IMG/VR virus record: IMGVR_UViG_3300032296_003010
Location: 1-45,573 of that record
DNA length: 45,573 bases
Direction: 5' to 3' (one strand)
DNA from: a virus
Shown here: positions 1 to 45,573 of the stretch, in pieces
Position numbering within the stretch: the first letter of the stretch is position 1
How the letters are laid out: the number at the start of each line of letters is the position of its first letter
The notes under the pieces: model-generated
Seen by the model: the letters and a program-made list of their open reading frames with translations, nothing else
Told to the model about the DNA's origin: nothing
Databases searched by the model: none
Position numbers and translations under genes: made by a program

Positions 1-86
1 GAATATGCTCGGCATTTCCAAAAGCTAAAGAAAAAAGAAAGGAAGAAGATTAATGAATTATTGTAGTTTTGATTTAGATTTTTTTA

Positions 87-404
87 ATGAAGCAACGCTT
101 TAGCAGGATTAATAAAGAATTTGGCAGAGATCACCATGCTTTAAAACGTGAATTTTATGCTTTTGAACCTGAGATGTGGGTACATAAGCTAAGAGCTAAA
201 AGGCACAACAAGCCAGAATTTACTTATTGTGAGCCTATTGCTATAAGAATTTACTATATAGCCCATGATGGGAATATTAATTATATAGATAAATGGTATG
301 CTGAATCTGAGCCTATAGGCTTGCAGGATTTAGGAGAAATTGTTAAAAAGGCTAACGCTAAAGAGATGATGCCTTTAAGGAGTTTAGATGCAGTTACCGA
401 ATAG
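87..404 (+). CDS. Hypothetical protein, 105 aa
   Basis: I do not recognise the family. The protein is basic at its N-terminus (MKQRFSRINKEFGRD) and more mixed afterwards, with no signal peptide or membrane segment. The ATG has no clear Shine-Dalgarno site. A 16-codon ORF at 53-103 with a better site (GGAAGAAG) overlaps its start and could provide translational coupling. The 3' end overlaps the next gene by 17 nt, so the two are probably co-translated. It lies just upstream of the terminase genes, where packaging or regulatory accessory proteins are common, but a role is not shown. Confidence 0.6.
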   Translation: MKQRFSRINKEFGRDHHALKREFYAFEPEMWVHKLRAKRHNKPEFTYCEPIAIRIYYIAHDGNINYIDKWYAESEPIGLQDLGEIVKKANAKEMMPLRSLDAVTE

Positions 405-837
405 TGTTATTGAAGCCATGTTATGCCTTTCTGATATTTTAGAGTTAGGCTTAACTAAAATACAGCAAAGAATTATTGCAGCTTATATTCGCCTTGAATT
501 TGGCATGTATTTAAACAGAGAAATAATCTCAGATGAAGAAGTAAGGAAAAATCCTAAGGTTACTTATACGACCCTTTGGAAAGCTACCGAGTTTATGAAC
601 AAAAGCAACTTTGCTAAAGGAATGGTTGATTTAACGAATAAAGGGGTTTTGATTAAAAGCTTTGATAAAACCTATGAACTTAACATGGAAAGGTTTTTCC
701 CTGCCGAATCAGAAAGAAGAATTGCGATTAATACTCTTCGTAGTAAACGTGGAGCTTTTAAGAGAGAGAATAAACATCTTTTTAATGTTTTAAGAGACGA
801 AAATTTAAATAAAAGGGCTATCTCTGATGCGGAATAG
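388..837 (+). CDS. Winged-helix-like DNA-binding protein, 149 aa
   Basis: The start is fixed by AAGGAG about 6 nt upstream of the ATG, inside the end of the previous gene. Residues about 20-90 read like a winged helix: helices around LTKIQQRIIAAYIRLEF, a recognition-like segment KATEFMNKSNFAKGMVDL, then a wing-like NKGVLIKSFDKTYEL. This pattern is seen in phage replication and regulatory proteins. The C-terminus is basic (TLRSKRGAFKREN). The stop codon lies inside the terminator hairpin that follows. It could be a regulator or part of packaging; the DNA-binding fold is my inference. Confidence 0.65.
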   Translation: MQLPNSVIEAMLCLSDILELGLTKIQQRIIAAYIRLEFGMYLNREIISDEEVRKNPKVTYTTLWKATEFMNKSNFAKGMVDLTNKGVLIKSFDKTYELNMERFFPAESERRIAINTLRSKRGAFKRENKHLFNVLRDENLNKRAISDAE

Positions 838-844
838 CCCTTTT
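811..844. terminator. Bidirectional terminator between convergent genes
   Basis: An 11-bp perfect stem, AAAAGGGCTAT (811-821) and ATAGCCCTTTT (834-844), closes a 12-nt loop. A-tracts and T-tracts flank both sides, so it can serve the plus gene ending at 837 and the minus gene ending at 854. Confidence 0.85.
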
Positions 845-853
845 ATTATTTAG

Positions 854-1411
854 TTAGTCAAGCTGTAGAATTTCAGCGTAAACAATTACTCTACCCGCAG
901 TATTAGCTTCTCCCGCAGTGTTGATTATTGATACATATTGATCTTCTGTAGTTTCTTCACTTGCTGCTCCAGCAGTACCTACCTGAATAGTAGCCACAAC
1001 TTTAGCCGTTGCATCCCACGGATTTGCAGCGTTAGAAATTGCAATAGCGGCAACGATACCAGCAGCATCATCATCGCCTGAACCATCAACTGCATATAGT
1101 CCAAGTCCTATAGCAGCAGCATCAGTAGCAGATGTAAATGTTCGAGTTACTCTATAGAAGGCAGTCGTTATCTGAAAGCCCGCTGGTAAAATAAACTGTT
1201 CATCTGAACCTTCAAGCCTTAAAGGCACTCTTCCGCTTGTTGCAGCAATCGCTCCATCAACAGTAAAATCATAGACTAGCTTAACCCAGCTAACAGGGGA
1301 TAAACTAAAGCGTGCTGTTTCTTTAACTACATCGGCTCCAATATTACTCATTCCTACGTTTCTTCCAAAAGGGAATACTCTTTTTTGTACAGGGTGTTTA
1401 TATGTCGTCAT
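854..1411 (-). CDS. Putative virion surface/decoration-type protein on the opposite strand
   Basis: A 185-aa protein rich in Ala, Thr, Gly and Val with no Cys. The composition matches beta-rich phage structural proteins such as decoration or fibre domains. The ATG at 1411 is chosen over an upstream alternative start because GGAGG lies 8 nt before it (1424-1420). The gene stands alone on the minus strand between plus-strand packaging genes, with its own -10 candidate and a shared bidirectional terminator. This is the layout of a moron or independently controlled late gene. No family is recognised; the structural role rests on composition only. Confidence 0.7.
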   Translation of the reverse strand: MTTYKHPVQKRVFPFGRNVGMSNIGADVVKETARFSLSPVSWVKLVYDFTVDGAIAATSGRVPLRLEGSDEQFILPAGFQITTAFYRVTRTFTSATDAAAIGLGLYAVDGSGDDDAAGIVAAIAISNAANPWDATAKVVATIQVGTAGAASEETTEDQYVSIINTAGEANTAGRVIVYAEILQLD

Positions 1412-1430
1412 TATTTTGACCTCCAAGCGT

Positions 1431-1436
1431 ATTATA
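1431..1436 (-). promoter_or_regulatory. Candidate -10 box (TATAAT) for the lone minus gene
   Basis: A perfect TATAAT on the minus strand lies 19 nt upstream of the ATG at 1411, just before the GGAGG ribosome site. No good -35 box is seen at 16-18 nt, so recognition may need another factor, such as the phage sigma factor encoded at 21886-22755. Confidence 0.4.
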
Positions 1437-1479
1437 TTTTTCTTAAAAGATAGAATAGATTAAATGGGGCTTATCGTAG

Positions 1480-2130
1480 ATGAATGATAAATTACAAAAA
1501 TTTGAACAAGAGCAACTTTCTTTAAGGCATGATGCCGATTCAATAGAAGATGAACGCCTTGCTTTAATGATTGAAATACTTGATAATTTAACTAACGAAA
1601 CTTTACTGCCCGCTACCCATCCAACAATAAGAAATAAGGCTTATCATTTGTTCGCTGAAAAGATTGGCTTAAAATCCTATACCGCAGCAAGACGATATTA
1701 CAATAAATGTAAAGATTTAGTTAATAACACTATAAACATGAAGCTTGTTTTCCAAAAGTCTCTTAAAGGGATTTATGATGCACAAGGACAACTCCAAGAT
1801 ATAGCCGATAAAATAGACCCTACTGTAAATCCTGAAACTGATTTTTATTCTGATAAGATCAAAGCAGTTAGCGATAAAGCTAAGCTACATTCAGATATTT
1901 TAAATGCTTGCCTTAAAAGCGAAAAAAATCTTATTGATGTTGATAAAAACGCAGTATCTAGAGAGAAGATCGCAAGCGATAGCAAGCTTAACGCCTTTCA
2001 GGTTAATTTTCAACTTGAGGGAACGATGGAACAGAAGATTAAAACATCTGCTCAAATTCTATCTAAGTATAGTGGCGTTCTAGAAGGTGAAGTTTTGAAA
2101 GAAAGGGTTTTAGATGACACAGAGCTTTAA
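1480..2130 (+). CDS. terS: Putative terminase small subunit
   Basis: 216 aa, immediately upstream of the terminase large subunit and overlapping it by 17 nt, the usual terS-terL arrangement. Residues about 45-85 (KAYHLFAEKIGLKSYTAARR) resemble the helix-turn-helix used by small subunits to bind the packaging site. The middle and C-terminus are predicted helical and charged, as expected for oligomerisation. Sequence identity to a known TerS is not obvious, so the call rests on position, size and the helical N-terminal domain. The ATG has no strong Shine-Dalgarno; a second ATG lies one codon further on. Confidence 0.6.
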   Translation: MNDKLQKFEQEQLSLRHDADSIEDERLALMIEILDNLTNETLLPATHPTIRNKAYHLFAEKIGLKSYTAARRYYNKCKDLVNNTINMKLVFQKSLKGIYDAQGQLQDIADKIDPTVNPETDFYSDKIKAVSDKAKLHSDILNACLKSEKNLIDVDKNAVSREKIASDSKLNAFQVNFQLEGTMEQKIKTSAQILSKYSGVLEGEVLKERVLDDTEL

Positions 2131-3829
2131 TTTTGAAGACCCTGAAGTCCAAAATTTAATTAAAATCGTTTCTAACCCGAAGCTCTTTGAAAAGATTTTA
2201 CAAAAAGCTTCACAAGCAGACAGAGAGTATTTATTATCCTTTGCTTCAGATCTTAACAATTACATTGAAGCAAACCCGATTCTTAAATTTAGAAAGAACA
2301 ATGTTCCTCAACAAAAGTTTTTAGGCTTTACTAAGCCTTTTCAAATCTTTATTGGAGGGAACAAGGGAGGAAAGACCGCAACGATAAGCAAAAAAGCCGT
2401 TGATATTGCTTTAGGAATGTTACCCGCCTTTAACAGAAAGCCTGCCGTCGGGAAACCCTTAATTAATTGGCTTTGCGGTGAAACAAGAGATGTACTTGAG
2501 CAAACCCCTTTAGAAGAATTAACAAAATGGCTTAGAGCAGACCAGTATAAAGTAATTCGCAGGGGAAGCATTATAGATAGAGTTAGAATTTTTGTAGATC
2601 CTCACGATGAAAGGATTTACTCGGATTTTATATTTAAGCCTTATTCGGGCGGCGTTGATATTTTCGAGTCGGCAAACGTTAGTGGCGTTATTGTTTGCGA
2701 CGAGGAAATGCCTAAAATCATCTTTGATGCGATTATCCCAAGAATGGTAGCTCACGGGGCATGGTTGTTTAATGCTTTAACTCCAACGCATGGAGTTACT
2801 TACATGAACGATGTTCTACTTGGCAAAGGTGAATATTCGGGTCTTACTGGAGCAGGCTTAATCGAATGGGTCGAAGCTTCAACAAAAGATAACTTGCAAA
2901 ACTTAGACCCTAATTTGTATATCGCTATGCTTGCACGTTTTGCAGTACACAACGACCGAGGCAAAATGCTTGCAGAAGATGGTTCAATTATTGATGACCC
3001 TTATATTCTATTAGAGCCAGATTGCAAGGTTAAGCCTAAACTGACAGCAATGGGTAAAGTTAGATTAGAAGGTAAATTTACCGCAATAGATGGCAGAGTT
3101 TACCAGATTCAACGCTCTATAGGTGAAGATTCATGGCATCAAGCAGATTTAAAAGAAATGCCGCCTTTAGAAAAATGCAAAATCTTTGCACTTTCAGACT
3201 ATGGGCGAGCAGATGATTTTGTTTTCTGCTTAGTTGCAGTGGATGAAGATGATACCCACTGGTTTTTTGCTGAGGTTTACCAAAACAACCTTGAAACCCA
3301 TGAGCAAGCTTTAGCAATTTATGAACTTTGCGAAGAATGGGGTGTTCGTCCAATCGTAACCGTGGCAGATTCCCAAATTAACGATAGAGGAACAAAAGGC
3401 GGCACGATTCTTGATGATTATATTACGGCTACCTTCCCCGAAGGCTATAAAGATGAAAAAAAACAAGGGCAAGTAATTTTAGGAAGACAATTTACAGATT
3501 GGTTGGCAAAGCCTGAATATAAAAAAAATCCACCAATAGCAAGGCAGTCTATAGGGCAAAAATTAGATGTAAACCCTAAAACCAAAAAACCTTTTTATCG
3601 TTTTATTGCAAGCCAAGTACCAAGATTATTTACTTGCCTTGAATACGCAGAGTATAAAAAAGATGACCCTACAAAAATGAAGAATAAAGACGATCATGGC
3701 GAGGCAGCGTTAAGATACTATAATAGAGCAGATATCAAATGGAATCATTGGCAGACCTCAGAAGAGTTAGAGAATTACAAAACGGCTGTTTTAAAGTACC
3801 GCAAGGCTGCTGTTTATAAGGGCTGGTAG
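2114..3829 (+). CDS. terL: Terminase large subunit
   Basis: 571 aa, the normal size for the DNA-packaging motor. The N-terminal ATPase has a P-loop GGNKGGKTAT (81-90) and a Walker B-like VIVCDEE (D196, E197). The C-terminal RNase H-like nuclease shows acidic residues in the expected order: LSDYG (D362), VADSQ (D419) and the late DDHGEA (D526/D527). It cuts concatemeric DNA and pumps it into the prohead through the portal, which is encoded 2 nt downstream. The P-loop departs from the classic GxxxxGK[ST] only in its first part. It overlaps terS and probably shares a transcript with it. Confidence 0.93.
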   Translation: MTQSFNFEDPEVQNLIKIVSNPKLFEKILQKASQADREYLLSFASDLNNYIEANPILKFRKNNVPQQKFLGFTKPFQIFIGGNKGGKTATISKKAVDIALGMLPAFNRKPAVGKPLINWLCGETRDVLEQTPLEELTKWLRADQYKVIRRGSIIDRVRIFVDPHDERIYSDFIFKPYSGGVDIFESANVSGVIVCDEEMPKIIFDAIIPRMVAHGAWLFNALTPTHGVTYMNDVLLGKGEYSGLTGAGLIEWVEASTKDNLQNLDPNLYIAMLARFAVHNDRGKMLAEDGSIIDDPYILLEPDCKVKPKLTAMGKVRLEGKFTAIDGRVYQIQRSIGEDSWHQADLKEMPPLEKCKIFALSDYGRADDFVFCLVAVDEDDTHWFFAEVYQNNLETHEQALAIYELCEEWGVRPIVTVADSQINDRGTKGGTILDDYITATFPEGYKDEKKQGQVILGRQFTDWLAKPEYKKNPPIARQSIGQKLDVNPKTKKPFYRFIASQVPRLFTCLEYAEYKKDDPTKMKNKDDHGEAALRYYNRADIKWNHWQTSEELENYKTAVLKYRKAAVYKGW

Positions 3830-3831
3830 CT

Positions 3832-5721
3832 ATGCAACATAAAATAATTGATGAACATTTAAGCAAGAAAGAAAAGCAAGAGCTAACCCGATTAAGAGCT
3901 ATCGTTAATTCAAATTACTCACATTCTGTAAAATATTTTGAACAAAGAGCTAAAAATTGGGCGATTTATAAAAACGCTCAACTAATGGAAAAAGCAGAAT
4001 GGCAAGCAGACGTTAGAAACCCTCAACCCCATTTAGCCGCAGTGCGTATTGCTTCTTTTTTAACTGATGCCGTGCTAGGTACTGCAACAAGACCCGTCTT
4101 TATCGCAAGATCATGGAATAACATCGAAGCAGACGAAAAGGCTTTAGCTTATACACGCTATATGCGTTATCAACAAAACAAGATGAAGCTTGCGAATGTT
4201 TATTATCAAACCTTTCTTGCAATGTGTGTAGAAGGAACAGCTTTCCATCATACATGCTGGAGATATGATGTTGTGTATCACGAAACAACGCAATCAAGTA
4301 TTGCTTATAGAACTAATAAATACGGAATACAAGAGCCTTATATCAAAGAAACTGTAGTATCTGAGCCTGTAGTTTATGCTGATCAACCGATGATAGAACA
4401 AGTTTCATCTTTGGATTTCTTCCCAGACCCAGCAGCTTTAGATTTAGAAACAGCAAGGCATGTAGTCCGCAGAAAGTATGTACCATTTAGCACGCTTAAG
4501 GAACTTGAGAAAAACGGCAGATTAAAGAATGTTGATTTACTTAAAGACGGAGCTACAACGATTCCCCTTCGCAGCGATTCAACCTATAACTTTAATCCAA
4601 AAAAAGATCAAGCAATAAGTAAGAATTACCATCAATTGATCAAGGACTATGAGAAAAAGAATCAAGATGACCCGCTTATTGAATTGATGGAGGTTTATGA
4701 GCCTGGAGTCGTTTCAATTATCGGGAATGGAGCAGTACCTTTAGACATAAAGAGACCTGTTTATCGTTCACGCTTTCCTTTCGTTCGTTATGCTTACTTG
4801 CCTCAATATGGTGAATTTTTTGGAATGAGCCTATTTGAAGCAACATCAAAGATACACGCTTTTTCAGATGAAATGCTTTGTATGCTAATTGACAATTGGA
4901 AAAGGCACATGACGGGTACGACTTTAGTCGGCAATGGCGTTTCTTTATTAGCAGAAGAACAATTAAAAAAAGGTGAACTTGGTGCTGTAATTAAAGTTCA
5001 AGACCCAAGCGATGTAGTTACTATTCGTCCTGATCTTCCTAATGCTCAAGCTGTTCAAGGGATGCAGCTATTATTACAGGAAGCTAAAGAAGCAATGGGA
5101 ATAGATGGGGCGATGACAGGTGCAAATCCTTCTTCGGTCAGGGATAGCGGCTCTTTTGAAGTTTTCCAGCGAATCCAACAAGTAACTTTATCCGTTACGG
5201 TTAGAAGATTGACCGAAGATTTAGCAGAGCTTGGCAGGCAGTGGCACGCTTTAAATAAGCAGTTTTTAGAAGATACTATTGAATTTAAAATAGGGAATAG
5301 CTTGTCAAGAACGACCAATAACAAAGTCGAACAAGTTAATTTAGCTGAAATTCCAATGAATTTAGATTTTGATATACAAATTTCTAATCTTGCTGATTCA
5401 AGAACGGATAAAGAGCTTAAGCAAATGGCAGAACTTGTAAATCTAATTGTTAATTCGGGCGACCCTGAACTTAAAACTAAGCCTTTATTATTGCAAATGG
5501 CAATGAAGATAGATTCAGTAGATGACCCTAGCGATTTATTAGAAACAGACCCTTATAAAATAGCAAACAATATAGCCATGAAAGCAACGGCAGCAGGAAA
5601 GCAAATACCTGAGATTGCGGGCAAATATGCCCCTCAAACTGGTTCAGGGAATCCAGCTCTTAGCCCAAATCAAGGCGGTAGACCAAGTAACGTAGAGCAA
5701 CAAGGAGATATATCACAATGA
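3832..5721 (+). CDS. Portal protein
   Basis: 629 aa directly after terL. The long helical, charged N-terminal region (residues 1-120) contains the LAAVRIASFLTDAVLGTATRP segment typical of P22-like/podoviral portals. It is followed by a mixed wing region with SSLDFFPDP and a helical C-terminus ending in a Gln/Ser/Asn-rich tail. Twelve copies normally form the ring at one capsid vertex, through which DNA passes and to which the adaptor and nozzle bind. It overlaps the next gene by 4 nt (ATGA). Confidence 0.88.
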   Translation: MQHKIIDEHLSKKEKQELTRLRAIVNSNYSHSVKYFEQRAKNWAIYKNAQLMEKAEWQADVRNPQPHLAAVRIASFLTDAVLGTATRPVFIARSWNNIEADEKALAYTRYMRYQQNKMKLANVYYQTFLAMCVEGTAFHHTCWRYDVVYHETTQSSIAYRTNKYGIQEPYIKETVVSEPVVYADQPMIEQVSSLDFFPDPAALDLETARHVVRRKYVPFSTLKELEKNGRLKNVDLLKDGATTIPLRSDSTYNFNPKKDQAISKNYHQLIKDYEKKNQDDPLIELMEVYEPGVVSIIGNGAVPLDIKRPVYRSRFPFVRYAYLPQYGEFFGMSLFEATSKIHAFSDEMLCMLIDNWKRHMTGTTLVGNGVSLLAEEQLKKGELGAVIKVQDPSDVVTIRPDLPNAQAVQGMQLLLQEAKEAMGIDGAMTGANPSSVRDSGSFEVFQRIQQVTLSVTVRRLTEDLAELGRQWHALNKQFLEDTIEFKIGNSLSRTTNNKVEQVNLAEIPMNLDFDIQISNLADSRTDKELKQMAELVNLIVNSGDPELKTKPLLLQMAMKIDSVDDPSDLLETDPYKIANNIAMKATAAGKQIPEIAGKYAPQTGSGNPALSPNQGGRPSNVEQQGDISQ

Positions 5722-6026
5722 GCGTAAACCCAGAAGCACTTTTAGGAATCGTTGAGCAAATGGAGCAAGCTCCAGAGGAAGCACAAGAACTTTTCTTATT
5801 CAGAAAGAAACAAAGAGAAAAGGACGGAGAGAAGCAAAGCAAAGAGCAAAAAGAAAGCTTAAGCCAACAATTAATGGTGCAGCAAATGGCTCAAAGGATG
5901 ATAGCTCAAGGGCAAGGCTTCCAACAGCCAATTCAACAACCGCTTAACATGGGGCAAAGTTCAAGCTCTAGCCCAAGTGCTTTAATTAATCAGCTTGGAA
6001 TGAATAATAAGGGCGGCTTGATTTGA
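5718..6026 (+). CDS. Small Gln-rich head-region protein, 102 aa
   Basis: The start overlaps the portal stop (ATGA), with GGAGA upstream. The N-terminal half is highly charged and helical (FRKKQREKDGEKQSKEQKES). The second half is Gln/Ser/Met-rich and probably disordered. No family is recognised. Its position between portal and scaffold suggests a minor head or assembly protein. Confidence 0.7.
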   Translation: MSVNPEALLGIVEQMEQAPEEAQELFLFRKKQREKDGEKQSKEQKESLSQQLMVQQMAQRMIAQGQGFQQPIQQPLNMGQSSSSSPSALINQLGMNNKGGLI

Positions 6027-6355
6027 TAGGAGATCAACTTCAAGAAGACAAAGCGAAATATTATAATTTGTATCTTGAGATATTTGAGGCTCAAGATACT
6101 CCACTTTTTAATTTGCTTAAAGAAGATTTTGAAAAAAGATTAGAGAACCTAGATAATCTTATCGCTCAAGGGCTTGCTCGAATTAATAACAGGCAGAAAT
6201 ATGACGAATTTGGAGATAGCTTTTTAGCTTTAGTCCAAGAGAAAAAGACAATATCGGAGCAAGCAAAAAGCCTTTTTGACAAAGAAACGATTAAATTAAA
6301 CCTTAAAGTTGCAGAGGACAGACTTAAAGAGGATATACGAAAAGAGGCAAAATAA
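6023..6355 (+). CDS. Helical hypothetical protein with TTG start, 110 aa
   Basis: A TTG start overlaps the previous stop as TTGA, the same coupling geometry as seen at 39248. The product is charged and strongly helical, probably coiled coil through most of its length (for example EKRLENLDNLIAQGLARIN). No family is recognised. It lies between portal and scaffold and may be an assembly chaperone or minor head protein. The TTG start is inferred; there is no in-frame ATG nearby. Confidence 0.6.
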   Translation: MIGDQLQEDKAKYYNLYLEIFEAQDTPLFNLLKEDFEKRLENLDNLIAQGLARINNRQKYDEFGDSFLALVQEKKTISEQAKSLFDKETIKLNLKVAEDRLKEDIRKEAK

Positions 6356-6381
6356 ACATTTTAAAATTTTCTCCCTATAAT
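6353..6381 (+). promoter_or_regulatory. Promoter for scaffold/capsid genes
   Basis: TATAAT (6376-6381) with TAAACA (6353-6358) 17 nt upstream fits a sigma70-type promoter. A small dyad, TCAGTG (6389-6394) and CACTGA (6409-6414), lies in the 5' leader before AAAGGAG and the ATG at 6430. The leader hairpin may stabilise or regulate the capsid mRNA. Confidence 0.55.
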
Positions 6382-6429
6382 ACAGACGTCAGTGCTTCTT
6401 AGGACTTCCACTGATACAAAAGGAGTAAA

Positions 6430-7170
6430 ATGAACTTAGAGAATCCAGACGTTTCCCTTCCTTCGTCTTCGGACGTAGCTGGAAATGATATTACTAACCC
6501 ACAGGCGGGACAGCCCACGCATGATTATGAGCAGCGTTTCAATGATACAAGAAACCAATATAGAGAAGTTTCTAGCAAATACAGCCAAGTTGAGCAGCAA
6601 AATGCACAGCTTAAAGCTGAAATTGAAGCGTTAAAATCAAGAGACCCCGTTGCGGAAATGATCGCAAGATTGCAACCCCAAAAGGAAGAAAGCTTTTGGA
6701 GCAAGCCTATAGACCAGCATGTTACTGGTTTACAGGAGCAATACCAGCAACAAGATCAAAGATTCCAGCAACAAAGTCAAGAGATTGGTCAATTAAAACT
6801 GCAAATGGCAACCCAAAACCTTGAAAGGCAAGTAGGCGAACTGTACGAAACTACAGGCAGAAATCTAGGATTTGAAGATAAGGAAACCTTTAAGACTTAT
6901 CTAGCTCAAGAACTACCAAAGCTTGACAGTAAATGGAATGAAAGATACTTTATGAATCCTTCAATCGAAGTTCTTTCAACCTATTTACAGGTCATCACAG
7001 GAACACTAGCTCAAGATCCGAACTCTCTTTATAACCAAAAAAGAGAAAGGGATATTGAACAAAAGGTTCTTGCTAAATTTGGTAACCGAATTGGTGGGGC
7101 TAATATTTCTTTTGCAGGAAATCCTGTATCTCAGCAAGGTTCTAAATACTCCAGTGGCGTTATTATCTAG
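6430..7170 (+). CDS. Putative scaffolding protein
   Basis: 246 aa with a perfect AAAGGAG site 5 nt before the ATG. Residues about 30-75 and 95-140 are Gln- and Glu-rich coiled coil. The N-terminus is Pro/Ser-rich and the C-terminus is short and compact. The protein lies between portal and major capsid genes, the classic position for the internal scaffold that templates prohead assembly. No protease is seen nearby, so the scaffold may leave intact. The call rests on position and composition rather than homology. Confidence 0.7.
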   Translation: MNLENPDVSLPSSSDVAGNDITNPQAGQPTHDYEQRFNDTRNQYREVSSKYSQVEQQNAQLKAEIEALKSRDPVAEMIARLQPQKEESFWSKPIDQHVTGLQEQYQQQDQRFQQQSQEIGQLKLQMATQNLERQVGELYETTGRNLGFEDKETFKTYLAQELPKLDSKWNERYFMNPSIEVLSTYLQVITGTLAQDPNSLYNQKRERDIEQKVLAKFGNRIGGANISFAGNPVSQQGSKYSSGVII

Positions 7171-7194
7171 TAAAAATCAAAGGAGTTAAATTAA

Positions 7195-8514
7195 ATGGTT
7201 ACTACAAAAGGTCCAATGTTCGCTTCAATTAGCGGAGCTTTGGGTAAATCTTACGCATATATCCCAACTGGAAAAGATATTCTTCCACAGGTTAGCCCTC
7301 TCTTGTTAATGGCAGGAAAAGTAGGCAATCAAGGGGAAGCTGAAAAATACTTAGGTGGAATTAGAGACAATCAAGGTGGCGGTACAGCTATTCTTGAAAG
7401 TAAAAACATTACTCAAGCAGAATTTTCTTATACTGAGTTTAACCCAGAAAGAACAAGAGAGTATACGCTTGATGGTGCATTGACAACTGCTTCTACTTCT
7501 ATGAAGTTAGATGAAGATATTTCAGATGCAAGAGAAGGCGATTTATTCTATTTCGCTGGAACAGGTGAAATTGTTAGAGTAAATGGAGCTCCAAATCTTG
7601 CAGCTAAAACCATTCCAGTAGAAAGAGCGTTTAGCTCGACTGGTGTCGTTGATGTTCACGAAGCGGCAGAGACACTAACTCAAGATTCAGCAACGGCTCC
7701 AGCAGATAACTCTAAAGTTATCAGACTAGGTCCAGCGGAAGAAGAAGGTTCTTTTGCGAAATATCGTAATCGTAAAATTGCGACTCGTAGAAAAGGACAT
7801 ACTCAAATCCTGCGTTCTGACCTAATCCAAACTGGAACAAACATGGCTCAAGAAGAGACTCACCTTATCAAGGAAGAGACTTTTGATGAGTACAAACAGC
7901 AAGGATTAGCTGATATATTTGCAGATCACGAGTATATTGCTTTCTTCGGTAAACTTCACAGAGCTTCAAGAAATGGCGAGATCATTAGAACGACTAGAGG
8001 GATTTATAACTCTATAGTTACTAATGTTGTTGCTGCTACAGCGTTACAAGGTGGTGGTACTGCTTATTCAATCGACAAACAAGATGATCTTATTTACCGT
8101 GCGACTAAACGTATCCCTGCTGGCATGAAAGAAAAGCCAATCTTATTAGTGGGCTGGCAGCTATTCAATAACATCAAAAAAGTTAATGCCACAGAAACAG
8201 GCTACAGAATCAGTCTTGAGCCTGGAGCGAATACTTATGGATTAGCTTTAGAGAAGATTATTGCTCCATTTGGACCAGAAGGAATCAAGTATTTATACTA
8301 TCCATTACTTGACACTTTAGGTTTATCTGATGAAATCGTACAAGTCAATCCAGCTTTCTTGCAATTAGTAACACTAAATGGCAGAAATCTTGACTGGAAA
8401 GATGACACGCAACAACCAGATTTTGATGGAAAAGCAGGCAGATGGTTATGTGAATTTGGAGTAATCCCTTTACATGAACAAATGCACGCTAGATATACAG
8501 GATTCACTGTTTAA
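7195..8514 (+). CDS. Major capsid protein, SU10-like (DUF5309 type)
   Basis: 439 aa behind a strong CAAAGGAG site, as expected for the most abundant product. The centre has the SU10/DUF5309-like pattern: RKIATRRKGHTQILRSDLIQ, a long helix, then FFGKLHRASRNGEIIRTTRGI. This corresponds to the E-loop/spine region of an HK97-fold coat protein. The C-terminal part (LLVGWQLFNNIKKV onward) would form the A and P domains. The mRNA ends in a strong terminator just after the gene. I am sure it is the coat protein by position and size; the exact family is a pattern match from memory. Confidence 0.85.
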   Translation: MVTTKGPMFASISGALGKSYAYIPTGKDILPQVSPLLLMAGKVGNQGEAEKYLGGIRDNQGGGTAILESKNITQAEFSYTEFNPERTREYTLDGALTTASTSMKLDEDISDAREGDLFYFAGTGEIVRVNGAPNLAAKTIPVERAFSSTGVVDVHEAAETLTQDSATAPADNSKVIRLGPAEEEGSFAKYRNRKIATRRKGHTQILRSDLIQTGTNMAQEETHLIKEETFDEYKQQGLADIFADHEYIAFFGKLHRASRNGEIIRTTRGIYNSIVTNVVAATALQGGGTAYSIDKQDDLIYRATKRIPAGMKEKPILLVGWQLFNNIKKVNATETGYRISLEPGANTYGLALEKIIAPFGPEGIKYLYYPLLDTLGLSDEIVQVNPAFLQLVTLNGRNLDWKDDTQQPDFDGKAGRWLCEFGVIPLHEQMHARYTGFTV

Positions 8515-8526
8515 GGTTAATATTAG

Positions 8527-8560
8527 AAAAGAGGGAGAGGTTTACTCTCTCTCTTTTTTT
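8527..8560 (+). terminator. Terminator after the major capsid gene
   Basis: A long purine arm (AAAAGAGGGAGAG) pairs with CTCTCTCTCTTTT across a 5-nt loop, followed by a run of seven T. It would end or attenuate transcripts after the capsid gene, giving coat protein mRNA in excess over the downstream tail genes. Confidence 0.85.
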
Positions 8561-8573
8561 ATAAAGGAGTTTT

Positions 8574-9428
8574 ATGAGATCAATTGAATTAATAGGAACT
8601 AAGCAATTTGAGCTAAACATCAGTAAAGTATGTGAGCTTGGTGTATATGATGATAAAGGTGTTTTAAATAAAAGAGAAAATATCCTTATAGACAAAGACC
8701 CTAGAGGTAACTGGAAATTTAAACCTGCTGAAAAAGGCTTATTTAAGTTTGTTTTAAAAGAGACGAAGGATTGGATAAACCTAACTCCTGCTGAATCTGA
8801 CGTAAATTCAACTTTAAAGTTTTTAACTCCTGATATGGTTAAAAAGAAAGGTGCTAATGTATCTTACGTTACACTGGAAGAAGCTTTATCTTGTTTACTA
8901 GCGACTAATAGAAATTCTCTAAACAGAGGCGAAATTAAATTAGTAGCAACGCTAGAGCATGGCGAATTAGTTAGATCATTACTTGAAGAAGGGTGGCCTG
9001 AAAACGCTGTTATCAATAAACAGTTTGCAGATAAGGCTTACACGGAGAAACTTCAAGCAGAGGAAAAAGCTAAAAAAGATGCTTTGAAGAATGAGCTTAA
9101 ATCAGAGATAACTAAAGAGCTATTGAAAGACCCTGAATTATTAAAAGAGATTTTAGCTAAAGCAGGTTTATCTAGCGAATCATTAGAAACAAAAGTTCCC
9201 AATGAGCCAACTGAGCCTACATTAAGCGAGGAAGAAAGCAAAATTCTTAGCGTTTTTGATGCAGCTCTTGAACTTGGGATTATTTCTAAAGCTGGAGCTT
9301 ACTTTAAATTTGGAGATAAAACCTTAGGACAAGGCAGAGACAAGGCTATTGAAGCTTTAAAAGCTGACTTAGCTTTAGTCGGGGATATCGAGGCAGAACT
9401 AGCGAAACCAGCAAATGATAACACGTGA
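8574..9428 (+). CDS. Head-region protein with RecA C-terminal-like domain
   Basis: 284 aa, start fixed by AAAGGAG. The N-terminal ~150 residues are mixed and unrecognised. A Lys/Glu-rich coiled segment follows (about 155-205), then a linker, then residues about 222-277. In that last part LELGIISKAGAYFKFGD and TLGQGRDKAIEALK match the C-terminal domain of RecA (E. coli KAGAWYSYKGEKIGQGK). The RecA ATPase core is absent. In RecA this domain contacts double-stranded DNA. Here it sits between capsid and adaptor genes, so it may be a virion or DNA-binding accessory protein. The domain match is clear to me; the role is inference. Confidence 0.8.
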   Translation: MRSIELIGTKQFELNISKVCELGVYDDKGVLNKRENILIDKDPRGNWKFKPAEKGLFKFVLKETKDWINLTPAESDVNSTLKFLTPDMVKKKGANVSYVTLEEALSCLLATNRNSLNRGEIKLVATLEHGELVRSLLEEGWPENAVINKQFADKAYTEKLQAEEKAKKDALKNELKSEITKELLKDPELLKEILAKAGLSSESLETKVPNEPTEPTLSEEESKILSVFDAALELGIISKAGAYFKFGDKTLGQGRDKAIEALKADLALVGDIEAELAKPANDNT

Positions 9429-10059
9429 GATAGTTAATAAATTAAAAGTTCTACTAGGTTTAAATCAACCTGGAGACGGAGACGAAGAGCTAGAAATTCA
9501 CTTGGAGAATCTAGCTCTTAGCCTTTCTCAAGAGTTTAGAGGCTTGCTAATCAGGGAAACCGATTTAACTGTTACTGATTCAGAGGTTACTTTCCCCGCT
9601 GATATGGTGAGGGTTATTTCTCTATGGAGTGGCGATTATGAGGTTATGCCGATTTCGCATGAAGATTTTTATAAAATCGAACGAGGCGGCTTTACGAATG
9701 ATGTTATTAAAATTCGTGAAGTTGATGGCGGCTGGAAAGGCACTTTAGAGAATACAACGACTAATGGTACAGTTCATCTTTTTTATCAGATAGCAGCAGA
9801 TAATATTAGTGCATTTCCTCAATATTATCAGCGTTTAATCATGCTCGGTGCAGCAAGCGACTATCATCTTTTTAAAGACCCATCAGATCAATTTAAAGAG
9901 TCGAGATTCAAAAAGAGATATGAAGAGGCTTATCATTCAGCTTTAGAGCTGCACAGAGTAAACAGGGGCATTGAGAATAGAATTAAGACCCAATATGAAG
10001 CTGATTGGAATAGAGCGATTACTAGCTTAATAGTAGCCAATGATCGAGATATTCGATAA
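9415..10059 (+). CDS. Head-tail adaptor (tail accessory/connector) protein
   Basis: 214 aa, overlapping the previous gene by 14 nt, so probably coupled; no Shine-Dalgarno stands in front of the ATG. The helical N-terminus (LGLNQPGDGDEELEIHLENL), a short beta middle with VTFPADMVRVISLW, and the helical C-terminus (YQRLIMLGAASDYHLFKDP) recall the P22 gp4/T7 gp11-type adaptors that dock under the portal and carry the nozzle. The gene order (adaptor, ejection proteins, nozzle) supports this. Homology is by pattern only. Confidence 0.65.
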   Translation: MITREIVNKLKVLLGLNQPGDGDEELEIHLENLALSLSQEFRGLLIRETDLTVTDSEVTFPADMVRVISLWSGDYEVMPISHEDFYKIERGGFTNDVIKIREVDGGWKGTLENTTTNGTVHLFYQIAADNISAFPQYYQRLIMLGAASDYHLFKDPSDQFKESRFKKRYEEAYHSALELHRVNRGIENRIKTQYEADWNRAITSLIVANDRDIR

Positions 10060-10084
10060 AGGCAGTATAGGATAAAATAGAAGC

Positions 10085-11107
10085 ATGGCGAATCCTCCTA
10101 ACTACAGCAATTTCAAACAGACTGGTACTTTTGGCAATAAGAGGACTGAACAACTTAACAATGCTGGATTAACGCAAGATCAATTTAAAACAGAATTTGG
10201 GCTTAATAAAAATTCAAGTTCAGGGAAGATACAAGATGCTTTAGGCATAGTTAGAAAACGTGCAAATAATATAGATAATCCTCGTCAAGATGGCTTTACC
10301 TTAAATGACCCTGGACAAAGTGCAGGGCAAGGGGCTACCGATTTAGCAGGACAAGTAGCAGGTGCAGCTACAAGCTTTGGCATTGGAGCTCAAGCTGGCT
10401 ATTTACCACAAATACAACAAAACATTGGCGGCTCTAGTTCACTTAGAGATCAATTATCAGCGGCTTCTATGGGTATGCAGCAAGCGGCTTTAAACCCTAA
10501 CGCTCAATTCCAACAACAACAATCATTTTTACAACCAAGAGCAGATCAGAGGATAAGTGATGTTCAAAATTACTATGGTGCAAATTCGGCACAAGCCTTA
10601 GATTTAGGGAAGCAGTTAGCGGGTACTGTAACTAATTTTGATGAACTAGGCGTAAGTGGTACAAGTGAAGGACAAGCTTTAGGTAAAGTCGTAAGCGATT
10701 ACGGGCAGCAAAGAGCAAATGCTTTATTAGCAGCAAGCGAAGCGAATAGAGGCGAAGCTTTAGACGAAAGAAGCAGAATCGCAGAAGTAAACCAATCTTT
10801 AGCTGGAACGAATTTACAAGGCTCTTTAGAGTCTCAAAACTTAATTAATCAATTATTTGGTATAGGTAGTGGAATCGGGCAGAATATAGCAACGCAAGGA
10901 CTCCAAGCAGGTGAATTAGGCTTGAAAGGTGAAGAGCTTGATTTAGCGGCACGTAATCAAGAGATGGATAGACAGCTAGCCGAAAAGACAATGCAAACTA
11001 ATTTAATACAGCAGTTTATTGGGAATAAACAAAACTATACACAGACCCAAAGAAACAAGCAAATGGAAGATATGTTATTCCCGTTACTATATGGGTATGC
11101 GAGGTAA
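10085..11107 (+). CDS. Putative internal virion/ejection protein, Gln-Ala-rich, 340 aa
   Basis: Very rich in Gln, Ala, Asn and Gly and almost free of aromatic residues, with long predicted helices (QGLQAGELGLKGEELDLAAR). This composition is typical of small ejection proteins of podoviruses. It lies downstream of the adaptor and upstream of two larger internal proteins. A weak -10-like AGTATAGGATAAAAT precedes it at about 10064. No family is recognised with confidence. Confidence 0.65.
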   Translation: MANPPNYSNFKQTGTFGNKRTEQLNNAGLTQDQFKTEFGLNKNSSSGKIQDALGIVRKRANNIDNPRQDGFTLNDPGQSAGQGATDLAGQVAGAATSFGIGAQAGYLPQIQQNIGGSSSLRDQLSAASMGMQQAALNPNAQFQQQQSFLQPRADQRISDVQNYYGANSAQALDLGKQLAGTVTNFDELGVSGTSEGQALGKVVSDYGQQRANALLAASEANRGEALDERSRIAEVNQSLAGTNLQGSLESQNLINQLFGIGSGIGQNIATQGLQAGELGLKGEELDLAARNQEMDRQLAEKTMQTNLIQQFIGNKQNYTQTQRNKQMEDMLFPLLYGYAR

Positions 11108-11110
11108 ACA

Positions 11111-11452
11111 ATGGTTCAAACTTTATCACTAGCTCCAATTCAAAAGCCATCTGATGGTAACATGGGTACTATTTTAGAGGCTTTAATGAAAAAGAAAGCA
11201 GAAGAGGCTAAGAACAAGGAAGATTTATTTAAACTGCAAAAGCTTCAACAAGTTAGCGGTTATTTTGGTGCAGAAGGGCAAGCAGCCGAAGGTGAAGAAA
11301 CAGAAGAAGAAAAGAAAAAGAAAGGCACAGCAAGCAAGCTCGGCGGAGCAGCAAGCGGAGCAATGACAGGGGCTAAGATTGGCTCTGCCTTTGGACCTGT
11401 AGGAACAGGGGTCGGTGCGGTTATTGGTGGTATCGGAGGGTATTTTAGTTAA
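11111..11452 (+). CDS. Small protein with C-terminal glycine zipper
   Basis: 113 aa. A charged helical first half (KKKAEEAKNKEDLFKLQKL) is followed by residues about 76-113 with GAMTGAKIGSAFGPVG and GTGVGAVIGGIGGYF. This is a glycine-zipper segment that can insert into membranes. Such segments occur in podoviral ejection proteins, which form a channel across the host envelope. The stop overlaps the next start (TTAATGG), suggesting coupling. Role inferred from composition and neighbours. Confidence 0.65.
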   Translation: MVQTLSLAPIQKPSDGNMGTILEALMKKKAEEAKNKEDLFKLQKLQQVSGYFGAEGQAAEGEETEEEKKKKGTASKLGGAASGAMTGAKIGSAFGPVGTGVGAVIGGIGGYFS

Positions 11453-12807
11453 TGGTTCAAGTTGGTGCTTTACAAGGTATTGATTCTTCTGCTTTATCAG
11501 CGGCTAATTCTCGCTTGCAACTTTTACAGAATATCGCTATACAAAAAGAAGAGAACAAGAGACAAAGAGAAAAGAATATTTTTGGATTAGCTGAGTCAGC
11601 GGTTTACCCTGGAGCAATGCTACTCAGGGATAGTTTAGAAAGAAAAGATAAAAGAAAGCAAGCAGCAAAAGAGGCAGAATTAACAAGCCAAAGAAATGCT
11701 GGAATTTTAGATATTTACGGAATGGCAGAGGGTTTAGCTCCTGTAGATTCAATGTCTCAAAGTGGAGCATCGGAGCCTGTTCAAAATCCTGATGGTACTT
11801 TTTCGCTTAATGCAAAAACAGAGCCTTTAACAATAGAACAGGGCATATTTCAGAAAGCACATCAATTAAATGCTCAAGGGCTTTTAGATAAAGAAGATAT
11901 TGATAAGATCGCAACGATTGGAAGATATGATACTAAATCTAAAAATGATTTTTTAACTTACTTGGATAATAAAGCGACTTATGACGTTTCAGAAGGTAGC
12001 CCAAATAGTGGTCCTAATACAAGGCGAGTTAAAGAGGCTGATCTTAAGCTTACTGGTGCAGGGCTAGATAATCAATATAGAGAAAGCCAAATTGCACAGA
12101 ACAAGGCAGATGCAGAGGCGGCAGCTCAACAAGGAGAATTAAGTTTAGGTGATTATAGAGGGCTTGAGCCTTCTGAAAGGGTAGCTGGTGATCGCAGAGC
12201 TTTTGAAACCTTTACTGATGCAGAAAAATCTAAAGAAAAAGCATCATTGTTTCAAAGTGAATCTTTAGTTGGTGAGACTAGCCGAGTCGTTAATCGCATG
12301 GAGCAAATTTTAAAAGAAAACCCAGACCCGAACTTTAGATTTTTGCTAACAAATCGGGCGGTATCTTCTATTTTTGGGAACGCTAATCCAGCGGCTAGAG
12401 AGTATATAGAGCTAACAGCTCAACTAAAAGGGATTGGTCAAGCAGCAGCTAGAATGAATCAATCAGGGGTGCTTTCTGATAGGGATATCAAGTTGAATCA
12501 AGATTTATTTGCTCGTAAATATGATAATCCTGAGCAGTTTGCAGAGTTTAATAAACACTTTAGAGAAAAAACAATCAAGGGATTACTTGATCGTTCCGTC
12601 TTAACAGGACAACCACAGATATTTAACGAATACCTGCCTTTGTATCGCTCTACTGGGAAGAACTATAACTATGGCAGTAGCCAAGCGGTATATGATTTTG
12701 GCACGTCAAAGAAGAAAGAAGCAGCTAGCCCTACAGTAAGCGGCAAGACGGTTAAAAGTAACACTAGGATGAAAGGCTCAGATGTTTTAAGCCTATTAGA
12801 GGAATAA
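11452..12807 (+). CDS. Putative internal virion protein, 451 aa
   Basis: Begins at the previous stop (TAATG) and ends at the start of the giant gene, again with TAATG overlap. The protein is helical and charged with a middle rich in Ala and Gln. Residues about 260-390 (SRVVNRMEQILKENPD onward) look like a folded helical domain. No enzymatic motif seen. Position in the ejection-protein block suggests it is packaged in the virion and injected with DNA. Confidence 0.65.
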   Translation: MVQVGALQGIDSSALSAANSRLQLLQNIAIQKEENKRQREKNIFGLAESAVYPGAMLLRDSLERKDKRKQAAKEAELTSQRNAGILDIYGMAEGLAPVDSMSQSGASEPVQNPDGTFSLNAKTEPLTIEQGIFQKAHQLNAQGLLDKEDIDKIATIGRYDTKSKNDFLTYLDNKATYDVSEGSPNSGPNTRRVKEADLKLTGAGLDNQYRESQIAQNKADAEAAAQQGELSLGDYRGLEPSERVAGDRRAFETFTDAEKSKEKASLFQSESLVGETSRVVNRMEQILKENPDPNFRFLLTNRAVSSIFGNANPAAREYIELTAQLKGIGQAAARMNQSGVLSDRDIKLNQDLFARKYDNPEQFAEFNKHFREKTIKGLLDRSVLTGQPQIFNEYLPLYRSTGKNYNYGSSQAVYDFGTSKKKEAASPTVSGKTVKSNTRMKGSDVLSLLEE

Positions 12808-15800
12808 TGAACGCTCAAGTTACTAGGCTCAATTCAATGATAAACTCAGCTCAAGCGGAGAACGTGGGGGCAAGGAATGACATTCTTGCTAAGACCATTA
12901 AGCCTATTATTGACAAAATCGAAGCTGACCCAAACTATCTTTTAACCGAAGAGGAAACGGCTCAAATTAGAGAGTTTAAAAGACAAAGATTAAGAGAGAA
13001 GATTTTAGTAAATCCTGATTATGAATTAACTCCAAAGGAAGAGGAATTTGTTAAAGAATATCAAGAGTTTAAGAAAGGGAAAGCGGAGCCTGCTAACGCT
13101 CCACAATTAACACAAGAACAGATTGATTCAGTTCAATTAGTTTTATCAACTTTAACAAAGAATCCTTTAGATGCTGCGTTCGTGGCTTCGGGTAAAGATA
13201 AGGCAATGGCGGCAGCAAACGTAATGCTTCAAAGCTATGGTGTTGATGGAACAATTGAACAACAAGGGAATACTTATTATTTAAGAGATGCTAACAGTGG
13301 TGATCTTTATGCTTTAAATTCACGTGGTAATTGGGGTAAAGCGGTCGGTACTTTATTTGAAATTGCTCCTGCGGTCGGTGGCTTAGTTGGCGTTGGTGCT
13401 GCGTTGCTTGTACTTGGTGCAGCAGCTCCAATATCGGCAGTGGCTTTAGCTGGTACTGCGGCAAGTGCATTAACAGCAGGTGGAGTGCAATTAGCAAGAG
13501 AAGGAATTGAAACAGCGACATTAGGTAAGACTCAAGGCATGAAGCCATTGGAGGGCTTGGGTAATGTAGCGGCTGCGGCGGGAGTTGATGTTTTACAAGG
13601 GGTCGTTGCTGGAAAGGTTATTAAGTTTGGTGCTGGAGCGGGAAAAGCAATTGGAGAATATGTCGTAAAAACTCCTGGATTAAGCAAGCTGGGAACTTTA
13701 ATTAATGAAACAATTGGAAAGCCTGTAGGTAAAGCGATTGAAAAAACATCAAAAGCTATCAGTAATTCATCAGCAGGCAAGGGCTTTGAGCAGCTTAAGT
13801 TTGAGGCGACAACTTTATCTAAGCCTTTATTAAATAAGCTCTCAAGCTATAAAGATTCAGAAGCCGTTAAAGCATTTGTTAGTTTAGCCGAAGAAATGCA
13901 CAAAACTTCTTTTGGCAGAGCTGTTTTAAGTTTAGATAAAGTAGTCGAGGCGGTTGATGATGTTGCAGTTAAAGTTGAAAACCCTAAATTAAAAACATTA
14001 ATTAAGCAATTAAATCAAGAGATTAAAGAAAATGAAGATGCGATAAAGGATAAATTAAAGCCTGAAATTGCAAGATTAGAAAGTGTTTTAAAATCTCAAC
14101 AAGAGGAATTAAGCACGCTCAATCAAGAGATTAAAGCCACTATTGGAGGCATTTTAGATTCAGGTACTACAGGAGCAGAATCTATAGGAAAAGCACTTCA
14201 AGCGAATATAGATAAATTTGTAAATGAGTATTACTCTCAGATGAAGAATGTTTATCGTGATTACGCTAAAGATTTAGCTCAAGATGCAGGCAGACCATTA
14301 GCTGATCTTGAGGGTGCAGATTTAATGAACAAAGAGCAATTCTTTGATGAAACAATTAAACAGCTAGAAAATTCTTTTGATTTCAAAATTAAAGAGCTAA
14401 GAAACTTTGCTCAAGACAATGGTTTTGAATTAAAGATTACTGAAACAGAGGCAAGAGCAGCGGAGCAGATCGCAGCAATTAGAGGAAAGCAGCAAACAAC
14501 GGGCGAATCAGACGAATTACTTAGAAATTTAGAAACTGCTTCTGAGGAAGAGTTTAATAAGATCATTGGAGAAGCAAAGTTTGCTTCTGACCAATTAAAG
14601 GGCGAGTTTGAGACAGGATTAAAGGGTACACGAAGCGAACAAGAGCTAGGAAAAGAGATTAGGGATAAAGTTATCGCTAAATGGAAAAAACAGTTAGCAG
14701 AAGAGAAAAACCTTTACGATGGAACTAGACCTTTAGCAGAAAAAGAAAAAGATATTTTGCATGATGTTTCTGATGTTTTTAAGGGTGTAGAAAACACGCA
14801 AACCATTAAAGAAATTAAAGGCAAAGTTGATTTAAAGAAAGCAACCCCAGCAGACCTTTTGAAAATTAAATCTAATATTGACGGCTATTTAAGTGGTGAT
14901 ACTCTATCGAGAAAAACTTACAGCGAATTGGCAGCAGCAAGAGGGAAGCTAGTTAGCGATGAAGGGAATATCTTTAGCAAATCTTCATCACAGGCTTTAC
15001 AGCAGTATCAACAAGCAAGTGCTATGCGTATTGCAAGGAACGATGCTATTCAAGCGAATGACGTTACTAATTTTCTTGGACGTGGATTCGATAGCAAGAC
15101 TGGGGAGATAGACAGGAATATTGCTTATTCTAAAGATGTTTACGAAGATATTATTAATTATTTTGAACGTGATGCAGAGGCAGCGGAAAGGGTTTTAAAT
15201 TATGCTTACGATGGAAACCCTACCGTAGCAGACGATTTAAGAAAAGCTTATGTTAATAGAGTTTATAACCAATCAGGTAAAAACATTGAAAAAACATTTA
15301 ATAAATTAACAGATGCCTCAAGCCAAGCGAAAGGCACAAGTAATCTTTTGTTTAATGAATTTGGGGATTATACCGAAGAATTAAGCACTTTAGCTAAGAT
15401 CGTGGATAATGAAAAAGCTCCATTGCCTAAAAACAAAACGGAGTTATTGAATTATAAAGACAAAAAGCAATCCATTAAACAAAGCCAAGCTAAAGTGTTG
15501 AATGATCTAAAGGTGCAAAATATTGAGAAAAGGGCGACTCGTACAATAGATGGACTTAAAAGCAAAAAAGAATTAAATGATGCGGTTAAGGGTGAAATTA
15601 CACGCTTAGAGGAATTGAAAGCAAATGTAAAAAATCCTCAATCTCATCCTGAGATTTTGAGATTAACTAAAGACCTTAACGAAAAGGTTAGCCCTGCTTC
15701 ACAGGTTTTCTTTTCAAACAAAGCAAATGCAGGCTTGCCAAGTGCAGAAGAAGTTAAGCGTTTAGCAAAAGAAAACCCTACTGAATTGGATAAGGTTTTT

Positions 15801-16565
15801 GAAGCCGCTCAATTTAACAAAGAGGAAAGAGGCAGGGCTTTTAGTTCTATCATGCTTCCAAATAGAACGATTTTAAGCGAGAGTTTACCTAAAGAATCAG
15901 GCTTAACCCCAAGCTCTTTAGTTAGGTCTTTACCTACTCAGCAAGAAAGCTATGATGTTTTTCGCAATGCTGAAACTACAGATAAAGCAAAAGAAGGTAT
16001 ATCTAAACTTGCAAGCTTACAGGAATCTTTAGAAGCAGTACCGAGCAAGATCAAGGCAACTGAAAAGAGTTTAGATCAAGTTAAAAAAGAAGAAGTTACT
16101 GTAAATAAAGTAATTCAAAGAAAAATTAATGAACTGGATTTAGAAAGAGCAGCTTTAGCTGAAAAAGAAGCAAGAGAGGCAAGACAGTCTTTAGGCGGAG
16201 CTGGTTTGGGTGCTGCTGGAATGGCTGGGGCTGCTGGTTTTGCAGGTTCAGGAATTAGTCCAACTGCTGCCTTAGTTGGTGGTTTAGCTGGATATGCTGT
16301 TACAAATCCTGCAATTAGGCAAGGGGTTAAAGATGCGGCAGGGCAAGTAGGTAGATTTGCAAGTATCGGGAGTGATATAGCGGCTTCTCCTGTTCAGAGA
16401 AGTTTAGTAGAGCAACTTGCTGGGGCTACAATGCAAGCGACTTCTCCTGTTGATTCAATGGTACAAACTCCAAGTGTAGACCCATTAACAGGGATGATAG
16501 AATACCGAACTAAGAAAATGCCTTTAGTCTTCAAGCTGGGGGCTACTCAAACGCAATATCAATAA
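12807..16565 (+). CDS. Giant internal virion/ejection protein, 1252 aa
   Basis: The largest gene in the window. Residues about 181-226 are a Gly/Ala/Val-rich hydrophobic stretch (PAVGGLVGVGAALLVLG) able to cross a membrane. A second such stretch lies near 1130-1168 (GGAGLGAAGMAGAAGFAG). Between them are long charged coiled coils. This matches internal core proteins such as T7 gp15/gp16, which leave the capsid first and build a trans-envelope conduit. No lytic transglycosylase motif was found, unlike T7 gp16. Start and stop overlap the neighbouring genes. Confidence 0.75.
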   Translation: MNAQVTRLNSMINSAQAENVGARNDILAKTIKPIIDKIEADPNYLLTEEETAQIREFKRQRLREKILVNPDYELTPKEEEFVKEYQEFKKGKAEPANAPQLTQEQIDSVQLVLSTLTKNPLDAAFVASGKDKAMAAANVMLQSYGVDGTIEQQGNTYYLRDANSGDLYALNSRGNWGKAVGTLFEIAPAVGGLVGVGAALLVLGAAAPISAVALAGTAASALTAGGVQLAREGIETATLGKTQGMKPLEGLGNVAAAAGVDVLQGVVAGKVIKFGAGAGKAIGEYVVKTPGLSKLGTLINETIGKPVGKAIEKTSKAISNSSAGKGFEQLKFEATTLSKPLLNKLSSYKDSEAVKAFVSLAEEMHKTSFGRAVLSLDKVVEAVDDVAVKVENPKLKTLIKQLNQEIKENEDAIKDKLKPEIARLESVLKSQQEELSTLNQEIKATIGGILDSGTTGAESIGKALQANIDKFVNEYYSQMKNVYRDYAKDLAQDAGRPLADLEGADLMNKEQFFDETIKQLENSFDFKIKELRNFAQDNGFELKITETEARAAEQIAAIRGKQQTTGESDELLRNLETASEEEFNKIIGEAKFASDQLKGEFETGLKGTRSEQELGKEIRDKVIAKWKKQLAEEKNLYDGTRPLAEKEKDILHDVSDVFKGVENTQTIKEIKGKVDLKKATPADLLKIKSNIDGYLSGDTLSRKTYSELAAARGKLVSDEGNIFSKSSSQALQQYQQASAMRIARNDAIQANDVTNFLGRGFDSKTGEIDRNIAYSKDVYEDIINYFERDAEAAERVLNYAYDGNPTVADDLRKAYVNRVYNQSGKNIEKTFNKLTDASSQAKGTSNLLFNEFGDYTEELSTLAKIVDNEKAPLPKNKTELLNYKDKKQSIKQSQAKVLNDLKVQNIEKRATRTIDGLKSKKELNDAVKGEITRLEELKANVKNPQSHPEILRLTKDLNEKVSPASQVFFSNKANAGLPSAEEVKRLAKENPTELDKVFEAAQFNKEERGRAFSSIMLPNRTILSESLPKESGLTPSSLVRSLPTQQESYDVFRNAETTDKAKEGISKLASLQESLEAVPSKIKATEKSLDQVKKEEVTVNKVIQRKINELDLERAALAEKEAREARQSLGGAGLGAAGMAGAAGFAGSGISPTAALVGGLAGYAVTNPAIRQGVKDAAGQVGRFASIGSDIAASPVQRSLVEQLAGATMQATSPVDSMVQTPSVDPLTGMIEYRTKKMPLVFKLGATQTQYQ

Positions 16566-18427
16566 TGGTTTACCAAGCGATATCAGGAATATTAAACTTA
16601 GAGACGGCTAAAGACCCCGATCAATTAGTCTTAGGGCAGTTATCTAGAGCGTTTAATATGGAGTATATCGGGGATTCTGATATATACGTTAGGCGTGGCG
16701 GTACTTTATATAGGGATAAATCTATTTTTAGTGGAGCTATTCCTATTGCTGTAACGACTTTTAAGACAAGAGATGAAAGCTTTTATAGAGAGATTTATTT
16801 TTTAGACAATGGAAAAGTTTTTTACGTTAATTCTAATGCTGCTGATTTTACTTCTCAAACTCCAGCTTTAACAGAGATTAACAGTCCTACAAATACAAGC
16901 CCTGCCTTTGGCGGAGCGGTAACAAGGGTAAGCTTTGATAAGATTAACAATATCCTTTCTGCTGTTTTTGGAACGCAGGATATTTGTTATTATGATGGCA
17001 CTGTTGATAGATTTAAGCTAACACCAGACCCTTTAGTATTTAGAATGACAATTACTATAGGCAATGCGATAAATGCAAGCTTGGATGCAGTTTACAACGA
17101 TGCAGGCGGCTTATTCCAATTAAAGGTAATGGATAATAAAGTTAGCGGCGATGGAGTCCTTGCTTTATCTACAAGGCAGATTAGCGGTACAGCTAGACCA
17201 AGTGCAAGCGGTACTTTAACAAAAGTTTCGGGTACAGGCGATTCAAGTATCCCTTACACAGCGGTGAGCTACAGTGATACTTTTGAAGAGATTAGCATTT
17301 ACAAAAGGCGTGCAACTGTCGTTTCTAATGAGGGGAATGTTTATTTATCTAACTCAAGGAATCCTATAATCTTTAATGGAGCGACTAGCGGTAATTTAGA
17401 GTTTGATGTTATCGAAGGCTTTAAGGTTACGAATCTTATTCCTTTTAAACGAGGGGCGGTTATTACGACTGGCGATGAGGTTATTCAAAGGTTTAGTTTA
17501 ACTACCTTAACAGGTTATCGTTTTTCAGAAGATGCTTTTGCAGAGGGGCAGTTTAAAGCAGAGCGTGAAAGTGAAGTAGACGGTATGATTGGGCGTTCTG
17601 CTATTGAAATAGGGAATACTGTTATCGGTTTAACTCGCAATGGCTTTATTGGTTATACTGGTGAAATTTCTGATGAATTTGGTTTAACGGCTCAAAATAC
17701 TTTATCTAAGCCAATTAGAGATCAAATAGAGAATATTAATTTTGCGGCTTCTAGTCAAATCTTTGCAGCGGTGGATACGGTAAACCAAAGGTATTTATGT
17801 GCAGTTCCTTTGTATGAATCAACTGTAGCAAATGCTGTCTTTGTTTATGAATATGGAAAGAGTATAGACCCTAATTACCCTAAATGGAATATTTGGACTT
17901 TTGGCTTTGGAAATATTAAAAGTTTAAGTGTGTTAGTAAACAAGCTTTACGTGGGAGATGAAGAAGGTAATATTCATTTACAGGGAGTTGATGGAGTCTT
18001 TTTAGATTCAGGAAATAGTTATAGCTCTAGGATAGAGACAGGTTCTATCGGAGCTGGTACAGAGCTTGTAGATAAGATTTTTAATTCAGTTATGATTAAG
18101 CTTAAAGTGCCTCCTATTAAGCAGGAAATAAGGCAGTACGTGAAGCTAGATAGAACTTTGATTAGCGGCATCAACGGTAAATCTATTCCACTAAGAGAAG
18201 TAGAGCCGAAGGTTACAGGGGAAAATTTAGTTTCAGAAGATACTTATGTTGATTTCTTTACTTTAGTGGGTAATGGAAGAAGTAGCGTTTTTAACCTTAG
18301 AGTCGATCACTCAGGGGGTCAAGGGAAGACTGCTATAATAGGGTTAAGTAGTTCTGGTGGTGTTAATTGGGGCGTGCTTAACTTGATACTAGAATTAAAC
18401 AAAGCAGGTAGCGGAAAAGGCGTTTAA
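16565..18427 (+). CDS. Tail nozzle/stabilisation protein (gp12/gp10-like)
   Basis: 620 aa, beta-rich throughout. The opening (FNMEYIGDSDIYVRRG, residues about 30-45) and repeated propeller-like segments (AVTTFKTRDESFYREIYFL, VFVYEYGKSIDPNYPKWNIW) recall tail tubular B/P22 gp10-type proteins that form the short tail tube below the adaptor. The order adaptor, ejection proteins, nozzle, fibres supports this. Both ends overlap neighbours by 1 nt in a TAATGG context. Confidence 0.72.
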   Translation: MVYQAISGILNLETAKDPDQLVLGQLSRAFNMEYIGDSDIYVRRGGTLYRDKSIFSGAIPIAVTTFKTRDESFYREIYFLDNGKVFYVNSNAADFTSQTPALTEINSPTNTSPAFGGAVTRVSFDKINNILSAVFGTQDICYYDGTVDRFKLTPDPLVFRMTITIGNAINASLDAVYNDAGGLFQLKVMDNKVSGDGVLALSTRQISGTARPSASGTLTKVSGTGDSSIPYTAVSYSDTFEEISIYKRRATVVSNEGNVYLSNSRNPIIFNGATSGNLEFDVIEGFKVTNLIPFKRGAVITTGDEVIQRFSLTTLTGYRFSEDAFAEGQFKAERESEVDGMIGRSAIEIGNTVIGLTRNGFIGYTGEISDEFGLTAQNTLSKPIRDQIENINFAASSQIFAAVDTVNQRYLCAVPLYESTVANAVFVYEYGKSIDPNYPKWNIWTFGFGNIKSLSVLVNKLYVGDEEGNIHLQGVDGVFLDSGNSYSSRIETGSIGAGTELVDKIFNSVMIKLKVPPIKQEIRQYVKLDRTLISGINGKSIPLREVEPKVTGENLVSEDTYVDFFTLVGNGRSSVFNLRVDHSGGQGKTAIIGLSSSGGVNWGVLNLILELNKAGSGKGV

Positions 18428-19050
18428 TGGTTTATAGAACATACACAGAAGGCGATACCGATTTAAGTGGAGCAATGACCACTTACGAAGCAGAAAGGCG
18501 AAGTAACTCACGTTTTGCTAATATCCTTTCTTGGTTTCCTGTTGCAACGAGCAATGCTTTAAAATTTTTAAGATTAAATGCTGGCGGTACTGATTTAGAG
18601 TACAAAAAGGTAGCGACTTTAGATAATTCGTCTTTAGTAAATAAAGATTTAATATATTACGATAACGCTAGTGGTGATTTCACTAGATTAGCCATAGGTG
18701 CTAATGGAACTGCTTTACAGGTTAGTGGTGGTAATTATACCTTTGCTGCTTTACCTGCTGGTGCTTTAATAGTAACTTCTATTCAGACTACTGGCTTTAC
18801 TGCTACTGATGGGGTGCTTTATCCTTGTGATACTACCAGTGCTGGGTTTACTATAACTTTACCGCCTACACCTACTGCTGGTCAAAGAGTAGGGATTGTT
18901 GATATAGCTGGTACTGCTAGTATTAATAACATCACAGTAGGCAGGAATGGTTCTGAGATAATGGATTTAGCTGAGAATTTGATTATAGACATTGATTACG
19001 CAAAAGTATATTTGGTTTATAACGCAACAAGAGGCTGGTTAATATTATGA
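18427..19050 (+). CDS. Tail fibre or fibre-adaptor protein, 207 aa
   Basis: The N-terminal ~50 residues (SGAMTTYEAERRSNSRFANI) may attach to the nozzle. The C-terminal ~95 residues, with YPCDTTSAGFTITLPP, AGQRVGIVDIAGTAS and the terminal GWLIL, match a compact beta domain common in fibres and spikes of many phages. It overlaps the next fibre gene by 4 nt (ATGA). The fibre assignment is based on this domain pattern and position. Confidence 0.7.
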   Translation: MVYRTYTEGDTDLSGAMTTYEAERRSNSRFANILSWFPVATSNALKFLRLNAGGTDLEYKKVATLDNSSLVNKDLIYYDNASGDFTRLAIGANGTALQVSGGNYTFAALPAGALIVTSIQTTGFTATDGVLYPCDTTSAGFTITLPPTPTAGQRVGIVDIAGTASINNITVGRNGSEIMDLAENLIIDIDYAKVYLVYNATRGWLIL

Positions 19051-20672
19051 GTACTTTAAGTGATTTTGGCAGTGGTGGCGGTGGTACTACTAGCCTAAAT
19101 TTAGTAGCTGGAGAAAACTTAACAGTTGGAGATGCAGTATCTTTAGGCATTGATGGAAAAGCTTATAAGTCTATAGGGCTATTAAATAATTCTACTGCTT
19201 TCGCAAATCCATTACCTTTAGCAGAAACTACCAAGTATCTTTTAGACACAGTCGCAAACAAAATAATTGCTTTGGGAGTTAGCACTGTTAATAATACTGC
19301 TTTATATACCTCTGTGGGAACTGTATCGGCTTCTGGAGCTTTATCTTGGGGGGCTGTGACTACTCATACGATGGCTGATGCTATAGGGCAATCTGGCGTT
19401 TCTTGGGATGCTGTAAGACAGTCAAACAATCAACTTTTCTTAGCTTATATTCGAGGGGGACAACCTTTAAGAACTAGAATTATAGAATACTCGGGTACTA
19501 CTACCACAGTAGGTACAGAGGTTAGCACAACCTTAACCAATGGCAATACTGGCATAGTAATGAATCTTGTAGCCGATTCCACGGGAAGAGTTTTAATAGC
19601 TTGGTTTAGAAATACTTCCACTTTTACTTTATGGGGTTCAAGAGCTACAGTATCAGGAACTACTATTACTTTAGGGGCAGAAACGCAAATAACATTAAGT
19701 ATCGCGCCTAATTCCACTACGGATCAGCGATTAGAAATGCTGTATGACTCAACTCAAGACAGGGCTGTTGTATTAGCTATTTATCAATATGCAGGGCCGC
19801 AACACCAAACAGATTTAGTATTAGTTGATTTTTCTTCGACAGTATCAACAGTGGCGACTTCTGCTCAAGGAAATCATGGATCTCCTTCGGGAACTTTGCG
19901 AGGAGCTTTATCTAGGGTTTCTGGCACATCATCTTATTTGGTTAGAAGGTGCTTGGCTAATACTACTACTAATGTAAGGGTTTTCACTATATCTACAACA
20001 GCTTTTACACTTGGGACAGGAGTAACTTTAAGTCAAAATGCTAATGGAATAGACAATGCTAACTGGGTAGAAGACACTGTAAATAATAAAATTATTTTCG
20101 GTTTTGATTCAAACGGATGTGAAGTTTATACAAGATCAGGCACTACGCTAACTTTACAAACAACAGACACTACCATAGATTTCACTTCTACTGCACTGAA
20201 TTTTATTACTCCTTATGTTGTAGGGAACTTTAATTCTTTGCAACAGATATACGATTTTTCAGCAGCAATTCCGCGAAGAGTAGGAACTTTAAGTGTTCAT
20301 ACCAGTGTAATACCATCTCAGTCAAGATTACTAGCAACAGTTAGTGGTATAACTTATTCTATCGAAAGAGAAGCAGGAGCAAAGCTAGGAAGCAGTATTC
20401 AAAGACATCTTATCGCAAGAAAATTAACAAACGAAGATCAAATAGGTATTTCTACACAAACAGTATCTTCGGGGGCTACAGCTAAAATAGCGTTAAGGTT
20501 TAATAAAACTTCTCCTGCTAAAATAGTTACTGGGCTATCTGGCTTAGTTCCAGGCATTGATTATTATGTTACTGTAGCTGGAACTAGGGATGTGGCAGGA
20601 GTAACTTATCTAGGTTTCGCTAAATCTGCTACAGAATTAGTATTAGCTAATCCTAATGGGGCAGAGACATAA
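19047..20672 (+). CDS. Tail fibre/receptor-binding protein with repeats, 541 aa
   Basis: A short Gly-rich start (GSGGGGTTSLN) leads into Thr/Ser/Val-rich beta repeats from about residue 60 to 430. Recurring segments such as WDAVRQSNNQLFLAYIRGG and WVEDTVNNKIIFGFD suggest a propeller or solenoid. The C-terminal VSSGATAKIALRFNKTSP to YLGFAKSATELVL is a compact module often found at fibre tips. It probably contacts the host surface. Overlaps the previous gene by ATGA. Confidence 0.68.
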   Translation: MSTLSDFGSGGGGTTSLNLVAGENLTVGDAVSLGIDGKAYKSIGLLNNSTAFANPLPLAETTKYLLDTVANKIIALGVSTVNNTALYTSVGTVSASGALSWGAVTTHTMADAIGQSGVSWDAVRQSNNQLFLAYIRGGQPLRTRIIEYSGTTTTVGTEVSTTLTNGNTGIVMNLVADSTGRVLIAWFRNTSTFTLWGSRATVSGTTITLGAETQITLSIAPNSTTDQRLEMLYDSTQDRAVVLAIYQYAGPQHQTDLVLVDFSSTVSTVATSAQGNHGSPSGTLRGALSRVSGTSSYLVRRCLANTTTNVRVFTISTTAFTLGTGVTLSQNANGIDNANWVEDTVNNKIIFGFDSNGCEVYTRSGTTLTLQTTDTTIDFTSTALNFITPYVVGNFNSLQQIYDFSAAIPRRVGTLSVHTSVIPSQSRLLATVSGITYSIEREAGAKLGSSIQRHLIARKLTNEDQIGISTQTVSSGATAKIALRFNKTSPAKIVTGLSGLVPGIDYYVTVAGTRDVAGVTYLGFAKSATELVLANPNGAET

Positions 20673-20695
20673 GCTAAAGCAATTTTAGGGATTTT

Positions 20696-20917
20696 ATGAA
20701 ACCAAATAAAGGCAAAGCAGTAGCGAAAGAAGTAAACGGAAAGAAGGTATCTTGGCTTGGTTCTGGAAAAATTATTGATTCAAAAAATAATATATATAAC
20801 GTGTCCGAGAACGGAGAGATTGACCCTATCATACCAAAGGGAACAATACTTTCAGGCTATACGTTTAAATGGAATTTGCCAAAAGCAGACGGAAAAGTAG
20901 TAATCGGTATCCAGTAA
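20696..20917 (+). CDS. Small fibre-associated protein, 73 aa
   Basis: Begins after AGGGATTTTATG, with a weak ribosome site. Contains VSWLGSGKIIDSKNNIYNV and a short beta-rich core. Sits between the fibre gene and the duplicated beta proteins, and ends 1 nt before the next gene. No family is recognised; a cap or fibre accessory is plausible. Confidence 0.6.
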   Translation: MKPNKGKAVAKEVNGKKVSWLGSGKIIDSKNNIYNVSENGEIDPIIPKGTILSGYTFKWNLPKADGKVVIGIQ

Positions 20918-20918
20918 T

Positions 20919-21263
20919 ATGACAACCACGCAAGAGCCTAAACTTTATTTTAACGGACAACAAGTCCAGCCAAGCTATAAAAAGCTTGCAACAGGGCAAA
21001 TTAGCCGGTTTCAAATAACTGCACCAAAGGGAAGCGTAAACACTGTAATTGATTCTATCGTGGATAGAGGGGTTTCAATTACAGAACTTTTTATTTGGAT
21101 TGATGATGTTAGTAATCAAAATATTACAGTAAAGATTAATGGTTCAGCAGCAAGGAAGGTTAGCCCAATTATTAAGGTTTCAGGAGCGATTACTAGCCTT
21201 ACTTTTTCCAATTCAAGCACCACAACAGATATACCTTTAAAAATAGGATTTCAAACAGAATGA
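20919..21263 (+). CDS. Beta-rich small virion protein, duplicated copy 1
   Basis: 114 aa, all beta in appearance, with a C-terminal segment ITSLTFSNSSTTTDIPLKIG. The same segment occurs in diverged form in the next gene (ITSLSVTNASTTTARKIVLQ), which shows tandem duplication. Its stop overlaps the next start (ATGA). Probably a minor fibre or decoration protein; no family is recognised. Confidence 0.65.
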   Translation: MTTTQEPKLYFNGQQVQPSYKKLATGQISRFQITAPKGSVNTVIDSIVDRGVSITELFIWIDDVSNQNITVKINGSAARKVSPIIKVSGAITSLTFSNSSTTTDIPLKIGFQTE

Positions 21264-21634
21264 GCGTAATTGATTTTAAACTAGAGGCTTTCTATGATGG
21301 GGCAAGCGTTCAAGGTTTACCAAGCTTTAAATATGGAGAAGTCGGCTCACCTACCGAAGTGCCTAATTTATTAACGGACTGTATCGAAATTCCAGCAAGC
21401 TCAACTAATTTAGTTATAGATATGCCAACGATCGCAAATTTAAAGATAACTAAAATATTAGACCCCGAGGCAAGCGGGAATCTTTCCCTTAAGCTAAATG
21501 GGGATACAGTAGCTTTTACGCTAGCAAATGATTTAATTTTCTCAGAGGCGATTACAAGCCTTTCTGTAACAAATGCAAGTACAACGACTGCACGCAAAAT
21601 AGTATTACAGTATATCACTTTACAGAATCTATAG
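21260..21634 (+). CDS. Beta-rich small virion protein, duplicated copy 2
   Basis: 124 aa, paralogous to the preceding gene over the C-terminal ~60 residues. Both share the order acidic stretch, NxxVKxNG/LSLKLNGD, then AITSL-x3-NxSTTT. The N-terminal half (KLEAFYDGASVQGLP) also parallels KLYFNGQQVQPSY of copy 1. The overlap with copy 1 implies co-translation. The role is probably structural. Confidence 0.65.
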   Translation: MSVIDFKLEAFYDGASVQGLPSFKYGEVGSPTEVPNLLTDCIEIPASSTNLVIDMPTIANLKITKILDPEASGNLSLKLNGDTVAFTLANDLIFSEAITSLSVTNASTTTARKIVLQYITLQNL

Positions 21635-21647
21635 TAAGATTACAGTT

Positions 21648-21944
21648 ATGGCAAACCCAGCAGAAAGACAAGATTTAAACGAATTGTTACAGGCTTATGG
21701 TGGAGATTTTAAGATACCACCTGTCAAGATGAGAGAATATGTTTTAGTCTTAGCTGTAAAGGCTTATCCTCTTTTATTTCCTTTTACGGAATTTGATCTA
21801 TCTAACTTAATCGAAAAGTTAGTTCTTGAAGCAGCATTTGCAAGCTTAGGGGAACAAGAATTTCAAAGAATTATGCAAGCTTGCCTTAACGAAGCTCAGC
21901 AAACAAAGCAGGGTAACGATGGGGAAAGTGCCTCCGCAGTTTAG
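21648..21944 (+). CDS. Small helical protein at end of tail block, 98 aa
   Basis: Begins MANPAERQDLNELLQAYGG and has a hydrophobic helix VLVLAVKAYPLLFPF (about 33-47). The last 59 nt overlap the 3' end of the sigma factor gene on the other strand, with no terminator between. The weak upstream sequence CTATAGTAAGATTACAG may include a -10. No family is recognised. Confidence 0.6.
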   Translation: MANPAERQDLNELLQAYGGDFKIPPVKMREYVLVLAVKAYPLLFPFTEFDLSNLIEKLVLEAAFASLGEQEFQRIMQACLNEAQQTKQGNDGESASAV

Positions 21945-22755
21945 CAATATTATAATTAATTGATTCTCTAATAGTAAGCGGTTTAGATTTATATTTTTCA
22001 GCAAGTTCTTTAAAGGTTACTTTAACAGATGAACAATAACGATCTTCGAGAATATTAAAGTTTTTTTCCCCAATAATCCCGATCATTGCACCACGAGCAG
22101 CTTCTATTTCTTCTGCAATTTTGGCATAGGGAGAAATTCTATTTGCTATCCCAATTTCTACATCTTTGCTATCTTCATTGCAAGAGATAAGCTGGTCAAA
22201 AGAAATTAGATTCATTGCACCAAGAGCATCTAATATACGAAGTTCTTGCTTTGGATTAGGCTTAAGCTGATATCTAATTTGCTCTAAGGTCAATCCTTCC
22301 CTCAGCAAGTTTCTATACTTTAACGTTAGGTAAAAAATATCAGTGGGGATTTCAATTAAATTCTGTTTAGAGTAGTGGTCATACATTGCATCACGAATCC
22401 ACCAAGTTAAATAAGTGCTTAAACGATAACCTTTTCTCATGTCAAATTTTTGAAGCCCTTTAACAAAACCCAGCAAGCCTGCGGATATCAACTCATCAAC
22501 ATCTAAGGTTTGATATTTGCCTTGAAGCTGCCACGCCATTTTGGTAACTAACCCTAAGTTTTTTTTAACAATTTGATTTTCTATTATTTTCTTTCTTCGT
22601 TCACTTGTATTTGGCGAATAATATCTCTCTAAAGCTTCTTGCTCTTCCTTCCTTGTGTAGTGTATTTCCATCTTGTTGCGGATATTAAAAGAGAGAGCAT
22701 CGTTAGCCATCTCTTTGATAGCTTTCTTTTTTTCAGAGTCTATAAAGTCCGTCAT
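21886..22755 (-). CDS. Phage-encoded sigma70-family sigma factor
   Basis: 289 aa. Region 2 is clear at residues about 60-135: VKKNLGLVTKMAWQLQG, DVDELISAGLLGFVKGL (core binding), KFDMRKGYRLSTYLTWWIRD (-10 melting and recognition). IEIPTDI follows, as at the region 2/3 boundary. The C-terminus (about 246-289) has a region 4-type helix-turn-helix, TFKELAEKYKSKPLTIRESI. It should bind host RNA polymerase core and redirect it, most likely to late phage promoters. It is alone on the minus strand inside plus-strand late genes and is divergent from the fibre gene with only 28 bp between starts. Its own Shine-Dalgarno is weak. Confidence 0.9.
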   Translation of the reverse strand: MTDFIDSEKKKAIKEMANDALSFNIRNKMEIHYTRKEEQEALERYYSPNTSERRKKIIENQIVKKNLGLVTKMAWQLQGKYQTLDVDELISAGLLGFVKGLQKFDMRKGYRLSTYLTWWIRDAMYDHYSKQNLIEIPTDIFYLTLKYRNLLREGLTLEQIRYQLKPNPKQELRILDALGAMNLISFDQLISCNEDSKDVEIGIANRISPYAKIAEEIEAARGAMIGIIGEKNFNILEDRYCSSVKVTFKELAEKYKSKPLTIRESINYNIAKLRRHFPHRYPALFAELR

Positions 22756-22790
22756 TTCGTGTACTTTAATTATCCCATATAATATGAATA
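22756..22790. promoter_or_regulatory. Compact divergent promoter region
   Basis: Plus strand: TATAAT at 22778-22783 lies immediately before ATG 22784. The expected transcription start falls at the second in-frame ATG (22790), implying a leaderless mRNA. Minus strand: GATAAT within TATGGGATAAT lies about 14-19 nt before the sigma factor ATG. No ribosome site precedes the plus gene. No clear -35 is seen for either side. Confidence 0.45.
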
Positions 22791-24790
22791 TGGGTAATTA
22801 TGGCGGCAATCAAGTCTCTGAACAATCTTTTGTTAATAATAAAGATTCAGCATCTTTTCTTGATTTAGATAGATGGGAGCAAAAATGGGTTAATCAAGGA
22901 CTTGGGGTTCTAGAGAACGGCGGGAGTGCTACTGGTTCAAATTACATACGGATTAATTTAGACCAAACTGTTGCGAATTCAGAACTAGAATTAATTTCTA
23001 AAGCTTCTTTTAAATTGCCAAGTCGTTTTGGTTTTGCTTTTTCCCATTCTCAAAAAGTTCTTGGTCAAGAGTTTGAGTATTCTTTTGTTAGCTGCAATGC
23101 AGATGGTCAAATTGAAATAATCCCACAGCATATTGATTTAGCCATAAATGGAACGGTTAGCGTAACAGCTAACGTGGCTACAATTAACTTTTCTACAGCA
23201 CACGGCTTGGTTGGCGATGATAGAGTTATTTTGGTTGGGAACACTGATCCAAGAATCAATATCGGTCCTGCTTTAGTAACGGTGGTAACTGCCACTCAAA
23301 TTACGATACCTACAACCTTAGGCAACGCTACATATACCGCTGGTGGTGTAGTTAGAGTAGCAAACTTTGATAAAAATGCTTTAAACTCAGTAGGTTTTTG
23401 CACGGAAACGGCAACAGTAACTAACGCAAGATGGTTCACTAGGAGAAACGGGGCTTCAGTTAGACACGTTAATGCGACTATAGCAACATCAACAGGTGTT
23501 CAATCTACTGTCAATCCATTTTCAGATGGCTGGAATGCAGGTGGTGAGCATGAATTTGCAATAGGTTTCGATCAAGTTAATTACAACAGTAAAGCTCCCA
23601 ACGCTTTGACAGCTCCATCTGGCTCTTTACGTTGGTCTGAAGCATTGCCTGATACAGAAAAACGCTACAAACTTCGCATCCGTTCTAAAAACTTAGACAA
23701 CATAGCAAGACCTATAGCTAATATAACTGCTATCGCTAAGACTGGTACAACTACTGCAACAGTAACAACGGATGTAGCACATGGCTTATCTACTGACTCA
23801 TGGGTTCAGATCTATGGAGTTAGAGATATAACCAATTTCCCAAACCTAACAGCAACTACTCAAGTGGCAAGTATAGTTAGCCCTACCGAGTTTACTATAA
23901 TTCAAGGTTCTGCCGTAACAGCTAATAGTGCTGGCGGTTCAGTAATTTTAAACAATGGTGGCATTTTAGCGGCTGGATTAGGTTATCAAAACTTGTCGGT
24001 TCAGTCCATAGTTAGAACAAATAATATAATGACCATAACCGTAAACACTACGGCTACTGGTGCGTTACCTGGTGAAATGTTTAGACTTCATGGTTGTGAT
24101 GCGGCGGTCGCTCCTTTGTCAATAGCTGCATTTGGCTTAGATGGTGCTTATAAAATCTTGAGAATGACGGGTTCTACTTACGAAGTTGAATCTACTGGTC
24201 CTGATTTTGTTTCTGTTAATGGCGGAGGAAACCTTTTTAAGTCTACTTGCAATAGGATACATTTTGTTAGAAAACTAGAATATCCAAGAGATGTCATTGA
24301 GATAGCCAATCAAAACGGCATAGTTGATGCGGCTAAAGCTATGCCTGTTAGTATAACTAACTCTCCTGCGGTAACTGTTAGCTCTGGTACTATAACGACT
24401 GTAAGTGCGGTGACTACTGCTGGTACTCCTGCTGTTCCAGCAACGCCGTATTCGGTAAACTCCTTAAACACAACAAATGGTGCTTTAATTCTAACTGGTA
24501 CAAGTGGTTTACAAGCTTTTTATGCTTCAAACATCGGTGCTACGGTAGCTCATGTCAAACTTTATAACAAAGCTACAGCTCCAACAGTAGGAACTGATGT
24601 ACCATTAATGGTTATTCCAGTTCCAGCGGCAGTCGGCGGGGTCGCTGGGTTTGTTAATTTAACACCTGGATTTAATGGGTATAGATTCCCCTTAGGACTA
24701 GGTATTGCAATAACTGGATTAATGGCTGATTCAGACACTACAGCAGTAGCAGCAGGTCAAATTAAAGTACAACTATCGAGGACAGCATAA
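22784..24790 (+). CDS. Large fibre/virion surface protein, 668 aa
   Basis: ATG 22784 or ATG 22790 (MGNYGGNQVSEQSF) is taken as the start; an open frame further upstream runs into the opposing sigma gene and is not credible. The protein is rich in Thr, Ala, Val and Gly. It carries at least two copies of a module with xAHGL followed by an acidic turn and a beta strand: STAHGLVGDDRVILVGN and DVAHGLSTDSWVQIYG. A third, weaker copy contains GALPGEMFRLHG. Such modules are common in phage fibres and capsid-associated proteins. The C-terminus (from SLNTTNGALILTG) looks like a separate beta domain. Confidence 0.75.
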   Translation: MNMGNYGGNQVSEQSFVNNKDSASFLDLDRWEQKWVNQGLGVLENGGSATGSNYIRINLDQTVANSELELISKASFKLPSRFGFAFSHSQKVLGQEFEYSFVSCNADGQIEIIPQHIDLAINGTVSVTANVATINFSTAHGLVGDDRVILVGNTDPRINIGPALVTVVTATQITIPTTLGNATYTAGGVVRVANFDKNALNSVGFCTETATVTNARWFTRRNGASVRHVNATIATSTGVQSTVNPFSDGWNAGGEHEFAIGFDQVNYNSKAPNALTAPSGSLRWSEALPDTEKRYKLRIRSKNLDNIARPIANITAIAKTGTTTATVTTDVAHGLSTDSWVQIYGVRDITNFPNLTATTQVASIVSPTEFTIIQGSAVTANSAGGSVILNNGGILAAGLGYQNLSVQSIVRTNNIMTITVNTTATGALPGEMFRLHGCDAAVAPLSIAAFGLDGAYKILRMTGSTYEVESTGPDFVSVNGGGNLFKSTCNRIHFVRKLEYPRDVIEIANQNGIVDAAKAMPVSITNSPAVTVSSGTITTVSAVTTAGTPAVPATPYSVNSLNTTNGALILTGTSGLQAFYASNIGATVAHVKLYNKATAPTVGTDVPLMVIPVPAAVGGVAGFVNLTPGFNGYRFPLGLGIAITGLMADSDTTAVAAGQIKVQLSRTA

Positions 24791-24791
24791 C

Positions 24792-24983
24792 ATGGAAATA
24801 GAAATATTAAATAGTAGTGGTGATTATCATTCTTTAAAGCTAACGATAAATGGCAAGGTTTACGAGCAGCTTATCTTTTCTAAAAAGAAAGGTTCAGACT
24901 TAACTAATTTCGTTCAGGCGTATGCAGAAGATTATGCAAGTGGTCTAGAGGCTCTTGGCAGTGAAATATTAAGCGTTGATTAA
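24792..24983 (+). CDS. Small hypothetical protein, 63 aa
   Basis: A single ATG start 1 nt after the fibre gene stop. An amphipathic beta segment (HSLKLTINGKVYEQLIF) is followed by a helix (DLTNFVQAYAEDYASGLEAL). Its stop abuts the next start. No family is recognised; the position suggests a fibre or lysis accessory. Confidence 0.6.
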   Translation: MEIEILNSSGDYHSLKLTINGKVYEQLIFSKKKGSDLTNFVQAYAEDYASGLEALGSEILSVD

Positions 24984-25310
24984 ATGAGTGAAGTCGAGAT
25001 TGCTTTCAAGACCTATGAGATCACCAGTATAATTGCTGCTATTATTGGTAGTGTTTTTACTGGCTTAATGGTTTTTAACGCCTTGGTTAATAATCCACGA
25101 TTTAAAGCATTAGAGGACAAGGTAATCGCTTTTGAAGTAAAACATAACCGCTATGACGAAGATATTAGAAGCTTAAGAGAATCTATGATTAAAGTAGATG
25201 TTACGCTTAATGCGATAGAAAAAGGTGTTTCAGATTTAAAAGAAGAATTTAAAAAGTTTGTAGATAGAGAAGAAAGAAAAAGACAAAGAGAAGAGGATAA
25301 GCATTCTTGA
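24984..25310 (+). CDS. Membrane-anchored coiled-coil protein, candidate spanin or holin
   Basis: 108 aa. One transmembrane segment at about 13-34 (ITSIIAAIIGSVFTGLMVF) is followed by a long charged coiled coil and a basic, highly charged tail (EERKRQREEDKHS). This is the build of inner-membrane spanins and of XhlA-like holin partners. It is the last gene of the fibre block, a common place for lysis genes. There is no clear outer-membrane partner lipoprotein next to it, so holin accessory is equally possible. Confidence 0.65.
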   Translation: MSEVEIAFKTYEITSIIAAIIGSVFTGLMVFNALVNNPRFKALEDKVIAFEVKHNRYDEDIRSLRESMIKVDVTLNAIEKGVSDLKEEFKKFVDREERKRQREEDKHS

Positions 25311-25335
25311 TTAGATATCGAAGGTTTGCTATACT
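25307..25335 (+). promoter_or_regulatory. Strong sigma70-type promoter
   Basis: TTGATT (25307-25312), a 17-nt spacer, and TATACT (25330-25335). Spacing and boxes fit the consensus closely. The -35 overlaps the end of the preceding gene. Expected start of transcription is about 25342. Confidence 0.7.
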
Positions 25336-25389
25336 TTTAAGCATATGCTCACTTTATTTCTTAAGATAATAAAGAGGTGGTATGTAGAA

Positions 25390-25452
25390 ATGAGTACTAA
25401 ATACGACCACAATTTTATTAAGGAACAAATAAATCAACATCTAAGGTGTTAA
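25390..25452 (+). CDS. Possible 20-aa peptide
   Basis: ATG preceded by AGAGGTGG about 9 nt upstream; reads MSTKYDHNFIKEQINQHLRC. It sits inside the small transcription unit between a good promoter and a terminator. It could be a short functional peptide or chance. No similarity is recognised. Confidence 0.3.
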   Translation: MSTKYDHNFIKEQINQHLRC

Positions 25453-25484
25453 TCTACCAGACTCAGCACCAGTGGTAATAAAAG

Positions 25485-25514
25485 ACCCTCTAATTAAAAA
25501 CTAGAGGGTTTTTT
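25485..25514 (+). terminator. Terminator of the small RNA unit
   Basis: Stem ACCCTCTA (25485-25492) with TAGAGGGT (25502-25509), 9-nt loop, then a T-run. A textbook intrinsic terminator. Confidence 0.88.
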
Positions 25515-25516
25515 AT

Positions 25517-25546
25517 TTGCAATAAATATGTAAAGCCTTTTATAGT
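25517..25546 (+). promoter_or_regulatory. Promoter giving a probable leaderless mRNA
   Basis: TTGCAA (25517-25522), an 18-nt spacer and TATAGT (25541-25546). The start point, 6-7 nt downstream, coincides with the ATG at 25553, and there is no Shine-Dalgarno. Confidence 0.6.
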
Positions 25547-25552
25547 ATTTGT

Positions 25553-26068
25553 ATGAAAATAGCAAACATGGAAACGAAAAGAAAAAAAGATTACACGCAA
25601 GAGTTATATTTTGACGTTATTGAGGAAATTAAAAAGCAATATGGAGATGGTATTTTTAGGGAGAAGCCTAATCTATTTGCTCAAGTTCATGCTTTGATGG
25701 ACGGAGATACAGCAGAAAAAAAAGCTAAAAGAAGAAGAGAAACCAGTATAGCCAATCTTAACAAAAGGAAAGATGTTAAGCCTTTGCCTGTATGGACTGG
25801 CAAAAGAAAAGCGACTATTTTAAAACCTGAAAGCCAAGCTGTAAAAGACTGCATTTTAAAACTGGGTGCGAATGGTGAATGGTTCACGAGATCAGATGCA
25901 AAGGAAGCGATTAAATCTGTTCTTACTAACTTGGAAGGGATAGACTGTACCATTCATTCTCAGCTTGTAGTTCTACAAAAACATGGGATTATCAAGAAAG
26001 TCGGGGAAGGTAAAAGCAAGATAGGTATAACAGGCAAGAAGAAGATTAACTATTATGCTTTATGTTAA
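25553..26068 (+). CDS. Winged-helix-type putative regulator, 171 aa
   Basis: A basic N-terminal half with KKAKRRRETSIANLNKRK and a folded C-terminal half (about 90-171). In the latter, AVKDCILKLGANGEWFTRSD, then QLVVLQKHGIIKKVG and a hairpin-like GKSKIGITGKKKINYYAL suggest a winged-helix DNA-binding domain. The mRNA is probably leaderless; a second ATG lies at 25568. It stands alone between terminators, as an independently timed regulator would. Function is not shown. Confidence 0.65.
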   Translation: MKIANMETKRKKDYTQELYFDVIEEIKKQYGDGIFREKPNLFAQVHALMDGDTAEKKAKRRRETSIANLNKRKDVKPLPVWTGKRKATILKPESQAVKDCILKLGANGEWFTRSDAKEAIKSVLTNLEGIDCTIHSQLVVLQKHGIIKKVGEGKSKIGITGKKKINYYALC

Positions 26069-26145
26069 GATACTTTTAGCTGTTAAGCTTTAACTGCGGA
26101 GCGGGGAAAGTTTAATAGCTTTATTATAAAGTCCACAAAATCCTA

Positions 26146-26154
26146 TGGTAAAAT
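26146..26154 (+). promoter_or_regulatory. Extended -10 promoter candidate
   Basis: TGGTAAAAT is an extended -10 motif. Transcription from it would start near 26160 and meet the terminator at 26185-26216, giving an RNA of only about 55 nt. A -35 box is not clear. Confidence 0.35.
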
Positions 26155-26184
26155 ATTAATGTTGGGTAATACTTTACTATAAGC

Positions 26185-26216
26185 GAGGGGTCGACTAGAT
26201 CCCTCTTTTTGTTTTT
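26185..26216 (+). terminator. Intrinsic terminator
   Basis: GAGGGGTC (26185-26192) pairs with GATCCCTC (26198-26205), with one G-U pair and a 5-nt loop, followed by TTTTTGTTTTT. It ends the regulator transcript from 25553 or the short unit starting near 26160. Confidence 0.88.
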
Positions 26217-26226
26217 ATACACAAAA

Positions 26227-26265
26227 AAAAAGCACTAGGGGAAAAATTAAAACCTAGTGCTTTTT
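26227..26265. terminator. Bidirectional terminator
   Basis: AAAAAGCACTAGG (26227-26239) pairs with CCTAGTGCTTTTT (26253-26265), a 13-bp perfect stem. T5 follows on the plus side and T9 on the minus side. It insulates the plus and minus blocks. Between it and 26360 lies a further nested dyad (AAAACCG 26286-26292 with CGGTTT 26340-26345, and a central palindrome at GCATGC 26319-26324) of unknown role. Confidence 0.85.
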
Positions 26266-26360
26266 GGTGAAGGAAGGAAAGAAAAAAAACCGTTTAAGAG
26301 GTTTCATAAATAATATAGCATGCTATTATATTTTTTGTGCGGTTTGATAGACGTACACTT

Positions 26361-26390
26361 GCAGTGTTTTCATAGGCACTGCTTTTTTTT
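26361..26390 (+). terminator. Terminator-like hairpin at the 5' edge of a gene
   Basis: GCAGTG (26361-26366) pairs with CACTGC (26377-26382), then eight T, and the ATG of the next gene follows at once. It may attenuate transcripts entering that gene. Confidence 0.6.
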
Positions 26391-26897
26391 ATGTATATTA
26401 GTTTAGAATTTTGTGAGAAATACGCAGACATAGATTTTTTAACACTTTGCTTTGATAATGGAGTCGATACCCAAGAAGGTTTAAGTGTATGGGATATTTT
26501 TAATAGAAGGATTAAAGATCCCTCAGGGATATACAAAGTAGGCAAATACTACATAGATAAAGACAAGGTAACGGCTTTAACTGATTCGGTCTTGTTCAAT
26601 GCGTTACCTTTAAAGGGATTTGAGCAAGAGGTACTAGCCTTAATTAACTTGCGAGGCAGGGATTACAGGCAGGCTTTAGAGGGTTTGTGGTCTCGCATTA
26701 TTGATAACAACTTATTAAAGTTACCTAAGATAGATTTTGAACAAAGAATTAAAAACGCAAGAGCAAGAGACCGAGATAAAAATAAAAAGCCCTGCAAAGC
26801 TGGGGGGCAAGCAGGGCAGTTAGGTTATATGCTTTTCTTTTACCCGATGGGGTTTAAGGTTTGGTTAATAACTCCAAGTGGCATAATCTGGTCTTAA
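26391..26897 (+). CDS. Hypothetical protein, 168 aa, right after a terminator hairpin
   Basis: Not recognised. Residues 1-75 (SLEFCEKYADIDFLTLCFDN, VWDIFNRRIKDPSGIYKVGK, DKDKVTALTD) could be a helix-turn-helix with a wing. The segment RGRDYRQALEGLWSRIIDNN and a very basic KNARARDRDKNKKPCK follow. There is no Shine-Dalgarno and the ATG abuts a T-run. The last ~40 codons cover a minus-strand terminator and the end of the opposing peptidase gene, so the true C-terminus may be less conserved. Likely a small DNA-binding protein, with low certainty. Confidence 0.5.
   Translation: MYISLEFCEKYADIDFLTLCFDNGVDTQEGLSVWDIFNRRIKDPSGIYKVGKYYIDKDKVTALTDSVLFNALPLKGFEQEVLALINLRGRDYRQALEGLWSRIIDNNLLKLPKIDFEQRIKNARARDRDKNKKPCKAGGQAGQLGYMLFFYPMGFKVWLITPSGIIWS
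26778..26817 (-). terminator. Minus-strand terminator after the M15 peptidase gene
   Basis: On the minus strand GCCCTGC (plus 26811-26817) pairs with GCAGGGC (plus 26789-26795) across 15 nt, followed by TTTTTATTTTT. It lies inside the plus-strand ORF 26391-26897 and would end the long leftward transcript. Confidence 0.8.
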
Positions 26898-27281
26898 ATC
26901 TAAGTGAATAAATTTTGCTTTAGGGTTTATAGCTCTACCGCCTTTTTTAAAAGTAGCATTAATAAAAGCATAGACTTCTGCAAGGGGAACGCCTACCACG
27001 TAAAAATCAACAGCTAAACCCGTAGTGTGCTGGCTTCCACCTTTGCGACCTTGTTTAATTTCCCACGCAGTGGGTCTATAGCCACTGGTGATAATTACGG
27101 GCTTATTATAATAGTCTCTAACTATTTGGATGGCAGTAGCGGTTCTAGTTAAATTCCTGTCTACTTCTATGCTCCATGCCTGCTCAATGAATGGCAGGAT
27201 TTCACGCATAGTCACAGTCGGAGTAAAAAGCAATTCATAGAGGCTTATGTTAGGTGTTATTTGGCGGTTTAAAATCGGCAT
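26865..27281 (-). CDS. M15-family peptidoglycan peptidase (endolysin type)
   Basis: 138 aa. The zinc site of D-Ala-D-Ala carboxypeptidase/M15A proteins is present: SGYR (66-69), SQHTTGLAVDF with H85 and D92, and FIHLDLR with H126. This family cuts the peptide stems of peptidoglycan. There is no signal peptide, so it would need a holin or act from the virion. It is the last gene of the leftward block and lies next to a DUF1353 gene, a common pairing in phage lysis regions. The ribosome site (AAGGGG) is far from the ATG. A GH24 lysozyme is encoded separately at 36215-36661. Confidence 0.85.
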   Translation of the reverse strand: MPILNRQITPNISLYELLFTPTVTMREILPFIEQAWSIEVDRNLTRTATAIQIVRDYYNKPVIITSGYRPTAWEIKQGRKGGSQHTTGLAVDFYVVGVPLAEVYAFINATFKKGGRAINPKAKFIHLDLRPDYATWSY

Positions 27282-27326
27282 GCTTATATTTTACCCCTTA
27301 TTTGATTTAGTAGGGTGTTGATAATA

Positions 27327-27455
27327 CCGATATGGGAATTCCCATGTCGGAGAAAGCGTTTGCTTATTTGATGGTTATTTGATTCCAACGACACACCAAC
27401 GACAAAACGCAATCAGTGATTAGCTTTCGATCATATTCCTGACGTCGGGAATATG
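27327..27455. repeat. Two 24-bp near-perfect palindromes in a 200-bp non-coding gap
   Basis: Palindrome 1 (27327-27350) is centred on GGGAATTCCC. Palindrome 2 (27432-27455) is centred on TGACGTCG, with arms CATATTCC and GGAATATG. Each has one mismatched pair. Between them are CCAACGACA-type direct repeats and two TTATTTGAT copies, a third lying just left of palindrome 1. Palindrome 2 is followed by GGTTTTT on the plus strand, so a terminator role is possible, but no plus gene reads into it. Operator, RNA hairpin or replication site are open options. Confidence 0.6.
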
Positions 27456-27484
27456 GTTTTTAGAGACCATGCAGGGCGATGACA

Positions 27485-27880
27485 TTATTTCCACTTAGGA
27501 TATTTCTTTCTGCAATAAGAACTAACAGCTAAAAACATTAACTGTCTTTTCCAAAAAGGAACGCCAGCTAATTTAAGCATTTCTCTAAAAACAGAATGAG
27601 CATAAGACTGTTTGCTGGTTTGAGTTAAGCAGTGCCAATCATGGACTATAGAAGCTAAAACAAAAGGCTTATGCGAAGGCTCTCCAACGATAGGCTGTAT
27701 CCATTTAGGAATACTTGCAAAATCTGATTCAGTGCCTTTGAAAACTAATTCTCTTACGGTGCCTTGATCTAGTTGAATTTCTAATTCAATAGGCTTTAAA
27801 GTCCTGACTCTAAACGGGTCATAGCCTGAGATTTCTAAATCTTTTTCTAAATCAAAATGGCTAATTTTCAGTATCTTCAT
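27485..27880 (-). CDS. DUF1353 family protein
   Basis: 131 aa from the ATG at 27880, chosen over an upstream TTG because GAGGAG precedes it by 7 nt. The DUF1353 hallmarks are present: SDFASIPKWIQPIVG, then ASIVHDWHC with the conserved His-Asp, and a helical C-terminus. The family is widespread in phages near lysis genes; its biochemical function is unknown. The start lies within the upstream small gene, so the two are translated together. Confidence 0.8.
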   Translation of the reverse strand: MKILKISHFDLEKDLEISGYDPFRVRTLKPIELEIQLDQGTVRELVFKGTESDFASIPKWIQPIVGEPSHKPFVLASIVHDWHCLTQTSKQSYAHSVFREMLKLAGVPFWKRQLMFLAVSSYCRKKYPKWK

Positions 27881-27956
27881 TAAAAGGCTCCTCAAGAGCT
27901 TTTAAAAGAGATTCAATAAAAGCCCATAGTCGATTTAAAAAGTTCACTGCTGACAT
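27861..27956 (-). CDS. Small protein, 31 aa
   Basis: ATG at 27956 behind AGGAGAAA, reading MSAVNFLNRLWAFIESLLKA and an acidic tail. It overlaps the DUF1353 start and contains that gene's ribosome site. It has an amphipathic helix and no Cys. Too short to place; it may be a leader for coupling or a membrane-active peptide. Confidence 0.5.
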   Translation of the reverse strand: MSAVNFLNRLWAFIESLLKALEEPFNEDTEN

Positions 27957-27978
27957 TTTCTCCTAGCAAAAGATGCCA

Positions 27979-28050
27979 TTATTTACATTTTTTACCAGTC
28001 TTAGGAGCTGGTGCTGATTTTTTAGGTGCTGGTTTGGATTTAATCTTCAT
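27979..28050 (-). CDS. Lys/Pro/Ala-rich basic peptide, 23 aa
   Basis: Reads MKIKSKPAPKKSAPAPKTGK and ends KCK, with the look of a histone-tail or nucleic-acid-binding peptide. There is no strong Shine-Dalgarno; TATAAT-like sequence lies about 7 nt upstream of the ATG. It fills an otherwise empty gap between two good genes. The biased composition argues for selection, but it may be chance. Confidence 0.4.
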   Translation of the reverse strand: MKIKSKPAPKKSAPAPKTGKKCK

Positions 28051-28072
28051 AAAGAAATTATATACTATTTTT

Positions 28073-28516
28073 TTAATCTGATAGCCATTCACCTGTCCGA
28101 GCTTTATGTAAATAATTCTCAGCTTTTTTTAACTCTAAATTAACGTCATCTTTTAAGCCGAGTCTACCTAAGTGTTTCAACGCAAAGCTTACCCATAGAG
28201 CTTTCTGAAAGTCATTAGTAGCCTTAAAGCAATTTTCTGCTATCGCCTCTTGCACTTCATCTAGTTTAAAAGGCAATGAGGTATAGTGATCTGGTCTAAA
28301 GTTAGATACTTCTGGTTTTTCGATTTCAAGCTCGGCAATGAAACTTTTAACAGATTCATCGTTTAAGTAAACAGATGGACGTTCTGGAAACTCGAGATAA
28401 CAAAATTTATAGACAGGTATCCCCTTCGTTCCTTTCTCTGGGAACTTATCAAAAACCACAGGGGTTTTATCTTTATAAATGTAAACTTTCCCGATAACTA
28501 AATCTGCTACTTTCAT
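28073..28516 (-). CDS. Hypothetical protein, 147 aa
   Basis: Start fixed by AAAGGAG. The N-terminal ~55 residues are beta-rich with a Trp-free SH3-like feel (VADLVIGKVYIYKDKTPVVF). The C-terminal half is helical (FQKALWVSFALKHLGRLGL, VNLELKKAENYLHKA). No family is recognised. It overlaps the upstream small membrane protein by ATGA. Confidence 0.65.
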   Translation of the reverse strand: MKVADLVIGKVYIYKDKTPVVFDKFPEKGTKGIPVYKFCYLEFPERPSVYLNDESVKSFIAELEIEKPEVSNFRPDHYTSLPFKLDEVQEAIAENCFKATNDFQKALWVSFALKHLGRLGLKDDVNLELKKAENYLHKARTGEWLSD

Positions 28517-28674
28517 TCGTCTCCTTTTAAATTCACGTATAAAAAAGCAACAAATAACATAATTAAAAGTGATTTAGTTATCCAACCCATTACGGGGTCT
28601 TCTCCATAAGCCCTATCTAGCCCCATAATTAAAGACCCTTGCAGCATTGCGTTAAAATGATCTCGTGCTTTCAT
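28513..28674 (-). CDS. Small single-pass membrane protein, 53 aa
   Basis: Read directly from the gap. The ATG at 28674 overlaps the previous stop as ATGA, and its TGA overlaps the next ATG. A transmembrane helix, WITKSLLIMLFVAFLYVNL, lies at about 31-49. The short N-terminal helix contains several Met. Coupling on both sides supports a real gene. The role is unknown; small membrane proteins of phages often act on the host envelope. Confidence 0.65.
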   Translation of the reverse strand: MKARDHFNAMLQGSLIMGLDRAYGEDPVMGWITKSLLIMLFVAFLYVNLKGDE

Positions 28675-28904
28675 TTCTTAAACCCCAAATCTTTTTCAAA
28701 CTTAACGCTAATCTCGAACTGATAGCCGTTTGAATTGTATTTATAAGTTTCATCAATCTTCTTCATGTGGTCGCTAGAGCCTGTGGTTATCATGGCTTCT
28801 ACAAAGCTTTCTAAGTGCTTACTTAGATAAGCCTTAATAGCATTGAGCTTTAAACTTGGTTCTGTAATTTCTTTTAGTTTTTCTTTAAATTTTTCAATTA
28901 ACAT
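28671..28904 (-). CDS. Hypothetical protein, 77 aa
   Basis: Begins MLIEKFKEKLKEITEPSLKL and is helical for about 40 residues, then has a short beta part (YQFEISVKFEKD). It overlaps its upstream neighbour by 11 nt and its downstream neighbour by 4 nt. No family is recognised. Confidence 0.6.
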   Translation of the reverse strand: MLIEKFKEKLKEITEPSLKLNAIKAYLSKHLESFVEAMITTGSSDHMKKIDETYKYNSNGYQFEISVKFEKDLGFKK

Positions 28905-29409
28905 ATTGTAAATCCTCTAATTTCTCCACGTAGGTTAAATGATATTTGTTTAAATTTTCTCGAATTTCGACTAAATTGTAATTAAATTTTTGCAGCGATG
29001 CAGTATCTATAAATACGTATCGCATTTTCGCCCAACTATAAGTTACAAAAGTATATCTTTCATTGTGCCAACCCGCAATTAACTTTTCAATTCGTTCAGA
29101 TAAACCTTTGTAATTGAGAGTTAATTGCAAAATTGAGTCTTGACAAGCCTTTAATTCGTTTTTTGATGCGTCTTGCATATATTCATGCCTGATGGTCGAT
29201 AGAAAAGATTCAACAGCATCCTTACTGATTTTTTTGCTCTCGGCTCGCTCGTGAAGCTGTCTAAAAAGGAAAGGATGATACATGAGTTTTTGGTGTAGCT
29301 TGACAGGCTCTAACCAGTTATCGGAATAAAGTTTATTTTCCCTAAGTAAAGATTCGATTTCTTTTAAAATTCCTAAATTAATTACAGTGTTGTTTTTTTC
29401 AATTAGCAT
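28894..29409 (-). CDS. Hypothetical helical protein, 171 aa
   Basis: Not recognised. The protein is helical with a middle coiled-coil-like part (ACQDSILQLTLNYKGLSERI) and aromatic-rich RYTFVTYSWAKMRYVF. It starts inside the end of the methyltransferase gene (7-nt overlap) in an AAAATAAAATG context with weak ribosome binding. No motif suggests catalysis. Confidence 0.6.
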   Translation of the reverse strand: MLIEKNNTVINLGILKEIESLLRENKLYSDNWLEPVKLHQKLMYHPFLFRQLHERAESKKISKDAVESFLSTIRHEYMQDASKNELKACQDSILQLTLNYKGLSERIEKLIAGWHNERYTFVTYSWAKMRYVFIDTASLQKFNYNLVEIRENLNKYHLTYVEKLEDLQYVN

Positions 29410-29921
29410 TTTATTTTCTCCAATTCTTCAAATATTATTTTTTCTGGCAATATTCTGCTGCAGCAATAAATACTTTTAAAAGGAACTCCTGATTTTTCTT
29501 CCGCAGAACGAATATAATCAATGCGTTTATCAAAAATCATTAATTCAAATGGATTGTTTTTAAATAACTCGTATCTTTTTTTACTGTCAAAAAGCCCCGC
29601 TTCGTTTATTAACATTGCAAATGGTTTGTTTAAACTAAAAAGTCTGTCTAAAATCGGTTCTTTTAGGCTATAAGGGGGATTGCTGATAATATAATCATAC
29701 CGTTCAGGCTCGTAACCAAAGAAATCTAGTCCCTCGGTTATGTGAGAATGTATTACGTTAAACCCTTCGAGCTGTAAAACTTTAACATAATTACTTTCAA
29801 CTAAATCAAATGGACACCAAACAGTAGAATTTGGTTTTAAATATTTTAAAATCGGATAAATTGCGTATACCTTTGTGTAGTATTCGTCTTGTTTTTTAAA
29901 ACTATATTGATGGTTAGTCAT
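29403..29921 (-). CDS. DNA adenine methyltransferase-like protein
   Basis: 172 aa from the ATG at 29921, which overlaps the previous stop (ATGA) and has GGGAG 8 nt upstream. It carries the N6-adenine methyltransferase motif NPPY (81-84, in YIISNPPYSLKEP). A cofactor-site segment appears earlier (TVWCPFDLVESNYVKVL). It is short for a stand-alone enzyme, and no target-recognition domain is seen. It could modify phage DNA against restriction or be a degenerate relative. Confidence 0.75.
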   Translation of the reverse strand: MTNHQYSFKKQDEYYTKVYAIYPILKYLKPNSTVWCPFDLVESNYVKVLQLEGFNVIHSHITEGLDFFGYEPERYDYIISNPPYSLKEPILDRLFSLNKPFAMLINEAGLFDSKKRYELFKNNPFELMIFDKRIDYIRSAEEKSGVPFKSIYCCSRILPEKIIFEELEKIKC

Positions 29922-30100
29922 TTCATTTTCTCCCATATAGTAGCTTTCATTACTCTTAAGACCTTTACTATTTCGCCCTTGTCATTAACGCAAATCTCGT
30001 GATCTTCTATGTTATCTATTGTTATTCCAAGAGTTTCTAATAAATGTTGATTTGCTGCATTTCTTTGATGTAGCATTTCATTAACTATTTCATTAATCAT
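29918..30100 (-). CDS. Small hypothetical protein, 60 aa
   Basis: A mixed helix-beta protein (MLHQRNAANQHLLETLGI, then a beta hairpin VNDKGEIVKVLRV) behind GGAGAAAATAAAATG. It overlaps both neighbours by 4 nt. It may work with the methyltransferase, but no family is recognised. Confidence 0.6.
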   Translation of the reverse strand: MINEIVNEMLHQRNAANQHLLETLGITIDNIEDHEICVNDKGEIVKVLRVMKATIWEKMK

Positions 30101-30669
30101 TTTATTTTCTCCAATCCATATCTCGCTAGTAATAAAGCCTCTGCAAGCCCATCTTGTTTCTCTCTACACCGAGGCGGAATTAAATTAACTGACGGGTAAA
30201 GCTCTTCTGCTTTGGACATGGCTTCTTCTTTATCAGCATCTATATCAAAGTATCCCTTCCAGCTATTCGCTGGAACTCTAAGGATTTTACATCCTAAGCC
30301 TTCTACAATCCCATATAGTCTGCCCACGTTTTCAGCAGTAGTACCTACTACAACAGCACTATTGATACCTAGATAAAAAGGTTTTTCGATAACCACTAAA
30401 TCAGGTTCAAATTCTAGAATTAAATCATAGACTGCTTTAGAATCTACAATAGTTTTAGTTTTAAAAACAGGCTTTTTAGCCTTGTGAAGTTTCTTTTCTT
30501 TAGCCGTCATCTCTTTAACTTTCTTTTTGGTTTTAGTCGCAAGCTTAACAATGGGCATTCTAATTAAATCTCGAATGATAAAGCCCTCTAGAAAGCAGAT
30601 ACCGCCTTTCAATCCAGGGTCAATGCCTATTACTTTAATGCCTTCAAAATTTAAGTGTGTTATGGTCAT
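30097..30669 (-). CDS. RuvC-like Holliday junction resolvase
   Basis: 190 aa, the usual RuvC size. RNase H-fold catalytic residues are in order: VIGIDPGLKGG (D17), LVVIEKPF (E95) and KQDGLAEALLLA (D173 with the helix that follows). A lysine-rich insert (45-70) is unusual. It probably resolves branched DNA made by recombination-dependent replication, or trims it before packaging. It fits with the RecT-like and Gam-like genes further upstream in the same block. Overlaps both neighbours by 4 nt. Confidence 0.85.
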   Translation of the reverse strand: MTITHLNFEGIKVIGIDPGLKGGICFLEGFIIRDLIRMPIVKLATKTKKKVKEMTAKEKKLHKAKKPVFKTKTIVDSKAVYDLILEFEPDLVVIEKPFYLGINSAVVVGTTAENVGRLYGIVEGLGCKILRVPANSWKGYFDIDADKEEAMSKAEELYPSVNLIPPRCREKQDGLAEALLLARYGLEKIK

Positions 30670-30890
30670 TCAAGCACCTTCTTTATTAAATCATTAATCT
30701 TATTAAGATTCTCTTGTTTAGTTATGTCGATTACAGCTTCTTCTTCTGTGGCCTCATCATAAAAATAAAATTTATTTTTTCCCCAATCTTCAATAGAAAG
30801 GTATTTGCCTTTATGTTCTAGTACAAGCTGAACGCCAATAATCACGCCTTCATCATCTACTACAGGGTCATAAAAAATCTTTAAGCTCAT
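30666..30890 (-). CDS. Hypothetical acidic protein, 74 aa
   Basis: Beta-rich N-terminus with a repeated acidic turn (VVDDEGVIIGVQLVLEHKGK), then a helix at the C-terminus. No family is recognised. ATGA overlaps join it to both neighbours. Confidence 0.6.
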   Translation of the reverse strand: MSLKIFYDPVVDDEGVIIGVQLVLEHKGKYLSIEDWGKNKFYFYDEATEEEAVIDITKQENLNKINDLIKKVLE

Positions 30891-31084
30891 TTTGTTTTTA
30901 GCCTCACTATGTTAAACCCTCTATCGTTAAAGCTAAAATTCTTTTCAAAAGGCAATCTAAGCTCCAAATATTCCTTGTATCGAATAGGGATAATAGAAGG
31001 AAAGAGCTGTTTGATTTTCCTGAACTCTCCTTCTGTTTCGACTGTTAATACTTTAGGTTGTGGCTTTGGTTTTTTCAACTTCAA
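30887..31084 (-). CDS. Hypothetical basic protein, 65 aa
   Basis: Starts at TTG (31084, overlapping the previous stop as TTGA); a second TTG at 31078 has a better-spaced AAGGA. Reads KLKKPKPQPKVLTVETEGEF followed by a mixed fold. No ATG is available in frame near the start. Not recognised. Confidence 0.5.
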   Translation of the reverse strand: MKLKKPKPQPKVLTVETEGEFRKIKQLFPSIIPIRYKEYLELRLPFEKNFSFNDRGFNIVRLKTK

Positions 31085-31317
31085 ATCCTTTTTTTCAATT
31101 CTTCTAATTCTCTTTCTAATTTTTCAATTTCTCTTCTAGTTAGGTTCGCAACAAAATAGCAATAAACCATATTTTTTCCATCTGCTGGACTTTCTAAATC
31201 TACAATATGAGCTTTCATTCTTTTTATTTGTTCTTCCAATCTTTCTTTTTTAGTTCCTCTTCGTAATCCTTGCAGTAAAATCACCAATGCTACGATAAAC
31301 AATACTACTTCTGTCAT
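31081..31317 (-). CDS. Small membrane-anchored coiled-coil protein, 78 aa
   Basis: An N-terminal transmembrane helix (VVLFIVALVILLQGL) is followed by a basic stretch (RRGTKKERLEEQIKRMKAH) and a C-terminal coiled coil. The ATG overlaps the preceding stop (TAATG). Its layout resembles small inner-membrane phage proteins; it could be a spanin-like or host-membrane factor. Confidence 0.62.
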   Translation of the reverse strand: MTEVVLFIVALVILLQGLRRGTKKERLEEQIKRMKAHIVDLESPADGKNMVYCYFVANLTRREIEKLERELEELKKRI

Positions 31318-31496
31318 TATTCTACTTCGCTGGCGGCTGGTTCAGCTTGCTCAGCTGGCTCAAAATCTTCAAAATCATACTCATAATTTGCTTTACCCTC
31401 ATTAAAAATAGCTATAGCTTCTTCTTCTGATTCTCCTTCAACAATTGCATATTGAGTCGTTATGGTGTGTCCGTCTATCTCTACTCTGTATTTCAT
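31317..31496 (-). CDS. Small acidic protein, 59 aa
   Basis: Read directly from the gap. The ATG at 31496 overlaps the metalloprotease stop (ATGA) and has GGAGG 6 nt upstream. The product is very acidic (EGESEEEAIAIFNEG, YDFEDFEPAEQAEPAA). Highly acidic small phage proteins often mimic DNA or inhibit host enzymes; that is only a suggestion here. Confidence 0.65.
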   Translation of the reverse strand: MKYRVEIDGHTITTQYAIVEGESEEEAIAIFNEGKANYEYDFEDFEPAEQAEPAASEVE

Positions 31497-32461
31497 TCAA
31501 TCCTCCAATTAAAACTCGTATCCTGCCCGTTTGTTAGAGTTAAAATCCCTTCTGTACTTGGATTAACAGTAAACTTAACTCTCTTACCATTCAAAAATAA
31601 AGGCTCTGTAATGTCCTTGATCTGCGAATCCTCTAGTCTCCATACCCCGTGTGTATCTCTATCGTAGTCCCCAATCGGTACAAGCATAACTCTGTAGTTA
31701 TCAGGCGGTAATTCAATTTCAAAATTTCCGTCTCCATCTCCTAGAATATCCACTATAGTAGAAAATCTTTGGCTTAAAACTCTCCAAGTGGGTTTAAACG
31801 TCTTAGTCTGAGAAATAAAGATTAAGTTAGCACCTTTAAGGGGTAGTCCATTAATCGTGATAGTTCCTTTGACCCTAGCCTTTTGGACTACTTGACCCGA
31901 TACTCTTCTGAAATCCCAGTCATCTACTGGTGTAAAGCTAGTCGAGCCATAAGCCATGATTCCACAAGCCGCTATATTCCCATAATCATATTCTTGAGTT
32001 CTTCTCCAAATACCCTGAAACTTAATCCATCTGTAATTACAGTCTTCATGCCCTAGCCCATCTAGGTGTCCGTCCTCGTGAATTAAAACTTTGCTAGAAT
32101 CACCTGATAGCACTATGCCACTAGAATAAGTTTGAGTTCTACTTAAAATATCTATAGCTGATTCACCAGCGAAATAGGCATAGCCTGAAATTCCACTAAC
32201 ATTAGTTATCTTTTTAAAGACTCTTTTACCTTCTTGGTAGTTCTCTGTTATGTTTTCTTGAGTGATTAAAGCTTGTGGCTTATAAGTCAAGATGTGATCT
32301 ATAAACTCGTTCCTAGTTCCTAGCAGGAAGTCTTGATCTAGAACATAACTATTAGACGTAGTCTTTGCATAAAGCCCTGTTAGGTACTCTAGCTTATTAG
32401 CCGCTTGAGCTTGATTAAGCCCTACTGCAAGTAAGCTAGTTAGTATTGTTATTTTTTTCAT
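31493..32461 (-). CDS. Secreted metzincin-like zinc metalloprotease
   Basis: 322 aa. A type I signal peptide (residues 1-20, MKKITILTSLLAVG and AQA cleavage) directs export. The full metzincin zinc motif HEDGHLDGLGH is at 128-138 (H128, E129, H132, H138), followed at 169 by a Met-turn in GIMAYG. The catalytic domain is compact. Residues about 197-275 (VKGTITINGLPLKGANLIF, then GDGNFEIELPPDNYRV) look like a transthyretin/carboxypeptidase-regulatory-like beta domain. Such a protease in a phage early block is unusual; it may act on the host envelope, exported defence proteins or other cells. Translation is coupled at both ends. Confidence 0.85.
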   Translation of the reverse strand: MKKITILTSLLAVGLNQAQAANKLEYLTGLYAKTTSNSYVLDQDFLLGTRNEFIDHILTYKPQALITQENITENYQEGKRVFKKITNVSGISGYAYFAGESAIDILSRTQTYSSGIVLSGDSSKVLIHEDGHLDGLGHEDCNYRWIKFQGIWRRTQEYDYGNIAACGIMAYGSTSFTPVDDWDFRRVSGQVVQKARVKGTITINGLPLKGANLIFISQTKTFKPTWRVLSQRFSTIVDILGDGDGNFEIELPPDNYRVMLVPIGDYDRDTHGVWRLEDSQIKDITEPLFLNGKRVKFTVNPSTEGILTLTNGQDTSFNWRIE

Positions 32462-32559
32462 AGATTTAATTCCTTGCTGATATGTTCAATGTAAGATTCT
32501 CTTTTTTTCTTTTTAAAACAAGAGAAATATTTTTTAATTAAGTTGATTATTTTTCTCAT
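32458..32559 (-). CDS. Small basic protein, 33 aa
   Basis: Read from the gap before the metalloprotease. The ATG at 32559 overlaps the previous stop (ATGA) and its TGA overlaps the metalloprotease ATG. Reads MRKIINLIKKYFSCFKKKKR and a short polar tail. The amphipathic basic helix could bind membrane or nucleic acid. Confidence 0.55.
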   Translation of the reverse strand: MRKIINLIKKYFSCFKKKKRESYIEHISKELNL

Positions 32560-32804
32560 AAATCTCTTTTAACTTTTGATTGAAATTGAATTTTGTTATC
32601 TGGTTTCGTTAAGTCTAAACTTGATAAACATACTTGCGGATGTTCTTTAACACAAAGAATCGCTACTTCTTCTGGATATTCTGCTAGATTAGCTCCTACC
32701 GCGATCAAGGATTCATGGTTTTCCGAATCCCAAAAGCGATAATCATATTGGGGATTAACTTTAATTAAGTCCATTGCCATTTTATTTATTTCTTCTTCTT
32801 TCAT
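32556..32804 (-). CDS. Hypothetical protein, 82 aa
   Basis: Helical N-terminus (EEEINKMAMDLIKVN), then DYRFWDSENHESLIAVG and VAILCVKEHPQVC with two Cys. No family is recognised. Overlaps both neighbours by 4 nt. Confidence 0.6.
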   Translation of the reverse strand: MKEEEINKMAMDLIKVNPQYDYRFWDSENHESLIAVGANLAEYPEEVAILCVKEHPQVCLSSLDLTKPDNKIQFQSKVKRDL

Positions 32805-33031
32805 AATTTAAAACACCTATTCAATCTTTCAATAACCGCCTCTTTCTCTGCCTGCTCAAAAGCTTCTAAATCAAACTGGCATATAGTGATTGAGTTTAAA
32901 AAGTTAAGATAGCTTTTAATATTTCCAAGTCCTATTACGGTACTGGTATCTCCATCTGCTATAGCTTTTAAACTCATTTCATTTACGAGTTTTAAAGAAT
33001 CTTCTAAATGTGATCTGTTAATGTGAATCAT
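32801..33031 (-). CDS. Hypothetical helical protein, 76 aa
   Basis: Predicted all-helical (SHLEDSLKLVNEMSLKAIAD, LEAFEQAEKEAVIERL). Not recognised. Coupled by ATGA overlaps on both sides. Confidence 0.6.
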   Translation of the reverse strand: MIHINRSHLEDSLKLVNEMSLKAIADGDTSTVIGLGNIKSYLNFLNSITICQFDLEAFEQAEKEAVIERLNRCFKL

Positions 33032-33360
33032 TTATTCACCTCACTTGAGCTAACCCAATTTTCAGGGTACTTTAAAAGTTCCACATGACTCTCAAACTTA
33101 ATTAATTTTTGAGGAAACAACCCATAAAGAAATGTTTTTATAAAATCATCGTTGAAATCTTTAGCCGTAAATCTAAGTTTTTCTTTTGTGTATTGAATTC
33201 TAATAACAAGTTCTTCTGCGTAATTTAGTTTAAATCGTTTTCTTGTTTCTTCATTCATTTTGATTCTTAAAGCTTCTAACTTTAATGGCGTTGGCTCCTG
33301 CCATATATCTTTAACTAAAGATATCAATTCAATCCCATTATCCCAAAAGTTAGTTTCCAT
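33028..33360 (-). CDS. Hypothetical protein, 110 aa
   Basis: The ATG at 33360 (METNFWDNGIELI) is preferred because GGAG lies 9 nt upstream; ATGs at 33369 and 33375 are possible. The fold is mixed, with FTAKDFNDDFIKTFLYGLFP near the middle. Not recognised. It overlaps the upstream gene by 11 nt. Confidence 0.58.
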   Translation of the reverse strand: METNFWDNGIELISLVKDIWQEPTPLKLEALRIKMNEETRKRFKLNYAEELVIRIQYTKEKLRFTAKDFNDDFIKTFLYGLFPQKLIKFESHVELLKYPENWVSSSEVNK

Positions 33361-33652
33361 TGTTTCCATCTCCATTTATCAAAGCCCTAACCAATCCAGC
33401 CCTTCCCTCTGCTTCGATCTTAACGCCTCTTTTCAATGCTTCTATTTTCAGAAAACGCCATTCTTGATCAGTAGCTGTTAATCCGTGGCGTACCCTGTCT
33501 TGTTTTTCAACTTTCTTATATATCGGTTTAATTTCTCCTGCTTTGTATCGGGCAATCAAAACAGTCAAAAAATTATCAGGAAGCTTATTATTTTTGACTT
33601 TATACTTATCAACTGAGCCAATTTCTAGATTAATTATTCTAACTTTTTTCAC
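33350..33652 (-). CDS. Basic protein with GTG start, 100 aa
   Basis: The GTG at 33652 overlaps the previous stop (GTGA) and has GGAGG 7 nt upstream, a strong site for a weak codon. The C-terminal part (LTATDQEWRFLKIEALKRGV, then GRAGLVRALI) could be a small helical nucleic-acid-binding domain of ribbon-helix-helix type. Not recognised further. Confidence 0.6.
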   Translation of the reverse strand: MKKVRIINLEIGSVDKYKVKNNKLPDNFLTVLIARYKAGEIKPIYKKVEKQDRVRHGLTATDQEWRFLKIEALKRGVKIEAEGRAGLVRALINGDGNNGN

Positions 33653-33816
33653 TTGATCACCTCCTCAAGAGCTTTGTTTGCTTTCTCAGCACTGTCGATC
33701 ATCCTGTCCATTATTTTTAAAGCCGTATCTACTTGATAGGTCGCTATTGACATGCTACAAATGAAGCCAAGAAGAAATATTAGTATTCCTGTTGTTATTT
33801 CTGCCATTATTTCCAT
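33649..33816 (-). CDS. Small single-pass membrane protein, 55 aa
   Basis: Read from the gap. The ATG at 33816 overlaps the previous stop (TAATG), with GGAG 8 nt upstream. A transmembrane helix (GILIFLLGFICSMSIA) at about 10-25 is followed by a charged helix. Its end carries the ribosome site of the next gene. Function unknown. Confidence 0.65.
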   Translation of the reverse strand: MEIMAEITTGILIFLLGFICSMSIATYQVDTALKIMDRMIDSAEKANKALEEVIK

Positions 33817-34115
33817 TAAATCTGCTCCTTATCCAGCTCTCTTTGAGCCTCAGCTTTAGGGTCTATTTCGTCCTTTTCGATTAACGATGTTTTATATGAA
33901 AACCAAGCAATCATCTGGGCTAGTTGCTTTTCGTTTGTAGCTTTGACGTTATTTACATTTGTTCTTTCGTACCAAATATCACGATCACTTTGCAGACTAA
34001 TCCCTTGCTTGGTGACTTTCAGGATAAATTCGTTTTTATCTGAACTCTCGTTAAAGTCGATAACTCTATTGAAAAGACTTTCGATTAAGCATCGCATATC
34101 ATTATTTAGTTTCAT
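33816..34115 (-). CDS. Hypothetical protein, 99 aa
   Basis: Begins with TAATG overlap to the SSB-like gene, with GAGGTAGGG upstream. Helix plus beta pattern (FILKVTKQGISLQSDRDIWY) and an acidic helical tail. It may assist recombination because it directly follows that module; no family is recognised. Confidence 0.6.
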   Translation of the reverse strand: MKLNNDMRCLIESLFNRVIDFNESSDKNEFILKVTKQGISLQSDRDIWYERTNVNNVKATNEKQLAQMIAWFSYKTSLIEKDEIDPKAEAQRELDKEQI

Positions 34116-34954
34116 TAAAACCCTACCTCAAAATCAATCTGCCCTTGGGTAGCAGTAGCTTTTTGTTTAGCATTAAGCTGAGATACCCCGCTTTTTCTAG
34201 CTTGGACTTTATCAAGAATAGATTGAGCTTTTTCATTGATATTTGCAAGTCTCTTCTCAAAGTTAGAGCTTGGGAAATTAGTTTTAATAAACTCTTGATA
34301 TTCGGGGAAGTTATCAGCAAGGCTTTTAGCAAACTCGGTTAAATCTTCCCAGTTCCAGCCTGCTTCTGCTGGCTCAAATCTAGATTTTAATACCGCAGGT
34401 TCTTTATCTGAGCCTAGTTCTTTCATATAAGCTTTGCTAGATTCGTAAGCCTCAAGGGAATAAGAATCAAATTTTAAAGCGATAGCTCCAGTGGCGTTAG
34501 CCATCCCTCCCATATCAAGTTTTAAAACAGTATCCCCAAGAAGCTTTAATTCAAATCCTTTAAACTTAGCACTGGTAAAAGGCTCTTGTTTTTCTTTTGA
34601 TAAACCGCTGATGATTTTCCCATAAAATCTAATCGGCTTCCCGTTTTCGTTAAGCTCTTGAAAATCTCCTATAGTCGAATCAAGCTGTAAAGAAGCATCA
34701 CCGATATTTATTTCTTTAGGCTTGCCCGTTAAAGTGTCGATAACGTCCTCCCCGTCTTTGTCCGTTTGAATACCCTTGACCAAAGACTTAAAGCCTGTAA
34801 CTGAATACAAAGGATAATCATTAATGCTGATATAGCCTTTGTAAATTTCTTGTTCTTTGTTCTTGGTAACAGCTGCAGGTGCAAGATATAGCTTAAAGCC
34901 TGCTAATCCTTCCTTGTTTAGTGCTGCAAATTCTCTTAATTCGTTAATGTTCAT
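34115..34954 (-). CDS. Putative single-stranded DNA-binding protein
   Basis: 279 aa, start behind GGAG. The body is beta-rich (IYKGYISINDYPLYSVTGF, IRFYGKIISGL). The C-terminus is a basic linker (VQARKSGVSQLNAKQKAT) ending in GQIDFEVGF, which resembles the acidic DFDDDIPF tip by which SSB proteins recruit partners. It follows the RecT-like gene, a common place for phage SSBs. No OB-fold signature can be proved by eye. Confidence 0.5.
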   Translation of the reverse strand: MNINELREFAALNKEGLAGFKLYLAPAAVTKNKEQEIYKGYISINDYPLYSVTGFKSLVKGIQTDKDGEDVIDTLTGKPKEINIGDASLQLDSTIGDFQELNENGKPIRFYGKIISGLSKEKQEPFTSAKFKGFELKLLGDTVLKLDMGGMANATGAIALKFDSYSLEAYESSKAYMKELGSDKEPAVLKSRFEPAEAGWNWEDLTEFAKSLADNFPEYQEFIKTNFPSSNFEKRLANINEKAQSILDKVQARKSGVSQLNAKQKATATQGQIDFEVGF

Positions 34955-35724
34955 AGTGTTATTTCTCCTTGTTCTATTTTGTTTAACCTTGTTTTTGTTT
35001 CTTTAAAGATTGCTCTTAATTCTGCTAACTCATTAGATGATAGTAAATCCTTGTTTGCTGCGATCTCTTGAGCAAAAACATCTAAAGAAAGTAAAGTGAA
35101 AGCTTCTGTCTCCATCTTCTTTTTAAGAGCCGTAAAAACTTCGCTTGGCTCTTCCTCTAATTCAAAATGCTTAGCTAAGTGATCTGGTTTCTCTTCCACG
35201 ATCTCAGCCTCAAACTTCGATTCTGGGAACTCGTCCGATTCGTTATAAATCGCACCACCAAAAACATCAGGACAATGCCACTTAGCACCATTTGACATAG
35301 CTCTAGCAAAAAGCATGTTCTTGGGGTGTTTAGTCCAAACGTCTTTACCTGCTGTTAATCCAGCCGCCCTAGCATCTCCAATCGTGTAGCTTTCGTCTCC
35401 GATTTTTTCCCACTTATCGCCCCTTCTTTCAAAGAAATGAATAGTGCAAATCTCCTTAGAGTGGTCTACAATTCGATAGTCATATTTCCCGCTTTTCTTA
35501 ATCATGGCAGCTTGAAGGCTTGCCCCGATCTGAATTTTAACCCCAGCTTTGGATGGAATTAAATAAACTTCCTTCATTGCCATGATTGGACTAATCCCCA
35601 ATTCTTGCCCCGCTTGGATTTTAACTAAAGCGACTGACATATCTTTAACATCTTGGAAAATTCCCGATTTAAAAAAATGTTCAGCCATTTCTTTAGTTTC
35701 GTTTAGTTTCATTAATTCGCCCAT
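34951..35724 (-). CDS. recT: RecT-like single-strand annealing recombinase
   Basis: 257 aa from the ATG at 35724, which overlaps the Gam-like stop (TAATG) and has GGAGG 9 nt upstream. The core shows the RecT/Redbeta-type pattern ALVKIQAGQELGISPIMAMK, KIQIGASLQAAMIKKSG, ARAAGLTAGKDVWTKHP and NMLFARAMSNGAKWHCPDVF. The C-terminal ~70 residues are an acidic helical tail. It anneals complementary single strands in recombination and in recombination-dependent replication. No 5'-3' exonuclease gene was recognised beside it. Confidence 0.82.
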   Translation of the reverse strand: MGELMKLNETKEMAEHFFKSGIFQDVKDMSVALVKIQAGQELGISPIMAMKEVYLIPSKAGVKIQIGASLQAAMIKKSGKYDYRIVDHSKEICTIHFFERRGDKWEKIGDESYTIGDARAAGLTAGKDVWTKHPKNMLFARAMSNGAKWHCPDVFGGAIYNESDEFPESKFEAEIVEEKPDHLAKHFELEEEPSEVFTALKKKMETEAFTLLSLDVFAQEIAANKDLLSSNELAELRAIFKETKTRLNKIEQGEITL

Positions 35725-36161
35725 TATTCTTTCCCTCCAAATTGCAAATACATTTTCTCGCAAGCTGGTACTGCTTCCACTCCCTCGATATTTTCACCAT
35801 CTTTTAAGATGGCTTCTTTTAATTTAGAATTATCCAACTCTAAACTAATCTTTTCTTTAAAAAATTCTTTAGGCACTAGAGTTTTATCGTAAACCTTTAT
35901 ACTTGCAGCTAAAGATTTAAATTGAACAGTACCCTGAAAGGTCTTCAAGTTCTTAGACTTGCTAAAGTCTATTTGACTTCTAGCAAAGGCTTCTGCTTCT
36001 GCCGAAAATCTATTATTTAAACTTTCTAGCTTGCTTTCTACTTCTTTAAGCATCGCCTCTGATTGAAACTTGATGGTCTCTATACGGCTGTTATATTCCC
36101 TGACTTTTCTTAAGTACCATTCAAGGCTTTTAATGTCATCGATTCTAAATTCTTCGCTCAT
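35724..36161 (-). CDS. Gam-like host-nuclease inhibitor
   Basis: 145 aa from the ATG at 36161, with AAGGAAA upstream; a longer start is not supported. A long N-terminal coiled coil (LRKVREYNSRIETIKFQSEA through about residue 75) is followed by SKNLKTFQGTVQFKSLAASI and a C-terminal helix-beta tail. This is the pattern of Mu Gam-type proteins, which cap DNA ends against RecBCD. Its position directly upstream of the RecT-like gene fits. Homology was judged by eye only. Confidence 0.6.
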   Translation of the reverse strand: MSEEFRIDDIKSLEWYLRKVREYNSRIETIKFQSEAMLKEVESKLESLNNRFSAEAEAFARSQIDFSKSKNLKTFQGTVQFKSLAASIKVYDKTLVPKEFFKEKISLELDNSKLKEAILKDGENIEGVEAVPACEKMYLQFGGKE

Positions 36162-36180
36162 AATTTCCTTTCCTTGTTGT

Positions 36181-36205
36181 ATTATAACATATATCATTGT
36201 GTCAA
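36181..36205 (-). promoter_or_regulatory. Promoter for the recombination module
   Basis: An extended -10, TGTTATAAT (TATAAT at 36186-36181), lies 19 nt before the Gam-like ATG. A perfect TTGACA (36205-36200) is only 13 nt further upstream, too close for a classic pair, so it may serve as part of an overlapping promoter or operator. Confidence 0.55.
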
Positions 36206-36214
36206 TGTTAAGAA

Positions 36215-36661
36215 TTAACTATATTCTTGATAAATATATTTTTTTCTTTCATCTTCTTTATTTAAAAGAGCCACTTCCGCAATTCGCCTGTTTTTCAAAC
36301 CTGCGTGAGAAGCTAAACCCTTGTTTACTTTCTGCCTCATAACCCAAGCAGCAGCGGGTTTATTGCCACTAGCGGCTAGTTTAACAGCTTTAGTGCAGCC
36401 ATATCGCCCCGAGTTATAGCAGTAGCTAACAAGTGCGTCATGTTCATTTTGTTTAGCATGTGGAAATAATGATAGTACATGCTTAGAATCCAGCTCTAAA
36501 TGCTTAACCATGCGAGATGTAGCCTCGGTCTTGTTTATGCACTCCCATCTATCTTTAGCCTTAGTCCCAAAGCCATTAGACCACTGGCTTACATCCCAGT
36601 AAGCACAGCTGGAAAAGCCTTCTAGGCTGATTATGAATAGTAATAAAGATTGGTTAATCAT
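36215..36661 (-). CDS. GH24 phage lysozyme (endolysin)
   Basis: 148 aa from the ATG at 36661, with GAGGAG 7 nt upstream; the longer frame is rejected. The T4/P1-type signature is seen as LEGFSSCAYWDVSQWSNGFG, with E14 and D23 spaced by eight residues. The usual Thr is replaced or shifted (S28/N29) and one residue is missing before it. It cuts glycan strands of peptidoglycan. The N-terminus (MINQSLLLFIISLEGF) is hydrophobic but too close to the active Glu to be a normal signal, so export needs a holin. It overlaps the zinc-ribbon gene by 8 nt. Confidence 0.85.
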   Translation of the reverse strand: MINQSLLLFIISLEGFSSCAYWDVSQWSNGFGTKAKDRWECINKTEATSRMVKHLELDSKHVLSLFPHAKQNEHDALVSYCYNSGRYGCTKAVKLAASGNKPAAAWVMRQKVNKGLASHAGLKNRRIAEVALLNKEDERKKYIYQEYS

Positions 36662-36914
36662 GTAACGTCTCCTCTTCCCAGTGCATTTTAGTCTCAGCCC
36701 AGTAAGATGTAATGATATGGTCGTCTTCGTCGCCATGGGGGTCAGGCTCCAAGCACACCTCGGTTAAAATAACGGTAGTATCGATCAAACCACAGCACCA
36801 ACAATCTATAATATGTTCTTTGTTCGTGATAACTATTCCGTCATCATTCGCTAATTCAGATATGTATATTTCTTGCCCGCATCTAGGGCAAAATATAGAT
36901 TTCTTAGTAATCAT
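36654..36914 (-). CDS. Small zinc-ribbon-like protein, 86 aa
   Basis: Two Cys pairs, CPRCG (about 9-13) and CWCCG (about 38-42), can bind one zinc in a ribbon. The C-terminal half is very acidic (EPDPHGDEDDHI). Its ribosome site for the lysozyme lies inside its 3' end. Zinc-ribbon small proteins often bind nucleic acid or RNA polymerase; function here is unknown. Confidence 0.62.
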   Translation of the reverse strand: MITKKSIFCPRCGQEIYISELANDDGIVITNKEHIIDCWCCGLIDTTVILTEVCLEPDPHGDEDDHIITSYWAETKMHWEEETLHD

Positions 36915-37315
36915 GCCATCACCTCATCAAATTTCTTTTTAAGCTCTTCTGGGTAGTTTTCGTGACACCATAGAAATTCATGGAATCCCGTGCAGGTTTC
37001 TACTGTTCTATGGTTTAATCCAGTGCATCTCAATAGCCCATCTCCAGCGGCGGGAAATCTTTTCCAGATTACACCATCTATTAAAGGCAAGCACGCCTCT
37101 AAAGCAGCTTTTGGGATTAGTGGAATCCAAGAATCTTTAATGTGTTGATTAACTTCTGATCGAAATACCTCTATGCAGAAATGTTCTTTTTCAATATATT
37201 CAGGTTTTTTAAGCCTAGTAAGCTCTTCAATAAACCGATCACAAACCGAACTAAAATCATAGCCCAATTCAAGAATCTTTTTAGATTCCTCGTAACTGCA
37301 ATTAAGCTCTAGCAT
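36911..37315 (-). CDS. Hypothetical Cys/His-rich protein, 134 aa
   Basis: Begins MLELNCSYEESKKILELGYD. A later segment, LLRCTGLNHRTVETCTGFHE and FLWCHEN, is rich in Cys and His and may bind metal. Not recognised. It overlaps both neighbours by 1-4 nt. Confidence 0.6.
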   Translation of the reverse strand: MLELNCSYEESKKILELGYDFSSVCDRFIEELTRLKKPEYIEKEHFCIEVFRSEVNQHIKDSWIPLIPKAALEACLPLIDGVIWKRFPAAGDGLLRCTGLNHRTVETCTGFHEFLWCHENYPEELKKKFDEVMA

Positions 37316-37644
37316 TATCTAACCCTCCTGATACCAGTCTCAGCGAGTAAAGGCTCGTTATAATAAGGGTCACGTATACCTGAATGAAAAGTATGGCTAG
37401 CTATTTGAGTTTTCTTGCTTTGAGCTTCGCTTTTTTTCATTGCTTTAATTTCAGCTTTCGCATCCCTTACAAGTGTCTTAGCTTCCTTGTAATTAGACTT
37501 AGCAGTCTTCAGGTTGTAATCAGATTCCCTTAAATACTGTTCCTTGATTGCTAGTTGTGTTTCTTTAATATATATGTTTGGTAGATCAGTTGCTAGTGCA
37601 GCTTGACCTATTAATATTAATGATAGTAGTATTGTTTTTTTCAT
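37315..37644 (-). CDS. Exported coiled-coil protein, 109 aa
   Basis: The ATG at 37644 is chosen because AAAAAGGA lies upstream and a signal peptide starts there (MKKTILLSLILIGQAALA, no lipobox). The mature part is charged and helical (KTAKSNYKEAKTLVRDAKAE) with a polar tail. It probably acts in the periplasm; a spanin-like or envelope role is possible. The frame also extends upstream through the overlapping 59-aa gene; that part is a shadow. Confidence 0.68.
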   Translation of the reverse strand: MKKTILLSLILIGQAALATDLPNIYIKETQLAIKEQYLRESDYNLKTAKSNYKEAKTLVRDAKAEIKAMKKSEAQSKKTQIASHTFHSGIRDPYYNEPLLAETGIRRVR

Positions 37645-37664
37645 TGTTTTTCCTTTTTCCTTTT

Positions 37665-37844
37665 TTAATAAGATTCGTGAATCTCTTGAGCTTGTATCAT
37701 CTGGGCTATTGTGTTCACTCGATGATCCCAAGCGGTTGAAGCTTCGTCTTGCCCCTCGTATAGCGATTTCCCGTTTTCTAGTGTATCTGCGATTATTTTA
37801 GCCCTCTCAAAAAAGTCTAAAATTTTTGAATCGATTTCATTCAT
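37665..37844 (-). CDS. Small hypothetical protein, 59 aa
   Basis: Read directly from the gap. ATG at 37844 behind GGGAGAG (7 nt). Helical and mildly acidic (DSKILDFFERAKIIADTLEN, HRVNTIAQMIQAQEIHE). Not recognised. It fills the space between two genes with normal spacing. Confidence 0.6.
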   Translation of the reverse strand: MNEIDSKILDFFERAKIIADTLENGKSLYEGQDEASTAWDHRVNTIAQMIQAQEIHESY

Positions 37845-37861
37845 TGTTTTTCTCTCCCGTT

Positions 37862-38071
37862 TTATTTCCTGTAAATTATTTTGTCGTAAGATTTGTGACC
37901 ATTGTAATATGGTTTATTTAAGGTAATCAGCATAGCTATTTTTCTTCCTTCTAATAGCTTGGCGTATTTTATTCCTTGTTTATCCATTTCCTTTTGAATG
38001 AGCTCTATAGATTCCCCTGAATCAACAGGAAGCCAAGTAGAGCGGTCAATGCCTCTTTCTAAATCGTTCAT
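37862..38071 (-). CDS. Small hypothetical protein, 69 aa
   Basis: ATG at 38071 with GGAGG 8 nt upstream; overlaps the membrane protein stop by 4 nt. Contains ESIELIQKEMDKQGIKYAKL, then a beta part (RKIAMLITLNKPYYNG) and a basic end. Not recognised. Confidence 0.6.
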   Translation of the reverse strand: MNDLERGIDRSTWLPVDSGESIELIQKEMDKQGIKYAKLLEGRKIAMLITLNKPYYNGHKSYDKIIYRK

Positions 38072-38274
38072 CCTAAGCACCTCCCGATAGTCACAGCTAC
38101 AGCTAGGATAGCCATAACCACGACGAAATTAATTATTAATTGCACTGTTTTTAATTCGCTTAAGTCGTTCATCTCTTCCTCCATTTTCTCTTTATTAAAA
38201 TGCCATTCCCAAGTTTCAAAAAAATTAGAATTACTTGAGTCTTTGATTGGGAATTTGTCGTTTAAATCGTTCAT
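38068..38274 (-). CDS. Tail-anchored membrane protein with two possible starts
   Basis: 68 aa, with GGAGG 8 nt before the ATG. A second in-frame ATG at 38172 has GGAGGAAGAG directly before it and again reads MNDL. A C-terminal transmembrane helix (VQLIINFVVVMAILAVAVTIG) ends the protein. Two starts that give long and short forms of a small membrane protein are a feature of holin/antiholin genes. The topology alone does not prove a holin. Confidence 0.62.
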   Translation of the reverse strand: MNDLNDKFPIKDSSNSNFFETWEWHFNKEKMEEEMNDLSELKTVQLIINFVVVMAILAVAVTIGRCLG

Positions 38275-38508
38275 TTATGCCGCCTCCACCGTAACTACAT
38301 AATCTAAATTTAGTATCCGAGTCGAATAACTAAACATGTCTTCTGTTTTTTCCTGAAAATTTACCAAGGCATAACGCCCATTAAGTTCACGAATTCTTGC
38401 GTAACAGGGAAGCCTGATACCAGGCACTTCAACGCTCAGGCAAAGTTTATAAGTTTCCCCTATTTCTGGGAATTTTTTTAATTTTTCGATTCTTTCACAT
38501 GTTTTCAT
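38275..38508 (-). CDS. Hypothetical beta-rich protein, 77 aa
   Basis: First gene after a promoter, with GAGGAAAG before the ATG. An SH3-like beta pattern (TYKLCLSVEVPGIRLPCYAR, GRYALVNFQEKTEDMFSY) is likely. Not recognised. Confidence 0.62.
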   Translation of the reverse strand: MKTCERIEKLKKFPEIGETYKLCLSVEVPGIRLPCYARIRELNGRYALVNFQEKTEDMFSYSTRILNLDYVVTVEAA

Positions 38509-38528
38509 TGTTTTCTTTCCTCTCTCTT

Positions 38529-38558
38529 ATTGTACCACGTTATATGACATTATATCAA
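38529..38558 (-). promoter_or_regulatory. Middle promoter
   Basis: TTGATA (38558-38553), an 18-nt spacer and extended -10 TGGTACAAT (38537-38529). It overlaps the end of the upstream gene and would drive the genes from 38508 leftward, including the lysozyme. Confidence 0.68.
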
Positions 38559-39013
38559 CTCTTTAGTTGATTTTTAGTTATTTTTTCTAAAATTTCATCA
38601 GCTTTAGAGACTAAAACCCCGTAACGAAAGCTAGCAAAAGGGTCTTTCTCGGGGCGTCCTATTACCGCTAAAGCTATACCCAAAGGCTCAAGGTGATTCA
38701 TAGTGCATGCGTGTTTCATCATTCGATCATATTTGAACGCTGTTATATGCGTTTCGTTATCAGGTTCTTCTAGAGCCTCTAATCGTTCACGTTCGCCACG
38801 ATAGACATCTCTCCATTCTCTCATTTTTTCTAAATCAGAAATTATATCTTTTTTGAGAATTTGATTAGGGTTTTCGCTTGCGATAATTTTTCCCTCTCCT
38901 AAGGCTAAGCAGAAAGATAGAAATTCTCTATGATATTTTTGTGCTTCATCTTTAGGTAGCTTGTAAGACGGGCGTGCTATTAAATTAATAAAGTCGTATA
39001 GTTTATTTTTCAT
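38555..39013 (-). CDS. Hypothetical protein, 152 aa
   Basis: A mostly helical, charged protein (KKDIISDLEKMREWRDVYRG, ERERLEALEEPDNE), with an hydrophobic segment HLEPLGIALAVIGRP. Follows the primase region. Not recognised. Confidence 0.6.
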   Translation of the reverse strand: MKNKLYDFINLIARPSYKLPKDEAQKYHREFLSFCLALGEGKIIASENPNQILKKDIISDLEKMREWRDVYRGERERLEALEEPDNETHITAFKYDRMMKHACTMNHLEPLGIALAVIGRPEKDPFASFRYGVLVSKADEILEKITKNQLKS

Positions 39014-39014
39014 T

Positions 39015-39248
39015 TTATCCCTTTGATTGATTTTTTATTTCTTTTTTTAGCTCTTCATCTAGGATCTTAAATTTGCGATCAACATTGTTTAACCAATGGT
39101 GGTGTACTTGCCACTTAAGGATAGCGTTATCAGAATCTTTGACCAGTAAGCCTAGTCTACGGCTAACATCTTTAATTTTTTCAGCGTAATCTAAAAACTC
39201 TTTGTGAAGTTGTTTTAGTTCTGCTTGGATTTCTAGTAGGTCGTTCAA
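39015..39248 (-). CDS. Coiled-coil protein with TTG start, 77 aa
   Basis: The TTG at 39248 overlaps the primase-helicase stop as TTGA and has AAAGGAG 7 nt upstream, which makes it better than the longer frame starting inside that gene. A helix/coiled coil runs through most of the protein (LLEIQAELKQLHKEFLDYAE). May be a replication accessory. Confidence 0.6.
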   Translation of the reverse strand: MNDLLEIQAELKQLHKEFLDYAEKIKDVSRRLGLLVKDSDNAILKWQVHHHWLNNVDRKFKILDEELKKEIKNQSKG

Positions 39249-41020
39249 TTTGTTTCTCCTTTTAAAATAAATTGCCAATTTTTGCCGTTATCTTTGTTGA
39301 TAGTACCTAGTCCAGCTTTTTCCATAAGCTCAAACAGATAGCGAGCATAATCTGAGCCTTTCTTAAAGTTAGCTGGGTAACGTTTAAGAATTGTTTTGGC
39401 AAGATCATTAACTGTTCTTTTTTCCAGTGGTTTCCCCATGATTTTGTTGATGAAATATTGGTCTTCATTATTTGTTTTTTCAACACTAAACACCTTTTCT
39501 GCGTGAGAGATAAAAGCTCCAAGTAAAGAAAAAGCATTTTCGCTAGTTGTTTTAGAGATAGGTCTATCGTAAGACAGGCGGCTAAAATAACAGTCAATGA
39601 TATGCAAGAGCAATGATAGCCTTAAATAAAGGCTTGAGCATTTACTGTAATATGATTCCATAAATGGATTGTTAAGGTTCTTTTCCTGCTCTTCGTCTAA
39701 ATAATCAAAAACAAAATCAACATATTCAGAATCAATAAAAGTAATATTAGCTCCTTCTGAGGCGATGATATGGCTGTAAAACTGCGTTAATATTTCATGG
39801 TTAATATTTGGCTTGTTTTTATTTCTCTGCTTTTTCATGGACTCATGGATAACATAAACAAAACGTTCCCACAATCCATTGTCGTTATCTTTGTCTTCTG
39901 CGATGAGTCTTTTTAATACTGATGGCTGAATACCACCTGTTACAGAAATAGCAGTTTGCACCATTTCGATATCTGTATCTTGCCGAGATACAGAAAGCCT
40001 TGCACCAGCACCTAGTTGTAATAGTGTTTCTTTGTCTTCTCCCCGTCCGCCTTTATAGGAATTAAGGGAATTAAATAAACCTTTTAATTCGTCTTTATCC
40101 CATAATAACCCGTTAGGGTTTTCAAAGTGGGCTTTGCAAGCCGTTTCCATTGTGGAGTTAGAAATATAATATCTTTTGCGAATTGGTTTAGGCTTATCTG
40201 GTACTTCTACGCTTAAATTTTTTCTTTTTAAATCTTTTTTATCTTCAAGATAGCTTTTGTAGTCTTCTTTTTCTCGCTCGTATTCCTCTAGTGCCTCGAA
40301 CTGGAGTTTAGCTAAAGGTTTAATGAGACTGCTTAATACTGGTGTTTTTCCAGCACCAACTGGTAAAGCTACAGCAGACCAAAAAAAGGCATGTTCTTTA
40401 AATCCATGCTCAACTGTAAACTTAGAACCCGCTAGAGAGGCGATGATGGAAAGTAAAAAGGTAAAGGGTACTTCTGTCGGGAAATCTTCATAGCGGATAG
40501 TACACATTGATTTTAAGTAGCTATAAAGTGATGGAGGTAATATTTCTCTTAAGCTAAAGCTGGCTTGGTTTTTTTTCTTTTCAATAAAGTTTTTAATTTC
40601 TTGGGCATTAATAGAATTTTCCAACTCTTCGAATTTTTCGATAAGTTCCTTAACTTTTTTAAGATCATTCCGATTTATAGCGATTTGCTCGCTTATTTCT
40701 AATCTTTGTTTTTCCCTGTGAGCTTCAAGGATTTTGTTTAACAAAAAGCTTGCATTAGCTGGGATATCTGAAAGCTTAGAAGAGGCTTCAAGATACCCTA
40801 GCAATTCTGAATACTTGATATCGCTTCCAAGTTCTTTAAACTTAAGCTTTACGGATTCAATTTCTACAGGCTCGTTAGAGTTATACATCAACTGCATAAC
40901 TTTAAAAAGCTCTTGAGCATTAGCACTGGTAAAGTATTCTGGCTTAAGCTCGTAAATTAAATACTTGCATTCAGGCTCACAAAGGATTAAACCTAGTAAG
41001 CCTTGTTCTGGGTCTCTCAT
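39245..41020 (-). CDS. DnaB-N/DUF3987 primase-helicase-like replication protein
   Basis: 591 aa. Residues 1-100 (EQGLLGLILCEPECKYLIYE, LKPEYFTSANAQELFKVM) match the DnaB N-terminal domain. A coiled linker follows to about 160. The core from about 175 is DUF3987: SIIASLAGSKFTVEHG, P-loop ALPVGAGKTPVL (219-230, K225), then LLWDKDELKGLF and SVTGGIQPSVLKRLI. This is an unwinding ATPase used by many phages in place of classic DnaB. No separate primase motif is certain. It lies downstream of a candidate iteron origin, with only a small DNA-binding gene between. Confidence 0.88.
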   Translation of the reverse strand: MRDPEQGLLGLILCEPECKYLIYELKPEYFTSANAQELFKVMQLMYNSNEPVEIESVKLKFKELGSDIKYSELLGYLEASSKLSDIPANASFLLNKILEAHREKQRLEISEQIAINRNDLKKVKELIEKFEELENSINAQEIKNFIEKKKNQASFSLREILPPSLYSYLKSMCTIRYEDFPTEVPFTFLLSIIASLAGSKFTVEHGFKEHAFFWSAVALPVGAGKTPVLSSLIKPLAKLQFEALEEYEREKEDYKSYLEDKKDLKRKNLSVEVPDKPKPIRKRYYISNSTMETACKAHFENPNGLLWDKDELKGLFNSLNSYKGGRGEDKETLLQLGAGARLSVSRQDTDIEMVQTAISVTGGIQPSVLKRLIAEDKDNDNGLWERFVYVIHESMKKQRNKNKPNINHEILTQFYSHIIASEGANITFIDSEYVDFVFDYLDEEQEKNLNNPFMESYYSKCSSLYLRLSLLLHIIDCYFSRLSYDRPISKTTSENAFSLLGAFISHAEKVFSVEKTNNEDQYFINKIMGKPLEKRTVNDLAKTILKRYPANFKKGSDYARYLFELMEKAGLGTINKDNGKNWQFILKGETN

Positions 41021-41026
41021 TGTTTT

Positions 41027-41188
41027 TTAGTATCCTGCTTTTTTAAGTAACTGCCTTAATAAGTAATCCCAACTTATGCCGTCTTCTTTACCAAGCTTTT
41101 GCTTTAGTTCTTCCATAGTAGTTCGCTTGATGGTCATTGTTACTTGCTTGTCCCTACTTGGAGTTATTGCTTGCTCTTCTTCGTTCAT
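41027..41188 (-). CDS. Ribbon-helix-helix-like DNA-binding protein, 53 aa
   Basis: Read directly from the gap. KQVTMTIKRTTMEELKQKLG followed by SWDYLLRQLLKKAG is the strand-helix-helix pattern of CopG/Arc-type repressors. There is no Shine-Dalgarno; a promoter (TTGCTT, TAATAT) sits within 40 nt upstream, so the leader is very short. It probably binds the dyad in its own promoter or the origin repeats next to it. It ends 6 nt before the primase-helicase start. Confidence 0.68.
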   Translation of the reverse strand: MNEEEQAITPSRDKQVTMTIKRTTMEELKQKLGKEDGISWDYLLRQLLKKAGY

Positions 41189-41228
41189 GTAAACATATTA
41201 ACATTGCATGGTATTTAAAGCAATATTA
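41186..41228 (-). promoter_or_regulatory. Promoter with dyad operator
   Basis: Minus strand TTGCTT, 16-nt spacer, TAATAT about 10 nt before the ATG at 41188. Arms CATGNAA and TTNCATG (plus 41186-41210) form a dyad that covers the -10 and the start codon, a typical autoregulatory site for a ribbon-helix-helix protein. Confidence 0.5.
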
Positions 41229-41268
41229 ATTTTTTTATAATTTCAGAATCCTCGCTTTAATAAAAAAA

Positions 41269-41615
41269 GGCGGAATCCGCCACTTTTACGCTAATTTTTC
41301 CGCCATGCAAAACCCTTACGCAGACTGGATATTGGTACTATTTCCGCTTTTCCGCCTTTAGTCTAGAGAAATCCGACAATCCGACAAGACACTAATATGT
41401 TATAAAAAGATAATATATATATACTAAATACATATTTTTAACTGTGTTTATTTTTTTCTCTAGGGAAGAGGCGGAAAAGGCGGAAAACGTATATTTTAGC
41501 TCTAGGCTTGATTATCCAAGGCGGAAAAATTGACGGAAAAAAAGCGGAAAGCGGAAAATATTTAGCTGATCTACACCCAACTTGATGATAGTAGCTCTAG
41601 GCTTGATTATCCAAG
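41269..41615. other. Candidate iteron-type replication origin
   Basis: Copies of GGCGGAAAA or its complement flank an AT-only stretch (about 41395-41450). Left side, TTTTCCGCC orientation: 41295-41304, 41341-41347, 41348-41356, plus a GGCGGA/TCCGCC hairpin at 41269-41281. Right side, GGCGGAAAA orientation: 41470-41478, 41479-41487, 41520-41529 and three shorter ones to 41558. A 24-bp exact direct repeat occurs at 41497-41520 and 41592-41615. No gene lies between 41189 and 41724. Repeats plus an easily melted core beside the helicase gene fit an origin. Confidence 0.6.
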
Positions 41616-41724
41616 TATCCTGAAATTCCAGATAGTTCAAGTGTCAAGGATTACTTGACTGTTTTAATTCCCCCTTATTCGAGGGAATTAAAACTTTATT
41701 CCAAAATTAAAATTTTGGCAGAGT

Positions 41725-41925
41725 TTAAAGCAAATTAAACCTATTAGCTATAACTCCTAATTCTGCAACATCTAATATATCTAACAGATCTGAACCGTTG
41801 ATAACACAATCCTCTTCCCACTCTGCAGACTCTGATAATCTTGGGAAGATATCCACTAGATCAGACTCCATCAACTTTCCTCCAAAGCTGTTAAATATTA
41901 ACTCTCTTAATTCGTCTATTGTCAT
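41725..41925 (-). CDS. Small acidic protein, 66 aa
   Basis: Helical and acidic (MTIDELRELIFNSFGG, VINGSDLLDILDVAELGVIA), behind AGAGAGG. Overlaps its neighbour by ATGA. Not recognised; early acidic proteins may target host enzymes. Confidence 0.6.
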   Translation of the reverse strand: MTIDELRELIFNSFGGKLMESDLVDIFPRLSESAEWEEDCVINGSDLLDILDVAELGVIANRFNLL

Positions 41926-42158
41926 TTGGTTACCTCTCTCTGTTTTCTCCCTTCGATAGTGTTCTCGATCGAAACAGCTAATGCACCTTGAATGTAAAAA
42001 TGTATCTCATCGTCATAAGCTAGACCATCAACATTATCAAATCTCAAGCAAACGGTATCTCCTTGATCTATTACATTATCTGAATCTATTTCGTCGATGA
42101 TTTTTCTTAAAGTTGTGGTTAAAATTTCGTCTCTGAATAAATGTTTATTGATTTTCAT
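41922..42158 (-). CDS. Hypothetical acidic protein, 78 aa
   Basis: Begins MKINKHLFRDEILTTTLRKI and has an acidic beta part (DTVCLRFDNVDGLAYDDE). It is preceded by a leader that is repeated before the next upstream gene (ACTATCATCAA, then GGAAAAAAGAAAAA). Not recognised. Confidence 0.6.
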   Translation of the reverse strand: MKINKHLFRDEILTTTLRKIIDEIDSDNVIDQGDTVCLRFDNVDGLAYDDEIHFYIQGALAVSIENTIEGRKQREVTK

Positions 42159-42197
42159 TTTTTCTTTTTTCCTTTTTTTGTTAGCTTGATGATAGTT

Positions 42198-42497
42198 TTA
42201 AAAACGTTCATAACCATCTTGCAGGTGTTGAGGTAAATCTTCCAGCTCAAATTCAAATTCAAATTCTACGTTAATCGGCTCTTCGCTGTCCTCTTCGTTA
42301 AAGCTATAACAATTCCACATGTCGTTAAAATCTGCATGATTTTTAAAATGGTTGATTAAATCTATCTCAAAACTAATTTTATTTTTAGCTTCACCATAAG
42401 TTAATCTTTCTAAAAAAGTTAATGAATCAATCGCATTCTTAACAGTTAATTCTTCATCGTCTACTGAATCTATCGTTGTATTTATTTTGTATTGCAT
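42198..42497 (-). CDS. Hypothetical very acidic protein, 99 aa
   Basis: A charged protein with an acidic C-terminal half (YSFNEEDSEEPINVEFEFEF). Same repeated leader as the gene that follows. It could be a DNA-mimic or host inhibitor; this is inferred from charge only. Confidence 0.6.
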   Translation of the reverse strand: MQYKINTTIDSVDDEELTVKNAIDSLTFLERLTYGEAKNKISFEIDLINHFKNHADFNDMWNCYSFNEEDSEEPINVEFEFEFELEDLPQHLQDGYERF

Positions 42498-42529
42498 TTT
42501 TCTTTTTTTCCTTTTGTTTGATGATAGTT

Positions 42530-42886
42530 TTAATTTAATTCCAACTCGATTTTATAAGCTTCTGCTTCCTCTGCTCTATCAAAAAAAGCAGGATACTCCA
42601 TGCCTGAATTTAGATTCATTTCTTTAATTTGGTATAGCCAATCCTCACACTGTTCTAAAGTTTCCTTGAAAACATTACCTTTGACTTTGTGACCATTAGA
42701 CCAGTGGCATATCTGATAACGATTAACTCCTTCACATTCCCCTAAATCATCAAAAAAGTATTGAGCACCTATGCCACTAGGTGTACATACTTCATCTGTC
42801 AAATACTCATCTAAAAAACTTAGATAGTTTGATTCGCTGATTGAATTGTCATAATTAGATACTACATATATTTTTTTATTTTTCAT
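42530..42886 (-). CDS. Hypothetical protein, 118 aa
   Basis: Acidic and aromatic-rich (SNYLSFLDEYLTDEVCTPSG, QICHWSNGHKVKGNVF) with five Cys or so. Early gene near the right end of the minus block. Not recognised. Confidence 0.6.
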   Translation of the reverse strand: MKNKKIYVVSNYDNSISESNYLSFLDEYLTDEVCTPSGIGAQYFFDDLGECEGVNRYQICHWSNGHKVKGNVFKETLEQCEDWLYQIKEMNLNSGMEYPAFFDRAEEAEAYKIELELN

Positions 42887-42939
42887 TTCTTTTCTCCAAG
42901 CAGTTTTTTGACTTGCTTAGGTCTCTCTACGGCTATTAG

Positions 42940-43113
42940 TTAATTCAAATAAGGCTTCAAGCCTTCTACAGGTAGAGCATTGATTCTACTTTCACCAGTA
43001 GTTACACGAACCACACCATCAACAAGCTCAACGCTTACAGGTGCCTTTTTGCCTCTAGTGATTGTTAATCTCTCAGAGTAGTATTTTTTTGTTGCTGCTA
43101 ATAAATTTTCCAT
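42940..43113 (-). CDS. First early gene: small basic protein, 57 aa
   Basis: Read directly from the gap. ATG at 43113 behind AAAAGGAAAAAAC. Basic N-terminal helix (LLAATKKYYSERLTITRG) and a beta part (APVSVELVDGVVRVTTGESR). It is the first gene transcribed leftward from the control region and so is probably made very early. Not recognised. Confidence 0.65.
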   Translation of the reverse strand: MENLLAATKKYYSERLTITRGKKAPVSVELVDGVVRVTTGESRINALPVEGLKPYLN

Positions 43114-43164
43114 TTGTTTTTTCCTTTTAGCGAGACTCAGCCTTGCTTAATCCCTATATACCCT

Positions 43165-43173
43165 ATGATACCA
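43165..43173 (-). promoter_or_regulatory. Early leftward promoter candidate
   Basis: Extended -10 TGGTATCAT (43173-43165), 52 nt before the first early ATG. It lies inside an imperfect dyad (ATGACATGGTATCAT), which may be an operator. No good -35 is visible. The same TGGTA-x-x-x-T shape recurs at 38529, 44506 and 26146. Confidence 0.45.
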
Positions 43174-43189
43174 TGTCATAACTAAGAAT

Positions 43190-44139
43190 GCGTTAAGATT
43201 TTGAAATATTTTTGAAATATTTTTATTCAATGGCTATAACGTTGATCTAATCAGCTTTTATCTGAAAAGTTTCTTTAAAATCAACCAAATGACCTAGACA
43301 ACTAGATAACCAATAAACCAACTACCTAAACTATTAACACCTAAGTAAAACAAAAACTCAATCAGAACCCCCTAGCTACCCTTTAAACAAAAGAAAAACA
43401 AGTAAACTATTACTTATCAGTAAAACAAGAAATTAATCAAACCTAGACAATCCTGGAGCGAATAAAGAAAGCAAATAAACTATAATCAAAATGATTCAAT
43501 ACAACTTAAACAAAAAACTATCCAATGAGACAGTAAACGTTCTTCCCCTGCTCAAAAAGATTGCAAAAGTTTTAATTTAAAAAAAATAATTTACTTCCCT
43601 CTGCTGCAATTAACCAACAACTCCACTAGCCACTTATCCATTTCTCTGCTGTAACTATTCCCCCTTGACCACTGATTGATAGTTGATTACTCTGCCCAGC
43701 TGCACTGTTTACTTAGTTATTACCCTGATTGGTTAGTTATTACCCTGATTATCCTGATTGGTTACGACAAACACAAACACCTTTACCCTGCACACAACCA
43801 CAAGAGTTTGCTAAATGTTCCGGTAATCCAAAGGCACAGCCTCCAATGCAGGCTAGTCTGCGTTAAAACAAAGGTTCCCCAGCCTCAGCAACCCAAGTAA
43901 GCCCAAGTTGTGAAAACATTCCAAGATTCTGCATGTTATCTGATATCTGTAAGAGCGAACGATCAGTCCAACGATACCCCCCCGCCTAGTGATAGGGTAT
44001 TGAGGGAGGGGTGGTTGGGGAGAGTGTTATCTTGGTGGTGGTATACCCACACATAACGAGGAGCCGTACAAGTCAAAGAAAAAAAGTTTTCACTGTAGGC
44101 TACTAAAAGCACGAGTAGATAAAACAGCTAGAATAGTGT
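43190..44139. other. Non-coding divergent control region with repeats
   Basis: No credible gene. Contents: tandem TTTGAAATATT (about 43200-43222); a G-poor, A/C-rich plus strand from about 43270 to 43470; TTAGTTATTACCCTGATT at 43713-43730 and 43733-43750 (20-nt period, partial third copy at 43751); TCCAATGCAGGCTAGT at 43842-43857, repeated at 44449-44464; a GC-rich block at 43974-44024 with ATACCC/GGGTAT and a G-run cluster; and a palindrome around GGTATACC near 44049. Probably houses divergent promoters and operators, and perhaps a replication or packaging site. Confidence 0.6.
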
Positions 44140-44355
44140 ATGCGAAGTATTAATTTAGATGATGAGGAAGCGTTGTTACTGGATGGTTTAAGCCAGCGTT
44201 ATGGGTTGAGTAAGCGTAGGATGTTAAATCATGTGGTGCGTTATTTCAATCGTTTAGATGGGCGTATGGGAGGTTATACGGAGTTGTTGAGTGATGATAG
44301 TGTTCGAATGAGTTTGTATTTAGATAGTGATAGTAGGGTTGGATTGGAATTTTGA
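44140..44355 (+). CDS. Putative ribbon-helix-helix regulator, 71 aa
   Basis: Begins MRSINLDDEEALLLDGLSQR and continues YGLSKRRMLNHVVRYF, which fits strand-helix-helix of CopG type. Its codons are visibly more G-rich (GGG, AGG, GTG, GTT) than other genes, and it sits beside the G-rich block, so it may have been acquired. It is first in the rightward operon and may bind the control region. No strong Shine-Dalgarno. Confidence 0.6.
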   Translation: MRSINLDDEEALLLDGLSQRYGLSKRRMLNHVVRYFNRLDGRMGGYTELLSDDSVRMSLYLDSDSRVGLEF

Positions 44356-44387
44356 TTAGTGAAAATAAACACATAGAAATCCATGTG

Positions 44388-44439
44388 ATTAAACCGAAAG
44401 GGTGGGGACAAGTTGTCCACTCCCTTATTAAACCGAAAG
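44388..44439. repeat. Hairpin flanked by direct repeats
   Basis: ATTAAACCGAAAG occurs at 44388-44400 and 44427-44439. Between them is the palindrome GGACAAGTTGTCC (44406-44418) extended by AAGGG and CCCTT. No T-run follows, so it is more likely an operator or RNA structure than a terminator. Confidence 0.55.
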
Positions 44440-44505
44440 ACTAGAGTGTCCAATGCAGGCTAGTGAGAGCTAGAAGAGTAAAATTCCGCCAAAGTTTTTG
44501 AACTG

Positions 44506-44514
44506 TGGTATATT
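44506..44514 (+). promoter_or_regulatory. Extended -10 promoter candidate
   Basis: TGGTATATT, about 54 nt before the ATG at 44568. No good -35. A TTCCGCC copy (44484-44490), the core of the origin repeats, lies just upstream. Confidence 0.4.
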
Positions 44515-44567
44515 AAATACATGGAAAAGATTACGGAGTATGTACGAAGTAATTAGAAGGAAAAAGA

Positions 44568-44828
44568 ATGTTTAGATTTTTTAAAGGCAAGTGGGTAGGT
44601 GAGGATGAGCTTAAGGAAAAAGAAAAGCTTGTTTTTCAAGAAAAGACTGAGCTTATTAATATTATCAATGACAAGCAGAGGATGATATTAGAGCTTAAGG
44701 AAGAAATTGTGAAACTTAAATTTGAGAATAAAAAACTCAAAGAAGGGGTTGAGTTTTGGAAAAAAGAGTTTGAGTGCTTAAGAGAAACTTTAGAAATGGA
44801 AGAGACGGAGAGATTAAAGGGTGAATAA
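44568..44828 (+). CDS. Coiled-coil protein, 86 aa
   Basis: Behind AGAAGGAAAAAGA. An N-terminal FRFFKGKWVGEDEL is followed by a near-continuous coiled coil (ILELKEEIVKLKFENKKLKE) to the end. Overlaps the next gene by 8 nt. It may form dimers with, or scaffold, the neighbouring regulator; function unknown. Confidence 0.62.
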   Translation: MFRFFKGKWVGEDELKEKEKLVFQEKTELINIINDKQRMILELKEEIVKLKFENKKLKEGVEFWKKEFECLRETLEMEETERLKGE

Positions 44829-45063
44829 GGAAGCATACATTCGCAAGAGTCATTCTTTCACTAAAGAGTCTTTAGAGGATTTAGGGATATTAAGCCGTTA
44901 CATGGGTGATATTGGTGAGAGTGCGGTATTGCGTTATTTGATAATTAATGAGATTCGCAAGGTTCCTGCTTTTCAGGGTCCAATGAGAATTACATTGACG
45001 GATGAAGATGCAGAAAAGTTAAAGACTTTGATTGAGGAAGGAGAGCCAGGGTTAAACGCATGA
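44821..45063 (+). CDS. Putative small DNA-binding protein with GTG start, 80 aa
   Basis: The GTG at 44821 overlaps the previous gene (GGGTGAATAAGG). HSFTKESLEDLGILSRYMGD then SAVLRYLIINEIRKV resembles a ribbon-helix-helix or helical DNA-binding fold. The acidic tail is TDEDAEKLKTLIEEGE. Overlaps the next gene by 4 nt. Confidence 0.58.
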   Translation: MNKEAYIRKSHSFTKESLEDLGILSRYMGDIGESAVLRYLIINEIRKVPAFQGPMRITLTDEDAEKLKTLIEEGEPGLNA

Positions 45064-45317
45064 CTCAAGAGCCATTTAACGAAACGATAGAAACAGTAGC
45101 CGAATTCTACGGGAAAAACCTTTATATTCATAGATTTAGCCGTAGGTTAGAGCGAACGGATATGGATGTTCAGACCGAAGTTATTGAGATAAAAGATTCA
45201 AAAGACGGGGTTGTTATTGAAAGACAAGATCATTTGGGGTGTAATGCTTCAGAGGATATTCTTAATAAATACTTTATTTCATTAGTAAGAAAAAATATGA
45301 ATGTGAGGGTTGGATGA
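45060..45317 (+). CDS. Hypothetical protein, 85 aa
   Basis: Charged with a beta part (VQTEVIEIKDSKDGVVIERQ) and a helical end. ATGA overlaps on both sides. Not recognised. Confidence 0.6.
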   Translation: MTQEPFNETIETVAEFYGKNLYIHRFSRRLERTDMDVQTEVIEIKDSKDGVVIERQDHLGCNASEDILNKYFISLVRKNMNVRVG

Positions 45318-45573
45318 AAAGAGAAATACTAACGAGAATACCAATAAAAGATATTCGTATCCCAGTAGATGTAGACAGGGACGAGGCAGAGCCTTTTAGG
45401 CTAAATGATATAATTCAAGTTAATCTACCTGGATTTCCTACTAAAAGTTCATACCTCCAAGTGCTTGAAGTTTTAGAAACAACTGAGGATTATTGTTTTA
45501 TTAAGGCTATAAGCTGCGATACTGAAAGTGAGCTTTATGATAATAAGCCAGCAGTCCCGTTAAGAAGGGAATA
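45314..45573 (+). CDS. Hypothetical protein, at least 86 aa, open at the window edge
   Basis: Starts with ATGA overlap to the previous gene. Reads MKREILTRIPIKDIRIPVDV, then a beta-rich segment (LNDIIQVNLPGFPTKSSYLQ). The frame reaches the last base without a stop. If the window is joined end to end, the last two bases plus base 1 give TAG, so the protein would be exactly 86 aa. Not recognised. Confidence 0.6.
   Translation, partial: MKREILTRIPIKDIRIPVDVDRDEAEPFRLNDIIQVNLPGFPTKSSYLQVLEVLETTEDYCFIKAISCDTESELYDNKPAVPLRRE

Follow-up and report, generated by a model that had tools for sequence, protein, structure and literature searches.

Astacins (M12A), such as bacterial myroilysin (PDB 5ZJK, 5CZW, 5GWD) and crayfish astacin, carry a glutamate after the third zinc-binding histidine which contacts the N-terminus of the mature enzyme (PMC9848320, PMC9629494). 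A secreted metzincin of phage origin is known from Listeria, where Mtz (LMRG_00713) cleaves a TIMP-like lipoprotein and where its expression with Tim sensitizes the cell to phage lysis (PMC8235301). The window, i.e., the whole stretch of 45,573 nucleotides analysed here, corresponds to a virus record of IMG/VR that lacks end repeats, and encodes a putative exported metzincin (Table 1). It resembles the published description of Mtz as a secreted metzincin linked to a phage element, and differs from it in that Mtz is Gram-positive, has a TIMP-like lipoprotein partner and carries the Met-turn AIMLD. No TIMP-like partner was found adjacent to the window gene; the neighbours are small and leaderless by scan, and the other leadered gene is located about 5 kb away. 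The preliminary description held that phages rarely encode exported zinc proteases, which is too strong in view of Mtz (PMC8235301) and of a second viral metzincin family, reprolysin-like, that a motif scan found on 32 viral contigs (L019-L050). A leader is present in the complete members of that family that were read, one member scanned was above the Pfam Reprolysin_3 and Reprolysin_4 cut-offs, ribonucleotide reductase genes were present on both contigs inspected, and two members searched had no relatives in INPHARED. The family is like the window protease in being virus-encoded, metzincin and leadered, and unlike it in its HExGHxxGLAHGPEN...DLMSYG context and much longer N-terminal part; the profile match between the two covers the motif surroundings only (67%) and is biased by motif-based selection.

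Table 1. Features of the protease gene and of its surroundings in the window.
Feature	Position	Strand	Evidence
Metzincin-like protease gene, 322 aa	31493..32461	-	ORF; relatives L001, L014, L015
33-aa ORF upstream, overlapping the protease start by ATGA	32458..32559	-	sequence
Downstream ORF, 59 aa, acidic, sharing ATGA with the protease stop; kept in L001	31317..31496	-	
Sec-type leader MKKITILTSLLAVGLNQAQA, residues 1-20	32402..32461	-	hydropathy and AxA site; absent in L014/L015
Conserved mature N-terminus ANKLEYLTGLYA, residues 21-32	32366..32401	-	four-member alignment
Zinc motif HEDGHLDGLGH (residues 128-138), with E129 as the presumed general base	32048..32080	-	conserved in L014/L015
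Glu139, invariant, immediately C-terminal to the third His; corresponds in position to the family-specific Glu of astacins	32045..32047	-	alignment; PMC9848320
Cys141, restricted to leadered forms	32039..32041	-	alignment
Cys166, presumed disulfide partner of Cys141	31964..31966	-	alignment
Met-turn IMAY, residues 168-171; Tyr171 at Met+2	31949..31960	-	sequence, alignment
Predicted C-terminal beta-rich domain (residues 195-322), with the conserved stretch THGxWxLxDSQIKDxTEPLFL	31496..31879	-	Foldseek matches of weak model; alignment
GH24 lysozyme; myovirus counterpart 45% identity	36215..36736	-	tblastn
DUF1353 gene, common to the myovirus	27485..27895	-	tblastn
Gene without known function, common to the myovirus	28073..28516	-	tblastn
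Second leadered protein, 109 aa, coiled-coil-like; kept in L001	37315..37644	-	leader scan
M15 peptidase, end of leftward block	26865..27281	-	

The protease ORF starts with an ATG preceded by an AAGGAA ribosome-binding sequence. Three relatives, all from IMG/VR, emerged when 2.9 million viral contigs were scanned at the protein level and with DNA patterns. L001 (76% identity) is a sibling phage with a terminase 100% identical to that of the window, and the two contigs L014 and L015 (42%) both come from a single type of unrelated myovirus, which has baseplate genes. No relatives were found among INPHARED phages, PLSDB plasmids, or GTDB genome contigs within the sensitivity used. The same enzyme, lacking both the export tag and the cysteine pair considered below, is present in an unrelated virus, which marks the gene as genuine and, for a phage, rather unusual. 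Among all open frames of the window with 40 aa or more the pattern HExxHxxGxx[HD] occurs once, in the protease, and HExxHxxGxxH arises in only 2 of 1,000,000 composition-preserving shuffles of the protease sequence. The myovirus proteins retain it, and the L001 motif is one residue shorter. The Met-turn methionine follows 31 residues past the third histidine, within IMAY or FMAY across the family, and is followed by a tyrosine at Met+2; a glutamate stands directly after the third zinc histidine in four of four aligned members. An active-site mechanism of metzincin type is likely. Several claims of the preliminary description thus hold, namely an exact zinc motif, unique in these frames and kept at 42% identity, an IMAY Met-turn, a predicted signal peptide (peak 11-residue hydropathy 2.16 in the leader vs. 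1.45 in the rest of the protease, with an AxA site ahead of ANK), and a gene embedded among tiny genes by overlapping starts and stops, as seen from the ATGA on either side.

The family resembles the astacins in three respects. First, HExxHxxGxxH is followed by glutamate. Second, a tyrosine is found two residues past the Met-turn methionine. Third, the mature N-terminus is conserved. The best single-sequence PDB match of the window protease is also an astacin, myroilysin, which the catalytic half matched with E=0.015 over 74 residues extending well upstream of the motif. On the other hand EXXRXDRD is missing and the phage proteins read HEDCNYRWIK or HEDNAYRWIN, SIMHY is replaced by GIMAY or GFMAY so that only M-x-Y is kept throughout, a pro-segment is lacking, a C-terminal beta-rich domain is added and the Pfam astacin model is unmatched; the first three differences rule out full astacin membership. 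A profile-profile match (93.6%) to astacin-like viral proteins was set aside as circular, as these sequences had been selected by the same motif pattern. Reprolysins have an aspartate after the third histidine, unlike the phage family with its glutamate and its tyrosine at Met+2. Among Pfam models, those for reprolysin-like peptidases (M12B; Reprolysin_2/3/5) matched the catalytic half of L014 best, with alignments of up to 102 residues. Full reprolysin membership was ruled out, as the best M12B score was 15.0 bits against a curated cut-off of 27.

The remaining profile searches point in the same general direction without reaching significance for any Pfam or NCBIfam family model or any PDB chain. 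The full-length window protein had no peptidase match in Pfam and nothing in PHROGs or NCBIfam. Its catalytic half matched only M66 and Reprolysin_3, and that of L014 matched Reprolysin_5, M10, M57, Reprolysin_3, and Reprolysin_2, in each case below cut-off; all Pfam models matched by the isolated halves are metallopeptidases, sub-threshold, as are those matched by full-length L014. In the PDB a profile of the catalytic half found trimerelysin II, a reprolysin, at E=0.78, the L014 catalytic half alone found no match, and the full-length family profile gave a single unrelated and non-significant one. AlphaFold2 models from 2 and 4 sequences had pLDDT of 28 and 36, and when the weak model was searched against PDB folds, the matches listed were mostly beta-sandwiches, with no metzincin among them, and are uninformative on the catalytic domain. 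The leadered metzincin proposed in the preliminary description is thus supported by the motif, the relatives and weak but consistent profile matches, while structure gives no proof of it. The transthyretin-like C-terminal domain proposed there is weakly supported, since Pfam gave no match to this domain and Foldseek of the low-confidence model gave CnaB and other beta-sandwiches with E of at least 0.0065. From these comparisons we infer a zinc endopeptidase of metzincin type that carries an additional beta-rich domain at its C-terminus and represents a small new family.

Cleavage of the leader is predicted between MKKITILTSLLAVGLNQAQA and ANK. A simple scan of the window for leader-like starts gave three frames, of which the protease and the 109-aa protein were counted as genuine and the third is an internal start within a virion-block ORF. 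From ANK onward the leadered and the leaderless proteins align, and the mature N-terminus follows a strikingly conserved pattern, ANK..YLTG.YA. Across the four members 9 of 12 positions are invariant in residues 21-32 as compared to 16 of 94 in residues 33-126; nine or more invariant positions were obtained in none of 100,000 random draws, and no other 12-residue stretch in residues 33-126 exceeds six. In exported proteins a conserved extreme N-terminus is unusual, and it is expected from a structural role. The myovirus proteins begin at Met-ANK, from an ATG behind AAGGA with an in-frame stop four codons upstream, and hence no leader has been overlooked. In all four members the leader or the methionine immediately precedes ANK. 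Both leadered proteins have exactly two cysteines, which flank the active site, and the leaderless proteins have none. This is as expected if the leadered forms fold in an oxidising compartment, although the leader/cysteine pattern comes from two lineages and could be a coincidence.

A mode of action can be proposed for such a protein. The Sec leader would carry the protease out of the cytoplasm, presumably to a Gram-negative periplasm, and cleavage at AQA|ANK would leave alanine as residue 1. It is an attractive hypothesis, by analogy with mature astacins, that this N-terminus folds inward to pair with Glu139, next to the third zinc histidine, so that leader removal by itself would complete the active enzyme. 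Zinc would be held by His128, His132, and His138, with water activated by Glu129, Met169 in the Met-turn and Tyr171 as a candidate fifth ligand, and a Cys141-Cys166 disulfide would brace the active site in the oxidising compartment. In the myovirus the same mature start would arise by methionine removal, without leader or cysteines. The substrates would be host envelope proteins, cut during the lytic cycle and most likely so as to weaken the envelope for lysis. An exported metzincin-type protease that is completed by its N-terminus and cuts the host envelope in the lytic cycle is the best explanation as a whole, and it is a tentative one, with a probability of about 0.45. A more general statement, that this is a family with a buried N-terminus and no pro-segment, in which either signal peptidase or methionine aminopeptidase produces the N-terminal ANK and thereby activates the enzyme in two different compartments, with a disulfide only in the exported form, is considered doubtful.

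That the myovirus copy lacks a leader speaks against an obligatory target in the envelope. It is conceivable that the protease originally served host takeover or counter-defence in the cytoplasm, as in the myovirus, and was later sent outward by a leader in the window lineage. The myovirus gene, with its good ribosome-binding sequence at Met-ANK and its product free of leader and cysteines, fits such an origin, as does its position in a rightward gene run, where it immediately follows a small HTH gene. Two lineages do not fix the direction of change, however, and the task of the exported forms would be left unexplained; we regard this history as quite unlikely.

Comparison with the sibling phage shows an abrupt change within the gene. 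Identity amounts to 54% over residues 21-135, where synonymous change is saturated, rises to 94% over residues 136-322, and reaches 100% over residues 136-197 (dN 0.007, dS 0.70); for the surroundings of the third histidine and the Met-turn this is taken as strong purifying selection on the sequence. The junction is located inside the zinc motif, where L001 is one codon short (HEWGHGYLGHED) and the motif reads HEWGHGYLGH. Exchange of the front half is the simplest reading. The sibling protease (L001 5944-6948(+)), with its exchanged front half and shortened motif, also has a longer hydrophobic leader. As a strict metzincin should not tolerate a motif one residue short, activity is perhaps dispensable in L001, and this, with a metzincin fold that AlphaFold2 did not confirm, is what one would expect if the family consisted of pseudo-enzymes or binding proteins whose zinc site is decaying. 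Such a loss is very unlikely for the family, given the motif kept intact at 42% identity and the purifying selection near the third histidine and Met-turn, and the constraint on the remaining sequence argues that the L001 protease was active until recently. The divergent front half also resembles the result of diversifying pressure, as might act on an exported protease, equipped with leader and cysteine pair, that trims host receptors or surface proteins and thereby blocks adsorption of other phages. Mosaicism is, however, general in the leftward block, expression before lysis is without support, and the leaderless myovirus homologue would stay off the surface until lysis, which makes superinfection exclusion or surface remodelling unlikely. 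The window protein itself is a real, leadered, metzincin-like protease, probably active, and belongs to a small family new among phages.

The genomic setting bears on its role. A rightward block carries the terminase and an SU10-type portal, and a leftward block a DnaB/DUF3987 helicase, RecT, a RuvC-like resolvase, the protease, the GH24 lysozyme, DUF1353, and the M15 peptidase. Since the lysozyme belongs to the same leftward run, the position of the protease gene gives no early date, and the early or middle expression proposed in the preliminary description is not supported, lysozyme and M15 peptidase sharing this run. Promoter and terminator scans were uninformative, with fewer promoter-like sites than in shuffles. 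An ORF at 29403-29936(-) has a weak match, below cut-off, to adenine-specific DNA methyltransferases. Comparison of the window phage with the myovirus by tblastn shows only four genes in common, the protease, the lysozyme, DUF1353 and one of unknown function; the protease does not adjoin the lysozyme in either phage. This co-occurrence suggests a common host and a small pool of envelope- or lysis-linked genes, and it is from co-occurrence that the link of the protease to lysis is drawn. A Gram-negative host is assumed, as the portal and baseplate matches are mostly to proteobacterial phages. Upstream of the lysozyme both phages encode a leadered coiled-coil-like protein of about 110 aa (window 37315-37644(-), L059 6631-6963(-)); these are similar in layout and gave no BLASTP alignment with each other, and they are possible lysis partners.

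Many secreted bacterial metzincins degrade extracellular proteins, and lysis would put leadered and leaderless forms outside the cell alike. The protease could accordingly be an extracellular weapon or a moron, whose release at lysis would let it digest matrix, competitors or eukaryotic proteins. No partner for outer-membrane secretion and, among the scanned window ORFs, no lysogeny gene was recognised, nor did a similar toxin turn up, so that this is improbable. A late, envelope-linked role fits the common gene set slightly better than do surface remodelling, a superinfection block or an attack on neighbours, the functions considered in the preliminary description, and our guess as to the biological role leans to late envelope proteolysis.

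For the role proposed here Listeria Mtz is a useful precedent. If late proteolysis of the host envelope is correct, the protease would be another one among the enzymes that phages send into the host envelope. The leadered form with cysteines and the leaderless form with none would make a clean natural pair for the redirection of a protease between compartments, and the family would lend itself to a simple test of metzincin activation by loss of the leader alone.

Follow-up and report, generated by a model that had tools for sequence, protein, structure and literature searches.

A candidate iteron-type replication origin beside a DnaB_N/DUF3987 helicase gene in a tailed phage

Replicons of the SaPI/PICI type carry two opposed sets of iterons flanking an AT-rich region, and their initiator uses its C-terminal domain to bind the iterons. 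In phage P4, a single phage-encoded protein, alpha, combines helicase and origin recognition, and ORF56 of plasmid pRN1 is a ribbon-helix-helix (RHH) protein. The accessible part of a paper on PICIs considers the SaPI/PICI origin design to be unique to satellites (PMC10803314). Helicase activity and origin recognition by P4 alpha are touched on in the available portions of two others (PMC6092414, PMC7145576). For SCCmec, the accessible sections of one study describe Cch, a DUF927 protein, as close to archaeal and eukaryotic MCM, and Cch2 as binding the origin iterons via its C-terminal domain (PMC7581432). DUF3987 occurs fused to archaeo-eukaryotic primases, and its ATPase domain is predicted to be a replication helicase (PMC5862659, in the text available). 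In pRN1, according to the accessible part of PMC4234260, a small repressor or copy-control gene (orf56) lies upstream of the replication gene (orf904) in one operon.

We analyzed a 45,573-nt stretch of viral DNA, positions 1 to 45,573 of IMG/VR virus record IMGVR_UViG_3300032296_003010 (hereafter, the window). It is assigned to a tailed phage because it contains matches to terminase, portal and major head protein, whereas SaPI/PICI elements are satellites without the full set of virion genes. The window also has opposed iteron sets around an AT-rich region. The SaPI/PICI origin lies directly 3′ of the initiator gene, while the putative origin of the window lies 5′ of the helicase gene, with an RHH gene between. 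SaPI-related helicases belong to the DUF927 or D5/Primase_Cterm families, in contrast to the window helicase, which has only DnaB and DUF3987 matches in Pfam. The putative origin is SaPI/PICI-like and sits in an ordinary tailed phage; because position, helicase family and element type were each compared and each differ, we do not claim membership of the SaPI/PICI replicons.

The other systems also differ from this locus. Cch and Cch2 belong to other domain families and have their origin downstream of the helicase gene, and the accessible text mentions no DnaB N-terminal domain (PMC7581432). DUF3987-primase fusions, as described in the available part of PMC5862659, share the ATPase domain, but here a DnaB N-terminal domain stands in the primase's place; that part does not deal with origins. 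P4 alpha has a primase as well, whereas no primase domain was found in the window helicase. For the archaeal plasmid pRN1, the authors found no iteron origin, and the putative origin is a downstream stem-loop (PMC4234260, accessible part). What sets the present case apart is a putative origin of this design that belongs to a phage, goes with a helicase of a different family and lies on the opposite side of its gene. DUF3987 and iteron were not found together in any paper of the literature searched. Two papers of that literature mention both DUF3987 and MCM, and the portions available from one of them do not call DUF3987 MCM-like. DUF3987 is a domain of unknown function, seen here in phages, plasmids and viral contigs; the present reading would give it a specific role that can be tested and would indicate where its origin should be sought. 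The origin design would no longer be confined to satellites but would occur in an ordinary phage and, probably, in mobile elements of other kinds. The helicase concerned appears to combine an N-terminal domain of the DnaB type with a motor of the MCM type. The family would also provide a natural specificity code, with at least three iteron classes and matching helicase clades.

Anatomy of the repeat array

The repeats lie between minus-strand genes at 41027-41188 and 41725-41925 (Table 1). This gap had been described as the only large one (about 540 nt) of the minus block. At 536 nt (41189-41724), it is the largest inside the block, but about 1 kb at the block edge (43114-44139) is also free of genes. 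Nine repeats were found, as predicted, in inverted orientation on the two sides of a core: three on the minus strand to its left and six on the plus strand to its right. Five of the nine match GGCGGAAAA exactly, and the window contains no further exact copy. CGGAAA occurs 17 times in the window (both strands), with nine occurrences in 41297-41557 and eight elsewhere. [AG]CGGAA has a tenth match, at 41270, which falls within the palindrome GGCGGAATCCGCC; the T-run of this terminator-like palindrome is not kept in the nearest relative, G001, and we did not count it as evidence.

To place these numbers in context, we scanned all 7-mers in 350-nt stretches without preselecting a motif. GCGGAAA scored best, with eight copies at the array, compared to a maximum of four elsewhere in the window and to three or four for the best clustered 7-mer in dinucleotide-shuffled sequences (n = 40). 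Inverted 8-mer pairs number 41 at the array versus at most 10 elsewhere in the window. Over the whole window, GCGGAAA was observed 11 times versus 5.3 expected, and 3 of 100 shuffles reach 11. The striking features are the clustering and the orientation; the window-wide motif count alone is less so. The central core is AT-rich, although the original term "AT-only" overstated its composition, and the 24-bp direct repeat proved exact.

Table 1. Coordinates of features at the putative origin and in the adjoining genes
Feature	Position	Strand	Basis or remark
591-aa DnaB_N/DUF3987 helicase, proposed iteron-binding self-loading initiator	39245..41020	-	
C-terminal winged-helix-like segment (residues 519-588)	39257..39466	-	H-H-H-E-E in model
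DUF3987 core (residues 182-512)	39485..40477	-	Pfam; modelled MCM-type AAA+ fold
DnaB N-terminal domain (residues 4-79)	40784..41011	-	Pfam PF00772 E=1.6e-9; PDB DnaB chains down to 3.4e-16
53-aa RHH-like protein, proposed operon regulator	41027..41188	-	weak profile matches
Palindrome GGCGGAATCCGCC, outer left edge, terminator-like on minus strand	41269..41281	.	
Iteron GGCGGAAAA, left array	41296..41304	-	exact match
Iteron AGCGGAAAT, left array	41340..41348	-	two mismatches
25-nt imperfect inverted repeat (84%) around core, left arm	41347..41371	.	
Iteron GGCGGAAAA, left array	41348..41356	-	exact match
AT-rich core, proposed melting site	41391..41445	.	13% GC; contains the window's lowest-GC 50-mer
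25-nt imperfect inverted repeat (84%) around core, right arm	41455..41479	.	
Iteron GGCGGAAAA, right array	41470..41478	+	exact match
Iteron GGCGGAAAA, right array	41479..41487	+	exact match
24-bp direct repeat, copy 1, within right iteron array	41497..41520	+	
Iteron GGCGGAAAA, right array	41520..41528	+	exact match
Iteron GACGGAAAA, right array	41532..41540	+	one mismatch
Iteron AGCGGAAAG, right array	41543..41551	+	two mismatches
Iteron AGCGGAAAA, right array	41550..41558	+	one mismatch
Conserved boundary element	41572..41719	.	DNA similarity to G002, G003, G004, G005
Promoter-like site TGGATA-17-TATCAT, reads into putative origin	41585..41613	-	consensus match only
24-bp direct repeat, copy 2, within conserved boundary element	41592..41615	+	

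The boundary element is 92% identical to G005 over 150 bp, 89% to G002 over 147 bp, 96% to G004 over 79 bp and 95% to G003 over 58 bp (from 41556). Promoter-like matches in 41000-42300 number seven versus 4.8 in shuffles and were not counted as evidence. In the same interval, Rfam gave no match near the gathering score. GC skew had been suggested as a check. The turning points of the cumulative skew lie at 27381 and 43986 and not at the repeats; because they follow gene direction, the skew neither supports nor excludes an origin at 41.4 kb.

An RHH-like gene stands beside the repeats as expected, with a weak identification: PHROG gave an Arc-like match (E=0.0048), the Pfam match to CopG_antitoxin (E=0.1) was below the cut-off, and four homologues had no Pfam match.

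Other features of the neighborhood were also recorded. The gene-free stretch at 43114-44139, where the minus and plus blocks diverge, shows a sharp change in GC skew (minimum at 43986), holds C-runs and G-runs, and could be a packaging or regulatory region; a repeat, TCCAATGCAGGCTAGT, occurs at 43842 and 44449. Leaders at the gene junctions 42159-42197 and 42498-42529 have AACTATCATCAA in common, followed by a purine-rich stretch, and are possibly a repeated early promoter or leader. Their CTATCATCAA part is also the end of the promoter-like site. The hairpin GTCAAGGATTACTTGACT (41643-41660) recurs exactly in 38 viral-contig stretches, 35 of them outside the phage family and several with unrelated flanks; its core had no match in the literature searched. 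A sigma-70-type factor gene (21886-22755; Pfam Sigma70_r2 2e-14, PHROG RNA polymerase sigma factor 2e-24) lies on the minus strand inside the plus block.

Conserved layout and covariation of repeats with the helicase

The family examined comprises seven genomes: the window, G001, G002, G003, G004, G005 and L036, with the window and G001 being near-duplicates. A helicase protein search yielded G001 (91% identical) and G003 (about 32%). G002 came from an alignment search, and G004 and G005 were recovered through the conserved boundary sequence TAGTAGCTCTAGGCTTG. Another contig, L006, was one of five TAGTAGCTCTAGGCTTG matches; nothing else was seen in common in its flanks, and it was dropped. The phage collection contained no nucleotide relatives of the window, the genome contigs scanned yielded no relative, and a conserved 131-aa gene used as anchor recovered only the same five contigs.

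All seven members have the same order, in which an AT-rich core with opposed iterons on its two sides is followed by an RHH-like gene and then by a DnaB_N/DUF3987 gene. G001 and G003 have one extra ORF between the RHH gene and the putative origin; L036 is without the boundary sequence, and the G001 contig stops short of it. The iteron letters, with the consensus for each genome read by eye, are GGCGGAAAA in the window and G001, GACGGAAAA in G002, TGCAGAAA in G003, G004 and L036, and TGTGACAAT in G005. Polarity is kept in 49 of the 54 iterons of the seven genomes, the base-specific end pointing toward the core and the A-rich end outward. G003 has few iterons: four of five are in orientation, and a single one lies to the left of the core. 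At the boundary, the window and G003 have the outermost repeat, GCGGAAAA, in common, and it lies in DNA that they share. Loss of the repeats from close relatives that keep the gene order, named in the original prediction as the observation to look for against it, did not occur: G001, 91% identical, keeps them, and further relatives keep the arrangement, most with other repeat letters.

We then asked which protein the repeat letters follow. Across the seven genomes and three helicase clades, helicase identity correlates with iteron identity (r=0.86), and only 24 of 5040 permutations are as good. For RHH identity, the corresponding values are r=-0.04 and 2368 of 5040 (seven genomes). Helicases of the clade with GGCGGAAAA/GACGGAAAA are 55-91% identical, those of the second clade, with TGCAGAAA, 66-72%, and the third clade goes with TGTGACAAT. 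In G002, G004 and G005, RHH proteins with 68-83% identity go with three different iterons, although it is the RHH gene that lies between the iterons and the helicase gene. L036, found after the idea was set down, fits the pattern: it has a clade-2 helicase (70% identical to G003, 66% to G004), its (AT)n core is flanked by TGCAGAAA iterons, and its RHH protein is 79% identical to that of G002 and 76% to that of G005. Because the letters follow the helicase and not the RHH protein, the helicase most likely reads the repeats and, on this comparison of sequences, most likely loads itself. The RHH protein, which the original prediction had put forward for gel-shift testing, is unlikely as a repeat binder, and we rejected it in that role on the covariation test.

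The flanks tell which parts appear to move together. In DNA identity between members, the gene after the helicase reaches 86-92% and the boundary element 83-96%. Members of different helicase clades have no similar DNA at the iterons and share no more than short pieces of the helicase gene, while the RHH gene plus leader of G002, G004 and G005 shows 73-75% similar DNA across clades. These data suggest that origin and helicase have been exchanged together within conserved flanks, and that the RHH gene may be swapped independently. Over the last ~26 helicase codons, the DNA of the window is 92% identical to that of G003 despite different iterons, so the extreme C-terminus does not appear to set specificity; iteron specificity would lie further in than the last ~26 residues. 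At 39015-39278, the product has 87 aa here, compared to a 131-aa homologue (89-95% identical among four relatives), with extra starting residues and an overlap with the helicase end.

Could the array serve another purpose? Repressors of the RHH family commonly bind repeated operators beside the gene that encodes them, and a promoter-like site reads through the array; the repeats might then be operator sites of a self-repressing RHH protein, with no origin at 41269-41615. We regard this as quite unlikely, given that closely similar RHH proteins stand beside different repeats and that operator sites would leave the AT core between opposed arrays unexplained. A better operator candidate is the RHH-type-specific leader DNA beside the gene (75% over 186 bp for G002/G005; 73% over 237 bp for G002/G004). 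Another view accepts the origin but has its iterons bound by another phage or host protein, with the DUF3987 helicase merely recruited. Many phages do have a separate initiator and helicase, among them Acinetobacter phage phi1_092021 by its annotation. In the present family, no initiator gene of that kind was seen beside the helicase, the iteron letters follow the helicase, and distant DUF3987 genes also have adjacent inverted repeats, which makes this view unlikely. Least probable, to the point where we give it little weight, is that the arrays are recombination or partition sites (a module boundary or centromere-like) and not an origin. The letters change with the helicase, and melting accounts better than such sites would for the AT core and the opposed polarity, even though the adjoining conserved element marks a module boundary and RHH proteins can be partition proteins.

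The comparisons give most support to the original prediction, an iteron-type origin next to the helicase gene, because the layout is kept in all seven members while the repeat letters change with the helicase. We think it likely that 41269-41615 is a theta-type origin of a tailed phage, in which an AT-rich core lies between two arrays of 9-bp iterons in opposite orientation and the DnaB_N/DUF3987 product binds the iterons.

Predicted helicase fold and a proposed mechanism

The claim of a DnaB-N/DUF3987 gene held up (Pfam DnaB 1.6e-9, DUF3987 5e-42). The gene had also been called a primase-helicase; we refer to it as a DnaB_N/DUF3987 helicase because no primase domain was found in Pfam, PHROG or NCBIfam scans. 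A PDB sequence search matched DnaB N-terminal regions only, and the DnaB matches in Pfam and PDB end at about residue 148. A first AlphaFold model, built on 6 rows, had a pLDDT of 57 and was left out of the fold search. The model used was built on 34 aligned rows and has a mean pLDDT of 82. In VIA, whose fold rows cover residues 158-513 only, the best match of this predicted model was 6mii_B (Z 19.0, 265 aligned, 3.4 Å, 10% identity, residues 158-509), and all of the 50 matches listed are MCM or CMG/replisome structures. Foldseek, run with the predicted model, gave MCM at E 1.1e-4 and DnaB chains too, at low TM-score. Since the DnaB sequence matches are N-terminal only and residues 158-513 align with MCM AAA+ structures, the helicase resembles a motor of the MCM type that carries the N-terminal domain of DnaB. 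Residues 519-588 are modelled as winged-helix-like, and 10-residue blocks between 521 and 590 have pLDDT values of 73-91.

A mechanism can be proposed in which the C-terminal winged-helix-like part of the helicase probably binds the iterons and one helicase ring assembles per array. The MCM-type AAA+ core (DUF3987) would then melt the AT core, and the two rings would leave as two forks. DnaB-DnaG contacts are known, and the DnaB-type N-terminal domain may dock host DnaG primase. CopG-like partners of Rep genes repress their operon; the RHH protein here most likely does the same. We infer origin activity, binding, helicase activity, melting, loading, primase docking and regulation; where this scheme goes beyond anatomy, covariation and fold, it draws on SaPI Rep and the SCCmec helicases, together with DnaB and CopG.

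Inverted repeats at distant DUF3987 genes

We extended the analysis to 43 distant DUF3987 loci from viral contigs and faecal phage records (3 faecal records and 40 others). L041, L083 and L084 were removed by hand as copies; 40 loci were entered, 10 duplicates were taken out and 30 were counted, 26 of them with enough upstream DNA. Each 350-nt stretch was scored by its number of inverted 8-mer pairs whose members are separated by at least 30 nt. A score of at least 8, a threshold fixed after the numbers had been seen, was reached directly 3′ of 19 of the 30 DUF3987 genes, compared to 0 of 26 upstream stretches and 10 of 146 other gene ends at the same loci. Median scores were 9 downstream (n=30), 2 upstream (n=26) and 2 at other gene ends (n=146), and the rank test, which is independent of the threshold, gave P = 4e-13 (Mann-Whitney). 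One caveat is that a single long spaced inverted repeat can score in the same way as an iteron array. In 16 of the 30 loci, the downstream block exceeded all other blocks. Eleven loci fell below 8 (L038, L040, L080, L081, L082, L091, L092, L094, L095, L100 and L102), and L081 showed no inverted-repeat signal. Opposed repeats after the DUF3987 stop codon include TGCAGTT arrays in L026 and L027, and arrays after the gene consist of CCTGACAA in L039, L040 and L042 and of AACTGTCGAA in L111.

For plasmids, five of six records were tested; L116 was left out (its DUF3987 gene is unannotated and at the record end). The downstream window topped all else in three of the five (L113, L114 and L117), the L114 signal being probably one spaced hairpin, and L115 and L118 had no downstream signal.

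The side of the putative origin differs, 5′ of RHH gene plus helicase gene in the window family versus 3′ in the distant DUF3987 loci, which counts against the proposed reading; 3′ of the window helicase, there is at most one inverted pair. We lean slightly toward the view that DUF3987 proteins as a whole may be MCM-type self-loading, origin-binding initiator helicases with their own inverted-iteron origin in phages, plasmids and islands. In the present family, one branch would have gained a DnaB N-terminal domain, a 5′ origin and an exchangeable specificity cassette of origin plus helicase, in genomes that are otherwise related.

In L107 (5183-5500), the DNA directly 3′ of the DUF3987 gene contains tandem repeats of ~24 nt, GCAGCTAAGCCCCTTGGCACTTAC, unlike the short iterons elsewhere.
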